DNA of 64,000 nt from a virus. A program made the position numbers and the translations under genes. Shown one piece after another: positions 1 through 64,000 of this stretch. The stretch covers positions 1-64,000 of IMG/VR virus record IMGVR_UViG_3300020473_000025. One strand, written 5' to 3'. The notes under the pieces are model-generated. The model worked only from the letters and a program-made list of their open reading frames with translations, was not told where the DNA came from and did not search any database. Positions within the stretch are counted from its first letter, which is position 1; every line of letters starts with the position of its first letter.

Positions 1-1011
1 GATCTATTTGCCTACACTGCAAAGCAGGATGGTAAGATTACAGACAAAGATGATCGCACAGTCACTATTACTTATAAGGATGGAACTGAAGTCACAAAAC
101 CTATTGGCACGCAGTATGCGAAAGTGGCAGATGGTTCAGCCAAACACGTACTTAAATGTGATCTAGAAGTAGGGCGTAGTATTAAAGCAGGGGATGTCAT
201 TACGTATAATGATGCATTCTTTGAACCCGACTTCTTTGATCCTAAACAGGTGAGCTATAAAGCAGGTGCAATGGCTAAAGTAGTACTGATGGAGACATCG
301 GATACGTTAGAGGATGGGTCGGCGATTTCACCTCGTTTGTCTAAAGCGCTAGCAACACCTACGGTCAAAACCCGTGCTATTTTAGTACGCTTTGATCAAC
401 AAGTTATTAACCTTGTTAAAGTAGGCGATACGCTTGAAGCTGACGGTATTTTATGTACCATTGAGGATGGCCTTACGGATGACGGTGCGTTATTCGATGA
501 AGAGACGTTAGCAAGTTTACAAGCGCTAGCGGCTAATAACCCAAAGGCCAAACTTAAAGGTGAAGTTGAAAACATCGAGGTCTTGTATAATGGCGATAAG
601 TCAGATATGAGTCCTACGTTGCAAACCATCGCCAATCGTTCAGATAGACAACGCAGTCAACTGGCTAAGCAGTATAAAGATGGTCGTGCTACTAATGGTC
701 GTGTTACCGAACCTGTAATCATTGAGAAACAACGCATCGAGTTAGATCATGCATTAATCATTGTTACACTAACAACGCTAGCCTCTCACGAGGCGGGTGA
801 TAAATTGGTATTAGGTAATAACCTAAAATCGGTCACTTCTCGTGTATTGCAAGGTACACATGAGACCAAAAACGGCACGCCCATCGACATGATTTTTGCA
901 TACCAGAGTATCTCTAACCGTATCGCTTTGGCTACAGAAATCATCGGAACAACCAACACAGTACTTGGTGTGATATCCAAGCAAGCACTGGCACTGTATG
1001 AGGGGGAGTAA
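1..1011 (+). CDS. Virion RNA polymerase beta subunit, C-terminal part (5' end outside window)
   Basis: The frame is open from base 1, so the start lies upstream; the GTG at 124 is internal. It encodes the C-terminal half of a beta-like subunit of a multi-subunit RNA polymerase. Visible beta hallmarks are an LEDGSAISPRL segment (like the E-D pair of cellular beta), a GDKLVLGNNLKSVTSR segment (like GDKxxGRHGNKGxxS), and NGTPIDMIF followed by SISNR (like GxPxD...SRM). A second, separate beta C-terminal gene at 55409 ends a non-virion RNAP cluster. phiKZ-type phages have exactly two RNAPs, so I infer this one is the virion enzyme, packaged in the head and transcribing early genes. The downstream prohead protease fits a late/virion context. 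The assignment to beta is firm; virion versus non-virion is inference. Confidence 0.8.
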   Translation, partial: DLFAYTAKQDGKITDKDDRTVTITYKDGTEVTKPIGTQYAKVADGSAKHVLKCDLEVGRSIKAGDVITYNDAFFEPDFFDPKQVSYKAGAMAKVVLMETSDTLEDGSAISPRLSKALATPTVKTRAILVRFDQQVINLVKVGDTLEADGILCTIEDGLTDDGALFDEETLASLQALAANNPKAKLKGEVENIEVLYNGDKSDMSPTLQTIANRSDRQRSQLAKQYKDGRATNGRVTEPVIIEKQRIELDHALIIVTLTTLASHEAGDKLVLGNNLKSVTSRVLQGTHETKNGTPIDMIFAYQSISNRIALATEIIGTTNTVLGVISKQALALYEGE

Positions 1012-1020
1012 TTCTCCCCC
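1002..1020 (+). terminator. Short hairpin at the end of the RNAP beta gene
   Basis: A 7-bp stem (GGGGGAG / CTCCCCC) with a 5-base loop spans the stop codon. There is no T-tract and none of the TATGCCGT motif seen at other hairpins, so termination is uncertain. Confidence 0.35.
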
Positions 1021-1059
1021 ATTGGGTTTCACGTATAAATAACATGAATTAGGTGTAAC

Positions 1060-1254
1060 ATGAAAACAAACGATAAATTTCACGATAACGTTGTAGTGTT
1101 AGGTAGCGCTACACAGTTAGCAGTGAATGTCATTAAAGAGGTAGCGGGTAATGAGATTGCCGATACTGTTGAAAAACAACCTCTCTCTACCATGCTAGCG
1201 GATACGTGTGTTGCTAGTATTAACAGTCAATTAACTAAGAAGGGAGCAGTGTAA
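1060..1254 (+). CDS. Small protein of unknown function (64 aa)
   Basis: This 64-residue protein has no recognised domain. An AGGTG ribosome-binding sequence lies about 6 bases before the ATG. The stop codon overlaps the start of the next gene by one base (TAATG), which implies translational coupling. The residues are soluble and mixed alpha-like, with no signal peptide or membrane segment. Its place between RNAP beta and the 476-aa gene suggests the same late operon. I do not recognise it. Confidence 0.7.
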   Translation: MKTNDKFHDNVVVLGSATQLAVNVIKEVAGNEIADTVEKQPLSTMLADTCVASINSQLTKKGAV

Positions 1255-2684
1255 TGTTACACCGTCATGTTTTAGATGCATGTCTTTTAACAGCATCCGT
1301 TAATACCGATGCGGCTATATGCCTCACGCCTAAAGTAGGCACGCCGTTATCAGATCTAATTCAATCTGGTAGTACGTTAGTTGAGGCATCTGATGATGCA
1401 GTTGACTTAACAGAGTCTATCAGCTTTAACTCCATGTTAAAAGATTCAGGTGGCAGCATTCCTCATGATCTTGCCATGGAAGAAATTGTTAAACTAGCAA
1501 GCGACGCTGTGTCTACTATGCTTAACATTACTCGCAATGTAGTACGTCCTATCATCGTAGATCAAACAGAAATGCTAGATGTCTTTTTAGATGAAGAGTT
1601 GAAGCATGGTCATCGCCATGAGATTCTACCTGTCTTCTTAGAAAACGCGTTTGCTAACCCCTCTATTACGTCATTAACTGACCGCTATGCGGAAACGCCA
1701 GTACGTGATGTTTTACGTGGTACTGCATTGTTCCCAGAACGCGATGGTGCAGAGCTGCGTGAACTAATCAAGACAGGCATTAGCCGTATTGATGTAGACA
1801 TTGCTACAATTCTTGATGATCTCCCACCTGAGTTTTTGGTAAATCACTACAACCATATGTTCCGTGGTTTACCTAAACCGCCAGAGTCAGGTATAGATGA
1901 ACAGGCACAGCAACGTATTGATCGTGTCGGTGCAATGATCAGCTTCTTTATTGCTAAGCGTTTCCACGAAGAAACACCAGAAGGTGTTGAAGTAAGCGCT
2001 GCGGAGTTCGCAGAAGCGGTAGCTATTCAGATGTCTCAAGCGGGTCGTCGTATTTACCGCATCGTTTCACAACGTGAAGCATTCATTCGTCAACAACGTT
2101 TGATTCTGTCTATGCCAACGGCAAGTCAAACTAACCGCCCAATTATCGTAGTAGGTGAGGTGTATAACCAATACCTTAAAGAAGGTGGTAAACCTGAGTG
2201 GTTGATGGGTGCGTGTCTAGCAGGCGAGCGAGCACCAACCCCTAACACACTTAATGCTGAATCAGAAATGTTCCAGCGTATGTACGAGCGTGCTGAGCGT
2301 CTACATAAGTCTCAGAACAACGCCAAGCGTGTATCTGCGATAGTATCTGGTATGCGCAAGCAATTGTTAGCATACATCAGTGCAGTTGATGAATCGGATA
2401 AATCAATCATCATCGACACAAAAGAAGTACTGCGCAAACGTGCTAATGAAGTGTTAGAAAGCGTTGCAGTTCATGCTAACCTGTCTACTTACGAATATGT
2501 ACGTAAGGTAGTTTGTTCAGTATTCTTCCCACACACGCAGTCTTTCCGTATCCTAAGCGATATTGATGCACACGCTGCGAAGAATCCATCGTTGACACCA
2601 CGTGAAGCAGCAACATTGACAACTATCGATTTAGTATGTGAATGGGTTGCATCTCAAATCGAAGTCAAACGCAACGTAAAGTAA
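1254..2684 (+). CDS. Unknown protein (476 aa), late/virion context
   Basis: A 476-residue, mostly helical protein with no motif I recognise. It starts at an ATG overlapping the preceding stop codon and is followed 9 bases later by the next gene, so it is co-transcribed with the RNAP beta gene and the prohead protease. An acidic, Asp/Glu-rich N-terminal third precedes an Arg-rich helical middle (around residues 260-300). The operon makes a role in virion assembly plausible, but no function can be assigned from sequence. Confidence 0.75.
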   Translation: MLHRHVLDACLLTASVNTDAAICLTPKVGTPLSDLIQSGSTLVEASDDAVDLTESISFNSMLKDSGGSIPHDLAMEEIVKLASDAVSTMLNITRNVVRPIIVDQTEMLDVFLDEELKHGHRHEILPVFLENAFANPSITSLTDRYAETPVRDVLRGTALFPERDGAELRELIKTGISRIDVDIATILDDLPPEFLVNHYNHMFRGLPKPPESGIDEQAQQRIDRVGAMISFFIAKRFHEETPEGVEVSAAEFAEAVAIQMSQAGRRIYRIVSQREAFIRQQRLILSMPTASQTNRPIIVVGEVYNQYLKEGGKPEWLMGACLAGERAPTPNTLNAESEMFQRMYERAERLHKSQNNAKRVSAIVSGMRKQLLAYISAVDESDKSIIIDTKEVLRKRANEVLESVAVHANLSTYEYVRKVVCSVFFPHTQSFRILSDIDAHAAKNPSLTPREAATLTTIDLVCEWVASQIEVKRNVK

Positions 2685-2693
2685 GGAGCTTGT

Positions 2694-3416
2694 ATGGAAG
2701 CGTCTATGTATCGTCGGGATGCTAAACGCGTCCAACAGGCGCTGCAGCGGGTAAAGGATAGCCTTAAAGTTGTCCAACCCCTTGCAGTACACGTGCCTAA
2801 GCGTTACGCGGCTAAAGAACTTGCTATTGTAGGTTCAACCGTGTCAGTAGTGGGGATATATGGGATAGTAGTAGATGATAAATACTACGGCGTATCTCTA
2901 GTTAACGCAATGATGACGTTAACCCCTTCTAACATCAACACTATTGTGATTGATGAAGTAGAATATTATTCGTTAGAATTCCAACCAGGCGATACATTCA
3001 TGCCTAATGTGAATCTAGTTAAAGAAGGTACACTTGTGTACCAGATCTTTGATGAGATTGTCGCAAAGGGTAACACGCCATGGTATCTAGGCTATCGTGA
3101 TCTAGGGCAGTTGTTTGATACCGCACTGCATCACGGTGGGGCTAACTTGAATACTAACCACGCAATCTTGGAAATGATCACGGCAGCAAGAGCACGTTCT
3201 CCTCGCGATCGCACCGTATTCTACCGACACCAATTCAAAAACACACAACAGTTGTCAGATAAACCACCTGAAATCATTGCACTGAGAAGTGTACAGGATG
3301 GTGCGTCTAACACCACAGCTAAACTAATGGGTGCTTACCTAGACGAAGGGATTAATTCTGCGCTTGTAGACCCCTCACAACGTCTAGAGCGAGTTGAAGA
3401 CCTGTTAAGGAGATAA
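2694..3416 (+). CDS. Unknown protein (240 aa), late/virion context
   Basis: The start at 2694 has a clear AAGGAG site. The 240-residue protein has a basic N-terminus, a central beta-rich stretch (about 50-110) with alternating hydrophobic residues, and a helical C-terminus. The stop lies one base before the ATG of the prohead protease gene. No catalytic motif is visible. Co-transcription with a head protease suggests a head or portal-associated role, which is inference only. Confidence 0.7.
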   Translation: MEASMYRRDAKRVQQALQRVKDSLKVVQPLAVHVPKRYAAKELAIVGSTVSVVGIYGIVVDDKYYGVSLVNAMMTLTPSNINTIVIDEVEYYSLEFQPGDTFMPNVNLVKEGTLVYQIFDEIVAKGNTPWYLGYRDLGQLFDTALHHGGANLNTNHAILEMITAARARSPRDRTVFYRHQFKNTQQLSDKPPEIIALRSVQDGASNTTAKLMGAYLDEGINSALVDPSQRLERVEDLLRR

Positions 3417-3417
3417 G

Positions 3418-4176
3418 ATGTCGAACATTGCCAAATATAGCTGTACCGCCTTAGCAGGAACAAATAAGGTAGGTCGCTTAAAAACCGATGAACACGGTTA
3501 TCGTCAAATGGTACTAGGTGCCTATGACTTTGATAACTCAGCAGGTGCTACGTATCCGTTTGAATCAGCCAAATCGTTGTTTGAAAGCTCTAGCAGTTTG
3601 ATGCGTCGTATTGCTAACGGCCAGTGCCGTGGTGAATATGGTCATCCTAAACCACTACCTGGTATGACTAACCAACAATTCCTTGAGCGTATCTTACGTA
3701 TTGAAGAGTCGGCTATCTGTGTACATTTTAAAGAAGTGTGGATTGATAAAGACAATGTCAAAGACGAGAACGGTAAACCTGTTATCGCAGTAATGGGTAA
3801 GGTGAAACCGTGTGGACCCCACGGCCCAGCGTTAGAACAGCAGTTAAGTAACACTGAAGAGAATGTAGCATTCTCCGTGCGTTCATTGACTAACGACCGT
3901 ATGGTGGGTGGAAAGCTTAACAAGCACATGAAAGTGTTAGTGTGTTGGGACTATGTTAACGAACCAGGTATATCGGTTGCTAACAAGTATCAGGCACCTG
4001 CGCTAGAAGGCATTGCTGATGATATTGAAATTGTACCTTCTATGTTAGATGCTGTAGAAAGACAGCAGCAGCTTAGCGGTGTCTCAATGGAGAATTCAGT
4101 AAGCTCTACTATGGTGCGTTCAGAGTTAGGTTGGTCTAAAGTCCAAAACCTAAACTTTGCATCACAGTCCTGGTAA
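3418..4176 (+). CDS. Prohead maturation protease (phiKZ gp175 / T4 gp21-like)
   Basis: This is probably the serine protease that cleaves scaffold and internal head proteins during capsid maturation. It shows the family pattern: a GEYGHPKP segment with the candidate catalytic His at about residue 76, and an AFSVRSLT segment with the candidate nucleophile Ser at about 153 (or 156), resembling the H...S arrangement of U9/S80-type phage proteases. Its 252 residues suit the family. A GGAGATAAG ribosome site precedes the start. In phiKZ the protease cuts several internal head proteins; candidate substrates here are the two minus-strand paralogues at 15594-17789. A hairpin with TATGCCGT follows immediately and should end the operon. 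Confidence 0.72.
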   Translation: MSNIAKYSCTALAGTNKVGRLKTDEHGYRQMVLGAYDFDNSAGATYPFESAKSLFESSSSLMRRIANGQCRGEYGHPKPLPGMTNQQFLERILRIEESAICVHFKEVWIDKDNVKDENGKPVIAVMGKVKPCGPHGPALEQQLSNTEENVAFSVRSLTNDRMVGGKLNKHMKVLVCWDYVNEPGISVANKYQAPALEGIADDIEIVPSMLDAVERQQQLSGVSMENSVSSTMVRSELGWSKVQNLNFASQSW

Positions 4177-4185
4177 GACCATGTA

Positions 4186-4218
4186 TAACCCTGCCAATGC
4201 GGTAGGGTTATATGCCGT
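4186..4218 (+). terminator. Hairpin terminator with TATGCCGT motif
   Basis: A 10-bp stem (TAACCCTGCC / GGTAGGGTTA, one G-T pair) with a 5-base loop is followed at once by TATGCCGT (4211-4218). It lies 10 bases after the protease stop and just ahead of an early promoter. Confidence 0.7.
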
Positions 4219-4232
4219 CAGGAAATAATAGA

Positions 4233-4242
4233 CCTATATTAC
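4233..4242 (+). promoter_or_regulatory. Early promoter motif CCTATATTAC
   Basis: AGACCTATATTAC contains TATATTAC (4235-4242), matching the phiKZ early promoter consensus as I recall it. It sits 39 bases before the ATG at 4281. Eight copies of the motif occur at similar positions in the window, all on the plus strand. Confidence 0.8.
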
Positions 4243-4280
4243 CAGTATGTATTTACAATACTAACTAAGGATAAATATAA

Positions 4281-4793
4281 ATGCAACCACAGCCCTTTAA
4301 AGCTACGTTTAACGAGTTCTTTAGAAGCGTCTATCCTGTCAACCTAGGAATAGACCCACAACAACGTGGGTTGATTAAAACCTTTTTCTACGTTGGTGGT
4401 CTACTATTTAAAAATAGCGCCATTAAAGGCGGTAGTGACGATATTTCCATGGAGCAGAATGTTAAGACCCTAGTAGATATTCAACACCATCTAAGACGTT
4501 ACGGGCGTCAATTGAACCGTACATCACACCCACCTATAAAGGGTAAGTTGGGTGAAACATTTAAAACGTTCATTGCAAAAGACATAACACCCGAATTGCC
4601 TAAAGGCAAGCCTATGTTAGATTGCTACAACGCCTACGTAGCAGGGATGTTATCCATGTTAGAAATTCTAACAGAAAGTTCAGACATCGATAATGAAGAC
4701 ATAGCCATTACCCGCTTTGATATCATCAACGATGACCTTATGGCTAACACAGGGATTGAAGCTTGGCACGTGCCTGAATGGCCCATGGACTAA
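4281..4793 (+). CDS. Unknown early protein (170 aa)
   Basis: A single-gene unit directly behind an early promoter and followed by another early promoter, so it is probably expressed in the first minutes of infection. An AAGGA ribosome site lies 10 bases upstream of the ATG. The 170-residue protein is helical with a basic middle (around residues 60-110) and an acidic C-terminus. No known domain is recognised. Confidence 0.72.
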   Translation: MQPQPFKATFNEFFRSVYPVNLGIDPQQRGLIKTFFYVGGLLFKNSAIKGGSDDISMEQNVKTLVDIQHHLRRYGRQLNRTSHPPIKGKLGETFKTFIAKDITPELPKGKPMLDCYNAYVAGMLSMLEILTESSDIDNEDIAITRFDIINDDLMANTGIEAWHVPEWPMD

Positions 4794-4841
4794 TTGAAAT
4801 CCATCTGTCTAGTTTACTATCCGACTGTAATTAAAAACACA

Positions 4842-4851
4842 CCTATATTAC
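4842..4851 (+). promoter_or_regulatory. Early promoter motif CCTATATTAC
   Basis: ACACCTATATTAC contains TATATTAC (4844-4851), about 100 bases ahead of the ATG at 4952. The leader is longer than for the other early promoters. Confidence 0.78.
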
Positions 4852-4951
4852 TTTTGTGAGCGTAGAGTGAATAAGACACCTATGTGATAAAAGTACTTAA
4901 ATCAGAAAACATTGATCCGATCAATCAATAAACAAATAGGAAGACTATAAA

Positions 4952-5503
4952 ATGGCTGAAGCCCAAAAGAAAAGCCCAATGCAACAATTCGTTCTATCTC
5001 AAGCTACAACTGAAGCACTTGAGAAAGTTGCCACTGTTGGTATCGACGCAAAGAAAATCGAAGCGTCTAACGTTATCACTAGCCATGTTGAATCAGTGTC
5101 TAATGGCGTTATCTCTTACGATGTACCTAAAGACGTTGCAGCGGGTCTATTGCCTGAAGGCTTGACAATGGAAACTGTTGACCAGGTTGGCGAGTTCCAC
5201 AAGAAGTGTGCAACAGCACTAGCGCAAAGTGTATCTGAAGTAGGTATCGATGCGATGGCGCAGGATAACGAAGTAACAACAGTAACCGGCTCATTACCAG
5301 TAGGTAAGTATACCAAGCTAGAAGCTACAGTACACCGCTCTAAAGACATCAGCTATCCTAAAGATGGCCAGCGTGTCACCGAAGCACGTCCAGGTCATGT
5401 AGACCTTAAAGTAACATCGAGCTACGGTAAGAGCTCGTCTAGCCACGTATCAGCGGTACGTACGCACGCGGCGGCACTAGCTAAACAGCTATTGTCTAAA
5501 TAG
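4952..5503 (+). CDS. Unknown, probably abundant early protein (183 aa)
   Basis: This 183-residue protein lies behind an early promoter with a clear AGGAAG ribosome site. Its codon use looks strongly biased to a few codons, like that of the shell protein gene at 34957, which suggests high expression. It is rich in Ala, Ser, Val and Lys, with a Ser-rich patch near the C-terminus and a basic tail. There is no recognised domain, signal peptide or membrane segment. A strong hairpin terminator follows. The function is unknown; a host-takeover or abundant DNA- or shell-associated role is only a guess. Confidence 0.75.
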   Translation: MAEAQKKSPMQQFVLSQATTEALEKVATVGIDAKKIEASNVITSHVESVSNGVISYDVPKDVAAGLLPEGLTMETVDQVGEFHKKCATALAQSVSEVGIDAMAQDNEVTTVTGSLPVGKYTKLEATVHRSKDISYPKDGQRVTEARPGHVDLKVTSSYGKSSSSHVSAVRTHAAALAKQLLSK

Positions 5504-5527
5504 GGATAGTCTATACGTAAGCCAAGG

Positions 5528-5575
5528 ATGGTAGAGACGTTACAGTCTCTACCATCTATGCCGTATTCTTTTTTT
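5528..5575 (+). terminator. Strong hairpin terminator with TATGCCGT and T-tract
   Basis: A perfect 11-bp stem (5528-5538 / 5545-5555) is followed by TATGCCGT (5557-5564) and a run of seven T. The hairpin contains an ATG that opens a frame into the next gene, but that start is not believable. Confidence 0.88.
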
Positions 5576-5662
5576 ACATGTTTTATTAGATCTTATGAGC
5601 CCTCCTTAGCAGGGCTATATTCATATTCAGGTGTTATGAATCTACTAACGAGGAGACGTATC

Positions 5663-6070
5663 ATGCATACTGAAAAGTTACGTCTGGTGATCAGCTCGCC
5701 ATTCATTCACGCTGCATTAAACAGCGACACCCATGCGTTGGCGTCTATGTTCAATCCACAGTGTCTGGCGATTGGTGAAACGATCACTAGTCAAGATCAC
5801 ATGCGTGCAAAAGCACTTTATAATGCAGTAAGTACACAGGCACCAAGTTGTACGTTTGACAAGTATGCTTATGTCCATTACTGGATACACCGTCACCAAT
5901 ATACGGGATGGGATGAAGTAACCATGGTAAACCAGCTTATAGATAACATAATCAATAACCATGCCGCTTACTTATTCTTAAACGAAGCTTATTACTTCGA
6001 TACTGACCAGGTGGTGACGCTTTACCAACAAACACTACAGGCATTAGATAACCTAACAGCTAGTGCGTAA
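5663..6070 (+). CDS. Unknown small protein (135 aa)
   Basis: The frame is open from 5528, but that start lies inside the preceding terminator. The ATG at 5663 has a well-spaced AGGAG ribosome site (5651-5655), so I take this start. The 135-residue protein is helical and rich in His, Tyr and Asn, beginning with a short beta-like stretch (LRLVISS). No domain is recognised. It is followed by a 102-aa gene with its own AAGGAG site. Confidence 0.65.
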   Translation: MHTEKLRLVISSPFIHAALNSDTHALASMFNPQCLAIGETITSQDHMRAKALYNAVSTQAPSCTFDKYAYVHYWIHRHQYTGWDEVTMVNQLIDNIINNHAAYLFLNEAYYFDTDQVVTLYQQTLQALDNLTASA

Positions 6071-6117
6071 TTACTATGACAAGCTTGTATCACGTGCTTA
6101 ATTAAGGAGCCTTACTA

Positions 6118-6426
6118 ATGTCAAGAAAAGATAACTTCCTCACAGTTGCTAATAGCTTTTTAGGTAAAATACCTCTACCTAAGGAACAGCTGGAAAAGGA
6201 ACAAAAGTTCATTAACACCGCTGCCGATAACGCTAGCTTCCAAACGGAAACTGACGCTCAGCTAGCAAGCCGCTTTAAACATTACGTTACTACTGTAATG
6301 GCTACAGCAAATCGTTTAATGAACGAATCTGATAAATGGGACGCAGTCACTCTTCGTGAACTGACTACTCAGTATCAGAATGAAGCACTGCAGCAATTTG
6401 CAACGCTTCAAGCGAAAAAAGCTTAA
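6118..6426 (+). CDS. Unknown small helical protein (102 aa)
   Basis: A strong TAAGGAG site lies before the ATG. The 102 residues are almost all helix-forming (Ala, Gln, Glu, Lys, Leu), with a Lys-rich ending; coiled-coil or oligomeric behaviour is plausible. No known family is recognised. A hairpin follows the stop at once, so this is the last gene of its unit. Confidence 0.68.
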   Translation: MSRKDNFLTVANSFLGKIPLPKEQLEKEQKFINTAADNASFQTETDAQLASRFKHYVTTVMATANRLMNESDKWDAVTLRELTTQYQNEALQQFATLQAKKA

Positions 6427-6438
6427 CGTAACGCCATG

Positions 6439-6464
6439 ACGCAGAGGGGTAAAACCTTCTGCGT
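6439..6464 (+). terminator. Hairpin terminator with variant tail
   Basis: A 10-bp stem (ACGCAGAGGG / CCTTCTGCGT, one G-T pair) is followed by TATGTCCGT, a one-base-insertion variant of the TATGCCGT tail. Confidence 0.6.
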
Positions 6465-6497
6465 TATGTCCGTATTAACCATATAAGGATACGACGT

Positions 6498-7100
6498 ATG
6501 ACTACTCCACTTATAATACTGGCGGAACATTTACCTGCGTTTAAACACTATATACCGCCTACACATCAACAGTGGGTAGATATAGATCGTGTTAGCACAC
6601 TAGGCATACCCTGCACCAATTTAAGTGATGAACCTGTACTGACCAACACTACCACAGAAGAAACCGTCATTGCCCTAAGAAGCGCGTTAGCTAACGCTGC
6701 TGCAGAAGATTTCATCAACATCCCCACTTACCTTAAAATGGCTTGGCTGGAAACCTCTAGGCGGATGACATTATTCGACACCATGAAATCTAGAGAAGAC
6801 CTGATAGACTCTACACTTATCTATCTTAGTGAATTAGAGTCTGTGGATGTCTCTGAGCTCATTTATGAGCAAACTGATCTACTTCATAGACTTATGCCTA
6901 AAGTCAACATACAGGGGCTTACAGAGCGTATAATGAGTATATACATGGAGATGAATAAGTTAGTTTACGATAGTGATTTAATATTAACCTCTCCAGCCAT
7001 TGCCGAAACTGTCTTATATCAAGTAGGATTACTTGATGTGGATCCTGTAGATTTTGTCAATAGACTAATAGCCCACCTTGTATTTAAACAAAACCTATAA
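6498..7100 (+). CDS. Unknown protein (200 aa)
   Basis: A TAAGGA ribosome site precedes the ATG at 6498. The 200-residue protein is mostly helical and rich in Thr, Leu and Ile, without a recognisable motif. It is the last plus-strand gene before the tail genes on the opposite strand, and a bidirectional terminator separates them. No function can be assigned. Confidence 0.68.
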   Translation: MTTPLIILAEHLPAFKHYIPPTHQQWVDIDRVSTLGIPCTNLSDEPVLTNTTTEETVIALRSALANAAAEDFINIPTYLKMAWLETSRRMTLFDTMKSREDLIDSTLIYLSELESVDVSELIYEQTDLLHRLMPKVNIQGLTERIMSIYMEMNKLVYDSDLILTSPAIAETVLYQVGLLDVDPVDFVNRLIAHLVFKQNL

Positions 7101-7101
7101 C

Positions 7102-7156
7102 GACGGCATAAAAGAGCACGATTAAATCGTGCTCTTGTTATTATGCTTTTTTTTTT
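7102..7156. terminator. Bidirectional terminator between convergent genes
   Basis: GACGGCATA (7102-7110), the reverse complement of TATGCCGTC, precedes a perfect 12-bp inverted repeat (7112-7123 / 7125-7136; the central bases must form the loop). TTATGC and ten T follow on the plus strand. It serves the plus-strand gene ending at 7100 and the minus-strand gene ending at 7155. Confidence 0.85.
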
Positions 7157-8015
7157 ATGCCGCTGGGCTAGAAGCTCGCTCTACTAATTCAGCAAAGCCG
7201 TTATCTACAGCGTCAAGATCAGCAGTGATCTTATCAACAAACGCAGCGCGGTTGTTCGGGTTAACACCTGAAAGTGACATGGTGTCTAGGATAGACTGTG
7301 CCACGGCATCAACCGTTGTACCTACTTGAGTAAGACCAGTAAACTCGATCGAGTGAAGTACTGACTCACCAGGAGCAGTAAGATCACGACGACCAATGTT
7401 TTCACCACCAGTCTTAGGCATCATGTTGGTAACTAACCAAGCATTGTTTACACGTGTGTGTGTTGGATCAGGTTCGATGAAGATCATGGTCATGCTGACG
7501 TAGTCAGGCAATAGATCCGCAGGAACATTCTCTGCCAAGTTAACAACACGTGGTACTTTAGTTTCAGGATCCATCAACAGGTTCAGCATCCAACCCTCGA
7601 AGAATTTGTTGATCACACGACCATACTTCTCAGGGAAACCAAATACAGGAACAGAACGTTCACGTGTAACGTTAGCGATGTCTTCTTGGAACTCACCGCC
7701 ACCACCTACTGCGTTTTCAACAAACTCAGCAGTTAGCGTTGAAGTCAACCCTTCAATGGTTTGTGCGTGAAGCTCAACCAGGTTCTTCAGCGTTGAAATC
7801 CAAACATCACTGTCAGGTAAGTCGCTAAAACCACGAGGGGCTTCAAGAAGTACCGGGATGATGTTACGCTTAACGTAGGCAGCGTTAGAGTGAACACTGT
7901 TGTAGTCCACTAAAAAGCCGTTCTGACCATTTTTGGTAAGGTCTACGCCTGTGTCTTTTGAGGTCGCTAAGTGGCCAACCCCTGCCTTTAGTACTGCTTC
8001 AGTTACACGAGCCAT
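7155..8015 (-). CDS. Tail tube protein (phiKZ-like)
   Basis: The 286-residue product is encoded directly downstream of the sheath gene, the usual order in contractile-tail phages. The sheath stop and this ATG overlap by one base (TAATG), giving coupled translation. The protein is rich in beta-type segments and Asn/Val/Thr and lacks Cys-rich or catalytic motifs. Tube subunits form the rigid inner channel through which DNA passes. The identification rests mainly on position and size; a second structural subunit of another kind is the alternative. Confidence 0.65.
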   Translation of the reverse strand: MARVTEAVLKAGVGHLATSKDTGVDLTKNGQNGFLVDYNSVHSNAAYVKRNIIPVLLEAPRGFSDLPDSDVWISTLKNLVELHAQTIEGLTSTLTAEFVENAVGGGGEFQEDIANVTRERSVPVFGFPEKYGRVINKFFEGWMLNLLMDPETKVPRVVNLAENVPADLLPDYVSMTMIFIEPDPTHTRVNNAWLVTNMMPKTGGENIGRRDLTAPGESVLHSIEFTGLTQVGTTVDAVAQSILDTMSLSGVNPNNRAAFVDKITADLDAVDNGFAELVERASSPAA

Positions 8016-10060
8016 TATACTAGGTCCTCACTTCTGAATGCATTTACCGTGAAGGTACCTACAGTCTTCATGTTGTTACCGTAGGCGTTGATGTTACAGC
8101 TCCAGCTATAACCGCGATTGCTGTCATCTTCAGTTAAGAAGGTTTCAGGAATCACTGTCAAACGCCCGTCGAAACGACCTACAGTACGTTCGCTAATTAA
8201 CGCGTTAGAACGTTCAATGAACTGTGCGTTAGTTAACTTAGAATTACCTGAAAGATCACGCCATACACGTTGACATACTTTCTCAAGCTCAGTGAAGAAC
8301 ATCATGTTGATCGCTGAGTTAAGTACAGAAGTATCATCGTCGTATACAGTCTGAATTGCCGGGTAGAAGAATGAACGGCGGTCGTAGGCTTGTGACCAAA
8401 CCATGCCGTTATTCCAGTCGGCGTTACGAACACGTGCTGGTTTGTACGTGTTGTTCAATGCACGTAGTAGAGTAATTTGATTAGTCGGAGACTGATCAAA
8501 ACCACGACCTGCTGCTGCGATACCAGAGCTCGCACCCATGAACGCTGCTACCTTTTGCGCTAAGTCAACTGTCTGAGGTACAAGACCTTTGAAGTTACCG
8601 CCATTAAGCGTACCAGCCTGTTCTACAACGATACAACGACAAGTAGCAGTACCGTAGAATGCAGATTCAGGATAAAGACGCGCGGCTGTACGAAGTGCTA
8701 CACCGGTAGATGAATCTTCATCTACTGTGTTTTGCGGCTCAGTGATATCTTGCGTAGAAAGTACTACGTAGATGTCTTTACGAAGACCGATAGGTGTTAG
8801 CAACTTACGCTTGGTGTCTAGGCTGTAGCCTGGATCCCAGTATGCGCTGATTGGATAAGTTGCATCATCCATTAAGTTGTGCGGGCTGTTCTCAAAGTTA
8901 GCAACGTCGTCACCAACTAATTGATCAAAGTTCGCCCAGCTTAGGTCACCGTCATCACCACCTTTAAGGTAGTGAGTAGCAGTTTCAGATAGCAGGATAC
9001 CGCCATCGGCAGGACCTACTACTTCAATCGCATGGTAAGGAGTACCATCGTAATCCACACCACCCATGAAGTTAAGCGAGTGCATGTCTGTACCCAGACC
9101 ACCTACCGCTGCATCTTCAGCACCATGAAGGGCTGTAAGTACTGCTTCGATGTTTTGCTGGTAAACTTCGATGTCGCCAAACGGACCATAGACAGCCGGG
9201 AAGCCATCGCTGGTGTTTAGATCGGTATATGCTGCATTAACGACACGGTCAAAAGAAAGTTGAGTATCCAACTTGGGATTGATAACACCGTCTTTGAATG
9301 CAAACTCAACGTACTGGCCACTTGTTAGTGTTTGTTGTACCAGCGGAGAAGAGTTCTCACTTGGACGTTCAACGATTTGAAGACGATACAAGTATGCGCC
9401 TTGGTCATCGATGATGTCGCCGTCAACTTCAACAGAAGACTTAGCAGTAGGTGCGTAAAGGCGGAAACCTAAGTTATTGCCGTACTTACCTACATGGTGT
9501 GCTGGGATCTCCATAATAGGAAATACCGTTGACGTTGCTTCAGGTGCACCAGTTAGGTCACCTGTGCTTTGAGATGCTTGTCCAAGCAATTCACCTTCAG
9601 CCATAGGCTCGGTAAACCAGCGAACTTTGTAACCGTTAACGATATCACCAGTAGGTTGCTTTTGACCAAACTGATCAAGAACAAAACTACCATCACCACC
9701 GCGTTGGTACTCTTGGACTTCCGCTGCAACGATTTCTACGTTAAGACGTAGACGTGCTTGTTTTGCGTCTGCAGGCACAACACGTTGAACCATGATGCTG
9801 TTACCTTGCGTCTGAATGGTATTAGCCATTACAGTTGCTTGGTTAGCATACGCTTCAGTGTAATCAAAAGTCTTTTCACCAAATGTGCCGGTAAGGGCTG
9901 TGCCGATACCAAGTACAGGGGTAGTGGGACCACGTTCACAAAGAAGATGGATCATCGGTAAGTGCATCGGCAATGCTTCTGCAACCGGCTCTAATTGACC
10001 ACGAGACTGGTCATTAATGCCGCGCAAATTAGCAAATGGAGCTGCGCTCGTAATTGTCAT
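8015..10060 (-). CDS. Contractile tail sheath protein (phiKZ gp29-like)
   Basis: The 681-residue product is near the roughly 700 residues of phiKZ sheath. It starts at an ATG with a strong AAGGAGT site. The N-terminus (about 45-65) has a repeated Gly/Thr pattern, and the C-terminal third (about 480-680) is compact and conserved-looking, with RNADWNNG and an FTVNAF-type last strand. This fits sheath proteins, whose C-terminal domain supplies the inter-subunit strand exchange. It packs around the tail tube and contracts on infection. The plus-strand structural genes downstream of 10277 are divergent from it. Confidence 0.75.
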   Translation of the reverse strand: MTITSAAPFANLRGINDQSRGQLEPVAEALPMHLPMIHLLCERGPTTPVLGIGTALTGTFGEKTFDYTEAYANQATVMANTIQTQGNSIMVQRVVPADAKQARLRLNVEIVAAEVQEYQRGGDGSFVLDQFGQKQPTGDIVNGYKVRWFTEPMAEGELLGQASQSTGDLTGAPEATSTVFPIMEIPAHHVGKYGNNLGFRLYAPTAKSSVEVDGDIIDDQGAYLYRLQIVERPSENSSPLVQQTLTSGQYVEFAFKDGVINPKLDTQLSFDRVVNAAYTDLNTSDGFPAVYGPFGDIEVYQQNIEAVLTALHGAEDAAVGGLGTDMHSLNFMGGVDYDGTPYHAIEVVGPADGGILLSETATHYLKGGDDGDLSWANFDQLVGDDVANFENSPHNLMDDATYPISAYWDPGYSLDTKRKLLTPIGLRKDIYVVLSTQDITEPQNTVDEDSSTGVALRTAARLYPESAFYGTATCRCIVVEQAGTLNGGNFKGLVPQTVDLAQKVAAFMGASSGIAAAGRGFDQSPTNQITLLRALNNTYKPARVRNADWNNGMVWSQAYDRRSFFYPAIQTVYDDDTSVLNSAINMMFFTELEKVCQRVWRDLSGNSKLTNAQFIERSNALISERTVGRFDGRLTVIPETFLTEDDSNRGYSWSCNINAYGNNMKTVGTFTVNAFRSEDLV

Positions 10061-10276
10061 TTCCGACTCCTTAAATCGCCTTAGTGTAAGGCATGAAATT
10101 TCAAAACTAATTTAGCTAAATTAATTCGTGTGCGTTTCAATACGCTGCAATCGATGTCTAGTATTAGACCTAGCCAATTCTATGTATCGGTCAACGTCTA
10201 TCACGCATCATAGACATATGTAAATAATTAACACCATAGCATAAGGTTACTAGCCCGCTATCTATAAGGAAAACCC

Positions 10277-11197
10277 ATGTACAGATCTAGCTATAATACC
10301 ATGGTTACAAGTAACTATCGTCGCGATAAACTTCAACAGCAGATAGAAGCGGCTATAGTTAAAAATGAATTAACCCAGGTGCACGCATCAAAGAATACGC
10401 CACTTTACATTATAACTCCAGAGGTAAAAGATGTAGATGCTTTTGCTCATCCTTTGTCGGTCACCATGTCAACACGTGATGATCAGACCGCGTTTGTAAT
10501 CGACACGCGTCCTTTTGTAAAGGGAACAACTGATGGTTTCTCTGTAAAAGATACGTTGGATTACGAAGCGTTAAATGCACGTGCTATGTTAGAAATTGTA
10601 ATGTTTGAAGACGGCCACGCCAAAGAACTATACCTAGCAGGTGATGCGCCTATGTGGGCAATGGTTAACTGGTTAGCTAACCGTATCTCTGCTAACATTG
10701 GATTGGACCCAGTGTCGCAAGTAAATCTGCAAATCATCATTGCACTACATTACGTGGGGATGCATGGTTTCATGGCAGACGATCTTAGCGATTCTGATAG
10801 AGGTCGTATTGCAACACGTATTGGTCGTGTGTTGCGCATGCCGGTTGATAAGGTATTAGAGATCTGGGGTGAGCGAGCGCTAACAGGTCAACTTGCTCAG
10901 ACCGTAAACTTTGCCCATGAGCGCATTGAATCATCACGTATTAAACTGCTAACTCCGGCCATGATTCTTCAACTTGCTACCGGTACCTCAGGATGGCGCG
11001 GCGCGCATGCACGTGAAGTAGTTGGCGTAGCGTTGGAGCACGCACCTACGTGGCACTTCATGGTGTATGCGGCTATTAACAGCAATGCTTATAAGCGTTC
11101 TGCGGTTAGCGAACTACTCTATAAACAGTATAGAGATAAAGACGCCCTTAGTACTTATAGTAAAACGCTGGGTCTATTGGCTAACGGTGAGCGATAA
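10277..11197 (+). CDS. Unknown protein in virion module (306 aa)
   Basis: It begins after a 216-base divergent gap that should hold promoters for both strands, though no early motif is present. The ribosome site is TAAGGA. The 306-residue protein has a mixed alpha/beta N-terminal half and a helical C-terminal half, with no catalytic signature. It lies ahead of two very large beta-rich structural genes and opposite the tail sheath, so a tail or baseplate role is likely but inferred from position. Confidence 0.68.
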   Translation: MYRSSYNTMVTSNYRRDKLQQQIEAAIVKNELTQVHASKNTPLYIITPEVKDVDAFAHPLSVTMSTRDDQTAFVIDTRPFVKGTTDGFSVKDTLDYEALNARAMLEIVMFEDGHAKELYLAGDAPMWAMVNWLANRISANIGLDPVSQVNLQIIIALHYVGMHGFMADDLSDSDRGRIATRIGRVLRMPVDKVLEIWGERALTGQLAQTVNFAHERIESSRIKLLTPAMILQLATGTSGWRGAHAREVVGVALEHAPTWHFMVYAAINSNAYKRSAVSELLYKQYRDKDALSTYSKTLGLLANGER

Positions 11198-11205
11198 GAT
11201 CGCTC
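11189..11205 (+). terminator. Weak hairpin at gene end
   Basis: A 6-bp stem (GAGCGA / TCGCTC) spans the stop codon of the 306-aa gene. It has no TATGCCGT tail, and the next gene starts within 35 bases, so it may attenuate rather than end transcription. Confidence 0.3.
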
Positions 11206-11238
11206 CCTGTTTCTTTAAACTAACAGGAGCATCCTCAC

Positions 11239-13836
11239 GTGTTAGACTTTTTAAGTAATTACGGATATAAACACATGTGGTGTAATCCTTTCATGGATAC
11301 GCCTTCTGTGTTTCAGCCCCACCGTTTAAGTGACAAACGCGGTGTAAAAGAAACAATACGTCTACCGTGGGATACTCAAAGACTACCCACGGATAAAGAT
11401 ACTTATCACGTTTACAAAATAGGTCAACTTCCACCTAGTACTTTTGGTATACAGACTTCAATTAGTCAGTGGACCGACCTTGCTACGGTGGCTAGTGAGA
11501 ACAACTTATTAATTGACCTGTATGTTCAAAACGGTAGAGTGTTGGCTAAGTCGCTTGCTTACATCATGGTGAGTAAAAACAGAACAGTCATCATTGCAGT
11601 AAGGGCACACAAAAGCCTACCCCTACTTAATGAACAGCGTCTTTACGTTAGATTTTATCACAACAGTTATATTAGTTCAGATAGAAGCACCCCCCATCCA
11701 AATGCGTTTATCCATATAGAAGGTGGTATTGTCGATACACCTCAAAATAGATTGACGTTGCTTAATGCTTTTTATAACTACCAAAACGAGCCAGGCCATG
11801 TTCGTCTGATGAAAAACGGCTACGAGTATGGATATTTAGCGCCTGCTGACGTAGAGCTTGATGATGTCATTGAGTTTACCTATCAAAGTACGGTGACACG
11901 TGTAGTAGATTTCCTAATAAAAGATCTTCCTACGTTTCATTCAACGCTAGATAGTAAACTTAAGTATTTGTTACACCCGCCTAAGAGTACGGTTAACCGT
12001 ATCGCCTATCATGACGATATTGACATTCTTTTACTAGTACCGTCAGAGACCCGTGCAGATAAATTCAAAGGTGTGTATTATCACTTTAACACCAGAGAAG
12101 CTATCCGCATGGTAACACATCACGATTACAGCATCCCTAGTATTCATGTTGATGCATTTTTAAACGATCACAACGAGTGGTTAAACACAAACAATGCTAT
12201 TTTGCGTTTGCATATTAAAGAGTCAGGCTACGACCGTCCTTTAGTCTTAGAAGACAACCGTATACATGAGATGTACAAGCTAGATGATGATGCAATTGTT
12301 AATGTGTTAACGGGTGTCAATTCAAGCGTTAATGTGTGGAACGCTGCTCACCTAGAAGCATCGTCTTACCCCGCTATCATGCGTTATGAGGAAGTGTCTG
12401 GTGAAGTACCACGAGTTATTGACTCTACGCCGTTCACGGATTTAGTGGTTGATACGCTAGGTTACAATGCCCTAGTCAAAGTACTAGGCGATTCACCTGT
12501 GGAAACGGTAGAAGACGGTGGTGTAGATGAGGTTAAATTACCTGTCTTATATCAGTCTGATGCCACGGTATACGAATATACTGGGGAGGGTCGCTTACTT
12601 GGGTTTTATTACCATGCACAGGGAACGGAGTATTACCCCCGTCATCCTGAAACTAAGCGTGTGGAAATGGTTCGAGGAAAGATGTCAAAGGACATCGATC
12701 AGGATCTAAATTACACGTATGTCGACCACGACGTAAATAAAGAATATCGCTTTTATGTACTAACGGCGGTAGACGAGTCAGAGGTTGAGGGTGAGTGGGT
12801 TGACGTAACCGGCGATGACACTTATTACGCGGTTGAAGATGATCGAATTATCTGGAAAGTTGATACACGTTTATCGACACCGTTAGTGCGTAGTAATGCT
12901 GAGGGGTTAGGCTTTAGCGTCCCTCTCAATGTAACTGCTGGTGTGATTACGGTACCTTTGGTAGCCAACTTTAATAAAGATGGTGAAGAGGTAACTAACG
13001 AACCTATCGTATTGCCGTTTGGTAAAGTTGACGTGTGGTTAAATGGTTATCCGTTGATACGCAAGATTGATTACCATGTAACGGATAGTAATATCGTAGT
13101 CATTACAAACAAATCATGGGTAGTGGAAGGTCAACAACAGCTAGTTACGGTAAGGGCATCGGGACATCTAACGCCAGGGATGGGTGAGGATGTCGACTAT
13201 GAGATTGGGCATATCCGCCACGGTAAGCTTTCACGTAACAATCGTTTTGATGTACGTGATGATCGCTCTTTTCGTGTAGTTGCTAACGGGGCGTTAAAAG
13301 TTCCTAGTGAATTAAGTTTCGCTGAGGATGATAGCTCGGTTAACATTGCTGATGTGAGGGAAGGTGCGCCTTACATTATCGAGTATAACCACCCCCCTAT
13401 GTGGGAGTTGAAAGATCATCGTAATTACGTTAATCGCGAGTCGGCGGCGGTTATAGATAATCAACTGTCTAACTTACTTAGCGATCTATTACCAGAAGCG
13501 CAGTTATCAGCCCCTATAGCGGTCGCAGAGCGTTATGTTCTGTATAGTCCGCTAATGAGTGCCATGATAATAGATATGGTCAACAAACGACTTACAGCGC
13601 TTGATGGAAGAATGACCGATAAAGATATTGAAGGTATTGTTCATCCTTATTTGGTCTACCTCCCGTATGATCCAACGCAATTAGATCTGGCTAAAGATCT
13701 AGTATCCATCCATCCACATTGTTATCGTGAGGTTGTATCGGTGACAATCCATGAATACTCCGTATTGGATCGTATTTCTCGTTTATATTTAAACGGGCGA
13801 GTTGACTTAACACAATTTGTCTGTGTAGGAGCTTAA
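11239..13836 (+). CDS. Large beta-rich virion structural protein (865 aa)
   Basis: It starts at GTG, the only well-placed start, with an ACAGGAG site 9 bases upstream. The 865 residues are dominated by beta-type alternation with many Asp, Tyr, Val and Asn, as in baseplate, tail-fibre or other receptor-facing proteins. From about 440 to 750 a succession of short beta domains can be read. The gene ends 5 bases before a second beta-rich gene. The opposite strand carries sheath and tube, so a tail/baseplate component is the best guess. No enzymatic motif is visible. Confidence 0.72.
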   Translation: MLDFLSNYGYKHMWCNPFMDTPSVFQPHRLSDKRGVKETIRLPWDTQRLPTDKDTYHVYKIGQLPPSTFGIQTSISQWTDLATVASENNLLIDLYVQNGRVLAKSLAYIMVSKNRTVIIAVRAHKSLPLLNEQRLYVRFYHNSYISSDRSTPHPNAFIHIEGGIVDTPQNRLTLLNAFYNYQNEPGHVRLMKNGYEYGYLAPADVELDDVIEFTYQSTVTRVVDFLIKDLPTFHSTLDSKLKYLLHPPKSTVNRIAYHDDIDILLLVPSETRADKFKGVYYHFNTREAIRMVTHHDYSIPSIHVDAFLNDHNEWLNTNNAILRLHIKESGYDRPLVLEDNRIHEMYKLDDDAIVNVLTGVNSSVNVWNAAHLEASSYPAIMRYEEVSGEVPRVIDSTPFTDLVVDTLGYNALVKVLGDSPVETVEDGGVDEVKLPVLYQSDATVYEYTGEGRLLGFYYHAQGTEYYPRHPETKRVEMVRGKMSKDIDQDLNYTYVDHDVNKEYRFYVLTAVDESEVEGEWVDVTGDDTYYAVEDDRIIWKVDTRLSTPLVRSNAEGLGFSVPLNVTAGVITVPLVANFNKDGEEVTNEPIVLPFGKVDVWLNGYPLIRKIDYHVTDSNIVVITNKSWVVEGQQQLVTVRASGHLTPGMGEDVDYEIGHIRHGKLSRNNRFDVRDDRSFRVVANGALKVPSELSFAEDDSSVNIADVREGAPYIIEYNHPPMWELKDHRNYVNRESAAVIDNQLSNLLSDLLPEAQLSAPIAVAERYVLYSPLMSAMIIDMVNKRLTALDGRMTDKDIEGIVHPYLVYLPYDPTQLDLAKDLVSIHPHCYREVVSVTIHEYSVLDRISRLYLNGRVDLTQFVCVGA

Positions 13837-13841
13837 CTGTT

Positions 13842-15536
13842 ATGTTAAATGAATCAGCCCCGGTCTTTAATGTAGACCTTAATCGCGGGTTTCGTATCTG
13901 GCATATTAGTGAAATATATCAGATCGGCCAGGAGGACACAGACGGTGTCAACAACCACGTCCCTAATGTAGACGACATGGTGGTGGATTGGACGCGTGGT
14001 ATTTTGCGCGTCACTTACATCAATCTTCAAACCGGCGAAAGTCGTTTAGAGATTTGGCGTGTACCTACAGAAACAGGTATTGCAGATAGAGATATTATCT
14101 TGGGTCTTGCTCCTGGATCTATCACCGAACATTATCGTGTTTATGTGGATAGCTCGGTTGTACCTCACGTCATGTCGTTTGATAGTCGCCTGCATATTTA
14201 CGGTAGCAATGTATCGCATGTTAAGGTGTTTAAAGGACATGATATCGATGATAAGACAGGTGTTGTCATTTCAGCTCGCTATGATCAAAATGGCGTGTTG
14301 ATCTCTGATAACATTGAAGTGGTAGATGTGGTACCCGCCGAGGATAACAATCCAGCAATCAAACAACCACGCACTGCTCACTCATCGATTGAAGTTACTG
14401 ATGGTGAGGTGTTGACACTAGTAGCGTATAATCAAAACTCATCAGTTGCTGCAGTATCGCGCTTGCTTGCTAAAAACACATCGTTCATTAAAGCATCGGC
14501 AGCGGCTACTGAATACATTGTTGATGTGTATATTGAATCGCCGTTTCTATCCAAGACGCTTCAAAACACACTCCATTACCCACACAACCTACCATTAAAT
14601 TCAATGAACCTGGTAGGGGTGGTGAAGTACAACAATGGGCGTAAGGTGCGTTATCCGATTAACAATCAATCTCGCATGCGTTTATTCGGTATTGAAAACT
14701 ACATTCCGTCAGTGGTTGGTCAGTCAGTGCCGTTGGTGTTGTCGTACCGTTTAGACAGTGATGAGACAACGTTCTCTCATTCCTTTAAAAATGGTGCTAT
14801 CTCAATTCCATATAAAGCAATCACTACCGATGAAGATTTACGCTACAACGTGAAACTCTACGTGGTGCCTAAGTGGATAAGCGACTCGGTGGGGTATACG
14901 TTAGAGTATTACCTCTATTCGATGGAGCGTGATATTGCAATTAATGTCACGCAGTATGTTGAGACTGATGCTACACAGACCACATCGTTTAATCCGACGC
15001 TTTATGGTGCACTTCAGAAGCTTGTTGTGGTAATTCAACTTAAAGATGTTGATAGCACTTATCAGAGCTACAGGCACGTGCAGCGCTTTAACATTACGTT
15101 GTTGGGTCGACCTCACACCACTGATGCACCTTATCTCATTGATTACAACGCAGATGGTGATTTGGTCTACGGTGTAGGTCTGTTTGCCCATACGTGTCGT
15201 GATGGTGATGATCCCTCTAAGTGGAATATTGATATCTCGCAAGGTGAGATTGACACCCATAAGTGGCTGCAGAAGATGTACGCCAACATCGACCCGCTGG
15301 TTATTCGTGAAGAGGAAGCAGAAGCGCCTATTCCAAACCATATGTTAGTCACGATTGATAATGATGAATTCCTCATCCCTATCGAAGATTACCGTGAGCT
15401 AATTCAGGTTGATTTTGAGCCAAATGTTAACTGTATGCTTACTATCCAATGGATACGTCAAACACCTACTAATGATCTCCATCTAGGTATTAGCAGTTTA
15501 AATATTGTTAATGATGAAGACAACGACGTGGGTTAA
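13842..15536 (+). CDS. Beta-rich virion structural protein (564 aa)
   Basis: A GTAGGAG site precedes the ATG, and only 5 bases separate it from the 865-aa gene, so the two form one operon. The 564-residue protein is again beta-rich (Val, Thr, Tyr, Asp, Asn), with a C-terminal region from about 490 resembling a compact beta domain. Baseplate or fibre partner of the upstream product is plausible. A hairpin with TATGCCGT ends the operon in front of convergent minus-strand genes. Confidence 0.72.
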   Translation: MLNESAPVFNVDLNRGFRIWHISEIYQIGQEDTDGVNNHVPNVDDMVVDWTRGILRVTYINLQTGESRLEIWRVPTETGIADRDIILGLAPGSITEHYRVYVDSSVVPHVMSFDSRLHIYGSNVSHVKVFKGHDIDDKTGVVISARYDQNGVLISDNIEVVDVVPAEDNNPAIKQPRTAHSSIEVTDGEVLTLVAYNQNSSVAAVSRLLAKNTSFIKASAAATEYIVDVYIESPFLSKTLQNTLHYPHNLPLNSMNLVGVVKYNNGRKVRYPINNQSRMRLFGIENYIPSVVGQSVPLVLSYRLDSDETTFSHSFKNGAISIPYKAITTDEDLRYNVKLYVVPKWISDSVGYTLEYYLYSMERDIAINVTQYVETDATQTTSFNPTLYGALQKLVVVIQLKDVDSTYQSYRHVQRFNITLLGRPHTTDAPYLIDYNADGDLVYGVGLFAHTCRDGDDPSKWNIDISQGEIDTHKWLQKMYANIDPLVIREEEAEAPIPNHMLVTIDNDEFLIPIEDYRELIQVDFEPNVNCMLTIQWIRQTPTNDLHLGISSLNIVNDEDNDVG

Positions 15537-15548
15537 CCGCATAAAAGC

Positions 15549-15590
15549 CTAACCACCTAGCCGTGAGGCCGGGTGGTTAGCTTATGCCGT
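15549..15590 (+). terminator. Hairpin terminator with TATGCCGT motif
   Basis: A 9-bp stem (CTAACCACC / GGTGGTTAG) is followed by TATGCCGT (15583-15590), in the gap between convergent genes. Confidence 0.78.
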
Positions 15591-15593
15591 AGT

Positions 15594-16733
15594 TTATTTA
15601 TTATACGCTTCGGTGGCTTTAATTGCACCTTTGGTTACGCGATCTAACTGATCAGCAAGACCTGTTATGTAGCGAGATATCTTAACCGCTGGAACAGTTA
15701 CTGCCGTGTTAACGCGTGCACCTAAGCGCATAAAGCTTTGTGCGTATACTGAATCGTTAGACTTACTATCAAATTTACTAATTCGATTTTCTAACGTCTT
15801 GCTAACGCCGTTGTCTTTAGCACTATTAAGGTGGTTGTTAAGATTCGCATACGTAGCCTTACCAGCCACTGCTTCTAACGCTGCCATAGCCTCAGCCGCT
15901 GTTGTCATTAGAGAAAGATCTTTATATTCTTTCTCTTCTTTCTTAAAGAAGAAAACAGGTTGAGATTGTCTGAAGTCAACTACTAAGCGAGCATTACCAG
16001 GTAGAATGTCTTTAGACTCGTAACCATCACCGTACTTACGCATGGGGATATACTTCATGATTACGTTTTCTACAAGGTCATCAATAGCTTCTTCAACAGC
16101 AATGATTGACTTAGCGTCTTCTGCTTTAGTAAAGGCGGCAGCGATCTTTTCACCTTCTGCAGTCAGCGCCTTAGATAGATCGATTAAAGCACGACTCACC
16201 TCGACTACATTATCCAGGTTAATTTCATCTTCAATGGCGAGTGCTTCAAGGTTAGCGTCGACGCTGACTTGGATGTCGGCCTTTTCAAGATCTTTGAATT
16301 GCTTCAATCGATTCTTTAAACGCTCCTGCATGTCTTCACCGCGCGAGGCGAGTTTCAAGACCCAGATGACTACAGTTGCAACAGCCATTTCAATGGCTTT
16401 CTTAATCGTTTTGTAGATACGTTCAATGGTTTCAGTGACCTTATTTTCAGTCGACACGTCTAGTGCCTCTAATCCAACTTGACTAGCAAGACCGGTCAAC
16501 GCAGTTTTAGTTAGAGGTTCGTGGTATTGGGCAGGGTCAGTACAGGCCGCATGAATGGCTTCTAAACCTTTAGCTACACCTAGTAATGTGTCAGCGTCTT
16601 CAAGATGCTGTTCAAATTCCATATCGATAATTTGCTCGTTGATTTCTTCAACATCGTAAGAGACAGTGGATTCTTGACTTACAGTAGGGGCCGGGGTGTT
16701 AATGGATAAAAGTGATGAGGTGCGCGTAGACAT
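15594..16733 (-). CDS. Internal head/virion protein-like, paralogue A (379 aa)
   Basis: A strong AGGAG site precedes the ATG. The 379-residue helical, Lys/Glu-rich protein is a paralogue of the 348-aa gene just upstream. Both share a segment of the form ENKVTETIERIYKTIKKA / EDKVTDTIERIIKAIKA followed by an amphipathic helix, a DxxVD..NV/KV stretch, and a GYESKDILPGN / VYTSKDVYPGN motif. phiKZ-family phages carry sets of such internal (inner body) proteins that the prohead protease trims. A hydrophobic stretch around 115-127 (AVATVVIWVLKL) could be a membrane or core helix. The internal-protein role is inference from composition, paralogy and strand. Confidence 0.65.
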   Translation of the reverse strand: MSTRTSSLLSINTPAPTVSQESTVSYDVEEINEQIIDMEFEQHLEDADTLLGVAKGLEAIHAACTDPAQYHEPLTKTALTGLASQVGLEALDVSTENKVTETIERIYKTIKKAIEMAVATVVIWVLKLASRGEDMQERLKNRLKQFKDLEKADIQVSVDANLEALAIEDEINLDNVVEVSRALIDLSKALTAEGEKIAAAFTKAEDAKSIIAVEEAIDDLVENVIMKYIPMRKYGDGYESKDILPGNARLVVDFRQSQPVFFFKKEEKEYKDLSLMTTAAEAMAALEAVAGKATYANLNNHLNSAKDNGVSKTLENRISKFDSKSNDSVYAQSFMRLGARVNTAVTVPAVKISRYITGLADQLDRVTKGAIKATEAYNK

Positions 16734-16742
16734 GTATTTCTC

Positions 16743-17789
16743 CTACTTCTTGTCTGGACTTTGGCGAGTTAGAATATCCAACAGTGACTCCAACTCTAAA
16801 ATAGTTGTAGTAAAGTAGCCAATGATGGTTCTAGGTGGTTTCTGAAGCATAGCGGCGATAGGTGCAGCCATCTTCAATAATTCAGTAGTGACGTCACGAT
16901 TGCCAGACATAATGTCAAAGTCAGTCTTCATTAACTTATCAACCTGACCAGCAAACTCTTGAACGTTCTTTGTCATTTTCAGCACATTTTCTAAATCTAA
17001 TAGATCAATAGCATCGGCGACATCTTTTGCCTTAAACGTCATTTCCTTTACTTCAACGCCTTCTGTTTGCAGAAAGGCAAAGTTAGGCACAGGGTGGGTG
17101 AGGTCCATGACAATACGGCGGTTACCAGGATAAACATCTTTAGAGGTATAAACATGTTTCTTACCTTCAAGCTTGTAATGCTTGAGTATGTAATCCATCA
17201 AGTCGTCTGATAATGTAGTCAACGCGTTAACGTCACCCATGCGTTTTGCATTATTAAACTTGTAGATTATCTTTTCGCTTGATGCTTTGATAGAAGGCAG
17301 TGGTGCTACTACAGATTGTAGACGCTTAACAACTTTATCAAGATCAACGGTATCCCCAATGGCCAATGATGTTAACTGAGTACCGTAAGGAATAGTGATA
17401 TCTACTTCTTCTTTTTCTTTAAGTTCTTTGTTGGTTTTCCGAAGTCTGCCCTTTAGCCCACGCAAGCGATCTAAGACTATTTCAGTCCAACGTACAATAA
17501 CTTCATAAGCACGTTTAAAGGTAGCTTTAATGGCTTTAATGATACGCTCTATGGTATCTGTCACTTTATCTTCTAAAGACACACCGTATGTGGCTATACC
17601 TAAAGATTCTATCTGGTGCTCAATAGCTATTTTAGCGACAGGTGAATTCCAGTCATCATGTTCTTTACACAGTGACGATATTTGTTCAAGTTGAATGCCT
17701 ATGTTAAATAACGACTGTAGATCGTTATCTAGTGATTCTAACGTGAGTGTTAAAAAAACCATTTCACGCGATACCTTAGTCTCTAACAT
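16743..17789 (-). CDS. Internal head/virion protein-like, paralogue B (348 aa)
   Basis: It has an AAGGAAG site and ends 9 bases before paralogue A, so the two form a minus-strand operon. The 348 residues align with A in the central TDTIERIIKAIKA block, the basic region after it, the PGNRRIVMDL / PGNARLVVDF stretch, and the C-terminal helices. Tandem duplication and divergence are clear from the sequence itself. No enzymatic motif is seen. The best guess is a packaged internal or core protein processed by the gp175-like protease. Confidence 0.65.
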   Translation of the reverse strand: MLETKVSREMVFLTLTLESLDNDLQSLFNIGIQLEQISSLCKEHDDWNSPVAKIAIEHQIESLGIATYGVSLEDKVTDTIERIIKAIKATFKRAYEVIVRWTEIVLDRLRGLKGRLRKTNKELKEKEEVDITIPYGTQLTSLAIGDTVDLDKVVKRLQSVVAPLPSIKASSEKIIYKFNNAKRMGDVNALTTLSDDLMDYILKHYKLEGKKHVYTSKDVYPGNRRIVMDLTHPVPNFAFLQTEGVEVKEMTFKAKDVADAIDLLDLENVLKMTKNVQEFAGQVDKLMKTDFDIMSGNRDVTTELLKMAAPIAAMLQKPPRTIIGYFTTTILELESLLDILTRQSPDKK

Positions 17790-17908
17790 GACTATTTCTT
17801 CCTTAGGTCTATGGTGCTTGAGATCATAGATTATTAAGTCTGGCGTGTCGTATTAGACACTTACCATCAACCATTATGACTAACCTTTTTAACCAGTAAG
17901 TAACGAAT

Positions 17909-20053
17909 ATGATCAACTTCTTATCAGATTATAAAAAATATAAGAATTCTATAGTAGATTTAAATACTACTAATGAGTCGTTTCTTAGACTTGCCACTGT
18001 ATATAAAAAGATGGGAATCGAAAACAACGTCTTTCATCTAACGTTACTACAGCCTGAGCTACAGGGTATCGATCCATTTTCAGAAGAGCTAAGCCAAGAG
18101 CAGAAAGTAATGATCACCATGGAGTGTAAATATAACCCATGGTACTTTTTAAGAGAAGTGGTACGCATACCACCCCAATCAGGCAACACGCCCGTATCTT
18201 ATATTGCCAATAGAGGTAACATTGCATTAACGTGGTCATTTTTCAACCATATTGATTTTGGTCTCATACAGCCACGTCAAACGGGTAAATCGGTCTCTAC
18301 TGACTGTTTGATGACAAACCTAATATACCTATCCATGTTATCATCGCGTATCAACATGATAACTAAAGATGCTAACCTGCGCTCTGCTAACGTCGAACGT
18401 CTTAAACGTATCCGCGATCTATTGCCTCCTTATCTTATCGTTAAAGATAAGAGTGATGCTAATAACCAACATCTACTTACGTATAACACACTAGATAACA
18501 CGTACAGTACAGCGGTTGCTCAGTCGTCAGAGGCGGCTGCAATTAACGTAGGTCGTGGAACAACCGCACCTATCACTCAAGTGGATGAGGGGCCGTTTAT
18601 TCGTTTTATTGGTTCACTTATACCTGCAGCGTTAGCGGCCGGTACAGCAGCACGTGAAGAAGCTAAACGCAATAACCAACCATACGGTAACATCTTTACA
18701 ACAACCTCTGGTAAGAAAGATGACCGTGATGGTAAATACATGTACGACATGTTAACTGGTGGCGCGGTGTGGAATGAGGTCTTCCTAGACGCCGTAAATA
18801 TAGAAGATTTCCATCGTCTAGTCAGAATGAACTGTACTAACCATAAAGTTATTATTAACGGTACATTCTCACATCGTCAATTAGGTAAGAGTGACGACTG
18901 GCTATACCGCGCTATTGCCAACGCCAACGCCAAAGGTGAGGAAGCTGACCGTGATTTCTTTAACCGTTGGACTAGTGGCACGCAGCGTTCACCACTTACT
19001 ACTAAACAGAATAACACCATATTTGAGTCAGAACGTGAACCAGATCATACTGAAGTTACAGATGAAGGCTACATGATACGCTGGTACATACCTGAGTATC
19101 AAATAAACCAACGCATGGCGACAGGCAAATACGTAGCCGGTATGGATACTTCAGAGGGTGTGGGTCGAGACTCGATTACCATGGTGTTAGTGGATGTTAG
19201 AGATTTATCTGTTGTTGCCGCAATGGATATTAACGAAGCTAACATTATCCGCTTTAGTAAATGGGTAAGTTCATTCCTTATCGCTTATGAAAATGTAACC
19301 TTGGTTATTGAGCGTAAATCAACCGGGGTTGTCATTATAGATGCGTTGATGATTGAACTACCATCAGTCGGTATTGATCCCTTCAAGCGTTTGTATAACA
19401 CCATTGTCCAACACCATCTGGAACGTAAGACGGATTACGAGCGTATACTTAAAGATACACGCTATCGTGATGAATCGTTCTATATCAGCCATAAGACAGA
19501 CTTTGGGTTCTCTACTAACGCAAAGAGCCGTGAGTTGTTATTTGGTAACGTGTTGCAAAACGCAGCAACCAATGCGGGACACCTTGTAAAAGACACTACA
19601 TTATCGAGTCAATTGCGTGGTCTGGTAGAGAAGAATGGTCGAATAGACCACGAAGCATCGGGTAATGATGATTTGGTTATTGCTTGGCTATTGTCTGTCT
19701 GGTTCGTTACATTCGGTAATCACCTTGACTTCTACACTATCGATCCAGGTCAGTGTATGATATTAGTAGGTGAACGTTCTGGCAATGGCGATTATGATCG
19801 TGCTATTGCTGAAAAGAACAACCGTACCCGTAGCCGTATTGATCATGTGTTAGAAGAGATAACCCTCTGTCAGTCAGGCTTTAAACTTGCCCGTCTGGAA
19901 GCGGAACTTAAACAACTTACCTATCAGACTAAATCTGACGGGGGTGATATACTTAGCTTTGATGCGCTAATGAAACAAGCCAATGACCGCAAGAAAGCTA
20001 AGCGTTCGCAAACTAAGAACACCAGCAAATCTAGGGAACTACTATTTTGGTAG
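17909..20053 (+). CDS. terL: Terminase large subunit (phiKZ gp25-like)
   Basis: This is the motor ATPase/nuclease that packages DNA into the prohead. Residues 121-128 (QPRQTGKS) form Walker A, and 222-227 (ITQVDE) form Walker B with the catalytic Glu. A coupling-type TTTSGKK segment follows near 264-270. The RNase H-like nuclease domain begins at YVAGMDTSEG (Asp413), continues with LVIERKSTG (Glu468), and ends with a GNDDLVIAW segment near 590. Its 714 residues match large phiKZ-like terminases. The ribosome site is weak (AGTAAG). It is uninterrupted here, although terL genes often host introns or inteins. Confidence 0.93.
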   Translation: MINFLSDYKKYKNSIVDLNTTNESFLRLATVYKKMGIENNVFHLTLLQPELQGIDPFSEELSQEQKVMITMECKYNPWYFLREVVRIPPQSGNTPVSYIANRGNIALTWSFFNHIDFGLIQPRQTGKSVSTDCLMTNLIYLSMLSSRINMITKDANLRSANVERLKRIRDLLPPYLIVKDKSDANNQHLLTYNTLDNTYSTAVAQSSEAAAINVGRGTTAPITQVDEGPFIRFIGSLIPAALAAGTAAREEAKRNNQPYGNIFTTTSGKKDDRDGKYMYDMLTGGAVWNEVFLDAVNIEDFHRLVRMNCTNHKVIINGTFSHRQLGKSDDWLYRAIANANAKGEEADRDFFNRWTSGTQRSPLTTKQNNTIFESEREPDHTEVTDEGYMIRWYIPEYQINQRMATGKYVAGMDTSEGVGRDSITMVLVDVRDLSVVAAMDINEANIIRFSKWVSSFLIAYENVTLVIERKSTGVVIIDALMIELPSVGIDPFKRLYNTIVQHHLERKTDYERILKDTRYRDESFYISHKTDFGFSTNAKSRELLFGNVLQNAATNAGHLVKDTTLSSQLRGLVEKNGRIDHEASGNDDLVIAWLLSVWFVTFGNHLDFYTIDPGQCMILVGERSGNGDYDRAIAEKNNRTRSRIDHVLEEITLCQSGFKLARLEAELKQLTYQTKSDGGDILSFDALMKQANDRKKAKRSQTKNTSKSRELLFW

Positions 20054-20103
20054 TCCCTACCAACATTTAAACCTTTACCAAGTTAAACAAAAAAAGGATA
20101 ACC

Positions 20104-21141
20104 ATGAGCTTACTTAACGAAGTACGTATTACCATCGACCGCAATCGAGAAGAGACCGTTGATATCTGTAAGAAAGAAGCTATCTATAAACCGCATTTGC
20201 GCTTACTGGTGTTAATGCGTCAAGAGCAGGGTATCATTGAAGATCCATCGATGAGTGACATTGACCAGTGTCTAGTGATGGATAAGATGTTCTTTGAACG
20301 TCATCTTAAAGACATCAAGATCAATTCAGATCGCATCCTAACACATCTAGCAGAAGTCCACAAGTCCAAGTGGTACCTTCGCCTACCTAGTTGGTTAGAT
20401 ATCCCTAGAATGCTTGTCGTAGCCGATAAAGAGTATAACGACCAGGTACGCATGGACGTTCAAACTCCTTACTTTGAGTTAGAACAAATCCCAAGCCTAT
20501 CTACCGTCATCTCACACGTTCAACCGTCTAATTACCATGTTGAAGATGTATTGACACCGTTTGGTGAAGTAAAGACTACAGTTAAGATTACACCACCTCT
20601 TGACCTTAGCCAGATCTTGTCTATCTTCCATACAGTGTCGACGCTTAAATGCGAGTATACGAAAGAGCCAATTGGAAACCAGGGTTTATCTCTATCTCAG
20701 GAAGAGCTTAACTTTATTCAAGATGGCACACTGCCAGAAAACATTAGCGTATTACGTGAACTAGCTACAATAGCTACATCGGCAACACCTTATACAGCAA
20801 GTTTATATTTCTTCCTACGTCGCTTTAAAGCACTAGATGATATAGACGCATACCAGCTTATTAGCTATAAGAGCCAGTGTATGGATAAAGACGCTAAAGC
20901 GGCAATCATGGTGCGCGAGAAGAATAAGACATTCCTTACATCGCGTCAAATTAAGAATGCGCTTAAGAAGCTGTGTTCACACTACGCCTTTGCAGCAGAT
21001 ATCGATCAAAAGGCGCTATATGCTCAGGACTACGAAATGTTTAATACACTTCGTTTTCACAACAAACCCTACGAAGCATTGTTAGAGTATCACCGCGAGA
21101 CTGATTACCTAACTGAAGCTTTAAAACGACAAGCAGCATAA
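20104..21141 (+). CDS. Unknown protein (345 aa) downstream of terminase
   Basis: An AAAGGAT site lies before the ATG, 50 bases after terL. The 345-residue protein is helical, with many charged residues and no Walker or metal motif. Its position suggests a packaging, portal or neck partner, but nothing in the sequence confirms this. A bidirectional hairpin follows. Confidence 0.7.
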   Translation: MSLLNEVRITIDRNREETVDICKKEAIYKPHLRLLVLMRQEQGIIEDPSMSDIDQCLVMDKMFFERHLKDIKINSDRILTHLAEVHKSKWYLRLPSWLDIPRMLVVADKEYNDQVRMDVQTPYFELEQIPSLSTVISHVQPSNYHVEDVLTPFGEVKTTVKITPPLDLSQILSIFHTVSTLKCEYTKEPIGNQGLSLSQEELNFIQDGTLPENISVLRELATIATSATPYTASLYFFLRRFKALDDIDAYQLISYKSQCMDKDAKAAIMVREKNKTFLTSRQIKNALKKLCSHYAFAADIDQKALYAQDYEMFNTLRFHNKPYEALLEYHRETDYLTEALKRQAA

Positions 21142-21143
21142 CA

Positions 21144-21195
21144 ACGGCATAACCTACCTCTACCCGTCAAAAGGTAGAGGTAGGGTCTCTATGCC
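21144..21195. terminator. Bidirectional terminator between convergent genes
   Basis: ACGGCATA (21144-21151) precedes a perfect 12-bp stem (21153-21164 / 21173-21184, core CCTACCTCTACC). TATGCC follows at 21190 as the plus-strand arm. Confidence 0.82.
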
Positions 21196-21693
21196 TTATT
21201 GGTCAAATATCTTTTTAAAGTACTCCACATAGACCGAGTCGTAGCGGGTACCGGTTATTTGATTTTCTAATCGCTCGTACGCGTTTTGTTGTTGGGGGGT
21301 TAACGTACGATAAGTTAATGCCTGAATAATATCTTTATCGTTTATAAGACGACGAAGGTATACAGACACGAACTGTCTTCTTAACGGATCATGCAGAGGT
21401 AGTGTGTAGAGCGCGCCGATAAACTCCATCAACGTCTCATCGTCAAGTAGTTGGATTGTCTCATAGGGAATTTTAATTCCCTGGTGCAGCCACTCAACGA
21501 GTTTAACAAACGGGACCTGCTCCCCGTAATAATGAAGGATCTTATCTTGTAGCGCGTCTAAACCTTCAAGGTAGGTTCTAGGTGGTTGTTTAAATGTTTT
21601 GTTCTTATACAACCTATACACATCACTAGCATAAACCGTTATAAGTACATGTAGACTATACATGGTGACGACCCCTGGTGGGCTGTTGAACAT
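21196..21693 (-). CDS. Unknown protein (165 aa)
   Basis: A 165-residue helical protein downstream of the 403-aa minus-strand gene in the same unit. The ATG at 21693 has no ribosome site; the in-frame ATG at 21663 has AGGGG eight bases upstream and would give 155 residues starting MYSLHVL. The N-terminus is hydrophobic (HVLITVYASDVYRLYK), perhaps a buried helix. No family is recognised. Confidence 0.62.
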   Translation of the reverse strand: MFNSPPGVVTMYSLHVLITVYASDVYRLYKNKTFKQPPRTYLEGLDALQDKILHYYGEQVPFVKLVEWLHQGIKIPYETIQLLDDETLMEFIGALYTLPLHDPLRRQFVSVYLRRLINDKDIIQALTYRTLTPQQQNAYERLENQITGTRYDSVYVEYFKKIFDQ

Positions 21694-21696
21694 ATG

Positions 21697-22908
21697 CTAG
21701 TCGTAATGCTTCATGGTCAAAGATCTAAGAACAAGATAAAGCAGGATACCTGTTCTAACACTTGCCTTTACTGACGCGTTACGCGAATCAACCGAATCTT
21801 CAGCAATCTCACCAGCCAATTCACGGATCTCCATAAGGTCATCTTGTACACTACGTGAAGACATGTAAATGGCCCGCATCTTAACTAACACTAGTGGTAG
21901 ATTGGTAATGTCCACCTTATTCTGTTGTAGATAGTGAAACGCGTGAATGATGGTTTTATCCAGTAACGGCGTAATGACCTTATCTTTACTATCTGAAACA
22001 TTGTCACTCATATAACGCAAACTATTAACCAGTTGCTCAGGTGGCATTGTGTGGATAGCTTTAGCAATGATGTCTACTAGCTCTTGTTTAATGAACGTCT
22101 CATCATCACTTACTATGCGGTGTAAGTATTGTCTAAAACGCGTATAGTCGTTACGCTTGTCTTTTACAATACTCTCGCCATCGATATCTACAGAAGAAGA
22201 AACCGTAGTGATCTTAGCATCTTGTTCTCTAACTTTGTGGAATACCTCAACAACCGCTTTAAATACCTCACGTATACGTGACTGTATATCGTTAACCATG
22301 TACACCACGGCATCGTCAGGCGCAAACGTACGGTAAGTGTTATAGTGGATGCCTGTCTTAGCCAAGATGCTCTCAGAACGGTCTTTAACCAACGCACCCC
22401 ACGAACCATGAACTTTTAATGAGAATTTCTTAGACAAACTTGCATATGTCATCATCGCTACACTCTTATCAGCAGGGTAGCGGAAATAGTGACTCATTAA
22501 AGAACTCAGGAACTTATAATGAAGCATGCTTAGCAACGCAATTTGAACTTGTTCTTTCTCTTTACTACTTACATCACTTTCTTCAAAACGATGCAAGCAC
22601 CAGATAATAGACAAGTTAACCAGGTCGCTACTTACCTTAAAGCTAGTGTCAATAGAATCTAATGAGTAGACATCTGCTTTAAGCGCTACTTCATCAATCT
22701 GTAATACTTCGTCAAACCACGTAATTTTGTCATCATTGGTATAGCGGATAGGGTAGACGCCAATTAGCGCATCCCCAAAGAAATTAATCGAATCGTCTGT
22801 CTTAGTTACAAACCCATTGACATAGCCGATGATACGTCTAACCAGACCGCGATTAAAGACGACGTCTTGACCGATGTCATTAAAGACGGTTTTAAGTGTA
22901 CCTGTCAT
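21697..22908 (-). CDS. Unknown protein (403 aa), probably virion-associated
   Basis: An AAGGAT ribosome site precedes the ATG. The 403 residues are largely helical and rich in Ser, Val, Asp and Lys, with no Walker, metal or protease motif. It is expressed from the minus strand like the recognisable tail genes and the internal-protein-like genes, so a late structural role is plausible. I do not recognise it. Confidence 0.65.
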   Translation of the reverse strand: MTGTLKTVFNDIGQDVVFNRGLVRRIIGYVNGFVTKTDDSINFFGDALIGVYPIRYTNDDKITWFDEVLQIDEVALKADVYSLDSIDTSFKVSSDLVNLSIIWCLHRFEESDVSSKEKEQVQIALLSMLHYKFLSSLMSHYFRYPADKSVAMMTYASLSKKFSLKVHGSWGALVKDRSESILAKTGIHYNTYRTFAPDDAVVYMVNDIQSRIREVFKAVVEVFHKVREQDAKITTVSSSVDIDGESIVKDKRNDYTRFRQYLHRIVSDDETFIKQELVDIIAKAIHTMPPEQLVNSLRYMSDNVSDSKDKVITPLLDKTIIHAFHYLQQNKVDITNLPLVLVKMRAIYMSSRSVQDDLMEIRELAGEIAEDSVDSRNASVKASVRTGILLYLVLRSLTMKHYD

Positions 22909-23030
22909 ACGGGTATCCTTTAATTATTTAATAGAAATATACGGAGTAATCATAAAAATACACCTTCAACGTATATCTATAGGGTAGTTAACGCTATCTA
23001 GTGTTGAGGAAATTTGATACAGGAAGAAAT

Positions 23031-23357
23031 ATGTCAGACCCAGTAGAACGTATACATAAAGCGCTAAAAATAGTTGAAAAGCAAACGGCAATTGTACCAC
23101 AAGAAGATATTACGCTTGCGATACTTCGTAACGTGGATAGTAAGTTTCACGACCACGTGTTGGAATCACAATTAGGACTAGGTTCGGGTGTGGGTATTAG
23201 AAACCAAGAACGACTTGAACAAGCCGGTTGGATTTTTGAAGATTTTAAGATCATCACTACAAAAGGTAAAGTCAATATACCTTACTTAGTAGGTAAAAAA
23301 CGTAAACAAATCAAGAAGTTATTAGCTTCTGTTGATGACGATCCAAAATTAGTTTAG
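23031..23357 (+). CDS. Unknown small protein (108 aa)
   Basis: The frame opens at a GTG at 23001, but the ATG at 23031 follows an AGGAAG site and is the better start. The 108-residue protein has an Ile/Val-rich core, an RNQERLEQAGW segment that could be a helix-turn, and a very basic C-terminal part (GKKRKQIKKLL). Nucleic-acid binding is possible. No known domain is recognised. Confidence 0.6.
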   Translation: MSDPVERIHKALKIVEKQTAIVPQEDITLAILRNVDSKFHDHVLESQLGLGSGVGIRNQERLEQAGWIFEDFKIITTKGKVNIPYLVGKKRKQIKKLLASVDDDPKLV

Positions 23358-23381
23358 CGGTCAATTTAGACAAATACTATA

Positions 23382-23403
23382 CCCCGGGGTTTTAAAAAAC
23401 CCC
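23382..23403 (+). terminator. Possible hairpin before the Ntn hydrolase gene
   Basis: CCCGGGGTTTT and AAAAAACCCC form a stem of about 8 bp just after the 108-aa gene. There is no TATGCCGT tail. Confidence 0.4.
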
Positions 23404-23430
23404 CTGTAGTTTTTGGTGTGGAGAGGACGC

Positions 23431-23967
23431 ATGACGACGATAGTCTGGGATGGACAGCAGTTGGCTAGTGATAGCCAGTTGACTGTGAATTGGAATGTAA
23501 TATCACAAGAACCTTTTATCAAGCTACAACTCTTAAAAGGGACCTTTATTAATCCGGAGACTAAGGAAGAAGATGCCTTAGTGGGGATGGGTTTTTCAGG
23601 CGACGCCGCCCAAATCTATCCATTTAGAGACTGGCTATTAGCTGGTTGCAAGCGAGAAGAATACGCGGAAGAATTTAAAGAATGCTGCGTCATTCTAGTA
23701 TGCCGTAATTCAGTATGGCAATTTCACTACAGTCCCGACCCGCTACCGGTCAGGAACACTGTAGCAGTTGGATCAGGTTGCGATTTTGCAACATCTGCAT
23801 TATCATTAGGTAAAACAGCGCCAGAGGCTGTAAGGCACGCTATCAAACATGATGTTTATAGTAGTGGGCCAGTGGTATGTTTAAGTATTGACGAAGCAGG
23901 AAACCCTTTCCTCCATCATTGCAACGATGATGTTTCGTTAGAAGCCGCCGCCTCTTTAGAGTGGTAG
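23431..23967 (+). CDS. Proteasome beta/HslV-like Ntn hydrolase
   Basis: The 178-residue protein starts MTTIVWDGQQLASDSQLT. This is the N-terminal signature of small proteasome-beta/HslV-like Ntn hydrolases, in which removal of Met exposes a nucleophilic Thr and an Asp (here in ASDSQ) follows. GMGFSGDA (about 53-60) fits the next strand pair, and AVGSGCDFA with LSLGKTAPEAV matches the helix/strand layout of the beta-subunit fold. The frame is open from 23413, but only the start at 23431, behind GAGAGGA, places Thr at position 2. Phages carry such genes as predicted peptidases of unknown target. The fold is fairly sure, activity is not. Confidence 0.75.
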   Translation: MTTIVWDGQQLASDSQLTVNWNVISQEPFIKLQLLKGTFINPETKEEDALVGMGFSGDAAQIYPFRDWLLAGCKREEYAEEFKECCVILVCRNSVWQFHYSPDPLPVRNTVAVGSGCDFATSALSLGKTAPEAVRHAIKHDVYSSGPVVCLSIDEAGNPFLHHCNDDVSLEAAASLEW

Positions 23968-24010
23968 ATCCAATCTTTTTCTCATTAAAATTATAAAACG
24001 GTAGCCGATT

Positions 24011-24613
24011 ATGCAACTTAATACGTTAATCAGTCAGGAAGTCAGAGTATGTCACACCCCAGAATCAGTAGATGTGTTTCAGGGGGAGGGGTTGAGTGTA
24101 AAGCACCTTATGCATTTAAACAAGACGGATAGCTACGTAGACCATGCAATTATGGTCTTAGTTTATGTGCAGGGTAGTATTGTACCAATGTACGTCACAA
24201 TGTTTAACCACCCAACACACAACGTTTTTGAAGAGAAGTATCAATTCAATAACTTAGTCGAGCATATCAATCAGGGTTATAAGCAGAGTCATGATCTGCT
24301 TGTTATGTTAACGACCACGGAGCCTTTAAAGGTTATTACACAGGGAAGCCAGCTTAAAGTTAAGTCTGGCGATGTCGATGTTGCTATCTTCACTAATAGC
24401 CCAGTGGATACCCAGGACCCAGTAAATATACCTAACGTCAAGGGTGCATTTTATCTTGCTAACTTGTTCTTTGACAAATGCGGTTTAGATGACCATATCA
24501 GACAACAGTTTCTAACTACACTGTTAGAGATGTTATCGTTTGATAGAACGGGGCGTCTAGATCGCCATGCTAATAGCGTTAGACCTCTATCAGGTACTAT
24601 TAGATTACATTGA
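24011..24613 (+). CDS. Unknown protein (200 aa)
   Basis: A 200-residue protein with a weak ribosome site. The first half is beta-rich (VMVLVYVQGSIVPMYVTMF) and the second half mixed, with His-rich segments and a basic C-terminus. It stands between the Ntn hydrolase gene and a terminator. No domain or motif is recognised. Confidence 0.65.
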   Translation: MQLNTLISQEVRVCHTPESVDVFQGEGLSVKHLMHLNKTDSYVDHAIMVLVYVQGSIVPMYVTMFNHPTHNVFEEKYQFNNLVEHINQGYKQSHDLLVMLTTTEPLKVITQGSQLKVKSGDVDVAIFTNSPVDTQDPVNIPNVKGAFYLANLFFDKCGLDDHIRQQFLTTLLEMLSFDRTGRLDRHANSVRPLSGTIRLH

Positions 24614-24621
24614 TGCAATTT

Positions 24622-24657
24622 AGACCACGTGGCATCTAGCACGTGGTCTTATGCCGT
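24622..24657 (+). terminator. Hairpin terminator with TATGCCGT (plus-strand unit)
   Basis: A perfect 10-bp stem (AGACCACGTG / CACGTGGTCT) is followed by TATGCCGT (24650-24657). It directly abuts the mirror-image tail of the minus-strand terminator. Confidence 0.8.
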
Positions 24658-24658
24658 C

Positions 24659-24690
24659 ACGGCATAGAGTAGGCCCGAAGACCTACCCTA
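24659..24690 (-). terminator. Hairpin terminator with TATGCCGT (minus-strand unit)
   Basis: Read on the minus strand, a stem of about 8 bp closed by a C-UUCG-G tetraloop is followed by TATGCCGT (complement at 24659-24666). It ends the gene at 24695. The two tails form the palindrome TATGCCGTCACGGCATA. Confidence 0.78.
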
Positions 24691-24694
24691 GAAA

Positions 24695-25480
24695 TTAAAC
24701 ACCTGAAGATGTTAGTTTGATATGGCGATGATAACTTTCTTTATCATCGCAGAACAGTATCTTTTTCATCTTCGTATCGCGATATTCGGTATATAGTTCT
24801 TCAGCATCAGCATAACCTTCTACAATATCACGGTAAATGCCCAATGACATTCCACCATGTAGCCTGGCAGTATCAATACTAATAATAGACTGATTGTAGA
24901 TGTAGCTCTTTACTGCAAACTCTACTAGTTTAGTAAACGCGGGAATGGTACGTGGGTTGAGGTTTTGCATATCAGGGTCGTTACTTACCACACAACGCAA
25001 GACAGCATTATTACTTAAAACACTTTCGGCTTCAACATGAATAGTGTTCTCATCAATTAGCGTTACAGATGATGTACTATTTGTCTCATAACCGTTAGCA
25101 GCGTCGATGATGTTAAGTGATTCTCTAATCATAGACGAACTAGTAGCATACGTACTAGTTGCTTCGTTCTCATTAAACCCAAGACTCATCACTGAGATAA
25201 TGCTACGGCCTTGTGTGGCCGTTTTAGGAATAACGTAGACCTGGTGGCTTCCGTCATCGTAAGTCTTCTTAGCAGAGCGTAGAGAGAGCTCTATCTGTAT
25301 ACCACCTACTAGATTACAATCTACAAGAACGCGAGGTTTAACTACCTTAGCGATAATCTGAGATTCGACGGATACCGGATAGTTGATAGTATTAAAACGT
25401 TTGTCTATAAAGACCTGACGTAGTATTTCCGCTGGGATTTTAAATGTGCAGTCCTGTACGGCTTTTTGAATGGGGCTCAT
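24695..25480 (-). CDS. Unknown protein (261 aa), probably virion-associated
   Basis: A single minus-strand gene with a GGGAT site before its ATG. The 261-residue protein is mixed alpha/beta and rich in Ser, Thr, Ile and Asn, with a Ser/Thr-rich central region (about 105-145) and no catalytic motif. It is flanked by a terminator and by the divergent PhuZ gene. Strand and composition suggest a late structural protein, without proof. Confidence 0.62.
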   Translation of the reverse strand: MSPIQKAVQDCTFKIPAEILRQVFIDKRFNTINYPVSVESQIIAKVVKPRVLVDCNLVGGIQIELSLRSAKKTYDDGSHQVYVIPKTATQGRSIISVMSLGFNENEATSTYATSSSMIRESLNIIDAANGYETNSTSSVTLIDENTIHVEAESVLSNNAVLRCVVSNDPDMQNLNPRTIPAFTKLVEFAVKSYIYNQSIISIDTARLHGGMSLGIYRDIVEGYADAEELYTEYRDTKMKKILFCDDKESYHRHIKLTSSGV

Positions 25481-25663
25481 GGTTATATCCCGTTAGCTGT
25501 AGATGACATATGAGTTAATTAATACATTTTCCGTTTATTTATGAAGACCTAGTACTGTGGTAAGCATTAAACTAAAAAATGTATATCTCATAGTCGAGGG
25601 GGTTATTAAATTTGTATTCACTTCATACTTTATCGAACAATCTAGGAATAAGAGGCGATTTTA

Positions 25664-26629
25664 ATGAGTAAACACACCTTAAGAATCTACGCGGCAGGCG
25701 GCTGCGCGACTAACTTAGCGAAGCCCTTTGTTGGTTTAGAATCGTCTGACATCTACGCTGATATCGATCCTGTTTTTGTAGACACTAGCATGTCTAACAT
25801 CGAAGGACCTATCACTGAAGAAATGTGCTACATCCTACCTGACGTAGATGGCTCAGGTAAGGTACGTCGTGAAAACCACCAACGTATCTCTGATTCGATC
25901 AAAGACATTGTGTCAATTCACCCTCCAGGTGACTTTAACATTGTTATGTTTTCAGCCGCAGGCGGTTCAGGTTCAGTAGCTGGACCATTGATTGCTCGTC
26001 ATCTTCTTGAAATTGAAGCACCATTGATCTGTATTGTAGTGGGTTCTACAGACTCTGCTATCACGTGTACTAACACACTTAATACACTGAAATCATTAGA
26101 TAGCATCTCACAAGCTGCAGAGCTACCTATCACGCTGTTCTACGAAGAGAACGGTGCTGGTGTTAAACGTTCAGAAATTGACAAGCGTGTTAAAGGCGCT
26201 ATCGGTTCTATCAGCGCGTTGGTATCTGGTAACAACCGTGAGCTGGATACTAAAGACATTTCAACATGGGTGTATTACAACCGTGCGTCTAAAGTTGAAC
26301 CACAACTAAGCCAGTTAGCTATTCTTCGTGACAACACAGCAGTAGAAGGTCTTAATGAACCTATCTCTATTGCTTCATTGTTAGCGGACCCTGACACGGT
26401 GATGCCTGAGGCCGCGCCCGATTATCAATGTATCGGTTATCATCGTGATCAGTCTGGTGAGATCCCTGACATGCACCTTGTGATTTCCGTGAACGGCATT
26501 GAGCGTATCTACGAAGGTATTGCTAAAGCGCATGGTACTTACGAGAAGTCTACGTCTAAGCGTTCTCTAGACAGAAAGACTTTCGTCGGTGGTGGCGATC
26601 AAGTAACTAAAGATGGCATGGTGCTCTAA
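25664..26629 (+). CDS. phuZ: PhuZ, phage tubulin/FtsZ-like cytoskeletal protein
   Basis: This GTPase forms the filaments that centre and rotate the phage nucleus and carry capsids to it. Residues 98-107 (AAGGSGSVAG) correspond to the tubulin signature T4 loop (GGGTGSG), and 10-17 (AAGGCATN) correspond to the T1 loop. A conserved Asp pair lies near 34-40. The C-terminal tail (around 300-321) ends in DGMVL, which resembles the DGMVV end of 201phi2-1 PhuZ as I recall it; that tail mediates filament contacts. Its 321 residues match PhuZ length (about 315). It is followed by a terminator and an early promoter; its own promoter is not obvious in the 183-base gap upstream. Confidence 0.92.
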   Translation: MSKHTLRIYAAGGCATNLAKPFVGLESSDIYADIDPVFVDTSMSNIEGPITEEMCYILPDVDGSGKVRRENHQRISDSIKDIVSIHPPGDFNIVMFSAAGGSGSVAGPLIARHLLEIEAPLICIVVGSTDSAITCTNTLNTLKSLDSISQAAELPITLFYEENGAGVKRSEIDKRVKGAIGSISALVSGNNRELDTKDISTWVYYNRASKVEPQLSQLAILRDNTAVEGLNEPISIASLLADPDTVMPEAAPDYQCIGYHRDQSGEIPDMHLVISVNGIERIYEGIAKAHGTYEKSTSKRSLDRKTFVGGGDQVTKDGMVL

Positions 26630-26651
26630 GTACCCATCCAGAACGCATACC

Positions 26652-26680
26652 GCCTCCCTGATAGGGAGGCGTCTATGCCG
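26652..26680 (+). terminator. Hairpin terminator after phuZ
   Basis: An 8-bp stem (GCCTCCCT / AGGGAGGC) is followed by TATGCCG, one base short of the full motif. Confidence 0.7.
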
Positions 26681-26699
26681 CTTGTCAGTATTTTTCAGA

Positions 26700-26709
26700 C
26701 CTACATTAC
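26700..26709 (+). promoter_or_regulatory. Early promoter motif CCTACATTAC
   Basis: AGACCTACATTAC (TACATTAC at 26702-26709) is 41 bases ahead of the ATG at 26750. It is the only copy before the ten-gene array that ends at 30789. Confidence 0.78.
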
Positions 26710-26749
26710 TAGAGCAGTATAAGTAATATTACAGTGTGGAGATCGTACA

Positions 26750-27097
26750 ATGACAGTGCCTAACTACTTCCTGTTCGATATAACAACAGCCCGTGAAATC
26801 GCAAAGCCCTTTATTATAGATTTACAAAAACATCTAAGCGGTAGACCAGAAGTTAATATTGACAAAGTATTAAATCAGTGGTTTGCCGAACGCCTAGTAA
26901 TAATGGGCGTATTGCATCATGACAACCCAATTGAAACTGACATGCCCCTAGGTGTGATCCTTTTCCTTAATAGCCTACCTGACGTTATTAAAGGTTCAGT
27001 TGATCAACAGCTCTTTCGTGCCGTAAGTAATCACTGGCATCCGGACACATCAGTTAAAACGTATATTAAAGACCAGACGTTGGTCATTAATGCCTAA
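26750..27097 (+). CDS. Small-gene array member 1, unknown (115 aa)
   Basis: First gene behind the early promoter, with a GGAG site. It begins with a short beta strand (YFLFDITTA), continues with helices, and ends with a strand (TLVINA). This layout recurs in most of the following genes. No family is recognised. Confidence 0.68.
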   Translation: MTVPNYFLFDITTAREIAKPFIIDLQKHLSGRPEVNIDKVLNQWFAERLVIMGVLHHDNPIETDMPLGVILFLNSLPDVIKGSVDQQLFRAVSNHWHPDTSVKTYIKDQTLVINA

Positions 27098-27112
27098 AAG
27101 GACCTACCCCCT

Positions 27113-27715
27113 ATGGCGATAAGTATAATACTCCCTTTACATGAATTTATAGATAACGTAGTACTACGTTCATCGCTATTCTTCTATAACGTTGATCGCC
27201 CTAACCCGGTCAAACGTAATCACGCTAAAGCTATTGTTCATCAGCTAGTTGACGATGCGTTAAGTCACTCGTTCGCATGGGCACCGAGCGTTGATAAAAC
27301 ATCGAGTCTATTAGAGGAATTTTACCCGTGGATGACAACGCATCCTGTTTTTGGATCACGTTTCTATCAGCAATGCATAGACCCGGTTGATGCTAGATTA
27401 ACTGAGATCTTAGGTACTTATGTAACTTACAACACACCTGATGTATGGAGCGTAAGAAAGGATGGCGATAGTATCGTTCTAGAAAACCTAGGTTCCCATA
27501 TGAACAACGCTGCTCAAGGTTTTGCTGATAAGTTACAAAGCCTACTTCAAGAAGAATACGCGACGCGTTTAGGTTCATTACCAATACATCGCAATAATGC
27601 AACTACGGGTGATGATCTTAAACATCAAGTAGACTCTACATATGGTGGCCTGACAAACACCGTATTGCGTTTAATGGTTGACAAAGATCTTAATTTGACA
27701 GGACAGCCCCAGTGA
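27113..27715 (+). CDS. Small-gene array member 2, unknown (200 aa)
   Basis: It has an AAGGAC site and starts 15 bases after member 1. The N-terminal strand is SIILPLHEF, and a helical body with Trp- and His-containing segments follows. The last third is polar and Asn/Gln-rich. It is longer than most of the array and overlaps the next gene by four bases. No domain is recognised. Confidence 0.65.
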   Translation: MAISIILPLHEFIDNVVLRSSLFFYNVDRPNPVKRNHAKAIVHQLVDDALSHSFAWAPSVDKTSSLLEEFYPWMTTHPVFGSRFYQQCIDPVDARLTEILGTYVTYNTPDVWSVRKDGDSIVLENLGSHMNNAAQGFADKLQSLLQEEYATRLGSLPIHRNNATTGDDLKHQVDSTYGGLTNTVLRLMVDKDLNLTGQPQ

Positions 27716-28176
27716 GCCAGATCTCTATCATAGTTAGTTTTGATGATGTGCATTCGTTGTGTTTTAAATACTTAGAACCTATTATAGGTGGTGCGTATTT
27801 GCAGTGTATGGACTATACACTGGTATTGGATTATGAAGTAGAGGTGTTTTTGCTTGGTGAAGATAACCGCTATATGGTTGGTGAAGATGTGACCGAGTCG
27901 TGGTTAGAAGAACTATGTCCAATGCCTGATATTCGCAGTGCATTAAAGAAAGATATACGACGCTCTATACAAGGCATTATTACCCGTACCCTAGGCGGCG
28001 ATAAAATTAACAACCACCATTACGAGTATCAGCGTCTAGGTGATCAGTTTGAATATCTCATTGTAGATAAAGGCGATGTCAGAGATGCCGAGCTTGCAAT
28101 GTTGCGACGTTCAAATAACGACCTTAAACAGAGAATACAGAATATGGAGGAAGGTTGGTGGGTCCAAGATACCTAA
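27712..28176 (+). CDS. Small-gene array member 3, unknown (154 aa)
   Basis: It starts at a GTG overlapping the preceding TGA (GTGA), a typical coupled start. The N-terminal strand SIIVSFDDV and an internal FEYLIVDKG strand frame a helical body. The C-terminal region (about 125-147) is a short predicted coiled coil. The function is unknown. Confidence 0.62.
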   Translation: MSQISIIVSFDDVHSLCFKYLEPIIGGAYLQCMDYTLVLDYEVEVFLLGEDNRYMVGEDVTESWLEELCPMPDIRSALKKDIRRSIQGIITRTLGGDKINNHHYEYQRLGDQFEYLIVDKGDVRDAELAMLRRSNNDLKQRIQNMEEGWWVQDT

Positions 28177-28538
28177 TATTAAATATCTCGCATGCGCGTG
28201 CTACTGAGAATCATTTAAACGGCTCCCTTGCAACTTACAAACTTAAATTCACAGATTTACTAACAATGACAATTGAGGCATTGACTAACCTTGAAGACTA
28301 TTATACTAGCGATGAAAAGATCACCGATTACGGATTGATGTATCGGTGTCTTAATCAATACAACGACAGACATCGTAAGGAATACACCTTTGAGGATATT
28401 CATGACATCTGCACGATAGCGCTTAGAATATACAAGACCATTTACCCGGCCATTGGTACATTCTTCCAGCAATATACGTTCAGTAGACTTATTGTCTCAC
28501 AGTGTCTTGGAGATGATCTATATGTTGAGTGCTGTTGA
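28158..28538 (+). CDS. Small-gene array member 4, unknown (126 aa)
   Basis: GTG at 28158 is preceded by GGAGG seven bases upstream; the TTG at 28155 is too close to it. The protein begins PRYLILNISHA, then helical segments rich in Tyr and Thr, and ends with DDLYVECC, again the strand-helix-strand plan. It overlaps members 3 and 5. The two terminal Cys are unusual in this array. Confidence 0.58.
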   Translation: MGPRYLILNISHARATENHLNGSLATYKLKFTDLLTMTIEALTNLEDYYTSDEKITDYGLMYRCLNQYNDRHRKEYTFEDIHDICTIALRIYKTIYPAIGTFFQQYTFSRLIVSQCLGDDLYVECC

Positions 28539-28932
28539 GCCAGAAGATAAATTCTTCATCATTGACGTTAGGCAGTATATGTTAAAGCTTGATCAGCAAG
28601 ACGTTCAAGCACTTAACAGCATCAAGATGAATTATCACGATGTATTGCTGTTAGCAGCGACCAGTGCATTAGCTAGTCAGTTTGATAAAGTCAAAGTCAA
28701 GGATCACGTGGAGGGTGAGCTCTACACATTGCTTGATGAGTATGATGAACAGGGCGTGTCGGCTGATAACTACCGTACGTTTATGCATGTTATCAATATC
28801 ACGCTACAAGTAGCATGGCCTATAACCCAGTCTGTAGATAATCTACAACGTAACATTCCCAACATTGAGTTTGTAGATGTTAATATAGTGGGTGAAACTA
28901 CTATTGTTTACACATACCACATGGTAGGATAA
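28522..28932 (+). CDS. Small-gene array member 5, unknown (136 aa)
   Basis: The frame is open further upstream, but GGAG at 28509 is correctly spaced for the ATG at 28522. The N-terminal strand is KFFIIDVRQY, the body is helical, and the C-terminal strands are FVDVNIV and TTIVYTYHM. It overlaps member 4 by 17 bases. No known domain is recognised. Confidence 0.62.
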   Translation: MLSAVEPEDKFFIIDVRQYMLKLDQQDVQALNSIKMNYHDVLLLAATSALASQFDKVKVKDHVEGELYTLLDEYDEQGVSADNYRTFMHVINITLQVAWPITQSVDNLQRNIPNIEFVDVNIVGETTIVYTYHMVG

Positions 28933-28943
28933 GAGAATACACA

Positions 28944-29315
28944 ATGATAGTGATTATCGATTTACCTATGGATAGGCCACCCTATCCTCCTGATCCCTCG
29001 CTGACAGCCGCAGATATAATTGAAGCGGCTACCGCGTTGTGGGTTAATCAATTCATCGATGATGATAACTTTGATACACGTACGGTTGATCAGGTTGTTG
29101 ATCATATCTGTAGTCGTATGGGTTTGAGTAGTGGTAAAAGTGAAGTACAGGAGATGATGTGTCATTATGTTAATGACATTATACTGGAAACCTACGAAGC
29201 GGTGGATAAGTCTCTACGCCGCATCATGACAACCTTTGGTAATCGACCATTGATTGACTACGTAGGTACTAGCTTCCCCACACTGCTTGTCCAAGTTCAT
29301 CTAGATGACCGCTAA
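28944..29315 (+). CDS. Small-gene array member 6, unknown (123 aa)
   Basis: It starts MIVIIDLPM, then a Pro-rich linker (PPYPPDPS), acidic helices, and a final strand TLLVQVHLD. No motif is recognised, but the overall plan matches its neighbours. Confidence 0.65.
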   Translation: MIVIIDLPMDRPPYPPDPSLTAADIIEAATALWVNQFIDDDNFDTRTVDQVVDHICSRMGLSSGKSEVQEMMCHYVNDIILETYEAVDKSLRRIMTTFGNRPLIDYVGTSFPTLLVQVHLDDR

Positions 29316-29661
29316 TATACTTCTTTTGGACTGTAGTAATTTACAGTCCATTTATGACGTTATGATACCGATATGGCGTTATGAGACTAGACGTCCTATC
29401 CCCGCGTCGTTGGATAGTTTAACTTCTGAGATAATTAACTACTATAAAACCTATAGGGTTAAACCCGCTACGAGTTATACATCAGTTGCTAGTTATCTAC
29501 AGGAGCAATATGAGTTCCCGGTGATAACTCCTATTGTGGAACCTCACTTTGCGGCCTTCTGTAAAGAACTTTATAAATACCATAAACTGGCATTTGTATT
29601 GAGCTGCGACTATTACTATATATGTATCAAGCACAATACCATGTATTTAGAATTGGAATAA
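29305..29661 (+). CDS. Small-gene array member 7, unknown (118 aa)
   Basis: It overlaps member 6 by 11 bases and has no clear ribosome site of its own, so it is probably translated by coupling. The N-terminal strand is NILLLDCSN, the middle is Tyr-rich and helical, and the protein ends in NTMYLELE. The function is unknown. Confidence 0.62.
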   Translation: MTANILLLDCSNLQSIYDVMIPIWRYETRRPIPASLDSLTSEIINYYKTYRVKPATSYTSVASYLQEQYEFPVITPIVEPHFAAFCKELYKYHKLAFVLSCDYYYICIKHNTMYLELE

Positions 29662-29664
29662 GTT

Positions 29665-30051
29665 ATGGATAATAATCAACAACCCTACCCACCTACCAGT
29701 CCTGTAGTATATATTGTCTCAGTAGAGCGTGGCGTCAAACGACTGTATGAGGCTATATCGGCTGAGGAAACCGTCGTTGAAGATTTTAAGAGACTAGTAG
29801 CTATGGCTGTCAACGCCGCCTCGTTATCAGTAAACGATGTGGAAAACGATCGACATAATGCTATAAACGACTACCTACACCCATTAGGTCTAACCGTCCG
29901 TGAGAGAGAGAACTACATCGCCCATGTGGATATGTTTATTCAGGATCTAATAACGGGCTTTCACCAACTCGGTATACGTGATCTAGGGGGTGTTGAGTTT
30001 GTCGGGTTTGATGGAATGGATATTGTCGTTAATGTCTATGCGCAACAATAA
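29665..30051 (+). CDS. Small-gene array member 8, unknown (128 aa)
   Basis: It begins with a polar Asn/Gln/Pro leader (MDNNQQPYPPTSP), then strand VVYIVSVER, a helical body, and final strands VEFVGFDG and DIVVNVYAQ. The start lies three bases after the previous stop. Confidence 0.65.
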   Translation: MDNNQQPYPPTSPVVYIVSVERGVKRLYEAISAEETVVEDFKRLVAMAVNAASLSVNDVENDRHNAINDYLHPLGLTVRERENYIAHVDMFIQDLITGFHQLGIRDLGGVEFVGFDGMDIVVNVYAQQ

Positions 30052-30071
30052 TAACAAAAGGAGCACGTACA

Positions 30072-30416
30072 GTGCTTAAATTTATGATTCTAACCCTTGA
30101 TAGCCTATCAGGGTTAATTGCTAGATACAGTGCAGAGGTGAATCCCGATTCACCTGTCGTTAATAACAAAACGCTGGGTTGGTTAAATTCAGACATCGAT
30201 GATTTGATTCAAGGTGGATTTGAACAGCAGACAGACGTCGTACATGCCACGCTAACGTCAATCATCGATGGTATAAGTCACTACCTTAACAAATACAATA
30301 TTGAAGTAACTGACTTTAGAACGATAGAGATTGTCAGTTGTGACGGTACGATACTAGTTTATTTTGGAGAGTTTAATTATGGTGATATTCCCAAATCACA
30401 ATGTAAGCATACGTGA
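30072..30416 (+). CDS. Small-gene array member 9, unknown (114 aa)
   Basis: It starts at GTG with a strong AAAGGAG site. The N-terminal strand is KFMILTLDS, helices follow, and the terminal strands are IEIVSCDG and TILVYFGEF, closely parallel to member 8. It overlaps the next gene by 38 bases. Confidence 0.65.
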   Translation: MLKFMILTLDSLSGLIARYSAEVNPDSPVVNNKTLGWLNSDIDDLIQGGFEQQTDVVHATLTSIIDGISHYLNKYNIEVTDFRTIEIVSCDGTILVYFGEFNYGDIPKSQCKHT

Positions 30417-30789
30417 CGTTGTTAGCTTCTCGCTATATGACAATACCACAATAGGTACTGTCTTTAGCAGGGTGCGTATTATTGGGGTGGTGGATTACGA
30501 TACCGCCTCTAACGCCATCGATCCGGTAGCGCTACACGAGGATATCATCACTAACCTACCTGAGGGTAGTATCGATGACCCTACAGCGTATAGCTACGTA
30601 AAGGTGCAGATGGAAAATGGCAGTAAGACGTTCATCGGCATGCCGTGGATTAACATGTCAACCCTTGAACGTGTTGGTAGTAGTAAACTGCAGCTAACTA
30701 TCGATGAAGTTAATAGTGACGACGTCCCGCGTATCCTAGCTGCGTTAACCTCAAATGGCTTTACGGTATCAGATACTAAGATCTTATAA
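30379..30789 (+). CDS. SH3-like beta-barrel protein (136 aa)
   Basis: The frame is open from a TTG at 30364, but the ATG at 30379 is better placed after GGAG. Unlike the rest of the array it is all-beta: RDVVSFSLYDN, then FSRVRIIGVVDY, YVKVQMENG and IGMPWIN. This pattern resembles a small SH3-like family I associate with large phages, in which an NDPT...YVKV...G.PWI pattern recurs. The molecular role is unknown. It is the last gene of the early unit, and the gap after it carries a terminator. Confidence 0.65.
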   Translation: MVIFPNHNVSIRDVVSFSLYDNTTIGTVFSRVRIIGVVDYDTASNAIDPVALHEDIITNLPEGSIDDPTAYSYVKVQMENGSKTFIGMPWINMSTLERVGSSKLQLTIDEVNSDDVPRILAALTSNGFTVSDTKIL

Positions 30790-30936
30790 TACAAAGGTAA
30801 ACTTTTACAGACCTTTATTTATATAGTATGAGCGTTGTTGAGTTTGAGACCCTCCTCAGTGTTCTTGATCTTGAGCCAGAAGATCGATCCCTAAAGGTAG
30901 TCACGCACCTTTATATTTGTCAAACGTAGTGTTTAC

Positions 30937-30989
30937 CCTTCCTACACCTCTCCTCTAGGGTGTAGGAAGGTTTTATGCCGTCTTTTTTT
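30937..30989 (+). terminator. Strong hairpin terminator with TATGCCGT and T-tract
   Basis: A perfect 12-bp stem (CCTTCCTACACC / GGTGTAGGAAGG) is followed by TATGCCGT (30974-30981) and seven T. It ends the small-gene array unit. Confidence 0.88.
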
Positions 30990-31053
30990 GTTTTCGTTTT
31001 TACACCCTCAACCAATACCATGAGCAGAAGAATTAACTAAGACGAGTGTCAAT

Positions 31054-33189
31054 ATGGAAAACCCATTTGTTCTCCCTACCCAAGAGTATGGTCGAGATTT
31101 GAATGTCCTGGAACGTTACTATCAGGATACCGCAAGATACCTAGCCTTAGAGACAGGTTGTTCACATGACGAGTGTTATCAGTGGGTTAAAGAAACTACC
31201 CACCCTTCAAGTGGTAAGTTACCTTTAAAAGATCCAAAGGTACTAAGCCTTAAACGAGATAAGCCAGGTGAGCGTGATAAGTGGGAAACTACATTCCTTG
31301 GCTACCTTCAAAAGGTAAACAACGAGAACTTAATCATCAGCCCTACACTAGCAGCATATAGACACCCCGACCAACACGAGTCTATCCTTGCTAAGTATAT
31401 CCGTAAGAATGTAGATAAGCGTAATGCTGTTAAGAAAAAGAAATTCCAGTCTACGATGGCAGGTAATGACGCTGAGGCTGGCTTTTACGACATCCTGCAA
31501 TCTACATTTAAAATCAAGAACAACTCAGTGAGTGGTGGTCATGCATCAGCCTTTACACCGCTTTATAACAAATCAACCCATTCTACGTTGACATCTACCT
31601 GCCGTTCGGCTACCGGGTACGCCAACGCCAACAACGAACGCTTCTTATACGGTAACCGTCACTATTACGATGTGGATGTGGCAATCCAGAACATCATCTC
31701 AATAATCAACAATAGCGATTATAAGACAATAGCAGAAGCGGTAGAGAAATATAATCTACACATCCCTAGTGTAGAGGAAGTCTGTGAGACGATTAAATAT
31801 TCAACAGACCTTTACTGGCGCAACCTGCAGTGGTCTAGCCGTATCCACAGTCTGATATCTAAACTGTCTGATATGGAACGTGTAGCGTATACTTACACGG
31901 GTAATTTCTACCATCTACGTGAATTAAACCCAGAGTTCACTAGAACGTTCCTAGATCGGTTTACTACGTGTTCAGACACCACGATAGACAATCCGGAAAC
32001 AGTCATCAGTGAAATGGATGGGGATCTTGAAGCGTATGTGGGTATCCTGCACGCTCACGACTTAAAGAATAAACCTATCTTTAAGATCAAAGAATCTGAA
32101 CCTGAGACTTATGCACGCATTGCTAGTTCAGTTAACAATATCTTTGGCTTACTGCGAGAATATACAGTATTGTTTAAAGCGTTCTGGGTGACCCTCAACC
32201 CGCCTGCATCGGTAGCGGTATTACCCGACGCTATACGTCGTGGTGTATTGGTGTCGGATACAGACTCTACTATCTTCACTGTTCAAGACTGGACCATGTG
32301 GTATAAGAATGGGGTGGTTGACTTCGACGCTAAAACAACGAGCGTATGGGCGTTTGTTGTATACATCGCTCAGATGACTACCATGCACTTACTCGCTCTG
32401 TTGTCATCTAACATGGGTGTGGCTAAACCTGACTTGTATAAGTTATCAATGAAGAACGAATACATGATGCCCGCGTTGTCATTGACAAGTCGTGCTAAAC
32501 ACTACGCCTACTACATTAGTGCGCAGGAAGGTAACGTCTATAAGAAGATGAAAACGGATATCAAGGGGGTTGAGCTTAAATCTACTAAAGCCCCTAAAGA
32601 AATCATTGAAAAACTACACAAGTACATCATGAAGCCGATGGACTGGACGCTGGAAGGTAAGAAAATCCCTATTAAAGAAATGATGCAAGAAGTTGCTGAT
32701 CAAGAGCACGCTATCATTGACAGCCTTAATCAGGGTAAGATCGATTATCTAACCACCGCCGGTATTAAAGCGGCTGAATCGTACGCTAACCCACAGGGAT
32801 CTAATTACATCTATTACGACTTTTGGAATACTGTCTTTGGTCCTAAGTATGGTGAGGTGCCACCACCGCCGTATAGTACGGTAAAGGTATCGTTAAATGC
32901 TACCTCTAAGACAAAAGTAGCAGAGTGGATACGTAGTATCAAAGATGTCGAATTAGCAGAGCGTCTTGAAGACTGGATGGGTAAGAATAACAAGCTAACA
33001 GGGATAACGCAGTTCTTAATCCCCATGGATGTTATTAGTACCAAAGGGATGCCTGAGGAAATAATCCAATGTATGGATATACGGAAGATTGTGTTCACCA
33101 CCATGGCACCATTCTATCTGGTGTTAGAGACGTATGGGGTGTATATGAAAGATAAGAACATCACTAAGCTTGTTAGCGATATCATGTAG
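31054..33189 (+). CDS. Family B DNA polymerase, palm/fingers part of a split enzyme
   Basis: The 711-residue protein carries polymerase family B motifs. KIKNNSVSG (153-161) matches motif B (KxxxNSxYG) and is followed by the expected Thr/Ala-rich helix (about 175-195). SDTDST (401-406) matches motif C (YGDTDS), supplying one of the two metal-binding sites. I cannot find motif A (DxxSLYPS) or the 3'-5' exonuclease motifs in this chain. phiKZ-type phages have divergent, split DNA polymerases, so a partner gene outside this window should supply them. It would replicate phage DNA inside the phage nucleus. It is transcribed with the 129-aa gene that follows. Confidence 0.78.
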   Translation: MENPFVLPTQEYGRDLNVLERYYQDTARYLALETGCSHDECYQWVKETTHPSSGKLPLKDPKVLSLKRDKPGERDKWETTFLGYLQKVNNENLIISPTLAAYRHPDQHESILAKYIRKNVDKRNAVKKKKFQSTMAGNDAEAGFYDILQSTFKIKNNSVSGGHASAFTPLYNKSTHSTLTSTCRSATGYANANNERFLYGNRHYYDVDVAIQNIISIINNSDYKTIAEAVEKYNLHIPSVEEVCETIKYSTDLYWRNLQWSSRIHSLISKLSDMERVAYTYTGNFYHLRELNPEFTRTFLDRFTTCSDTTIDNPETVISEMDGDLEAYVGILHAHDLKNKPIFKIKESEPETYARIASSVNNIFGLLREYTVLFKAFWVTLNPPASVAVLPDAIRRGVLVSDTDSTIFTVQDWTMWYKNGVVDFDAKTTSVWAFVVYIAQMTTMHLLALLSSNMGVAKPDLYKLSMKNEYMMPALSLTSRAKHYAYYISAQEGNVYKKMKTDIKGVELKSTKAPKEIIEKLHKYIMKPMDWTLEGKKIPIKEMMQEVADQEHAIIDSLNQGKIDYLTTAGIKAAESYANPQGSNYIYYDFWNTVFGPKYGEVPPPPYSTVKVSLNATSKTKVAEWIRSIKDVELAERLEDWMGKNNKLTGITQFLIPMDVISTKGMPEEIIQCMDIRKIVFTTMAPFYLVLETYGVYMKDKNITKLVSDIM

Positions 33190-33197
33190 GAGGATGT

Positions 33198-33587
33198 GTG
33201 GCAGATAATTTTCTAGCATACCCTAGCCATAGAAAAGGAAGCAGTATCAATAAAGTACTGTCTTCTTTCAAAGAAGGTCAGCGTGTCATTGCTGTGGTTG
33301 ATATTACAGAGGGTGAGTTTGACATGCCCTATGCAAAGGCAAATGATGTATTGCGTATTAAAACAATTCATCTAGACGGTAGAGTAAATCCCATCGAGGT
33401 CTATCACGAACTTGGGGCGGTAGAATATAGAACAGCACTGGAGATACCTAAAGGTTTAGATTATAGCCTTGGGGATAAAGCGTTCTTTGTTAGCGAGCAA
33501 GAGATAGCCGCTACAGTTACCAATCCGTTTATGGATAGACTTCCACCTACAGGCGGTCGATACGTTAACCCAAACTATCGTAAGTAA
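33198..33587 (+). CDS. Unknown small beta-rich protein (129 aa)
   Basis: It starts at GTG eight bases after the polymerase stop, with AGGAGG at 33188-33193. The 129 residues are beta-rich in the middle (GQRVIAVVDI, NDVLRIKTIHLDG, DKAFFVS), suggesting a small barrel, with a polar Pro/Asn/Arg-rich tail. Co-transcription with the DNA polymerase makes a replication-accessory role possible. I do not recognise it. Confidence 0.65.
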   Translation: MADNFLAYPSHRKGSSINKVLSSFKEGQRVIAVVDITEGEFDMPYAKANDVLRIKTIHLDGRVNPIEVYHELGAVEYRTALEIPKGLDYSLGDKAFFVSEQEIAATVTNPFMDRLPPTGGRYVNPNYRK

Positions 33588-33599
33588 GACAGCATAACC

Positions 33600-33639
33600 A
33601 GGAAGATCTAGCACGATGCTAGATCTTCCTGTATGCCGT
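33600..33639. terminator. Strong hairpin terminator between convergent genes
   Basis: A perfect 14-bp stem with a 3-base loop (33600-33613 / 33617-33630) is followed by TATGCCGT (33632-33639). AGCATAACC before the stem looks like a degenerate mirror copy of the tail. Confidence 0.85.
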
Positions 33640-34727
33640 TATAAGAGGAGTTTAAGTCCCTCAAGCTCTATCTCTAAAAGATCCCTAATAACGCCGTGAG
33701 GAGCGACCAGCGTGGTCTTATCGCTACGGGCTCGTCTTAGTTCACGTTTGAGTGCATTTTCAAAGTCTCTGTCCTGACCTTGCTGCGTGGTTAGATACCA
33801 CGATGTAGCATGTTTGATCCAAGGTAACCATATCAACCAAAGTATCCAGCTCACCTGTCTGGTGCTAACTAAACGGTTAAATGGTAACGCATCTCGCATG
33901 CGTTGATCTAATCGCAATGGTACATTGTCTAATACGTCATCTATGGACGCATTCATTCTGATTAGTTCATCAATAACATCAGGGTATTCTTTATCAACGC
34001 CCCCATCGAAACTAGGAATAGCTAGAATAGGCTTAATCGCACTTTTAGTTTGCGTTTCCCCAAGATAGTGGCGCAAGTAACGGTTCATTAAGCTAATAGA
34101 TACCTGATGATTTAACATATTTGCTAGTACGTACTGATAGACAAACTGATTAGTAGAGCCGCGTTGGTCTATGGGCTTAAGATTTTCATAATGTGCCCAT
34201 GTTCTATACTGGACGGCAAGTAATGGAATGTCTATTGCAATAACGCTATAACCTACCTCTTCGTGTTGTTTTTGTCCGTCAGGGAGGTTCAAGTTTAAGT
34301 CACTGCTAGGATGATATAAGACACGCACTGCGTTAGCATTAGACCAATCAGCAAGTAAACCACTACTGGCCCACTGTGGGCGCGTTAACGTTGTAGCTAC
34401 CAGGATGTCTACGATGTTACCACCATAGAACTCACCTTCCAAAGGTGGGTAGGTGGATATCTCGGTGCTAATCTGTTGACCATGTGCAATATCAGTTTCA
34501 ATGTCTTCTAGGTAATCGTAGTAGCGCATCATGTTCATAGCGTTCATGGATGGTAGGTTATCTAGAAGCTTAACAAGGGGCTGTGTGTCTTTTAAACGTC
34601 GAGGTGCGCTTATTGCCTTGGCTTTAACACGCTCTAAGGCTTTGTCTAATCCGCGTTGGGCTTGGAAAAGACCCGCAAAAACCTTTTGGTTGCGGTTAGG
34701 GGAATCTGGAGTAAAAAGCCGTTGCAT
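33639..34727 (-). CDS. Unknown protein (362 aa), probably virion-associated
   Basis: A single minus-strand gene with an AGGTGA site. The 362-residue protein has a basic N-terminal region, a mixed alpha/beta middle, a Trp-rich hydrophobic stretch (about 290-312, VSWILWLIWLPWIKHATSW) and a basic helical C-terminus. The Trp-rich stretch could insert in a membrane or pack in an assembly. Strand and isolation suggest a late structural protein. Confidence 0.62.
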   Translation of the reverse strand: MQRLFTPDSPNRNQKVFAGLFQAQRGLDKALERVKAKAISAPRRLKDTQPLVKLLDNLPSMNAMNMMRYYDYLEDIETDIAHGQQISTEISTYPPLEGEFYGGNIVDILVATTLTRPQWASSGLLADWSNANAVRVLYHPSSDLNLNLPDGQKQHEEVGYSVIAIDIPLLAVQYRTWAHYENLKPIDQRGSTNQFVYQYVLANMLNHQVSISLMNRYLRHYLGETQTKSAIKPILAIPSFDGGVDKEYPDVIDELIRMNASIDDVLDNVPLRLDQRMRDALPFNRLVSTRQVSWILWLIWLPWIKHATSWYLTTQQGQDRDFENALKRELRRARSDKTTLVAPHGVIRDLLEIELEGLKLLL

Positions 34728-34871
34728 GGGTCACCTGTGGATGAGTGAAGTGATGTAAAGTTTTAATGTTTTCGAGTCATACTATAGAGACAGGTAGCTG
34801 TCAGTGTACTTATACTTGGTATAGGTGCCTAACCTGTGTCCCTCTGTGAGGCGATTCAACCTAATTAAACA

Positions 34872-34881
34872 CCTATATCAT
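34872..34881 (+). promoter_or_regulatory. Early promoter motif variant CCTATATCAT
   Basis: ACACCTATATCAT (TATATCAT at 34874-34881) lies about 80 bases ahead of the shell protein gene. It differs from the consensus in two positions near its 3' end. Confidence 0.68.
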
Positions 34882-34956
34882 TCTAGTGGTCTATCCGGGA
34901 ATGGAAGATCTATTAGCTAATTTTAAGTTTGACAACATAATAAAAGGTATACCATT

Positions 34957-36825
34957 ATGGCTGTAAATAAAGATAACAAGTCTACTCCGTCTAACCCTGC
35001 TATGGCAGAAGCAATGAAAGAGTCAGGCGCGCAGCAAAGCCGTTCAACAAACCAAACCCAACCCAGTCGAGGAAGAAACGTGGAAGGTCCAAAATCCCTA
35101 GCCGGTCTTAATTCTTTATTCAGCAACCCAATGACGCGTAGCACTGCAGGCGAAGTCACTGGTGAGCTAACTCAAACGCTTCGTAAGATCCTATCTTCAG
35201 AGCGCAACAGCGTACTTGAGAAAGTAACGATTGAACCTGTGGACGGCGATAGCCATTCACTAGCCCTTTCTGTAATTGTATTACAGTTCCCATTCAACGA
35301 GCACGTTGCCTGCTATACCTACATTGTAGAAGGTTCTGGTGACGGTCTTGCAGATCGCGTTCCAACTATTGCCGGACAGCAAGTAAACATCAAGACTGTT
35401 CCTGGTGACGTATACGACGATAACATGTGGGAACAAGTTAACATGTATCTTCGCAGCAAGTACGGTAGTGAACGCAGCTTCATCGATGTTGGTGCTAACG
35501 TAATTCCACGTACAGTTACCGCTGACCATGAGAAAGAAATCCGCAGCCTGTTATACTTCGGTATCACTGCGTGTTACACTACTCTACTTAAAATCAATGG
35601 CGATGCCAGCAACAGCATTAGCGTAGCTGATATCAACACCGGCGACGTACTAGCAGCGCAACTTCGCTACAATCCAGGCGACACACAAACGGCTGCTGGT
35701 CAAACTGTACGCTCAGATCTATCTATCGCACTACGCGGTATTATGCAGACAGGTGAAGCGGTATCTGCTAAGCAGACCATTCCACTAACCACTGTTGATG
35801 GTTACATGGATCTAACTTACGTTCCACGTCAGCAACAACAAATGGCGTATGGTCAGCCTGTTGATCACCGTCAATACGTACCGCGTCTAGTAATGACTAA
35901 CGTATCTTCTGGTCTAAGCGTTAACACGCTAGAGCTTGAACTACTAGGTCTTTCTACTACGGTACTAGCAGCCCAGCACCACGCATGGGTTAAGTGCTTC
36001 AAGCCTGTATACGGTGCAAGCAAGAATGACATCCATGACATCGGTGCACTAGGCTTTGAAGTTGATTTCGCAAACAATGGCGAGTACGGTCGTATCTCTA
36101 CTAAGAGCGATTCATTCTCAGACCAAAGTCTGTTTGAGCTAGTACAACGCAGCATGTACAACGAAGTACTGTTCTCTTGGGATATCCCTGAGACAGGTGA
36201 CCTAAGCTGGTTACAAGAAACGTTCCTAGCCGCAGCGGCTGGTAACAGCAAAGCAATTAACACTCTGTTCAATGCAGCAGATACGTTAACTGGTGGTGCG
36301 TTTACTCGTAACTACGACGGTGCTCCTCCTCTAATGAGTGAGATTACTCGTGTACATCTTGGTACTTACCTAGATGAAAACAATACTCTACGTGATCTAC
36401 GTGATCTTGATTACCTAGCGATGCTAAACATCTACGGTGATAAAGACCTAGGTCTAGTTGAAGCATTTGGTAACACATACGACCAGACTGATCGTCCTCA
36501 AGAACTACGTCTGGCAGAGCGTGCTAAAATCATCGAAGCTACACTAGGTGATACAGTAACCATCACTGGTTACGCACGTCGTGTTACATTCAATCCTAAG
36601 TTCATTGAAGCGCTTGCTATGGCTTGTGCAGAAGCTGGACTTAAGATCCGCCCTGAGGGTATCTACGGTAACGACATGGGTGCCATTCGTGGTAACACGT
36701 CAGCTGTTGGTATGGGTATTGGTCAAAACGCCGGTGGTGCTGTCTTCCAACAAGGTGGTGCTAACTGGGGCGGTTCTGGTATGGGTTACGGTGCTCGTAA
36801 CTCTGGTGGACTGTGGAACCGCTAA
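34957..36825 (+). CDS. chmA: Probable chimallin, major shell protein of the phage nucleus (phiKZ gp54 / 201phi2-1 gp105-like)
   Basis: In this family ChmA assembles into the protein shell that encloses replicating DNA and excludes host nucleases. The evidence here is mainly size (622 residues, near the roughly 600-630 of known ChmA), an early promoter, highly biased codon use indicating strong expression, and synteny: the RNAP beta' N-terminal gene lies just downstream, as phiKZ gp54 precedes gp55. A Ser/Gln-rich disordered N-terminal arm (about 1-50) precedes AGLNSLFSNPMTRSTAGE. A large alpha/beta core follows, and from about 585 a Gly-rich tail ends in SGGLWNR. Flexible N- and C-terminal segments link neighbouring subunits in known ChmA lattices. 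The Gly-rich tail is distinctive. An alternative is another abundant early protein, but the context argues against it. Confidence 0.78.
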   Translation: MAVNKDNKSTPSNPAMAEAMKESGAQQSRSTNQTQPSRGRNVEGPKSLAGLNSLFSNPMTRSTAGEVTGELTQTLRKILSSERNSVLEKVTIEPVDGDSHSLALSVIVLQFPFNEHVACYTYIVEGSGDGLADRVPTIAGQQVNIKTVPGDVYDDNMWEQVNMYLRSKYGSERSFIDVGANVIPRTVTADHEKEIRSLLYFGITACYTTLLKINGDASNSISVADINTGDVLAAQLRYNPGDTQTAAGQTVRSDLSIALRGIMQTGEAVSAKQTIPLTTVDGYMDLTYVPRQQQQMAYGQPVDHRQYVPRLVMTNVSSGLSVNTLELELLGLSTTVLAAQHHAWVKCFKPVYGASKNDIHDIGALGFEVDFANNGEYGRISTKSDSFSDQSLFELVQRSMYNEVLFSWDIPETGDLSWLQETFLAAAAGNSKAINTLFNAADTLTGGAFTRNYDGAPPLMSEITRVHLGTYLDENNTLRDLRDLDYLAMLNIYGDKDLGLVEAFGNTYDQTDRPQELRLAERAKIIEATLGDTVTITGYARRVTFNPKFIEALAMACAEAGLKIRPEGIYGNDMGAIRGNTSAVGMGIGQNAGGAVFQQGGANWGGSGMGYGARNSGGLWNR

Positions 36826-36847
36826 GTTAAAATTAGCTAAGTAGTTA

Positions 36848-36879
36848 GAAAGAGGGTCTTCGGATCCTCTTTCTTTTTT
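36848..36879 (+). terminator. UUCG-tetraloop terminator after chmA
   Basis: An 11-bp stem (36848-36858 / 36863-36873) is closed by C-TTCG-G and followed by six T and TATGCCCGT, a one-base-insertion variant of the recurrent tail. Confidence 0.85.
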
Positions 36880-36910
36880 ATGCCCGTTTATAATAAAATA
36901 AGGACTTTTC

Positions 36911-37429
36911 GTGGCAAAGCCTATAGTTGAATCAATCTTAACAATAACAACACCTCGCCCATCAGATATCAAAACACTTGAAGAACAGCAAGGTATTATT
37001 CTCAAACCCATTAACGGTTTTAAAGATGCATGGGTTAGTCGATGTGGTAAAATCATCAAACTACACTACCCGCTAATGGGTGATGCGTGTTATTACTACG
37101 CCACCCTCACGGTGCGCCGTCAAGATCAACGTTTGATGGTAACACTCAAAAGCAGCGCTGGCTCTACCATGCGAACGCTATCTGGTTTAGTCGCTCGTGC
37201 CTATCTAGAAGCGCCTATAGACCCCTCGCGTTTTGATTTAATCAACATTGACGAGGACAGAAGTAATTGTCATGCCGATAACCTAGCATGGCGGCTTAAA
37301 TCTCACACTACCAACTACTATTACGAGGTGAAAGATACGCGTGATGGTTCAGTTATGGAGTTTGATACTAAGAAAGATTTTCATGATTGGGTAAGTAAAA
37401 CGTTTACGTTTAACAGAAAGAAAAGGTAG
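36911..37429 (+). CDS. HNH-like protein with an altered metal-site His (172 aa)
   Basis: It starts at GTG with an AAGGA site. Residues around 112-128 (NIDEDRSNCHADNLAW) align with the HNH segment of homing endonucleases, such as NHEDGDKHNNHADNLEW in the intron protein at 38972. The first His of the motif is replaced by Asn here, while the later His, Asn, Leu and Trp remain. The N-terminal part resembles a NUMOD4-like beta region (DAWVSRCGKIIKL). It is a free-standing gene between chmA and RNAP beta'. It may be a decayed homing endonuclease, or a DNA-binding protein kept without cleavage activity. Confidence 0.7.
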   Translation: MAKPIVESILTITTPRPSDIKTLEEQQGIILKPINGFKDAWVSRCGKIIKLHYPLMGDACYYYATLTVRRQDQRLMVTLKSSAGSTMRTLSGLVARAYLEAPIDPSRFDLINIDEDRSNCHADNLAWRLKSHTTNYYYEVKDTRDGSVMEFDTKKDFHDWVSKTFTFNRKKR

Positions 37430-37484
37430 GTTTTTACAGGGGTGAGTAACATTATGTTTATTATCTAAAGGTAATGTGCTTAGA

Positions 37485-37494
37485 CCTATATTAC
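37485..37494 (+). promoter_or_regulatory. Early promoter motif CCTATATTAC
   Basis: AGACCTATATTAC (TATATTAC at 37487-37494) sits 44 bases before the RNAP beta' N-terminal gene. Confidence 0.8.
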
Positions 37495-37537
37495 TAAAAA
37501 AGAATAAGCCCTTAACAAATTAAAATAAGGAGAGATC

Positions 37538-38890
37538 ATGCAGGCTGATATCAGTGCGGTAGCTGACCCGACTAACGCACCCATCGATCAACTTAAAGGT
37601 CCTATTAGTTGGAACTATGACGATCGACAAGGTGGTGTTCATCTGGCGCTAGAAGATCATGATAAGATCTTTAATAACCTGTCCAACCCCCCTATCATCG
37701 TCAATGACGTCAACACGCTGTCTCAGGAAGACAAACAGAAATTCAATGATCTAATATCTACGCGATACGAGGGTGATTCATTATCTATCGTACCGTCGTG
37801 TGACTGTGGTGAATTATCAGGCGGTTATAACTTAGGTAAGGTTTGCGGTGTCTGTCAGACTGAAGTCCAGCAGTCTACAGAAAAGCGCATCGAGTCTACG
37901 TTATGGATGAAAGCACCGGATGGTGTTCATGGGTTTATTAACCCTAACGTCTGGTTGATGTTTGAGAAATACTTCTCAAGTAAGCAGTTGTGTCTTGTCG
38001 AGTGGTTGTGTAATCCTAACCTACGTTACGACAATGAGAAGAATGAGTCATTAAACCGCTTGAAGCGTTACAACTTTAAACGTGGCTATAATAACTTCAT
38101 TGAAAACTTTGACACAATAATGAATGCACTGTATGACATATTCGCTATACACAAGCGATTAGAGATACAAGACTTTAAAACCACGATGCGTAAGTATAGA
38201 CATTGTCTATTTAGTCAATACGTGCCGGTGCCTTCTAAAGTCGCATTCGTAACAGAGAAAAACGATTCAACCGTTACCTCTGATACGCAGACATCGTTAG
38301 CGATGGATGCTATACGTACCATGTCGTCTATCAAACAGGCACTACGTCCTCTTATGCCTAAACAGCTAGAGAACCGTACCCTTAAGTGTGTTAAACAGCT
38401 TGCTGTCTATTATGAAGAAACTTACAAGACACGTCTTGCCTCTAAAGATGGTTTCATTCGTAAACACATGATATCAGGTAGATTGCATTATACGGCACGT
38501 GCTGTTATTGTATCGTTGAGTGAACCCCACGAGTACGATGAGCTACATCTTCCATGGGGGTTATCGGTAGGATTACTACGTACGCACCTGACTAATAAGT
38601 TGTTAAAGTTAGGGTATACGCCACGTGCTGCTGCTTGTCTATTGCAAGAGTCTATTAGCCGCTATCATCCACTTGTAGATACGCTGTTAAATGAACTTAT
38701 AGACGAGTCCCCGTGTCTATCGGAAATAGCAGAACACGAACTTACCATGCCTAAGAAGAAAGGTCTGTATGTAATCATCCAGCGTAACCCATCACTACAT
38801 AGACTGTCAGCACAGTTCATGCGGGTTACTAAGATCATTAAAGACCCTAGCATCCAGACTATATCAATGTCAGTATTATCATTGACTGGT
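37538..38890 (+). CDS. Non-virion RNA polymerase beta' N-terminal subunit, exon 1 (phiKZ gp55-like)
   Basis: The first 451 residues of the beta' N-terminal subunit of the phage-made RNAP that transcribes later genes. A zinc ribbon with Cys88, Cys90, Cys103 and Cys106 matches the beta' N-terminal site. IQRNPSLHRLSAQF (near 418-431) matches the cellular LNRAPTLHRLGIQAF. In cellular beta' the catalytic NADFDGD follows about 25 residues later. Here it is missing: the frame runs into a stop at 38911 shortly after SVLSLTG, because a group I intron begins. Splicing to 40614 restores the active site and gives a 520-residue protein. Unspliced message would give a 457-residue, catalytically dead fragment. 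A GGAGAG site precedes the ATG. Confidence 0.88.
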
Positions 38891-40613
38891 CCCAACAGAT
38901 TAGTTGCTTAAATAAAATGTAAAGAAAAAAGTACCTTAGCTATAGTATGAGATATAGTTGAGGAACTAAAAATGAGTAAAGAAAATTGGAAACCTGTCAA
39001 GGGTTTCAGAAATGTAGAATGTTCGTACGACGGTAAGGTTAGGACGTTTAAATTTGATCGATATGCTGGTAGCAAGATCTATCACTATCCGTCAATTAGA
39101 GAAACTCCAACATCTAAAGGTACTTATCTGACGGTGTCGGTGGTACCAGAAGATAAAGAACACTTTGTCACTGCGCTCGTCCATGTCCTCGTGGCTGAAG
39201 CCCACGTTGATAAACCAGATACTGATGAGTTATTAGAAGTTAACCATGAAGATGGGGATAAACATAATAACCACGCAGATAATCTGGAATGGATGACACG
39301 CTCCGATAACCTTAAACACGCTTATAGGACAGGTCTTAGATCTGACTCTAGAGAAGTTAAGGTAGAAGATCTCGAAACAGGTGAGGTTCAAACCTTCTAC
39401 GCTATTGCTGAGTTTGCAAGAGCGTATGGATTAAGTGAGAACAAAGCATTAACCATCGCTAATGGATCAATGCGTCATCCGTGGAAAGGTCGTTATCGGA
39501 TAACGATATCAGGCGACTTTACCGTCAGAAAGCAAAAACATGTTAAAGATCTTGTAGCTAAGGACTATGTAACTGGTGAATTGATAATAGCCGATTCTAG
39601 ACTAAGTTTAGGGTTGATGTTAAAGATACATCCAGCTTCTATCACCTATCATCGCACCAGGCGACCTGATCAGCTTCTCGCTGGTTATGTAATGCGTGAA
39701 CTCGAAGAAGATATACAATGGCCTTCTTTTACTAAAGAAGAAGCCATAGCTTCTAGAGACGCGTATATGTGTCGGCCAAAAGCAAAGGATAAGCAGTTTG
39801 GCGTGGTGGTGAAAGACTACATAACTAATTCTGTTACAGAATATAAAGACATGGTGGAAGCAGAGAAAGCAACAGGCGTTAATCGTGGTACTATTAGTTT
39901 TGTATTGCGTCGTGGATCAGACATGCCCTTTAAAGGTATGGTGTTTCGATATTTAGGTGATGATAAACCATGGCCTGAGTTTCCCGATGATGTGGTAGAA
40001 GTTCTACCTCTTGTCAAGAAACCAGAATACCCATTGGCTTATATTCACGATAAAGAGACAGATGAAACAACCCTGTATGCTTCCATTGCTGACTTTGCGA
40101 GGCAGAACGGGTTTAATGCTGTCTCGGCGTCTAACGGCTTTAAGCAAAAGGGCGAGTTTAAAAACCGCTATAGCTATACTCCTCTACATTTAGAAACATT
40201 TATTTAAGTAACCACAGTTGCGCCTACCAGTAATGGTGGGTCGAGTGACTCTTTGAACTGCTGGTAAATCCTAAAGCTTCTCTTACTACAGCATAGCTTG
40301 AAAAGGCAAGTGCGAATGTTGATGAAAATCAGAAAGAAAAGAGAAGATGACCTATGGCGAAAGTCTAAGGGTTGCTAACAATGGAAGCTCAGCATCTAAG
40401 ACCCTCTATGTTTCAGTGGGTGAAGATCAACGACTATCCCGGTAGCGGGAGTAGGACACCAAGTGGGTCCGAAGTGGAGAGCACCCTACCAGGTTAAGCT
40501 GGGGGTGAAGATATAGTCTAGCCTGTCTGTGAATTGACACAGAATACATGCCAGTATGGATGAAAGTCCCAGCAGCATGTAATGATGCGGGTAGGTATTA
40601 ACGACACCTATTG
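38891..40613 (+). mobile_element. Group I self-splicing intron with HNH endonuclease gene
   Basis: This 1723-base insertion separates two parts of RNAP beta'. The core lies 3' of the endonuclease gene. P7 can be read as GACTAT (40432-40437) pairing with ATAGTC (40513-40518), the latter within the conserved GAAGATATAGTC segment of group I introns. A P8-like hairpin (GGACACC / GGGTCC) and a P9-like hairpin flank it. The last intron base is taken as G40613 and the last exon base as T38890 (T38887 is an in-frame alternative); both junctions follow the U/G rule and keep the frame. A possible guide sequence GGTCGA (40239-40244) could pair with exon TTGACT and would favour 38887. The exact 5' site is therefore uncertain by three bases. 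Confidence 0.83.
38972..40207 (+). CDS. Intron-encoded HNH homing endonuclease (411 aa)
   Basis: The N-terminus (WKPVKGFRNVECSYDGKV, about 6-23) is NUMOD4-like. An intact HNH motif, VNHEDGDKHNNHADNLEW (90-107), follows. The C-terminal part has several NUMOD1-like repeats that should bind DNA: EIAEFARAYGL-type segments near 142-152, a MVEAEKATGV segment near 293, and SIADFARQNGF near 377. Each is paired with a short G-K/F-RY/YR strand. The predicted role is cutting intron-less copies of the RNAP beta' gene to spread the intron. A GAGGAAC site precedes the ATG at 38972. It is transcribed within the early unit of its host gene. Confidence 0.88.
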   Translation: MSKENWKPVKGFRNVECSYDGKVRTFKFDRYAGSKIYHYPSIRETPTSKGTYLTVSVVPEDKEHFVTALVHVLVAEAHVDKPDTDELLEVNHEDGDKHNNHADNLEWMTRSDNLKHAYRTGLRSDSREVKVEDLETGEVQTFYAIAEFARAYGLSENKALTIANGSMRHPWKGRYRITISGDFTVRKQKHVKDLVAKDYVTGELIIADSRLSLGLMLKIHPASITYHRTRRPDQLLAGYVMRELEEDIQWPSFTKEEAIASRDAYMCRPKAKDKQFGVVVKDYITNSVTEYKDMVEAEKATGVNRGTISFVLRRGSDMPFKGMVFRYLGDDKPWPEFPDDVVEVLPLVKKPEYPLAYIHDKETDETTLYASIADFARQNGFNAVSASNGFKQKGEFKNRYSYTPLHLETFI

Positions 40614-40823
40614 AATAACGCGGCCGATTTTGACGGCGACGCTTTGAACATTCTCTTAATCACTGATAAAGAGATGATGCGTAAGATGTACCGACTGTCA
40701 CCCCATTATGGTATTTTATCGCTTCAAGAACCATCCAAGGTCTCTGGTTGCGTAGGTATGCCTAAACCGGTGGTAAGTACTATTGATAACTGGTTGAAGA
40801 AAGGTCCTAAAGTTCCAGCTTAA
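40614..40823 (+). CDS. Non-virion RNAP beta' N-terminal subunit, exon 2 with the catalytic DFDGD
   Basis: The last 69 residues (452-520 of the spliced protein) begin NNAADFDGDALN. DFDGD carries the three aspartates that hold the catalytic magnesium in all multi-subunit RNAPs. The TTG at 40611 that opens the frame is the intron's last codon-like triplet, not a start: it has no ribosome site, and a catalytic loop without the rest of the subunit would be useless. The remaining part includes a HYGILSLQEPSKVSGCVGMPK segment that ends the beta' N-terminal half; beta' continues as a separate subunit encoded at 57456. Confidence 0.88.
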   Translation, partial: NNAADFDGDALNILLITDKEMMRKMYRLSPHYGILSLQEPSKVSGCVGMPKPVVSTIDNWLKKGPKVPA

Positions 40824-40840
40824 CCAGAATAAAAGGATTG

Positions 40841-40863
40841 GCGTGCAGAACGGATCTGCATGC
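40841..40863 (+). terminator. Hairpin after RNAP beta' exon 2
   Basis: A 9-bp stem (GCGTGCAGA / TCTGCATGC, one G-T pair) with a 5-base loop is followed by TTTATT. There is no TATGCCGT tail. Confidence 0.5.
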
Positions 40864-40928
40864 TTTATTAAAACCTAATACGGTAATTGCTCTCATAGAG
40901 AGCTTCGTATTAAACAGGAGTCATTATA

Positions 40929-41363
40929 ATGGCACGTAAGAAAAGTATCTACACCGTAGATCAAAAGAGACAACTCACCACCACACGTATGTTGATACGT
41001 CTAGCCATGCAACGTAAAACTATTTACTATAGTGAGTTAGCTGAGCGTTTAGGGTACAATGTACCGAACATGGCGTTAGGTAAGGTGTTAAGTCCGACGC
41101 TTGAGCGGGTTAACCAGTGGTGTTGGGAGCGACAGCAGCCATGGCTTACCGCGTTGGTCGTTAGAAGCTCAGGGAACCATACAGGGCTTCCTGGTGAAGG
41201 TTTCTTTAATGAGATGCAAGAGCTAGGTGCGTATACCCCTGAAGTTGATACCCACAAGGTACGTCGTGCTTGGGCTGAGCCGTATATTAAAAGTATATGG
41301 GATTTCTGGGGTCCTGATGATAGTGATATTTTGTGTAAGGCACGTGTGCTATCACCAACATAA
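40929..41363 (+). CDS. Putative DNA-binding protein (144 aa)
   Basis: An ACAGGAG site precedes the ATG. The basic N-terminus (MARKKSIYTVDQKRQL) leads into a helix-turn-helix-like segment, TIYYSELAERLGYNVPN (about 37-53). A Trp-rich middle (QWCWERQQPWL) and an acidic end follow. The HTH reading suggests a regulator or a nucleic-acid-associated factor made with the RNAP subunit. The family is not recognised. Confidence 0.65.
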   Translation: MARKKSIYTVDQKRQLTTTRMLIRLAMQRKTIYYSELAERLGYNVPNMALGKVLSPTLERVNQWCWERQQPWLTALVVRSSGNHTGLPGEGFFNEMQELGAYTPEVDTHKVRRAWAEPYIKSIWDFWGPDDSDILCKARVLSPT

Positions 41364-41380
41364 ATAGAAAGTATAAAGAT

Positions 41381-41418
41381 TGGGAGCCAGGGCTCCCATC
41401 TATGCCGTATTCTTTTTT
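41381..41418 (+). terminator. Hairpin terminator with TATGCCGT and T-tract
   Basis: An 8-bp stem (TGGGAGCC / GGCTCCCA) is followed by TATGCCGT (41401-41408) and six T. Confidence 0.83.
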
Positions 41419-41440
41419 ATCAATTTAACCCGATTACAGA

Positions 41441-41450
41441 CCTATATTAC
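41441..41450 (+). promoter_or_regulatory. Early promoter motif CCTATATTAC
   Basis: AGACCTATATTAC (TATATTAC at 41443-41450) is 37 bases before the ATG at 41487. Confidence 0.8.
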
Positions 41451-41486
41451 CAACGTGTTAATAAACTATATATAGTGAGAACACCC

Positions 41487-41882
41487 ATGTCTGTTATTGA
41501 TAATTTACTTACGACGTTTAAACGCCGCAGCTTTAAACGTAGTGCTCGTACCCACTTACCTGCTATGAGTTACATTGTAAATAGCATCAACTATGATGTT
41601 AGCAATGTGGTAGGTTATTTTACTATTGATACTGTAGTGTATCTAGGAGACAGCAGTATAAAAGAGACGGTAGATGTCTTTAGTCCAGAAACCCTCACAT
41701 TAGAAAACGACCCCCTAGATACTTATGCGTGGTTAGTAAGTTATCTCCAAGCATACGTTAGACGTGGGTCTACTAACCTGATTGTTATAGACAAACTTAT
41801 GGATCAAGAAAACCATTCTCGGTTTGTTAATCTGTGTAGTGCCTATTCGGTTAAGTTACTTATCCGAAAACCCATCATTTAA
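41487..41882 (+). CDS. Unknown early protein (131 aa)
   Basis: The frame opens at a GTG at 41475, but the ATG at 41487 follows GTGAG at the right spacing. The N-terminus is very basic (FKRRSFKRSARTH). A beta-rich middle and a C-terminal NLIVIDKLM...VKLLIRKP follow. It is the first gene behind an early promoter, so early expression is likely. The function is unknown. Confidence 0.65.
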   Translation: MSVIDNLLTTFKRRSFKRSARTHLPAMSYIVNSINYDVSNVVGYFTIDTVVYLGDSSIKETVDVFSPETLTLENDPLDTYAWLVSYLQAYVRRGSTNLIVIDKLMDQENHSRFVNLCSAYSVKLLIRKPII

Positions 41883-41904
41883 AGTAAAATAAAGGAACCC
41901 TTTT

Positions 41905-42312
41905 ATGTTAGATTTATCTCAACCGTGTGTATTGAACATCAGCTTCGCAAGTTTGCTAAAACGTCTTGAGTTTGACACACCTATGGGGTGGATAACCCAA
42001 CCTACCTTTAACATCAACCTACCCTACCCTGTAGACTTTAAAACTATCGGTGTGTATATAGAGCAGACTATACAAAAGGTAGAAGCAGTGCCGCTAGCTA
42101 ACGATGCAACATATCAAGAAATAGCAAATCTGGCTAACGAGCGTCTTGAGAAAATGGCGCTTGAGTTTGACCGTGAGGAGCTAGTAAAGAATCTTGAAGC
42201 CCAGATGGAGTTAGAGTTAAAATCTCTTCGGTTAATATATGAAGTAGATGTTAACCGGACGGGTATGATTATATCAATCGAAATAGCGTCCCGTGACGAT
42301 CTAGAACAATAA
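41905..42312 (+). CDS. Unknown early protein (135 aa), layout like the 26750-30416 array
   Basis: An AAGGAAC site precedes the ATG. It starts with a strand CVLNISFASLL, has a long charged helix (about 75-108) and ends with strand GMIISIEIAS. This is the same strand-helix-strand plan as the small genes after phuZ, so it may be a dispersed relative. The function is unknown. Confidence 0.65.
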   Translation: MLDLSQPCVLNISFASLLKRLEFDTPMGWITQPTFNINLPYPVDFKTIGVYIEQTIQKVEAVPLANDATYQEIANLANERLEKMALEFDREELVKNLEAQMELELKSLRLIYEVDVNRTGMIISIEIASRDDLEQ

Positions 42313-42320
42313 TCCGTTTA

Positions 42321-42345
42321 AGCTAGGTGGATGATCCACCTAGCT
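42321..42345 (+). terminator. Hairpin terminator
   Basis: A perfect 11-bp stem (AGCTAGGTGGA / TCCACCTAGCT) with a 3-base loop, then a T-rich stretch. There is no TATGCCGT. Confidence 0.75.
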
Positions 42346-42385
42346 CTTTACTATTTATTTTTTTGATATTCTTAAGGTAATTACA

Positions 42386-43471
42386 ATGAAGACAGTAGCA
42401 GGCGTTCTGCGGAGCGGTATACGTGAAGAAGAAATAAGTGTAGAAACATTCAACGATATTGCTATATCGCAAGAAGTACTACATGAGCACGAGCTTAATC
42501 TATCGGATTTTAACGTCTCAGAAGAAGGATTAGTTGAACGCCTTAAGCTGATTAAAGAAAGCTTAGGTTCAAATATCCGTTTCATGACCGGTAATCTAAC
42601 ACAGCATATTAAACATGCTAAGAAGTTAGAAGATCGCCTCTCTCTGATTCAAGGAGAAACAAAGGGTGAGATAAAGGCCAAGAGTGAATTGGGCTTCATT
42701 CTACCCAAAGACGGCACTGTTGATAACGTAATTGATCAATTTGCGTACTTAACGAGCCTGGCAGAAGACATTAATACAGTGACGTCATCTTTCTTAAAGG
42801 CCGGTGCTGTTGCAAGTGACAAAGCGCTAGTTAGCAATCTAGCATTAATCTTTGGCGGTTATGGTATTGCTATAAATAAAGCGGTAGTACTTTCTAAAGG
42901 TGACGAGTTAAAAGACTTCCATAAGCTGATAAAGAATATAACAAGTGCTTTGGATTTAAAACCTTTAAAGAAAAACATCACTAAAGAAATGGAAGTGACT
43001 AAGCATGGGGTGGTTGGAGTAGCGCCGCTACTTGCTAGCGATAGAGCGTTGTGTATGAAAGAATATGGTACGTTAGACTCTTTAGAGCTAGTGCGCTATT
43101 TCGTTGGTGTGGCAAACAACCTTAAAGGCTCAGCACCTACAACAATGCCCGCTCTTACCAAAGCAGAATGTCTAACAGTGGTTAAGGCTGTCAAAGAGAA
43201 CCAGAAAGACTTAGAGGTTATGATTAACTCACTAAGAGAAGTATCAAAGAATCTGATACCTGCTCTTCACGTCTATGAGAACAATAGTATCTTGGAAGTG
43301 GCGTTATCAGGTATGGTTGACCGCGTTAACGTTAAAGGTGAATCCGGTAGTCTAATTCGCTTCATCTTGAAGGGTTGTCAGGAGCCTGCGTTGCGCTACG
43401 TTAATCTTTATAACCGCATTTCTGGTCTGATGTTGTCTATTGTAGAAAAATCTATAAAAACAGCTCTCTAA
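42386..43471 (+). CDS. Unknown helical protein (361 aa), internal-protein-like
   Basis: A 361-residue, mostly helical protein with Lys/Glu/Leu-rich segments and a GGYGIAINKAVVL stretch (about 153-165). A TTAAGG ribosome site lies before the ATG. Its composition resembles the presumed internal virion proteins at 15594-17789, and two further genes with separate hairpin ends follow. There is no enzymatic motif. An internal head protein is a possibility, not a finding. Confidence 0.65.
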   Translation: MKTVAGVLRSGIREEEISVETFNDIAISQEVLHEHELNLSDFNVSEEGLVERLKLIKESLGSNIRFMTGNLTQHIKHAKKLEDRLSLIQGETKGEIKAKSELGFILPKDGTVDNVIDQFAYLTSLAEDINTVTSSFLKAGAVASDKALVSNLALIFGGYGIAINKAVVLSKGDELKDFHKLIKNITSALDLKPLKKNITKEMEVTKHGVVGVAPLLASDRALCMKEYGTLDSLELVRYFVGVANNLKGSAPTTMPALTKAECLTVVKAVKENQKDLEVMINSLREVSKNLIPALHVYENNSILEVALSGMVDRVNVKGESGSLIRFILKGCQEPALRYVNLYNRISGLMLSIVEKSIKTAL

Positions 43472-43480
43472 GCGCATGGA

Positions 43481-43510
43481 AGGGCTAGACAGTAATCTAG
43501 CCCTCTTTTA
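43481..43510 (+). terminator. Hairpin terminator with short T-tract
   Basis: A 9-bp stem (AGGGCTAGA / TCTAGCCCT) is followed by CTTTTATTAC. Confidence 0.7.
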
Positions 43511-43541
43511 TTACTAAGTTCCAAAATGAGAGGAAGCTTAA

Positions 43542-43955
43542 ATGGACAAGTTCAATATACATGGAATCTTTGAAGCCCTTTGCTTTAACCCGTCGTATGA
43601 AGAGGCAGCTGGTATCACGTATCATGTAGGCTTAATCATGGCGGCTAAAGAAACAACCTTTAGAGGTGCGGAGACGCTACGTAGCGTAGTACATGACGGG
43701 CCGTTAGATAGCGAATCAGTACCTAGCAAGGTTGAGCAGGGTTGGTTGCTTGAAAAGGATATGGTAGAGCAAATTTCAGTTGACGGTAAGCAAGGTTTTC
43801 AAAGTGCAACACCTAAAGGTCAGGCCGTTTGTAAAGTCTTAGATGTTGCTAAACACTTAAGTGAAATACGACCTATCGATGTTGTACGTGCGGTTAATAC
43901 CTATTTAAAAGAACCATCGTATGTATATACCCCTAATTTAAGTAAGGAATGTTAA
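43542..43955 (+). CDS. Unknown protein (137 aa)
   Basis: A GAGGAAGC site precedes the ATG. The 137-residue mixed alpha/beta protein contains a DGKQGFQSATPKGQAVCKVL segment (about 85-104) but no known motif. Its end runs into the start region of the next gene, so the two are co-translated. Confidence 0.65.
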   Translation: MDKFNIHGIFEALCFNPSYEEAAGITYHVGLIMAAKETTFRGAETLRSVVHDGPLDSESVPSKVEQGWLLEKDMVEQISVDGKQGFQSATPKGQAVCKVLDVAKHLSEIRPIDVVRAVNTYLKEPSYVYTPNLSKEC

Positions 43956-43957
43956 CG

Positions 43958-44773
43958 ATGGTTATCCCAGGTAAACTCTCTTTAAAGACACTAGCAGTTA
44001 TTGCCTCGGTGGAAGCTAAAGCTGAAAGTAAGTCTTTTTTTAATCGAATCCCTCAGTTCTTAGAACAGTTACGTGAAAAGGTTGCAAGTGACATCACTAT
44101 GACTAAAGGGGAAAGTCCTAGTGAACAGCTAAACCCGAAAGCATTCACTAAGATGCTTAAGGATGTTAACTACGCGACAATCTCAGAGCTTGCTGTCTTT
44201 AGACCAACCGGTATGCGTGGTGGTTATCAAGACTACGTAGAGATGCTGGCTGAGTTTCAAGAGCAGATTGGTGGAATTGAAGAGCGCTTACTTACACCAT
44301 TGAAACGTACCGTTGCTCAAATGCTGGTAGAGCCTAAACGTTTATCTCAGGCATTCCCGGTCAATTATAAAGTGGTTGACATAGAAAAACTTCAGAAGTT
44401 ATTTAACAAAGAAGTAGATCTTCAAGACTCAGGTGACAAGATTACCTATAGTGATGCAGTTAACCGCAATAAAGACTGGGAAGGTATTGTATCTACAGTA
44501 AACCTGTTAGATGATCAATATCAAAGAGAGCCTAATAGCGATATCTTAAAATCAGTAGGTGAGTTAACAGAACACATCAATCTGTTGATCCAGCGTATTG
44601 GCGATCAGCCTGACGTTTATGTAGTTAAAGGTACGACCTTATCTGCACTGGTAGATGCTACCTATCAAGCAGCTAAAGAAGTTGAACTCTACGCTGCACA
44701 TGGCTTTAACCTAGCCACTACCAAGAAAGCATTAGTTGACAGCTATCGTCAAGTTAAAGAAGCTATCGAATAA
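43958..44773 (+). CDS. Unknown helical protein (271 aa)
   Basis: Two ATGs compete. The one at 43949 overlaps the previous stop but is only a few bases from AAGGA (43944-43948); the one at 43958 is nine bases from it and is preferred. The protein is helical, with many Gln, Glu, Lys and Val, and no catalytic motif. Its size and style match the 361-aa gene upstream, and both could be internal virion proteins. Confidence 0.64.
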   Translation: MVIPGKLSLKTLAVIASVEAKAESKSFFNRIPQFLEQLREKVASDITMTKGESPSEQLNPKAFTKMLKDVNYATISELAVFRPTGMRGGYQDYVEMLAEFQEQIGGIEERLLTPLKRTVAQMLVEPKRLSQAFPVNYKVVDIEKLQKLFNKEVDLQDSGDKITYSDAVNRNKDWEGIVSTVNLLDDQYQREPNSDILKSVGELTEHINLLIQRIGDQPDVYVVKGTTLSALVDATYQAAKEVELYAAHGFNLATTKKALVDSYRQVKEAIE

Positions 44774-44780
44774 AGTACTG

Positions 44781-44815
44781 CACCTAGAGTCAGATGACTC
44801 TAGGTGTTATGCCGT
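44781..44815 (+). terminator. Hairpin terminator with TATGCCGT motif
   Basis: A perfect 12-bp stem with a 2-base spacer (44781-44792 / 44795-44806, CACCTAGAGTCA) is followed by TATGCCGT (44808-44815). The remaining gap to 45017 holds no convincing gene. Confidence 0.82.
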
Positions 44816-45016
44816 CGTGTAAATTTATACACCGGAACGAGTATAATATGACCTACCCTATGACATCACTAAACGCATTACCTGCTCAGACAAGCATCTA
44901 TGCCCATATGCCATAGTGTGGAAAAAGCCATTCAACGTAATTTCAACTATACATTATCTAATGGACTAAACTAACATGCCATCGTCTTAAACGAGAACAT
45001 TACTAAAGAGGTTAAC

Positions 45017-45475
45017 ATGAAAAATACATTTAAACCGATCCTTCAAGATCACAAACAAGTGAGTACTTTACTTTCGTCATTACCTAAAGGTGACGACAGT
45101 GATGCAATACATATCCAGGCCCTCAACCCTGAAGCAATGAACAGAGGTCCGCAAGATGTTGTTATTATTTGCGATGCAGTAGGTTACACAGATGCGTTGA
45201 TAAATGCATTTAAAGGTTTACATGGATTATTTACTCACCATGTTCCTCTCACCGCACGTGAAGTAATGAGTGAAATCAACAACACCGTTAATCCGGGTAA
45301 GTTGAACTTCACATTCCTACCTATTGATGCTAAGACCATCACCCAGCAGGAATTCATCGAAGCATTGCATGCTAAAGCCATTGATAGTCAGACCAAAGAT
45401 CTGCAGTTAGTAACTATCGATTACTTAAAACAATTAGACGAAAAAGATATGGCATTCATTTTCAAGAGTGCCTAA
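45017..45475 (+). CDS. Unknown protein (152 aa)
   Basis: An AAAGAGG site precedes the ATG. The 152-residue alpha/beta protein shows alternating strands and helices (DVVIICDAVGYTDALINAF, LQLVTIDYLKQL), compatible with a small Rossmann-like fold, but no nucleotide-binding loop is visible. The function is unknown. Confidence 0.66.
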   Translation: MKNTFKPILQDHKQVSTLLSSLPKGDDSDAIHIQALNPEAMNRGPQDVVIICDAVGYTDALINAFKGLHGLFTHHVPLTAREVMSEINNTVNPGKLNFTFLPIDAKTITQQEFIEALHAKAIDSQTKDLQLVTIDYLKQLDEKDMAFIFKSA

Positions 45476-45488
45476 TGGATGGGGTGGG

Positions 45489-45511
45489 GCGACCTGCCCT
45501 ATCTATGCCGT
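45489..45511 (+). terminator. Weak hairpin with TATGCCGT motif
   Basis: A short GGGC / GCCC stem is followed by TATGCCGT (45504-45511). The conserved tail, more than the stem, marks it as a transcription end. Confidence 0.55.
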
Positions 45512-45588
45512 AAAGGACACGCTATCAAAACTTACATGCTAGTGTTACTTTATGAAACCCTTTAACCTAAATTTCAAGGAGCTAATCT

Positions 45589-46200
45589 ATGCCTGTGATT
45601 ATAGAAGGCGGCGACGAAACATTCAGAGCCGTGGCCTATACTCCACCAAGCCCGTCCCTAACCGGGTTCTTATCTCAGCAACTAGATCAGTTCTCAGCTC
45701 AGATTCACCAAGGTGCACAACACTACGTTGATTTAGCACGCCAGACTTTTGACTCATTTAACAGTTCAGAAGCAATGCGTTTAGCTAAAGCGGTGCGACG
45801 TAAAGTAGACAGCCTGTGGACACGTGAGGGTATTTTTGCAATGACTGATATCGGTCAAATACAAAATGCCAACCTGACCATGCAGCGGTGGATTATGGCA
45901 GAGCCAACTATTCGTAACATGTACCATCAGCAGCGCTGTGAGGGCTTTGCTGATAGCTATATGGATATGCATCCAGGGGATGTAGGTGAGAACCATTACG
46001 ATTACCGCAGGGTGATGGACGGCTTGGTCGTAGAGCAAGAAGATGAGCTAGTAAGTGTCCAATACTTTGATGAGGTCCATGACGGTGACGAGCTTGATAT
46101 CGACGAGCAGGTAGCCATCTTACGTACTTGGGATAGTATCAAAAATGCTATTCACGAGAACAAAGAAGATCCTACCAGTCCCTTCAATGCGAGCCTGTAA
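45589..46200 (+). CDS. Unknown acidic protein (203 aa)
   Basis: A strong AAGGAG site precedes the ATG. A Pro/Ser-rich start leads into an amphipathic helical region with a QQRCEGFADSYMDM segment. The acidic C-terminal third is rich in Asp and Glu (about 140-185). No known domain is recognised. A UUCG-loop terminator follows directly. Confidence 0.66.
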   Translation: MPVIIEGGDETFRAVAYTPPSPSLTGFLSQQLDQFSAQIHQGAQHYVDLARQTFDSFNSSEAMRLAKAVRRKVDSLWTREGIFAMTDIGQIQNANLTMQRWIMAEPTIRNMYHQQRCEGFADSYMDMHPGDVGENHYDYRRVMDGLVVEQEDELVSVQYFDEVHDGDELDIDEQVAILRTWDSIKNAIHENKEDPTSPFNASL

Positions 46201-46210
46201 TAATAAATCT

Positions 46211-46238
46211 AAAGGTGGGCTTCGGTCCATCTTTTTTT
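46211..46238 (+). terminator. UUCG-tetraloop terminator
   Basis: A stem of about 10 bp (with G-T pairs) is closed by C-TTCG-G (46220-46225) and followed by seven T (46232-46238). Confidence 0.83.
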
Positions 46239-46254
46239 GTTAAGGATACTAGTA

Positions 46255-46656
46255 ATGTCACAAAAAGTCCTACCTACCCTTACGGTTGATGGCTTTGTAA
46301 AAACAGTCCCTCAAACGTGCGACTACCTGTTGGCTTATTTCTTTTTAAGTCAATACTCACAAAGCAATATGTATTATGGTAAAATATCATCACTAGCCTA
46401 CATTATACAAGAACACGGTCATGACGAGCAAACCATGCTGTTGCGTATTCAAAGTACATTAACAACATTGTTTAATCGTTACTTTGATTCAGTAGAAGCC
46501 TCTGCAAGTATAGACAGAGATAAGGATAACGCTGCGCAGTATGAGATTATAACGAATCTAAATGTACGGCGTGGTAATGTTAGTTATAGCGTAGGGCGAC
46601 AAGTTAGTCTAATTAACTCTGTAGTGCAGAAAATCGTGGAATTAAATAATGGATAA
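46255..46656 (+). CDS. Unknown protein (133 aa)
   Basis: The frame opens at a TTG inside the terminator; the ATG at 46255 follows AAGGA and is the likely start. The protein begins with a strand (VLPTLTVDGF), has a Tyr/Ser/Gln-rich helical middle, and ends with strands (NVSYSVGRQV). Its last 8 bases overlap the next gene. Confidence 0.62.
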   Translation: MSQKVLPTLTVDGFVKTVPQTCDYLLAYFFLSQYSQSNMYYGKISSLAYIIQEHGHDEQTMLLRIQSTLTTLFNRYFDSVEASASIDRDKDNAAQYEIITNLNVRRGNVSYSVGRQVSLINSVVQKIVELNNG

Positions 46657-47218
46657 TTCAAAATCAAAACAGCAAGAGATTAATGACAATATCTTGCTAA
46701 ACAGTCATGTACGTGATGCCATGAAGGTGTTGAACGAAGCGGTGGAAGAACACCCTACTATTGAGTTGGATTTGTTTGTTCGTACTTTCTTACCCGCCAT
46801 AGGTCAAGAGCACGATGAAGCGTTAAACATGGGGCCGTGGTTAACAGTAGCAAAAGGCCCTTACAATCCAGTTGATGTTGTTAGTAACGGGCAAGTGGTC
46901 TTTACTGTACCACCGTTATTAAATCGCCGACACACCCGTATCAACGAGCGTAGTCAAGATTCATTAACTACCCTTGCTGTTGTAGCTCAACAGAAATCAG
47001 ATGCTCACCCACTTATGGGTCAAACTTATCTACGAAATGGTCTGATGAACTACGTAGGTAAAACACGTGTTAATCCTAACGCATTGGCAGAGTGGAATCG
47101 TGTATTGACTAAATATGGTTACGAGCCAATAGAAACAGAAGCCGTGCCTGAATCAGTCAAACCCGCCTCTGTATCAACTGCATCTCTGTACGACCCTGAT
47201 GATGTGGATGAATTATAA
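46649..47218 (+). CDS. Unknown protein (189 aa)
   Basis: It starts by overlapping the previous stop (translational coupling). The 189-residue protein has an acidic helical N-terminus, a middle with VVFTVPPLLNRRHTR, and a disordered Pro/Ser/Val-rich C-terminus ending in DPDDVDEL. It lies immediately ahead of the SbcD-like gene in the same operon. A DNA-metabolism accessory role is possible but unproven. Confidence 0.65.
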   Translation: MDNSKSKQQEINDNILLNSHVRDAMKVLNEAVEEHPTIELDLFVRTFLPAIGQEHDEALNMGPWLTVAKGPYNPVDVVSNGQVVFTVPPLLNRRHTRINERSQDSLTTLAVVAQQKSDAHPLMGQTYLRNGLMNYVGKTRVNPNALAEWNRVLTKYGYEPIETEAVPESVKPASVSTASLYDPDDVDEL

Positions 47219-47231
47219 GGATGTATAGCCT

Positions 47232-48377
47232 ATGCGTAGCAAAGGTAAACACTTAGAGATAGCTTGTCTGTCTGATATACACCTAGGGCATGGTTTAGTC
47301 CCTACCAGCGATATTATCAATCGACTGTATAAAGCATTACCTAACAATACTGAGTCTGATAAACTAGACATTATATTCCTTGCAGGTGATGTTTTTGATA
47401 AACTGTTATTTCTACCTGACGCACCAGTATTAGATATTCAGATTTGGATAGCCGATTTGTTTGAGTTGTGTCATCGTCACAACATCGCACTTCGGGTATT
47501 AGAAGGCACGCCTAGTCACGACCGTGGGCAGGGTAAGCAGTTTGAAATGATTTACTTGACGGTAGGGTATGATAGGGATGATAAGTTCGTTGACTTTAAA
47601 TACATTCCTACATTGTCTATTGAATACATTGAGTTATTAGATATCAATGTACTCTACGTGCCAGATGAGTGGGACCACGACCCTGATATAACTTGGGAGT
47701 CAGTAAAGAACTTGCTGAAAGATCAAGGGTTAGAGCAAGTAGACTTTGCAGTCATGCATGGTAACTTCGAGTATCATCTACCTGACCATCTTAAAATACC
47801 CTGCCATCAGTCAGAACGTTATCTAGAAGTTGTTAAACATTATATCTTTATAGGTCACTTTCATACACACAGCGTGTATGATCGCATCATTACACAGGGG
47901 TCGTTTGATCGACTAGGGCATGGTGAAGAAGAACCTAAAGGTCACGTGAGGGTCAGGGTTAGCGAAGACGGCAATCACGATCGTGTTGAGTTTAGAATCA
48001 ATCATGATGCCACCATGTTTGTTACTATAGATGCAACCGGCATGGATGCAGCTGCGGTAATTAACAAAATCAAAGCACAGGACAACCTACCTAAGGGTAG
48101 TCACGTGCGTATTCAATGTACTAACGATGGTGATGTTAAAAACGCCATTAGTACACTTAGGGAACATTTTCCACACTACACAATGAAACTAAAAGTTGTC
48201 AGTGAGGAGAAAGTCGTTAACAGTGACGTTACAGGGTTAACCGCTAAGTATGAAGCGGTGGAAATATCATCTTCTAACGTCACTAAACTATTAGAAGAAA
48301 AATGCATAACCATGGGGTTAGATACTAACCGTATCGAACAGGTTAAAGCATTATTAGATAGAGTACAAGCCCAATGA
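47232..48377 (+). CDS. SbcD/Mre11-type metallophosphoesterase nuclease
   Basis: The five metal-binding blocks of calcineurin-like phosphoesterases can be read in order: SDIHLGH (14-20), AGDVFD (about 52-57), EGTPSHD in place of GNHD, MHGNF, and GHFHTHS. The best family match is Mre11/SbcD, double-strand-break end-processing nucleases used in recombination. The His and Asp ligands are present. No SbcC/Rad50-like ATPase follows, so the partner may be elsewhere or absent. The C-terminal region (about 260-381) is unlike the core and may bind a partner. The stop overlaps the next ATG (ATGA). Confidence 0.82.
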   Translation: MRSKGKHLEIACLSDIHLGHGLVPTSDIINRLYKALPNNTESDKLDIIFLAGDVFDKLLFLPDAPVLDIQIWIADLFELCHRHNIALRVLEGTPSHDRGQGKQFEMIYLTVGYDRDDKFVDFKYIPTLSIEYIELLDINVLYVPDEWDHDPDITWESVKNLLKDQGLEQVDFAVMHGNFEYHLPDHLKIPCHQSERYLEVVKHYIFIGHFHTHSVYDRIITQGSFDRLGHGEEEPKGHVRVRVSEDGNHDRVEFRINHDATMFVTIDATGMDAAAVINKIKAQDNLPKGSHVRIQCTNDGDVKNAISTLREHFPHYTMKLKVVSEEKVVNSDVTGLTAKYEAVEISSSNVTKLLEEKCITMGLDTNRIEQVKALLDRVQAQ

Positions 48378-48913
48378 AACCAGAAACAAGATTAAAAATA
48401 GCCCTTCACCATACTATCATTACGTGTTCTAATTTCAAAGACAAAGATATTGATAAAATCCTTATCATGTTATCGAATTGGGACCTTGAAGTGGGTAAAC
48501 CGGTAGGTGGTGTTTACAGTAAAGTAGATGTCCTTTTCCAAAAGACATTCCCAACCCCTGACTCACTTGTTGAGTTTATGGTGTCGGTAGAATACGGATA
48601 CATTAACCAGCACAATCTAAATCACTACAGAAACATCATTGAGTTCTTAATGAGAACGTATGGTGAGTCTTTAGAAAGCATGACTGAAGTCAAAACGTTT
48701 CTTAAAGCCATTGAGCGTAAAGCAGAAGGGCCAAAAGAAAACTATTGCTGGGATAGTAAAACAATATTACTGGATAAACCTGCTTATAAAAGCGAGATAG
48801 GGTGGTTGTTGTTAGGACCTGGATTTAAATTGCGTCAGGGTCAACTATCTAAAGAAGCAATGCACGCGCGTATAGATGCGTTGCTAGGAGAAAACAATGG
48901 ATCTAACACGTGA
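48374..48913 (+). CDS. Unknown protein (179 aa)
   Basis: It is coupled to the phosphoesterase by an ATGA overlap, so it is probably made in similar amounts and may act with it. The 179-residue helical protein has many Lys residues and a C-terminal WLLLGPGFKLRQGQL segment. It overlaps the next gene by 17 bases. No domain is recognised. Confidence 0.66.
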   Translation: MKPETRLKIALHHTIITCSNFKDKDIDKILIMLSNWDLEVGKPVGGVYSKVDVLFQKTFPTPDSLVEFMVSVEYGYINQHNLNHYRNIIEFLMRTYGESLESMTEVKTFLKAIERKAEGPKENYCWDSKTILLDKPAYKSEIGWLLLGPGFKLRQGQLSKEAMHARIDALLGENNGSNT

Positions 48914-49697
48914 GTTAGGTGAGTATGGTATTAACATAGGTACGTCAGTTGCTTTAGAAGAAGGGTTCAGTCAATTAGAGACGTTCCCTAAAACCTTTTG
49001 GGTAAACATACGTACCTTGCTCAGAAACACCTACGGTGCTATCAGCGATAACGTGGGTATTAGCGACATTGCTTTAATTGAAGCGATGTATGAAGAAATG
49101 GAAGGATTGGAAGCTGCTATTGTTGCATTGAGTAAGGAACAGACCTCTGTGATATTCTACCATACCTCACACGCGACAATAGATAAACAGTTTCCTAAAG
49201 CTCAGCTTAAGAAGTTAAAGACACCTGGACAGTTACAGTATCGTGTTATAGAACGTTCAGTGTGTAAGAAACTTCTTTCACAAAACACTAACATCCGCCA
49301 GTTTGACGTTGCTGTAAGAGGTGACAGTTCAACAGCCATGATGTTAAGTCATTACCCTATCGACTTGTTATCCCACACTTACTTTGATCGCCTAAGTCTT
49401 ATAGAGAGCCACACAGGTGCGATAAAGAAAAAGGACAAATGGAATACCAAGTTGACCGGGGGTAAGCAGTTAACTCACATGCCTTTCAACAGCATGACCT
49501 TACAGGTGTATGGGGATGGTGCAACTAATTTTAATACCATGCCCCACCGTATTAAAGTCACGCTTAATGAGTTAGCTAAGGAGAAACGCTGGCACGCGTT
49601 AACGACCAAAGATAAAATGCTGTATGATATCAACACCTTAACGGATAAGATAGCAGCCAGTTTTTACAAGCAACTGCTGGCTGTGAGTGTCAGATAA
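48897..49697 (+). CDS. Unknown protein (266 aa), DNA-metabolism context
   Basis: A TAGGAG site lies within the end of the previous gene. The 266 residues have an acidic N-terminal half and a basic C-terminal half rich in Lys and Thr, and are mixed alpha/beta. The gene sits between the SbcD-like nuclease and the SSB-like gene, so a recombination or repair function is plausible by context only. Confidence 0.66.
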   Translation: MDLTRELGEYGINIGTSVALEEGFSQLETFPKTFWVNIRTLLRNTYGAISDNVGISDIALIEAMYEEMEGLEAAIVALSKEQTSVIFYHTSHATIDKQFPKAQLKKLKTPGQLQYRVIERSVCKKLLSQNTNIRQFDVAVRGDSSTAMMLSHYPIDLLSHTYFDRLSLIESHTGAIKKKDKWNTKLTGGKQLTHMPFNSMTLQVYGDGATNFNTMPHRIKVTLNELAKEKRWHALTTKDKMLYDINTLTDKIAASFYKQLLAVSVR

Positions 49698-49750
49698 TAC
49701 ATAGACCAGCAATAACATGAAGACAAATTAGCCCATAAAGGAACCCTCTA

Positions 49751-50452
49751 ATGGCCGATAATAACTTTCGCCGTCCACCTCGCAAGAAGAATGTGTTGGA
49801 CGAGACAAAACTACGCCTTAGCGCTGATCCCGTATCTGGCTCTAAGCGTCGCCCTTCTCTTGCGTTTAGTGTGGTAAAGAACAACCCACGCATTGACATC
49901 TATACCAATGTAGAGGGTGATAAGAACAACGGTAACATCCGTGCAGCAATGGACGCGCCAGTATTCTTTGCTCTAATTGGATTGGTTGAAAAGGCCATTG
50001 AATCAGAGCCAGGTCAGCGTTTTGTAATTCAAAACAAGAACTATAAATGGTTTGGTCAAGGTAAGAAATCTGATACACCGATCAACCTGAGTGATACCTT
50101 AGTAGGTAAGGATGCTGAAGGTCGTATCTTTATCAGCGTTATTGATAAAGAAGATAATAGCCGTCCTAAGATTAAGTTTATCTTTAGTTCAGGCTACTGG
50201 CATGATTTATTCCATGGTGATGGTTCACCATTTAGCGAAGCGGAAGATAGCGTACTGTGTGCTAAGGCATTTGCTGAAATGCTTAAAGGCCTAGTACCGT
50301 TAGTTATGGCTAACGAATATACTCCACCACCACCTCGCGATCAACAAGGTGGATCTGGTTATGGCGGCGGCAATAAAGGCGGCGGTAATAACTACAACGG
50401 TGGTGGTCAGTCTTCGTCGCCAACCATTGACTTTGATGATGATATCTTTTAA
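49751..50452 (+). CDS. Single-stranded DNA-binding protein-like (233 aa)
   Basis: A basic start (RRPPRKKN) leads into a beta-rich core (about 35-180) compatible with an OB-type fold. A Gly/Asn/Tyr-rich linker (about 200-220) and an acidic, hydrophobic-ended tip DFDDDIF follow. A Gly-rich linker with an acidic C-terminal tip ending in Phe is the hallmark of SSB proteins, where the tip recruits replication and repair partners. I did not recognise the OB core motif directly, so the call rests on architecture and on the neighbouring SbcD-like gene. It has an AAAGGAAC ribosome site, and a hairpin terminator follows. Confidence 0.72.
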   Translation: MADNNFRRPPRKKNVLDETKLRLSADPVSGSKRRPSLAFSVVKNNPRIDIYTNVEGDKNNGNIRAAMDAPVFFALIGLVEKAIESEPGQRFVIQNKNYKWFGQGKKSDTPINLSDTLVGKDAEGRIFISVIDKEDNSRPKIKFIFSSGYWHDLFHGDGSPFSEAEDSVLCAKAFAEMLKGLVPLVMANEYTPPPPRDQQGGSGYGGGNKGGGNNYNGGGQSSSPTIDFDDDIF

Positions 50453-50471
50453 TCATCACGGTTAATTATTT

Positions 50472-50497
50472 AAAAGGTAGGCGCTGGCCTACCTTTT
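50472..50497 (+). terminator. Hairpin terminator after the SSB-like gene
   Basis: A perfect 11-bp stem (AAAAGGTAGGC / GCCTACCTTTT) with a 4-base loop is followed by TATGCCC, a variant of the recurrent tail. Confidence 0.8.
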
Positions 50498-50529
50498 ATG
50501 CCCACCAGTGTATGCCAAACAACTTAACA

Positions 50530-50539
50530 CCTACATTAT
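50530..50539 (+). promoter_or_regulatory. Early promoter motif CCTACATTAT
   Basis: ACACCTACATTAT (TACATTAT at 50532-50539) is 40 bases ahead of the gene at 50579. Confidence 0.75.
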
Positions 50540-50578
50540 TTAATCGAACCTTTCCCCTAACGATCAAAAGAGGTATAT

Positions 50579-52141
50579 ATGAAAATCACTATTGCACAGC
50601 GCAAGCCAAACGGAATAGCGTCTGTACTGACTAGCCATGGTGATCGTAGTCATGAGTGGGTGTTAAGCCCGTATGAGCGTACGTCCTTTCAAAACCCTGA
50701 TAACATTTTCAACAATGCCAATGCGTACTTAGAAAAACTAGATAAAGAAACGCAGCATCGCATTTGGTCAATCTATGACGATATCTATTTAGCATTTGAA
50801 GAGATAGAAAACATAGATGTACTTCAAGAAACAGTAACGGAACTTGTAAACCGGTTATACTCATTTATTGACGTAGATGCACTGCGTTTATGGTGTAATC
50901 TCTACGGTGTGTATAACATGCCGCCTGATCTACAAGATACATATAGCGAGGGCTTTACACGAGAGCTTACCTATTTAAGAAGTGACTATAAAGGTCTATT
51001 ATTCTTAACTACTGCATTGCGTTACATGGTGCCTATTTGGGGTGAATACATTAAACGTAATAAGGCAGAGATAGGTACAGCATATAAAGAATACATGGCA
51101 ACAGCGTTAATAGGTCAGTCTGATTTATACGAGACCCCTGAGATTGCACGACTAATCGAATACATCGAAGCACGTATTGGCAATCAAGATACATTGAAAC
51201 CTACTACCATACATGGCGGTCTAGGTAGTGTGCAGCAGACAGATTGGTTATTGTCACGTACGCTATTAGGTCGTATCGCTGTAGCAGAAACGGATAAACC
51301 CGATGGGTCTATCATCTCTACTATCTATAACGTTATTACCAATCTCATTGAAAATATGGATAAGACGTTTGGTTCAGGTGGGATGATATTAGACATAGAT
51401 CGTTATCGACCTAAGCGTGGTGAGGAGCGCGAGGATAATGATTCAGTTGCAGAGAACCTGCAAGTATCGCAGCGTGTATCGGATGTACATCCTATCATAG
51501 CCGAGACCTATGTATCCAAGTACGTGGACATGGCTAAGGAGCTGTCTCCGACAGTACCGATACGACTAGTAAAAGAATGTGTAGTACGGTTAACCAAGGC
51601 GGACGATTTAGACATTGAACCGTTCAGAGTTAACCTGGTGGCGATAATTGCTTCAGAGGCGGTTTCCATACGTTCTCTGCATTCACTACACCACCCGGAG
51701 TTATTGCGACTAATAGGTGTTGCACAGGCTATATTGATCCATCATGGATTTGATGATCTAGCCCATGTGTTAACAGCCCGTTGCCAGCCGCAAGATCCAA
51801 CCATCATTAAGGGTGATGCGTATAGTAACAATACGCGTTCACGACTTACTAAAGACAATGTAGATGCCTTGATGAGACTTTATCCACATTACAAGTTAAA
51901 GACTCGTCCAGGTGAGCGTAAGAAAACAGATTGCGAGGGTGTTGAATTTATAGAGGGATTCAATAAACATACCCAAGCGTATGATTGGTTTTACAATTCA
52001 CCTGACACATTACTACAAAAGTCTACCCCGCCAGCAGTAAATGGCAAACCGTTATTGATCTCTACAGATATTAGAAACCAACTGGCTAGTATGCTTCTAA
52101 CGTTCTTAGATCACACGGCACAGTCTGAGCAGACTGTTTAA
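50579..52141 (+). CDS. Probable fifth subunit of the non-virion RNAP (phiKZ gp68-like)
   Basis: The 520-residue helical protein has no motif I can name. Its place and length fit phiKZ gp68, the extra, sigma-like or promoter-recognising subunit of the non-virion RNAP. It stands first in a block followed by gp69-, gp70-, gp71-73- (beta C), gp74- (beta' C) and gp75-like genes, all recognised here by order, two of them also by motif. It follows an early promoter and AAGAGG. If correct, all but the beta N-terminal subunit of this RNAP lie in this window. The identification is inference from synteny. Confidence 0.62.
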   Translation: MKITIAQRKPNGIASVLTSHGDRSHEWVLSPYERTSFQNPDNIFNNANAYLEKLDKETQHRIWSIYDDIYLAFEEIENIDVLQETVTELVNRLYSFIDVDALRLWCNLYGVYNMPPDLQDTYSEGFTRELTYLRSDYKGLLFLTTALRYMVPIWGEYIKRNKAEIGTAYKEYMATALIGQSDLYETPEIARLIEYIEARIGNQDTLKPTTIHGGLGSVQQTDWLLSRTLLGRIAVAETDKPDGSIISTIYNVITNLIENMDKTFGSGGMILDIDRYRPKRGEEREDNDSVAENLQVSQRVSDVHPIIAETYVSKYVDMAKELSPTVPIRLVKECVVRLTKADDLDIEPFRVNLVAIIASEAVSIRSLHSLHHPELLRLIGVAQAILIHHGFDDLAHVLTARCQPQDPTIIKGDAYSNNTRSRLTKDNVDALMRLYPHYKLKTRPGERKKTDCEGVEFIEGFNKHTQAYDWFYNSPDTLLQKSTPPAVNGKPLLISTDIRNQLASMLLTFLDHTAQSEQTV

Positions 52142-52183
52142 ACCCCCTTTTAAAAAATAACTACGTAAATAGGAAGTGCGAAA

Positions 52184-53674
52184 ATGCTACAATCTAACAT
52201 GACAGTACAACGTTTGATGTTCTTCGAGATGGGCAGCTACCATGCGTTAGCTCTCCGCCCATACCAAACACACACGGATGCTCAGTCTATAGGTATTTTC
52301 AATGACGTGACTAACGGTGGTACTAACTTAAGTACCAATGCAGTAGCGCAAGGTTGTGATGGTTTAGTAAGACCGTCAGCACAAGCTGCTGGAATGGCAA
52401 ACATAGCAGGAGGGTGGGATGAGCGTCGCTTTGTATTCCTCATGCATGTCTCTTTTGAGAAAATGGGTGTCACTATTTATCAAGTATTATCTGGTTATAC
52501 TGACCGTTTTGATCTTAGCCTAAATGGGACATTGAGTCCTGACATGATGTTGCACTTCAATAACTCTGTTGAAATTAGACAGACTGCTATATTAGGTGCA
52601 AACGGTCGCCAGATGCAAATGTCAGTACGCGATGCGTCACACATCCTTACAGATAGCGTGGGTGGAGTTAATCGAAATGGATATCCAGGAGGCTGGGGTG
52701 CGAGCACACAGAGCTTGAACTATTCATGCAGCATGCGTCCAATGGATATCTTCCATAGAAGTGGAGTTCCTAGCGTACTTCATGAAAGCTCCTATACCAG
52801 CAACGCTGTTGATGGTCGTGTAAGTTTCCTACAAGGACCTAAGAAGAGCCGACGCTCTAACTCATCAGCCCCTGTATATCTAAGTCGTCTGCTAACTGCA
52901 CAGCAAACAGCAGAAAGAAACAGCTTAGACGCAATGGACGATGACCAAACGATCCACAACGCAGCAGCGGGTCAGGTAATTGAGCAAAGCATGATGGATG
53001 ATGGTTTCATCTCAACACTAGATGGTCATAGTCAGATCATGTCAACTGCAGCAATTAGCTACGGTGAGTTATGCTCATTCAACCCTCACGTAGATGACAT
53101 CGCTGAAGTTATTAAACGTAAAGCTGGTGCACCAATGCGCCACGGTCGTGATTCAAACCACTGGAACGGTGCTAACAATGAAACACTTATTGCTACAATC
53201 CTAAGTCATTCAGTACCCGCACTGATGCTGGATCTGATGCTATTAGGTGTAGAGTTTACAGCAACTAACAGTACAATAGATAGTGATTACGCAGTTGCCG
53301 TAACTGGTGCTAACAGCTTTGCTGAAGGCATTGACTTACAACCGTACGTAGCACGTTTCATTGACCGTTTGAAGTTTGAGATACTATCGGATATTTCGCG
53401 CCGTAACCGCATCTCGTTCGGTATCCACATGCGTTGTGACATAGTGGCAGACACAACCATAGATATCACGTTAGACGGCAATACAGAGCGTTTTACGATG
53501 CCTAGTTTCTGTGACGCACTAGCAACACCTGTATTTACCACACAACGTACCGACCTAGATAACGTTGCTAACGACATCATGTCAATTAGTAACAACCTAG
53601 AGACCACGGCAGCAATGCACTACGACCATGGTCAATCACCTATAATAACCCCCTTTGACAATCAAGGAGTATAA
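52184..53674 (+). CDS. phiKZ gp69-position protein, possible nuclear protein import factor
   Basis: The 496-residue protein is mixed alpha/beta and rich in Asn, Ser, Met and His, with an IRQTAIL...GRQMQMSV core and a C-terminal domain from about 330. It occupies the place of phiKZ gp69 between gp68- and gp70-like genes. phiKZ gp69 has been reported as a factor needed to import proteins into the phage nucleus (Imp1/PicA), as I recall. Whether this protein is a true homologue cannot be shown from the sequence alone. An AGGAAG site precedes the ATG, and the next gene starts two bases after the stop. Confidence 0.58.
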   Translation: MLQSNMTVQRLMFFEMGSYHALALRPYQTHTDAQSIGIFNDVTNGGTNLSTNAVAQGCDGLVRPSAQAAGMANIAGGWDERRFVFLMHVSFEKMGVTIYQVLSGYTDRFDLSLNGTLSPDMMLHFNNSVEIRQTAILGANGRQMQMSVRDASHILTDSVGGVNRNGYPGGWGASTQSLNYSCSMRPMDIFHRSGVPSVLHESSYTSNAVDGRVSFLQGPKKSRRSNSSAPVYLSRLLTAQQTAERNSLDAMDDDQTIHNAAAGQVIEQSMMDDGFISTLDGHSQIMSTAAISYGELCSFNPHVDDIAEVIKRKAGAPMRHGRDSNHWNGANNETLIATILSHSVPALMLDLMLLGVEFTATNSTIDSDYAVAVTGANSFAEGIDLQPYVARFIDRLKFEILSDISRRNRISFGIHMRCDIVADTTIDITLDGNTERFTMPSFCDALATPVFTTQRTDLDNVANDIMSISNNLETTAAMHYDHGQSPIITPFDNQGV

Positions 53675-53676
53675 CC

Positions 53677-54897
53677 ATGAGCCGCCTGATAAATCTTTAT
53701 AAAACCATACTGACCTCGGCGGGTCTTGAGTCTGATGCGCAAGGACGTATCTATCAAAAGTTAGCAGGGGAATCAATACCCTGTACAGTAGGTGAGAAAT
53801 TGCTTTTGCTGCCAACCAAAGAAGTATTGAAAGATACTGACTGGACAAGCGCTATTGCATTTCACCCACTTAGTGAGAATGTGGCTCGTGGTGAGTCACC
53901 TATTATCAAGAAGCTTAAAGAGCTACTACTTACACGTGCTACTCGTGTATTAGATGGTTTAGCGTTTCAACTGCTATCAATGGCGGCGAATACGCAAACA
54001 CATGAGAAGTTCTCACCGGCACAACTTGAATACCTGACGTACCTTAAAGATGCTGATGGTAAGATGGTAGATGCTTATCGTAAGATGATAGGTTCGGTGA
54101 CCATCGACGGCAAGCACCGTTTGATTAACATGTACCTAAAACGCTCAGGTACACTCAACGACACTAAGTACGCCCGTCTTTGTATTACTAGCTTACCAAT
54201 ACTGGATAAGTCTGATGAGGGTGAGCGAACGCTGTTTGGCCATAAAGTAAGAAAGCGTGACTTTACCTCTATCCCTCAGCTATTTGAATACATCCTACCT
54301 GGTGTTAACGAAAACGCATACAGCTACGGTACGCATAATAAAACGGCACCGTTTTTCCATGCGCTAATGCTAAGTTACCTTAACATCGCTAAACAACTTA
54401 ACCAGCGTGTTGAGATGTTTAAAGAGCATCTAGTAGATGTAGATGACTTACTAATCGATGTAAGCTTTGAAGCTGAAATGGGTTGTCTATCAGACATGCG
54501 TGATGAGATCCCACCACTAGAAGGTAATCAGGGTGATGTTGAAAATAAAGCCCCAGATACTACAGCTAACGTGGCTAAACCTGCTAATGCACCAGCATCA
54601 GCGCCTAAACCAGTAGAACCTAAGCCATCGGCTCCTGCTAAGTCAGGCGGTGCTCGTGAATGGAATACACTATCGGGAAACCGTGGTCATGGTAACGGCT
54701 ACCAACCAGCAAACACTGGATGGAGTAATGCGGCGTATGCGCCACCACCAAGTGGTCGCGCTGCAGCAATGCAGAAACAACGCCAGGTTGCTTACAACAA
54801 CTCACCTTGGAATCAGGGTCAGAATGCTGGATGGGGTAACCCGCAACCACAGAACACAGGTTGGAACCAAGGTGGTTACAACGGTGGTGGTGTTTAA
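53677..54897 (+). CDS. phiKZ gp70-position protein with a low-complexity W/N/Q/G tail
   Basis: The 406 residues have a helical folded part (1-285). A Pro/Ala-rich linker (about 290-325) follows, then a long tail of Gly, Asn, Gln and Trp repeats of the NTGW / NAGW / NQGGYNGGG type. The tail is disordered and prion-like, with potential for self-association or condensate behaviour. Similar but shorter Gly/Asn-rich tails end the SSB-like and shell proteins in this window. It is coupled to the upstream gene with an AAGGAG site. No function is assigned. Confidence 0.65.
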   Translation: MSRLINLYKTILTSAGLESDAQGRIYQKLAGESIPCTVGEKLLLLPTKEVLKDTDWTSAIAFHPLSENVARGESPIIKKLKELLLTRATRVLDGLAFQLLSMAANTQTHEKFSPAQLEYLTYLKDADGKMVDAYRKMIGSVTIDGKHRLINMYLKRSGTLNDTKYARLCITSLPILDKSDEGERTLFGHKVRKRDFTSIPQLFEYILPGVNENAYSYGTHNKTAPFFHALMLSYLNIAKQLNQRVEMFKEHLVDVDDLLIDVSFEAEMGCLSDMRDEIPPLEGNQGDVENKAPDTTANVAKPANAPASAPKPVEPKPSAPAKSGGAREWNTLSGNRGHGNGYQPANTGWSNAAYAPPPSGRAAAMQKQRQVAYNNSPWNQGQNAGWGNPQPQNTGWNQGGYNGGGV

Positions 54898-54905
54898 ATA
54901 ATAAA

Positions 54906-54955
54906 GACGGCATAAGTAGAGGGGTCAATCCCTCTACTTGTCTTTTTTTGCCGTC
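54906..54955. terminator. Bidirectional terminator with nested motif arms
   Basis: GACGGCATA (54906-54914) precedes a 10-bp stem (AAGTAGAGGG / CCCTCTACTT), then seven T and GCCGTC. The outer motif arms can extend the stem. Confidence 0.83.
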
Positions 54956-54991
54956 AGGCTGTCGTTTTTTACATAGTAAACAGATAATATG

Positions 54992-55327
54992 TTAAACTCT
55001 ATTAGCTAAATGCATAGACTTTAAACGTTCTATTTCTTCTATAGCAGGCATGATAACCGTGTTCTTGTCTTTATAGTCACTAGGGTGCTCATAGCCGTTT
55101 ACACGTAGCATGATCCAATGATACTTAGTGGCTACATCTAACTCTAACATAAGCCCGTAGAAGTCGGACTCCTGTCTATATACACGGTGTTCGTCAATCA
55201 CGGCAGTTTGGGTCTTTTCATGATTACGTAGATGCTTTAAATGCGTTTCAATCATGATGCGAAAATTAGGGTCGTAGTAAACATCAGCGCCATTAGTTCG
55301 CTGTAGTTCATGAATTTTTAACGTCAT
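54992..55327 (-). CDS. Unknown small protein (111 aa)
   Basis: A lone minus-strand gene between plus-strand RNAP-block genes. The ATG at 55327 has AGGAGAGG immediately upstream; a TTG at 55345 would extend it by six residues but is less likely. The 111-residue protein has a basic/His-rich middle (ETHLKHLRNHEKTQTAV) and a GLMLELDVATKYHWIMLRV strand region. No family is recognised. Confidence 0.62.
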   Translation of the reverse strand: MTLKIHELQRTNGADVYYDPNFRIMIETHLKHLRNHEKTQTAVIDEHRVYRQESDFYGLMLELDVATKYHWIMLRVNGYEHPSDYKDKNTVIMPAIEEIERLKSMHLANRV

Positions 55328-55352
55328 CGAGCCTCTCCTAAACAACTTAACA

Positions 55353-55362
55353 CCTACATTAT
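55353..55362 (+). promoter_or_regulatory. Early promoter motif CCTACATTAT
   Basis: ACACCTACATTAT (TACATTAT at 55355-55362) is 47 bases before the RNAP beta C-terminal gene. Confidence 0.75.
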
Positions 55363-55408
55363 CTTAGAGCAACAAATAACATAAGCCCTTTACATAGGAT
55401 AATTAACC

Positions 55409-57469
55409 ATGTCCAATATTAATACATCCGAATTACATCCGGAGTTAATGGGTCTAGGTAATAACTTAGATTCATTTGGTAAACATAACTCAGCCTCTCG
55501 TAGAAAGATGTTCTCATCTCACTTGAGTCAGGCGTTGGTTATTGAGGGTTCGACCCCTAAGCGCATTCAAACAGGTGCTGAGCGTGAGCTTGGTAAATAC
55601 ACCAAAGCTATAAAGATGCCGGTTGATGCATCTATCATTAAAGTCATTCGGCGCTATCCTCGTCGACCCGGTGCTGATTCTATCAAAGAGAATCCAGCCA
55701 CGGCTATTATCTACGAAGATGTCAATACGCAGGAAGTTGATATCTTGATGGTTGAGAATTATTGCTCCGACCATAATACGTTTGGGTTCCAATACTACCC
55801 TACAGCGGCAATGGAGAAAATCTACCCAGGAATGCAGGTTCCTAAGGGTACGGTGCTTGCTAAATCCAAGTCGCTTAAGGATGACGGTAACTATGCTTAT
55901 GGCTTAGAAGCAAACGTTGCCTATATGTCTTTACCAGCTACCATTGAGGATGGTTTTATTATCAGTGAGTCTATGGCGGAAAGACTTACTACTACCATGA
56001 CCGGTTCTCGTGTAGCTAGCTGGGGTAAAGAGTATTACCCGCTTAACTTGTACGGTGATGAAAACAATTACAAGCCATTCCCAGACATCGGTGATAAAAT
56101 ACGTGAAGATGGACTATTGTTCGCTCTGCGTAAATACGATCCAGCGCTTGGGATGGTAGAGATGACGCCTAGGGCGTTGATGACCCCAGACTACACGTAT
56201 GATAAACTAACGTATGTTTCACCTGCTGCAGGTGCGACGGTTTATGACGTCGTGGTTGATATGGATCACAACCTACCCTACAGCATTACACCTGTAGGGA
56301 TGAATGCGCAGCCCGATAAGTACATGCGTCTGCGTGATCAGTTTTACGAATATATTTACAATGAATACCGTCGTCTTGCCAAACATCGTGGTAAGGGTCT
56401 TCAATTGTCAGGTAGATTTACTAACTGGGTAACACAGGCGATTGCTAATAAGCCTAATGCCTCGCCCCACAAGGTTACACGCAAGTATCGTTACACCCCA
56501 CTTGACGATCGTCGCGTAGAAATTAAATATGCGAAGAAAGTAAAAGCCACTAAAGGGTTTAAGCTTACTGATAGTTCAGGAAGTAAGGGCGTTGTAGTAG
56601 AAGTATGGGAGGATAGCCGACTACCTGTAGGTCAAAATGGTCTACGTGCAGATGTTATCATGGATCCTATCTCGCCGGTTAAGCGTATTAACTTGTCTCA
56701 GCTATACGAGCAGTATGTTAATGCAACTAGCCACATGGTGACATGTGTGGTTAGAGATCTGATGAGTAAGGGTGAATACCAGAAAGCATGGGATTATTTG
56801 AAAGAGTACTACAGTGTAGTATCGCCGCCAATGATTCAAACCATCAACGAGGTGCTAAATAACGATAACCGTATAATTACACACTTACACACCATTGCTG
56901 CTACGGGTATTTATCTCTACCTTCCTGTGGATAGTATACACATTGGACCTAAATTAATCCAAGACCTCCGCACTAAGTTTCCAGTAGATATACAGCCGGT
57001 TACTTATTCACCTGATGGTGTTAACCAGGTCACTACAATAGATCCTGTATTAATAGGGTCTAAGTACATGATGTTATTAGAAGCGGCACCAGATAACTGG
57101 TCATCGGTCTCTACCGCTAAACTACAGCATCATGGCTTACCTGCTAAAGCATCTAAGAGCGACCGCTATGGTTCACCTAACCGTGAGCTACCTGTGCGTA
57201 TCATGGGTGAGGATGAAGTTAGACTACTTAATGCTGCCCTAGGATCTGACGTAACTGCCGAACTGTTAGATGCGTCTGCATCGCCGTTAACACAGAAAGC
57301 TATTATCCGTTCGATCCTTAACGCAGACCAACCGTCTAACATTAATCAAACTGTTAACCGTCGCAAACACCCACTGGGTAGAAGTCGACCATTGGAATAT
57401 GTAAACCACCTATTAAGCTGCGCAGGTGTTAAATTTGTAAGAGGGACGTACGATCATGAGAAAGTTTAA
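55409..57469 (+). CDS. Non-virion RNA polymerase beta C-terminal subunit (phiKZ gp71-73-like)
   Basis: The 686-residue protein carries beta hallmarks in order. ANVAYMSLPATIEDGFIISE (168-187) matches the cellular NVLVAFMPW...FEDSI, with Glu180-Asp181 at the metal-proximal pair. FKLTDSSGSKGVVVEV (384-399) matches GDKMAGRHGNKGVIS. NGLRADVIMDPISPVKRIN (410-428) matches ADVVVDPIS.VSRMN. It forms part of the active-site wall and the RNA-DNA hybrid channel. In phiKZ this gene is interrupted by an intron; here it is continuous. It overlaps the beta' C-terminal gene by 14 bases, so the two are co-translated. Confidence 0.92.
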   Translation: MSNINTSELHPELMGLGNNLDSFGKHNSASRRKMFSSHLSQALVIEGSTPKRIQTGAERELGKYTKAIKMPVDASIIKVIRRYPRRPGADSIKENPATAIIYEDVNTQEVDILMVENYCSDHNTFGFQYYPTAAMEKIYPGMQVPKGTVLAKSKSLKDDGNYAYGLEANVAYMSLPATIEDGFIISESMAERLTTTMTGSRVASWGKEYYPLNLYGDENNYKPFPDIGDKIREDGLLFALRKYDPALGMVEMTPRALMTPDYTYDKLTYVSPAAGATVYDVVVDMDHNLPYSITPVGMNAQPDKYMRLRDQFYEYIYNEYRRLAKHRGKGLQLSGRFTNWVTQAIANKPNASPHKVTRKYRYTPLDDRRVEIKYAKKVKATKGFKLTDSSGSKGVVVEVWEDSRLPVGQNGLRADVIMDPISPVKRINLSQLYEQYVNATSHMVTCVVRDLMSKGEYQKAWDYLKEYYSVVSPPMIQTINEVLNNDNRIITHLHTIAATGIYLYLPVDSIHIGPKLIQDLRTKFPVDIQPVTYSPDGVNQVTTIDPVLIGSKYMMLLEAAPDNWSSVSTAKLQHHGLPAKASKSDRYGSPNRELPVRIMGEDEVRLLNAALGSDVTAELLDASASPLTQKAIIRSILNADQPSNINQTVNRRKHPLGRSRPLEYVNHLLSCAGVKFVRGTYDHEKV

Positions 57470-59432
57470 TGTAAGAGAATTACAAAAGCTTAACTCTGAA
57501 GAAATGTGGGCAATGGATGATGAGATATTTACTATTATCTTTGATGATGGTGAATTAGTTACCTCTACTCGTCCTACTATTCTAAGTCACTACTACTGGG
57601 AAATGCAGCGTCATTTCCCAAATGCAACTATACTCAAGCGCCATCATATCGGCAACGGTCATTACACCCCTAAGCTTCATGAGGAGATCTTAAGTAATGT
57701 GTTGTTTGATACGTATTATGCGTTAAACGAAGTAGTTGACATCATGCTACTCAGTCGCATTGCTTATGAGATTACTAATAAACTTTACAACGACGCGACC
57801 AGTCAACTAGCTGGGTTTGTATCAACGGTAAGTATTTTAGATTACATTGAGATACATAACCATCCAATAACCGCAAAAGTTAGGGATGAGTTTAAACCCA
57901 ACGAACGGGCCATTGAACGTGGCTATGAACAGATTAAAGATCTACTGTATAAGAAAGAAGAAGAACTACCTAACAACAACGTTGCTGGGTTCTGTCATTC
58001 TAACGTCTTAAGCGTAGGTCAGATTGTTCAGTCGGTCGCAGCCCGTGGATTTGTAACAGATATCGATAGCCATATCCCGCCTAACCCAATCCCAACTAGC
58101 TACACAGAAGGGATGAATACGCTCCATGATTCGATGATTGAATCACGTTCAGGTTCCAAAGCATCGTTAGCACAGAAAGATCCACTGCAGACTACGCAGT
58201 ATTATAACCGCCGCATGCAGTTGGGTTGTGCGATAATACAAAATCTCCATAAAGGGGATTGTGGAACAACACGTACCGTGAAGTTCCGTGTATTGCCACA
58301 AAGTGTCAAGGTGTTAGTAGGTAAATATTACTACGACAATGACAACGAGCTAAAGGTGTTCACGGGCGATGAAGATCATTTGATCGGTGAGACAATTAAA
58401 CTGCGTTCACCGCTTGCGTGTGAGCATCCAGACCCTTACGGCGTATGTAGTAAGTGTATGGGTACGGTGGCCGCATCGGTTCCACCAGGTGCTAATCTAG
58501 GTCACGTGGCGGCTGTAGAGCTATGTGCGGTTATCTCGCAAAGCGTACTCTCTATTAAACACTTAGAGGTAAGCTCCGTTGCGATTGAGATTAGTCTAGA
58601 TGATCACCATCGTCGCTATCTGCGTCTCAATGCTAAAGGCGATAAGGTATTCATTAGAGATCAAGACCGATACGATCGTATGGAGTTGGTGCTTAATCAC
58701 AACGATGTTAAACATATTGGTGATATTAACACAATTGAAGATATTACTGATCTATCATCAAGCCGTATTTCATCGTGTCGTGATATTGTACTTAATGGGT
58801 ATCGTGGGGATGAGTTTGAAGATGTGTTATTGTCTGTGTCGTCAGGTAAGAACTATTCTTCACTATCGGGTGCAATGTTAAACTACTTGAAAGAACATGG
58901 CTGGTCTCTGAACGAGAAAGGGTTCTATGTTTGTGACCTTAGTCATTGGGACTTCAATGAACCTGCGTTTATTCTTCCAATGAAACACATGAACATGTTG
59001 GAGTATATGGATGTCATTAAGACATTTATTGAATCATCAAGTTCGCAGGAAGATAAAAGCGCAAGCATGTCTAGCCGTACAACGAAGAAGCCTAGAGATG
59101 ATAAGCGTAGCCGTATCGTTAATTGCGATTCATTGTCTCAAGCTTTGATGGACTTACATGTGTTGGTGTCTGAAAAGTTGGGTGTTAACGTGGTGCATCT
59201 GGAAATTATCATCCTGTCAATTTTAGCACGCGACCCTGATCGTATGGATCACCGTCTGCCGCGTCCTCAAGATCAAAAGGTCTTTGGAACGTATAAGCAG
59301 AATATGGAACTTAGATCGTTAACAGGCCAGGCTGCATGGATGAACCAGGCACAGATGATGATATCACCAACGTCGTTTGCTCTGACTAATCGACCTAAGC
59401 ATCCAATGGATACGGTGTTCATGGGTAAATAA
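57456..59432 (+). CDS. Non-virion RNA polymerase beta' C-terminal subunit (phiKZ gp74-like)
   Basis: The 658-residue protein contains the bridge-helix/trigger-loop region: TEGMNTLHDSMIESRSG (217-233), followed by KASLAQKDPLQTTQYYNRR (235-253), matches cellular REGLxVLQYF...KGLADTALKTA...GYLTRRL. A second zinc site with Cys269 (DCGT), Cys322, Cys331 and Cys334 (CSKC) matches the beta' C-terminal zinc motif. AVISQSVLSIKH (358-369) matches GEPGTQLTMRTFH. Together with 37538-40823 it makes up beta'. A ribosome site (GAGGG) lies inside the beta gene. Confidence 0.93.
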   Translation: MRKFNVRELQKLNSEEMWAMDDEIFTIIFDDGELVTSTRPTILSHYYWEMQRHFPNATILKRHHIGNGHYTPKLHEEILSNVLFDTYYALNEVVDIMLLSRIAYEITNKLYNDATSQLAGFVSTVSILDYIEIHNHPITAKVRDEFKPNERAIERGYEQIKDLLYKKEEELPNNNVAGFCHSNVLSVGQIVQSVAARGFVTDIDSHIPPNPIPTSYTEGMNTLHDSMIESRSGSKASLAQKDPLQTTQYYNRRMQLGCAIIQNLHKGDCGTTRTVKFRVLPQSVKVLVGKYYYDNDNELKVFTGDEDHLIGETIKLRSPLACEHPDPYGVCSKCMGTVAASVPPGANLGHVAAVELCAVISQSVLSIKHLEVSSVAIEISLDDHHRRYLRLNAKGDKVFIRDQDRYDRMELVLNHNDVKHIGDINTIEDITDLSSSRISSCRDIVLNGYRGDEFEDVLLSVSSGKNYSSLSGAMLNYLKEHGWSLNEKGFYVCDLSHWDFNEPAFILPMKHMNMLEYMDVIKTFIESSSSQEDKSASMSSRTTKKPRDDKRSRIVNCDSLSQALMDLHVLVSEKLGVNVVHLEIIILSILARDPDRMDHRLPRPQDQKVFGTYKQNMELRSLTGQAAWMNQAQMMISPTSFALTNRPKHPMDTVFMGK

Positions 59433-59451
59433 AACAATAAAGGAGGGCATC

Positions 59452-62013
59452 GTGCCAACTCAGTATTACGCACATGTGGATGTAAAAAGTCACCATGTAC
59501 GGTTCCACACCATGATGCCAGAGTGTAAACGCGCCCTCTATGATTATTGCGAGCGGTTAATCGATTATGACCAAGGGTACGATCCTCGTACCCATAGTTA
59601 CTATAAGATACCTAAGCGTGTCTTTGCCGCATCACCGCATGATCGTAGAGAGCTGCGTTTCCATATTAACCAGTATAAAGATATACTTACACACCTTAAC
59701 GTAAAGGGAATCAAAACCGAACAATTATTAATCGAGCACTTTACTCCGGTAGAGGGTGATGATGTTACTAGTTTTGTAATAGACGACGACATTCAACCCT
59801 ACGAGTACCAATTGCCAGTTATTGACCATTTCCTTACACCCGGTGTGAGTAAGATAACCAATGCGCCAACGGGTAGTGGTAAGATGCAACCATTAGACAG
59901 TCTAATTAAGATACCTGGTGGTTGGAAACAAATGGGAGATATACAGGTAGGAGATAAGATCACAGCACCTGACGGTCACGACACTTTTGTAAATGGCGTA
60001 TTCCCTCAAGGGAAAATGCAGATTTATAAAGTTACGTTTGCAGATGGTCGATCAACTGAGGTTGGAGGTGAACATCTTTGGAAAATGTTTATTGCTAACT
60101 ACCATGATGCTGATAAGCGGTGGCGTATCGGTGATACCTTTGAGATGATGCGTGAACTTAAACGCTCACAGCCTAGAGTATATATACCGTTAATCCAGCC
60201 TGAGCAGGGTGAATACAAAGAACTGCCCATTCATCCATGGACACTCGGTGCTATGTTGGGTGACGGTTGTTTTACTACCACGCCCCCCACATTCACTACT
60301 ACCTATGTAGATATTTTCCATAAGCTATCAACATTGTTACCAGAACACGTCACATTAAGTTGTGGTGCAAACGGGCGAACTATTGGTTTTGGAAACAGCC
60401 ATGTGTTTAGAGATTACTTCAAACACTTAGGACTATGGGGCTGTCGTTCCGCTGATAAATTCATCCCTAAGATGTATTTAGAAGCTTCCGTAGAGCAGCG
60501 CTATGCGTTACTCCAGGGTTTAATGGATACCGATGGAGGTATTGATGTTAATTCATCCATGGACTACTCAAGTGTGTCTGAACAACTGGCCAAGGACGTT
60601 CAATACTTAGTCAGAAGTCTAGGGGGGATTGCAAAACTATCTAAGCGTCAAACCCACTATACCTATAAAGGAGAAAGGAAACCTGGCCAACCTAGCTTTA
60701 GAGTTAACATTCGCCATCCTAAACCATCTTCATTGTTTACTGTCCCTCATAAACTCGAAAGAGCCAATGACAACAGTCAGTATGCTAAGGGATTGAAGTT
60801 AAGAGTGGTGAATGTAGAGCCATCCCGAATGGCAGATGCGCAGTGTATATCGGTTACACACAAGGATCATCTTTACGTAACTGATGATTTTGTGGTTACT
60901 CATAATACCATGATGTCTTTATATTCTACATGGATGATAAAGAAAAGAACCATCCTGGTTGTGCCTGCTAAGTACATCACCGAAGGTAAATGGATTGGTG
61001 ATATCACTAAGACATTAAATGTACCTAGGGAAAAACTGTGTGTGGTGAAAGGATCTAAAGCCATGCGGGCGCTTATCGATTTAGGATTAGCAGATGCCTT
61101 GGAATATGATTTTATCATTATATCAGCGACTACCATGTATAACTTCTACAAGGCGTATGAGGAAGGAAAGCTGGAGGAAGAAGGGTATAACTGCGACCCC
61201 GATGAATTGTACACGGTTACTAAAACAGGGCTACGCGTAATAGATGAAGTGCATGAGAACTTCCATCTCAACTTTACGCAGGATCTGTACGGTCATGTGG
61301 CTAAGACGATTTACATGTCAGCGACGTTAGTTTCTGATAATGCTTTCATTAATTCAATGTTAGAAGTTGCCTATCCTGTTGGCGAACGTATAACACCGGA
61401 TTATGATGGCAAATATATCGCCTGTACAGCCCTCACATACCGTTGTAACAAGGTAGAGCTACTATCGCATAAGCGACGTAAGATGTACTCTCAGATGCTC
61501 TTTGAGGCGTCTATATTGAAGAAGAAGTTTCGTAGTGAAGCTTACGCTGAAATGATCTATGATATCGTGCTTAATGAATACATCAGTATCCGTGAGCCGG
61601 GGCAGAAGATGATGATCTTTGCCGATACCATAGAGATGTGTACCTATCTAACATCGTTTATAAAGCCACGTTTGACTGACTTAACTGTCAATAGGTTTGT
61701 GGGTGAGGATCCAGATGAGTATCTTTATGAATCTGATGTAATCATTACTACACCTAAGTCTGCAGGTACTGCGGTAGATATCAAAGGACTTAAAGTTACC
61801 TTACTGACATCTGCAATTGGCTCACGTCAATTAAACGCGCAGATACTGGGTCGTTTGAGAAAGCTAAGAGGTTTTGAAGATAACGTACCACGTTTCTTCT
61901 ACTTAGTTTGCGAGGATATAGATTCTCATGTTAAGTACCATGAAAGAAAACTTGCTACTTTCTCAGATAAAGTTAAAACTCACCGTACGCTGCAAACTGC
62001 GTATGTGCTATAA
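59452..62013 (+). CDS. SF2 DNA/RNA helicase precursor containing an intein (phiKZ gp75-like)
   Basis: It starts at GTG with a very strong AAAGGAGGG site. The host protein is a superfamily 2 helicase. Walker A APTGSGK (138-144) is interrupted after Lys144 and resumes with Thr486 (TMMSLYS). Motif II is DEVH (598-601), motif III is SAT (623-625), and a late QILGRLRKLRG resembles the arginine-finger motif VI. Removing residues 145-485 gives a 512-residue enzyme. It is last in the RNAP block and probably acts in replication, recombination or transcription inside the phage nucleus. It cannot bind ATP until the intein is spliced out. Confidence 0.88.
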   Translation: MPTQYYAHVDVKSHHVRFHTMMPECKRALYDYCERLIDYDQGYDPRTHSYYKIPKRVFAASPHDRRELRFHINQYKDILTHLNVKGIKTEQLLIEHFTPVEGDDVTSFVIDDDIQPYEYQLPVIDHFLTPGVSKITNAPTGSGKMQPLDSLIKIPGGWKQMGDIQVGDKITAPDGHDTFVNGVFPQGKMQIYKVTFADGRSTEVGGEHLWKMFIANYHDADKRWRIGDTFEMMRELKRSQPRVYIPLIQPEQGEYKELPIHPWTLGAMLGDGCFTTTPPTFTTTYVDIFHKLSTLLPEHVTLSCGANGRTIGFGNSHVFRDYFKHLGLWGCRSADKFIPKMYLEASVEQRYALLQGLMDTDGGIDVNSSMDYSSVSEQLAKDVQYLVRSLGGIAKLSKRQTHYTYKGERKPGQPSFRVNIRHPKPSSLFTVPHKLERANDNSQYAKGLKLRVVNVEPSRMADAQCISVTHKDHLYVTDDFVVTHNTMMSLYSTWMIKKRTILVVPAKYITEGKWIGDITKTLNVPREKLCVVKGSKAMRALIDLGLADALEYDFIIISATTMYNFYKAYEEGKLEEEGYNCDPDELYTVTKTGLRVIDEVHENFHLNFTQDLYGHVAKTIYMSATLVSDNAFINSMLEVAYPVGERITPDYDGKYIACTALTYRCNKVELLSHKRRKMYSQMLFEASILKKKFRSEAYAEMIYDIVLNEYISIREPGQKMMIFADTIEMCTYLTSFIKPRLTDLTVNRFVGEDPDEYLYESDVIITTPKSAGTAVDIKGLKVTLLTSAIGSRQLNAQILGRLRKLRGFEDNVPRFFYLVCEDIDSHVKYHERKLATFSDKVKTHRTLQTAYVL
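59884..60906 (+). mobile_element. Class 3 intein with LAGLIDADG homing endonuclease, in the helicase Walker A motif
   Basis: The intein covers residues 145-485 (341 aa), Met1 to Asn341. Its first residue is Met (MQPLDSLI), not Cys or Ser. Trp210 follows the block B His208 (GEHLW), Cys465 is in block F (QCISV), and the +1 extein residue is Thr486. This Trp-Cys-Thr set defines class 3 inteins, which start splicing from the block F Cys. The C-terminus VVTHN has the penultimate His and terminal Asn. The endonuclease part shows LGAMLGDGC (265-273) and LLQGLMDTDG (353-362), the paired LAGLIDADG motifs with their acidic residues, so it is probably still mobile. Confidence 0.9.
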
Positions 62014-62022
62014 GAAGAGATC

Positions 62023-62127
62023 ATGCCAACAACAGGTAGTAGTAATCGTCCCTATAAGACAGCCTCAAAACAATTAAGTCCCAAGGTGCTAGCCGTGCTT
62101 AACCGTAGACTTAAAAAGTTAAAGTAG
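62023..62127 (+). CDS. Very small basic protein (34 aa)
   Basis: It starts 9 bases after the helicase stop with an AGAAGAGA site. The 34 residues begin MPTTGSSNRPYK and end in RRLKKLK, giving a strongly basic tail. It is short, so coding status is uncertain, but spacing and ribosome site are good, and a hairpin follows directly. Nucleic-acid binding is a guess. Confidence 0.5.
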   Translation: MPTTGSSNRPYKTASKQLSPKVLAVLNRRLKKLK

Positions 62128-62135
62128 ACGTATCT

Positions 62136-62163
62136 AGGCTCACCTCCTTTTGGGGGTGAGCCT
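62136..62163 (+). terminator. Hairpin between small genes
   Basis: A 12-bp stem (AGGCTCACCTCC / GGGGGTGAGCCT, one G-T pair) with a 4-base loop, followed by TATGACC. It resembles the hairpin-TATG layout of the other terminators, but the tail diverges. Confidence 0.65.
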
Positions 62164-62184
62164 ATGACCTATAAGGAGTTTTTT

Positions 62185-62823
62185 ATGTTGTATCATCTTG
62201 TTAATGGTGAGCAGGTTTCAGACCCTGAACCGTTCCCAGGTGAAGACATCTGTGTGATGATGATAGACAGCGACGTTTGCAAAATAGAAACCGTACCCTT
62301 TAATTCATTATTTACCATCGATAACTATAACGGCCTCTATACGGTTATAAAAGTAAATGAGGTAGCCGCTATCTCCCAGGTAGAAGGCATTGCTATACCT
62401 GATAAAATTTACGATGTCATGCAGTTAGATGATCTAGTTACTGTACTTTACATGTCAGGTAATGAGATAAGGTATAGAAAACTAATTATAAGTAACTCAT
62501 ATTCTGAATACACGCTGATTAAAGATGGGCTAGTAGCGTTAAACAACCATCCGTTTCCTACTTTAGAAACAGTAGATAGCGTTAGAGTATATAAGCGATT
62601 AAATCATGATGGTTTCACATCACAAAACTTTACGTTATCTACTAAAGAACGCATCACCGGTAACCACCCACTACGTCCACGTGGAATAAATTCAATCACG
62701 TCTTATCAAGATGGATGTATGATAGATGTTGAGTTTACCAATGGGGTCAAGGTTTATAGAAGAGAACTGACTATTACCCCTAACCAAAATACTAACACCG
62801 TAGATGTAGATAGGGGGGAGTAG
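62185..62823 (+). CDS. Unknown beta-rich protein (212 aa)
   Basis: The frame is open from 62164, but the ATG there abuts a hairpin; the ATG at 62185 has AAGGAG seven bases upstream and is preferred. The 212 residues are beta-rich (Val, Ile, Tyr, Asn, Asp). Near the C-terminus a SYQDGCMIDVEFTNGVKVYR segment resembles the downstream fragment at 62828-63008. The gene ends in an AGGGGGGAG tract just before its stop. No known domain is recognised. Confidence 0.66.
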   Translation: MLYHLVNGEQVSDPEPFPGEDICVMMIDSDVCKIETVPFNSLFTIDNYNGLYTVIKVNEVAAISQVEGIAIPDKIYDVMQLDDLVTVLYMSGNEIRYRKLIISNSYSEYTLIKDGLVALNNHPFPTLETVDSVRVYKRLNHDGFTSQNFTLSTKERITGNHPLRPRGINSITSYQDGCMIDVEFTNGVKVYRRELTITPNQNTNTVDVDRGE

Positions 62824-62827
62824 CATC

Positions 62828-63008
62828 ATGGCACTCCGACTACGTATTTAAATCTAATTTAGCCTCTGTTAAAGCACACGGTATGGCGGTGTTATTTACT
62901 TATGTAGATATAGATAAAGATGGTCGTATTAATACTAATTCATTTAGACTAGAATATGTTACTGGTGGTGAAGTATTTGTAAAAGAGTTTAATACAGCAA
63001 CATCTTGA
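62828..63008 (+). pseudogene. Frame-disrupted small gene, or -1 frame extension of the previous gene
   Basis: An ATG at 62828 lies at good distance from AGGGGGGAG but meets a stop after seven codons. The +1 frame relative to it then reads through about 55 residues (FKSNLASVKAHGMAVLFTYV..., ending KEFNTATS) to the TGA at 63006-63008. Its LEYVTGGEVFVKEF resembles the C-terminus of the upstream protein. Either one base was lost or gained near 62831-62850, or a -1 slip on the upstream G-run fuses it to the previous gene. A real but shorter gene from ATG 62883 (41 aa) is a third option. Confidence 0.45.
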
Positions 63009-63062
63009 CGGCATAGAGGAAGAGCTAGCGCTACGCTAGCTCTTCCTAGTTATGCGCTTTCT
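63007..63062. terminator. Bidirectional terminator between convergent genes
   Basis: GACGGCATA (63007-63015) precedes a perfect 14-bp stem (63017-63030 / 63034-63047, core AGAGCTAGCG), then TTATGC and a T-tract on the plus strand. Confidence 0.85.
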
Positions 63063-63066
63063 TTTT

Positions 63067-63477
63067 TTATTTGAATATCTTACCTAACAGCATCTTAATG
63101 GCAACCATCAGGATGTTGTTAATTAGATAGCCACTGAAGTGATGGGACATCTCATCTTTCTTCAGCCATTTCAAATAAATATTATCAATGACTTCGCCAT
63201 CATACTCCAACACTAAATGACCAATGTAATCTTTCTCGGTCAAACAACGCCAGAACTTAGCTTTAAACAACAATATGCCTGTCCAAAACTTCCAGTAGCT
63301 CTCCCCGCAGATGTACCACCATACAGTAACTGCAAAATCATCACAGTCACCACGGTAGTGTCCGGTTTCATCCATCTCTAATATACGCCAACTGTCAACC
63401 TTAGAGTCGTATTTATATTTAAAACGAATGATAAGGTTTTTAATTTTACGTTGCGCTTCTTCACTAATACGCGGCAT
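63067..63477 (-). CDS. Transglutaminase-like / BTLCP-type cysteine protein (136 aa)
   Basis: The 136-residue protein carries RGDCDDFAVTVWW (42-54), the Cys-helix signature of bacterial transglutaminase-like cysteine proteins (GDCxDxA). GHLVLEYDG (86-94) supplies a candidate His87, and IDN a candidate Asp98, giving a Cys45-His87-Asp triad. Many Trp and Tyr residues surround it. The family includes peptidases and cross-link-editing enzymes, sometimes encoded by phages. The target is unknown. An AGGGGAAG site precedes the ATG. Confidence 0.72.
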   Translation of the reverse strand: MPRISEEAQRKIKNLIIRFKYKYDSKVDSWRILEMDETGHYRGDCDDFAVTVWWYICGESYWKFWTGILLFKAKFWRCLTEKDYIGHLVLEYDGEVIDNIYLKWLKKDEMSHHFSGYLINNILMVAIKMLLGKIFK

Positions 63478-63537
63478 ACTGCTTCCCCTAAATTGATTCT
63501 ATTATTAATTTTCCAATGTATTTATTATTGGATTGCT

Positions 63538-64000
63538 TTACAGCTTGACCCCATCAATTACGAGCGTAACTACTGTATTGATGAGATGGTCAATTGGGTT
63601 TTCTATTACTACGTCTCCGTGATCTGGTAGGTAGATCGAACAACCCAGCTCGTTTAAATAAAAATGAAAATCAAACAATTCAAATATGTTCGTGTTAAGT
63701 TTATTAGCTTCTTTAAACTTAACAGGTTCATCGATGGCCTCTTGATATAGATCTTCATCGCTATTTGATTCGTCAAATACTTCAAAGTGGGGCCAGTAGT
63801 TTTCGTTCTTATCAAGTTCATTAACTTTTAAGAGTAATTCCTCACAGAACGTTAGAAGTGATAATATATCCCCCCCACCTAATACAATATCCTCATCATA
63901 GTCGCTAACACGAGAATCGATTTGTAATTCTGGACTATATAGGCCGTTAGTTACAACAATACCGCCTACTCGCCCCTTGAAAACAGGCTGGATGAGTGAT
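63538..64000 (-). CDS. Acidic unknown protein, partial (start beyond window)
   Basis: The minus-strand frame is open from the window end to the TAA at 63538-63540, giving at least 153 codons; the start lies outside. The visible part is strongly acidic, with an ESNSDEDLYQEAIDEPVKF region, Gly-rich VLGGGDILS and the C-terminus TVVTLVIDGVKL. No family is recognised. It is probably in the same minus-strand unit as the transglutaminase-like gene. Confidence 0.65.
   Translation of the reverse strand, partial: SLIQPVFKGRVGGIVVTNGLYSPELQIDSRVSDYDEDIVLGGGDILSLLTFCEELLLKVNELDKNENYWPHFEVFDESNSDEDLYQEAIDEPVKFKEANKLNTNIFELFDFHFYLNELGCSIYLPDHGDVVIENPIDHLINTVVTLVIDGVKL

Follow-up and report, generated by a model that had tools for sequence, protein, structure and literature searches.

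A phiKZ gp56-like group I intron in the RNA polymerase catalytic motif of a nucleus-forming phage, and probable contest for that motif among group I introns

The system closest to the locus reported here is the gp55 gene of phage phiKZ, which is interrupted at AAT/GGACAA ... AATACG/GCTGATTTTGAC (slashes in sequences and residue pairs mark junctions). The native polymerase purified from infected cells includes gp55 as a protein of 56 kDa (PMC4666361), and residues 417-421 of the gp55 product are DFDGD (PMC8287921). The structure PDB 7ogp_A, in which PHIKZ055 is joined to PHIKZ056.1, reads ...LKAPNADFDGD. Because the joined protein is present in 7ogp_A and gp55 is recovered at 56 kDa, splicing at this site is effectively established; the literature searched does not discuss it. 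A second precedent is PhiPA3 gp210, whose action on phiKZ has been demonstrated experimentally (Birkholz et al. 2024, PMC11620839), whereas our case was read from sequence alone.

We analyzed a 64,000-nt stretch of virus DNA (the window, meaning that whole stretch) taken from an 80,292-base IMG/VR virus record. Its ORF at 37538-38911 encodes a phiKZ gp55-like nvRNAP beta' N subunit that matches 275 phage records, and a chimallin gene (34957-36825) adjoins it; the host of the intron is a giant nucleus-forming phage. An initial sequence-only reading had placed a group I intron within the catalytic codons of the polymerase gene, and this placement is upheld by an RF00028 core, by empty alleles in relatives and by a single junction that restores the peptide (Table 1). 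Alignment with uninterrupted homologues agreed: four IMG/VR contigs (L007-L010) encoding a 98% identical protein are continuous through the site, where they read SLTGPNADFDGDALN. Only one pair of junctions, after 38896 and before 40623, restores the relatives' peptide (GPN/ADFDGD). Exon 2 then opens with GCC GAT TTT GAC (ADFDGD), and the intron ends in G (...AACGCG/GCC), a position set by the spliced peptide. The opening NNAADFDGD given for exon 2 in the sequence-only reading has to be corrected, since the restoring junction lies six bases downstream of the boundary it had claimed. Splicing at ACT/GGT..TTG/AAT, which would produce that opening, offers a T and a G as splice-site bases, yet it would turn GPN into NNA in an invariant motif, and it was rejected.

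The insert is very probably a mobile group I intron whose spliced product restores the catalytic loop. The intron RNA, transcribed within the nvRNAP beta' gene, would fold and excise itself, and excision would join ...SLTGPN to ADFDGDALN... and rebuild the loop. It is extremely unlikely that the gene goes unspliced, with beta' consisting of two separate polypeptides, the one with DFDGD being a small protein translated independently and starting near 40611. Split RNAP subunits are common in jumbo phages, and the frame opened by the TTG at 40611 does read MNNAADFDGD; against this, the 98% identical relatives are continuous across the site, the two pieces are separated by a group I core, and for the identical phiKZ site the joined protein has been isolated and solved (PMC4666361). 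For all introns except that of phiKZ, we infer splicing from the sequence.

The surroundings of the gene also differ in places from those in the intron-free relative L007. A free-standing HNH-like ORF (36911-37429, + strand; phrog_959, E=7.9e-9) lies between the chimallin and RNAP genes and is kept in L007 (4374-4892). Directly behind its RNAP gene L007 has a 285-aa ORF (6595-7452) that is missing from the window (40824-40928), and the RNAP C-terminus is GPKVPA in the window versus GPKVKEEAV in L007.

The ribozyme core is the only Rfam match in the whole window. It scores 42.8 bits against RF00028, with E=5.1e-9 when 2.2 kb were searched and E=1.5e-7 when the 64 kb were searched with all families. 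The covariance-model search thus favors a group I intron, as had been proposed, though the score is below the curated gathering cut-off of 50 bits, at which this core is not reported. Both strands of P7 are where the sequence-only reading had put them, and P7 and the conserved core align with those of the introns at the same site in phiKZ and L062, which score 75.6 and 74.8 bits. The final base of exon 1 (38896) is C; T stands at this position in the other 31 of the 32 introns first delimited. At group I 5' splice sites exon 1 ends in a U paired to a G of the guide, a feature that is near-invariant and not strictly defining. With C at the exon end, the splice-site pair would be C-G, not U.G, and this copy could splice poorly. 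A search for a P1 of five or more pairs, U.G included, gave no match for the window intron. Exon CAAC facing intron GUUG is a possible P1 of four pairs; L062, at the same site, has GUUU facing exon AAAU, one compensatory change relative to the window. Since the candidate guide adjoins P2, the HNH ORF would sit in the P1 loop.

These observations bear on whether the intron is decaying, with efficient splicing lost and the allele defective or slow. No other exon 1 among the 32 delimited ends in C, and the core score compares with 50-90 bits for most relatives. We nevertheless consider decay unlikely: the HNH frame, the exon frames, P7 and the core consensus are all intact, CAAC and GUUG would supply four Watson-Crick pairs, and full loss of splicing would not be tolerable in an essential gene.

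The endonuclease ORF looks intact, as had been claimed, with HNH_3 (Pfam, 7.7e-8) and NUMOD1 (4.6e-8) domains and a match to PHROG 59 (phrog_59) at E=3.8e-42. Its best phage relatives include phiKZ gp56 (E=8e-28, about 28% identical), and it has two relatives in IMG/VR, both weak. From what is known of the family, the HNH protein, its ORF lying in the candidate P1 loop, would in a mixed infection nick or cleave copies of the site that have no intron, and repair of the cut site would copy the intron in. By analogy with PhiPA3 gp210, which lies in a different gene (vRNAP beta), it may act in competition between phages.

The window and L007 differ at 73 of 515 codons, 65 of them synonymously, and the longest run of differing codons in the gene straddles the insertion (Table 1). 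In shuffles a five-codon run arose anywhere in 2.2% and at the insertion site in 0 of 20,000. This run of synonymous differences fits co-conversion during homing, and because it flanks the insertion and near-identical relatives have no intron, the arrival of the intron appears to be recent. Cultured phages yielded no near-identical DNA.

Table 1. Features of the window intron and its gene, and insertion points in gp55 homologues
Feature	Position in window	Strand	Remarks or carriers
nvRNAP beta' N subunit exon 1 (phiKZ gp55-like)	37538..38896	+	ends ...SLTGPN; PHROG 2987, E=7e-136; aligned to uninterrupted relatives
Group I intron, 1,726 nt	38897..40622	+	5' end AGATTAG, 3' end AACGCG; absent from L007-L010
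Exon 2 of nvRNAP beta' N	40623..40823	+	ADFDGDALNILL... up to stop codon
HNH homing endonuclease ORF, 411 aa	38972..40207	+	HNH_3 residues 69-114, NUMOD1 residues 278-309
Group I ribozyme core	40200..40540	+	RF00028 model positions 1-253, all 253 covered
P7 5' strand GACTAT	40432..40437	+	inside conserved core
P7 3' strand ATAGTC	40513..40518	+	inside conserved core
Candidate P1 5' strand, exon CAAC	38893..38896	+	putative, read from sequence
Candidate internal guide sequence GUUG	40217..40220	+	would pair with exon CAAC, four Watson-Crick pairs
Five consecutive synonymously differing codons (P N/A D F)	38891..38896 and 40623..40631	+	straddle insertion; reference, empty-site relative
N/A insertions			window, phiKZ, L062, L075
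A/D insertions			L086, L067, L073, L097
D/F insertions			L039, L060, L071, L094, L075
Insertions inside the F codon (phase 1, after base 1)			L012/L013, L042
D/G insertions			L014, Vibrio phage Yong XC32
G/D insertions			L039, L060, L052, L059, L067, L073, L074, L078, L091, L097
D/Q insertions			PA7/L079, W10-2, PS119XW, L075
Insertions just upstream of motif			A/P LucasX; F457 phase 1 L052; A/T L097
RNP motif insertions			RN/P: L073, L091, L097, KTN4, PA_ZH1; RG-S: L067

It had been suggested that the beta' N-terminal site is a different landing place from the one used in phiKZ. It is not: the gp56 intron interrupts phiKZ gp55 at the identical N/A boundary, which is N458/A459 in E. coli numbering (motif N458-D464). 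To delimit introns in gp55 homologues we combined a profile scan with reading of the junctions, and 22 of 71 non-redundant gp55 rows proved to be intron-bearing. Seven insertion points lie at or inside the 21-nt NADFDGD sequence (N/A, A/D, D/F, within F, D/G, G/D and D/Q). Most of these introns match RF00028; those of L059 and L086 and the last one of L097 do not, and were assigned by junction and motif reading alone. The G/D introns have in common a guide-like sequence near the 5' end (GCCGUC, GCUGUC or close variants), which pairs with exon GACGGU to place a U.G at the splice site. The clustering of insertions in phase 0 can be explained simply: motif codons often end in T, the base needed by a group I 5' splice site. 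In the literature searched, which has most subscription journals outside it, there was no earlier report of a gp55 hotspot or of mini-exons, and relative to that literature the recurrent invasion of NADFDGD codons is new.

Two introns vary in their coding content. The G/D intron of L078 gave two RF00028 matches and was considered as two introns; on reading it is a single 724-nt intron, whose ORF of roughly 116 aa (about 5457-5807) is unlike an HNH endonuclease. The N/A intron of phi9_PA9 (L122), closely related to that of phiKZ, is 484 nt long with no large ORF, and has apparently lost its endonuclease.

In some metagenomic phages the gp55 gene holds two to four introns that leave exons of 6-20 nt, which puts catalytic aspartates on separate exons. 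L039 reads NAD/intron/TTTGACGGT/intron/GATGCT, with a 9-nt exon encoding FDG, and the 9-nt exon of L060 encodes YDG; in both, the three Mg-binding aspartates are spread over three exons. A 12-nt exon encodes DFDG in L067 and in L073, the last exon of which falls beyond the end of its contig. The four introns of L097 delimit exons of 15 and 12 nt, L052 has an exon of 20 nt, and L075 has one of 6 nt that encodes AD, the least certain of all, and one of 12 nt that encodes FDGD. The source of these alleles is metagenome contigs without reads, and they could in principle be assembly chimaeras. This is very improbable, given that a like arrangement recurs in the seven separate contigs just named with the motif restored in frame, that most of the single insertion points are found alone elsewhere, and that the cultured phages KTN4 and PA_ZH1 also have two introns in the gene, though with no micro-exon.

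Insertion points differ even between close relatives. The gp55 tree pairs the window with L007 as its sister and places L012 and L014 beside this pair (100% support), and these four phages show four different states. The exon-1 proteins of phiKZ and PA7 are 99.8% identical and the insertions are at N/A and D/Q, respectively; W10-2, like PA7, has its insertion at D/Q, and KTN4 and PA_ZH1 have a second intron at RN/P besides that at N/A. Minimum changes on the tree, which comes from a quick search and gives counts that do not separate gain from loss, were 8 for G/D, 5 for D/F, 4 each for N/A and A/D, 3 for RN/P and 2 each for D/Q and F phase 1. The earlier suggestion that so conserved a site limits escape by mutation calls for qualification: the site turns over fast, and related phages use different points in this motif.

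We propose that NADFDGD is a shared target of several endonucleases, and that its occupancy would shield a phage from rivals' endonucleases aimed at neighboring positions. The chimallivirus RNAP catalytic motif is probably a battleground of group I introns, with at least seven insertion points at or within 21 nt, rapid turnover, a virion paralogue that is also hit, and alleles of two to four introns with exons down to 6-12 nt; the introns may be both shields and weapons. There is nearly, if not quite, an even chance that the clustering reflects only a general rule by which introns occupy conserved codons and involves neither competition nor shielding between them. Introns and inteins are known to insert as a rule at conserved sites (PMC2814812), and most codons of the motif end in the T required at a group I 5' splice site. 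The rule alone does not explain the differing points in near-identical phages (phiKZ and PA7; L007, the window, L012 and L014), nor do these contradict it.

Polymerase genes other than gp55 are invaded as well. Exactly three RF00028 matches occur in phiKZ, all in RNAP genes (gp55, gp71-73 and gp180/179), and the gp180/179 intron splits LGAD/FDGD of the virion polymerase. The annotated gp180 (L100, phiKZ 180000-196000) stops at LGAD and FDGD follows the gp179 intron, so the annotated product is without most of the catalytic motif. Across 24 records we counted 68 RF00028 matches: gp55 accounts for 32, other RNAP genes for 26 and DNA polymerase for 2, with 8 unplaced. The gp55 share is biased because the records were mostly picked for gp55 introns. 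Six matches on one contig (L101, G016 184000-196000) fall within the beta' and beta genes of the virion polymerase or in the stretch between them. The phage DNA polymerase gene carries group I introns in L113 and L116, and in L116 the intron is close to DLVSAYPS, which is likewise a catalytic motif.

With the window intron the phiKZ gp56 lineage gains a member, one that comes with an empty-site sister and an arrival footprint. More broadly, a short motif in which no phage can afford changes has been invaded at nearly all of its codon boundaries, in cultured and uncultured phages alike. As cultured Pseudomonas phages with near-identical gp55 carry different introns, the question of selfish elements versus weapons and shields is directly testable, and the micro-exon alleles would test the minimum size of an exon shared by two adjacent group I ribozymes.

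Judged by its identical boundary and homologous core and endonuclease, the window intron belongs to the lineage of the phiKZ gp56 intron. Like the phiKZ gp55/gp56/gp56.1 arrangement, it lies in the same gene at the N/A boundary and has an HNH ORF 5' of an alignable core; exon 1 ends in T in phiKZ and in C in the window, and the cores score 75.6 versus 42.8 bits. PhiPA3 gp210 is likewise an intron-encoded HNH endonuclease of a nucleus-forming phage, and its group I intron also interrupts a catalytic RNAP gene, but that gene is the one for vRNAP beta (gp211/209) and the site follows two conserved aspartates (PMC11620839). The vRNAP beta' introns of phiKZ (gp180/gp179) and LucasX (LUCX_4/LUCX_5) split the paralogous motif, LGAD/FDGD, and differ in residing in the virion polymerase and at the D/F boundary. 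For multiple group I introns per gene, phage Twort offers a parallel, to judge from the title of Landthaler and Shub 1999 (via PMC11620839).

Follow-up and report, generated by a model that had tools for sequence, protein, structure and literature searches.

What interrupts the Walker A motif of a phage helicase gene in this genome fragment, and is it an element that splices and moves? The window analyzed here, a stretch of 64,000 nucleotides, is part of an 80,292-base IMG/VR virus record and encodes a phiKZ-type nuclear shell protein (34957-36825; phrog_4795, E 1.9e-102), a tail sheath, a terminase and a multisubunit RNA polymerase (RNAP), whose PHROG families were also matched. The gene content of the 80-kb fragment assigns its source to the nucleus-forming jumbo phages (Chimalliviridae). 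Our analysis points, with high confidence, to a mobile class 3 intein that bears a homing endonuclease (HEN) and lies in the P-loop of a helicase beside the RNAP genes of this phiKZ-like phage; its splicing and homing we infer.

An insert within the helicase Walker A motif

The interrupted gene is a single open reading frame (59452..62013, + strand, GTG start, 853 aa), which encodes an SF2 helicase together with the insert. A match to PHROG DNA helicase family 16 (phrog_16) identifies the host protein as a phiKZ-like SF2 helicase, and RNAP subunit genes lie beside its gene. Its N-extein, residues 1-144 (59452..59883, +), ends with the GSGK of Walker A (59872-59883, +). The insert that follows, residues 145-485 (341 aa; 59884..60906, +), comprises 341 in-frame codons with zero stops, and the C-extein (60907..62013, +) holds the rest of the SF2 helicase, including the IDEVH motif II and a phrog_16 match over residues 548-834. 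With a slash marking each junction, the protein reads ...NAPTGSGK / MQPLDSLI...VVTHN / TMMSLY, such that the insertion point falls between the Lys and Thr of Walker A (GSGK/T). The predicted spliced helicase has 512 aa.

A scan of viral contigs identified seven close relatives, six of which carry the insert. The remaining relative, L012, lacks exactly these 341 codons: its helicase of 510 residues reads TNAQTGSGKTACSLF uninterrupted (TGSGKT; 4380-4500), with the N-extein running on into the C-extein, and gives Pfam ResIII and DEAD matches. Outside the insert, L012 and the window share ~75-77% DNA identity. By sequence comparison L012 is a natural empty allele, and it therefore fixes the intein boundaries without relying on the reading of motifs. 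The exact gap bears out the insertion between Lys and Thr that had been proposed from the sequence alone, and the accompanying claim of a spliced product of about 512 residues is supported as a prediction from sequence.

The empty allele also refutes the view that residues 145-485 are an ordinary insertion domain of the helicase. We give this view virtually no probability, given the uninterrupted gene in relatives, the Hint and LAGLIDADG fold predicted for the insert, and the kindred inserts that occupy non-homologous genes. When the insert alone was used as a tblastn query, matches were found in 751 phage records. Because of these records, the class 3/PI-SceI-like fold and the lack of precisely this segment in L012, the insert at 59884-60906 is judged real, far beyond chance.

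Splicing residues and nuclease fold

Class 3 inteins are defined by a Trp at B:12, a Cys at F:4 and a Thr at G:5, before the penultimate His (PMC3196547, PMC7664689). The N-terminal splicing (Hint) part of the insert, intein residues 1-71 with blocks A and B (59884..60096, +), matches class 3 and gp41-1 inteins in HMM searches. It contains the block B:10 catalytic His208 (intein H64; 60073..60075, +) and Trp210 (intein W66, block B:12; 60079..60081, +), the W of the WCT set. The C-terminal splicing part, placed by alignment and fold at intein residues 305-341 with blocks F and G (60796..60906, +), contains Cys465 (intein C321, block F:4; 60844..60846, +), the predicted initiating nucleophile, and ends in Thr483-His484-Asn485 (THN; 60898..60906, +), comprising the G:5 Thr of WCT, the penultimate His and the C-terminal Asn. 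Position 1 of the intein is Met145, and offers no Cys/Ser/Thr nucleophile. His64, Trp66, Cys321, Thr339, His340 and Asn341 are invariant in both of our alignments of related inteins, A1 and A2 (one n=19, the other n=40). The THN Thr served as an extraction criterion for a set of 77 viral loci considered below, such that its frequency there is not independent; its invariance in A1 is. For comparison, the catalytic triad of MchDnaB1 is Cys124-His65-Thr143 (PMC7664689).

By sequence, the class 3 set is thus complete in Trp210, Cys465 and Thr483. Met145, the full WCT set and the Hint fold uphold the class proposed by the sequence-only reading, which also placed Trp210 and Cys465 correctly. It erred in taking the T of WCT to be the +1 residue Thr486; the class-defining Thr is the G:5 residue Thr483 (intein T339, within THN) (PMC3196547, PMC7664689). 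From the junction sequence and L012, Thr486 (60907..60909, +) is the splicing acceptor nucleophile of the C-extein and the Walker A Thr of the helicase, and a mutation of T486 would therefore bear on the C-extein nucleophile and not on class. The assignment of T to the +1 position, which had wrongly made the RNAP intein of phage EL (THN/S) look aberrant, was dropped. Membership of class 1 or 2 was ruled out by the lack of Cys1/Ser1, the full WCT set, and the nearest solved stand-alone Hint domains, which are class 3. Intact catalytic residues are not in themselves proof of splicing: a class 3-like intein from Arthrobacter, Arth_1007, turned out to be inactive, though in that case His B:10 and Cys F:4 are both missing (PMC3196547).

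The AlphaFold2 model of the intein (pLDDT 92.9, pTM 0.92) superimposes on the class 3 DnaB intein of M. smegmatis (6bs8; Z 20.0, rmsd 1.5, 123 residues), on MchDnaB1 (Z about 19.5) and on whole-chain PI-SceI (Z 27.9 over 332 residues). The modeled architecture is a Hint domain built around a PI-SceI-like LAGLIDADG nuclease. The HEN domain spans approximately intein residues 110-302 (60211..60789, +), as judged from Pfam LAGLIDADG_3 (E 2.4e-9), a PI-SceI profile and the I-Tsp061I structure, which covers 110-302. Both LAGLIDADG motifs are intact, as had been read from the sequence. Motif 1, TLGAMLGDG (60241..60267, +), aligns with LGLWIGDG of PI-SceI and is nearly invariant in A2; its AMLGDG core holds the likely catalytic Asp127 (intein numbering). 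Motif 2, LLQGLMDTDG (60508..60537, +), aligns with LAGLIDSDG of PI-SceI and is invariant in A2, and its GLMDTDG core holds the likely catalytic Asp217. The class 3 intein is genuine and probably active; it is new in this phage lineage, its kind and type of site being known.

A splicing pathway can be drawn from studied class 3 inteins (PMC3196547, PMC6195587, PMC7664689). Cys465, activated by His208 with Thr483, would attack the Lys144-Met145 bond, after which the N-extein would pass from Cys465 to Thr486. Asn485 would then cyclise, and an acyl shift would join Lys144 to Thr486, giving GSGKT and the 512-residue helicase. The helicase can fairly be expected to be inactive until the intein is spliced; work cited in PMC6195587 is described there as finding that a P-loop intein disrupts the ATPase function of RadA. 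In homing, the LAGLIDADG domain would cleave the intact GSGKT codons of a co-infecting phage that lacks the intein, for which L012 4380-4500 offers a substrate in silico, and the intein would be copied into this allele as the break is repaired.

Distribution, recombination and mobility

With the uninterrupted helicase as query, 285 phage records were matched, many of them, including phiKZ, as a single uninterrupted piece. The same GK/T site is occupied by an intein in the orthologous genes of LucasX, Rebecca, Proteus phage 10, SA002, EC001, Kwan, D6, AerS_266, BUCT660, ZK_P1, FishSpeaker and EL. Erwinia phage Rebecca carries the intein, whereas in RAY and Simmy50, Erwinia phages related to it, the matches are uninterrupted, the sporadic sequence pattern of a mobile element. 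KpLz-2_45, once considered as an empty site, was rejected as such, since a mini-intein of 197 aa occupies its helicase GK/T site; in this mini-intein and in the EL helicase intein (248 aa) the HEN has been lost wholly or largely. No extra intein copies were found in the 80-kb record or in a 190-kb relative. In Serratia phage 2050HW (L024 1854-4416) the annotation splits the intein-bearing helicase into two ORFs with the break inside the intein, which could reflect a frameshift, a sequencing error or a split intein; in the related BUCT660 the helicase with its intein is one ORF.

Relative to the close relatives L006 and L010, dN/dS is ~0.04 for the whole intein and 0.03-0.04 for the HEN region, which indicates purifying selection and so supports a functional intein. 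Two haplotypes, L006 (= L007) and L008 (= L009), were each recovered from two metagenomes and are ~99% identical over 6.8 kb, and 37 of their 77 differences fall within 60190-60537, a 348-bp tract (Fisher p 7e-24) that corresponds to the first half of the HEN. Most of the differences in this tract are silent. Between the window and L006 (59151-62350), the near flanks are 98.3% identical, the farther flanks ~91% and the intein 90.2%. Simple co-conversion of the flanks was therefore rejected, and one simple homing event does not fit. Because of the clustered HEN differences and the greater divergence of the intein relative to its near flanks, the sequences indicate a separate recombination history for the intein. 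The trees of its two parts also conflict: the splicing part falls with those of Rebecca, EC001 and Kwan (95/92) and the HEN part with those of FishSpeaker, ZK_P1 and EL (91/88), a hint that modules have been exchanged. The likely driver of this recombination history is homing through cuts in the uninterrupted allele.

These data bear on what the nuclease now does. An intein that splices while its HEN no longer cuts, fixed and inherited vertically with the helicase, would agree with the wide spread of orthologous inteins at this site in jumbo phages, and with the HEN losses in KpLz and EL. We nonetheless consider it improbable, as the window intein keeps both catalytic Asp residues, its HEN evolves at a dN/dS of ~0.03, the close relative L012 is without the intein, and HEN alleles recombine. 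It is more improbable still that the intein serves as a conditional switch, in which a redox- or metal-sensitive Cys465 would delay helicase activation during infection, a role proposed for the class 3 DnaB inteins of mycobacteria. Class and P-loop position are shared with M. smegmatis DnaBi1, the splicing of which is blocked by H2O2 (PMC6195587), but the helicase of phiKZ and most of the other orthologues have no intein to act as such a switch, and constitutive splicing has been suggested for HEN-bearing class 3 inteins (PMC7891396).

Homing might also carry a competitive effect. In PhiPA3, the HNH intron nuclease gp210 cuts the RNA polymerase gene of phiKZ and lowers the yield of this rival (PMC11620839). 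The nuclear shell protein at 34957-36825 places the window in the same phage group as PhiPA3 and phiKZ, and intein-plus and intein-minus alleles coexist among its close relatives. That the intein nuclease is likewise a weapon, cutting the helicase gene of an intein-less co-infecting rival and lowering its yield, is a conceivable though rather unlikely reading, and one that is compatible with the homing explanation rather than a replacement for it. Homing can be tested directly with the empty allele (77% DNA identity), several intein alleles and recombinant HEN haplotypes, and this in a nucleus-forming lineage where a homing nuclease acts as a weapon (PMC11620839).

The RNAP genes of the window appear to hold a second mobile element, as had been claimed from the sequence alone. 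An RNAP beta'-like ORF (37538-38911), to which phrog_2987 is matched only as far as 416/478, is followed by an HNH endonuclease ORF of 411 aa (38972-40207), downstream of which a frame encodes the beta' catalytic motif NAADFDGDALN. This layout (37538-40929) is consistent with an HNH-bearing intron, comparable to that of PhiPA3 gp210. The claim stands as regards the HNH ORF between the RNAP piece and the NAADFDGD stretch; as to the intron itself, no Rfam intron model matched in an Rfam scan. A further HNH endonuclease ORF, of 172 aa, lies directly after the nuclear shell gene (36911-37429).

Related inteins in unrelated genes and known systems

Viral contigs yielded 77 related inteins whose ends are clear: 57 of them sit exactly at GK/T and 10 at GK/S (67 together), and six more follow AK, SK or FK before T/S. 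Among the host proteins are SF2 and SNF2-type helicases, terminases, AAA ATPases, DnaB-like proteins and, in L117 and L136, family A DNA polymerases (Pfam DNA_pol_A, E 6e-18 and 5e-27). In these two loci the class 3 inteins (L117 2998-3999, L136 2998-4053) are at GK/T, downstream of the DNA_pol_A match, and probably sit in the motif B/O-helix region of the polymerase. In Pseudomonas phage EL, gp039 (L022 3001-4089) carries a class 3 intein in RNAP beta' at NAAGK/S, which is not a P-loop; the homologous site in the window, residues 232-236 (SGSK-A) of the ORF at 57456-59432, is uninterrupted.

Monophyly of the inteins in this helicase is rejected (AU p 5e-10). FishSpeaker, BUCT660 and ZK_P1 each carry a pair of inteins, in two non-homologous genes of the same genome, that are more closely related to one another than to any other intein (supports 100/99, 99/97 and 96/96; 56-64% identity within pairs), which lends good support to jumps between genes. 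Such jumps are not the whole story: terminase (TerL) inteins form a separate clade of their own, and the within-genome pairs of G006, G020 and G025 do not cluster in the tree. Within-genome clustering as a general rule is only partly true, holding for the three jumbo-phage pairs and one tandem pair. The P-loop Lys/Thr junction is already known as a classic intein site (PMC5050341, PMC6195587). We tentatively suggest, at somewhat less than an even chance, that the family targets Gly-Lys/Thr or Ser coding sequence rather than one gene or fold, and so jumps between non-homologous genes within a genome. If so, one nuclease could enter several essential genes in nucleus-forming phages, and the crowding of class 3 inteins at P-loops would be explained by retargeting between genes, not only by allelic homing. 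Within a partial coverage of the literature, we found no paper on these between-gene jumps or on GK/T sites outside P-loops.

The known systems closest to the window intein include the inteins of LucasX, Rebecca, Proteus phage 10, SA002, BUCT660 and FishSpeaker, which occupy the same GK/T site of the orthologous helicase by the RNAP genes, possess the WCT set and a HEN, and are 43-48% identical to it. These jumbo-phage inteins are known from sequence only, and the LucasX helicase gene is already annotated as intein-containing. Mycobacteriophage inteins (Catera Gp206, Bethlehem; TerL1-a) are similarly phage-borne, of classes 1 and 3, and many have a LAGLIDADG HEN, although they reside in other host genes. 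Dietrick gp203, which we take to be a relative of Catera Gp206, is 33% identical to the window intein. TerL1-a occupies the 'classic' P-loop Lys/Thr site (PMC5050341). The structurally solved MsmDnaBi1 (6bs8) and MchDnaB1 (6rix) share with the window intein the Hint fold (Z 19.5-20), the WCT set and the lack of a position-1 nucleophile, and MsmDnaBi1 likewise sits in a P-loop. In contrast to the window intein, these mycobacterial mini-inteins lack a HEN and interrupt the replicative helicase DnaB, and identity is 24-28% over aligned residues. PI-SceI, the yeast VMA1 intein, resembles the window intein in whole-chain architecture and HEN, but belongs to class 1, begins with Cys1, has a longer chain (454 residues) and is only 15% identical.
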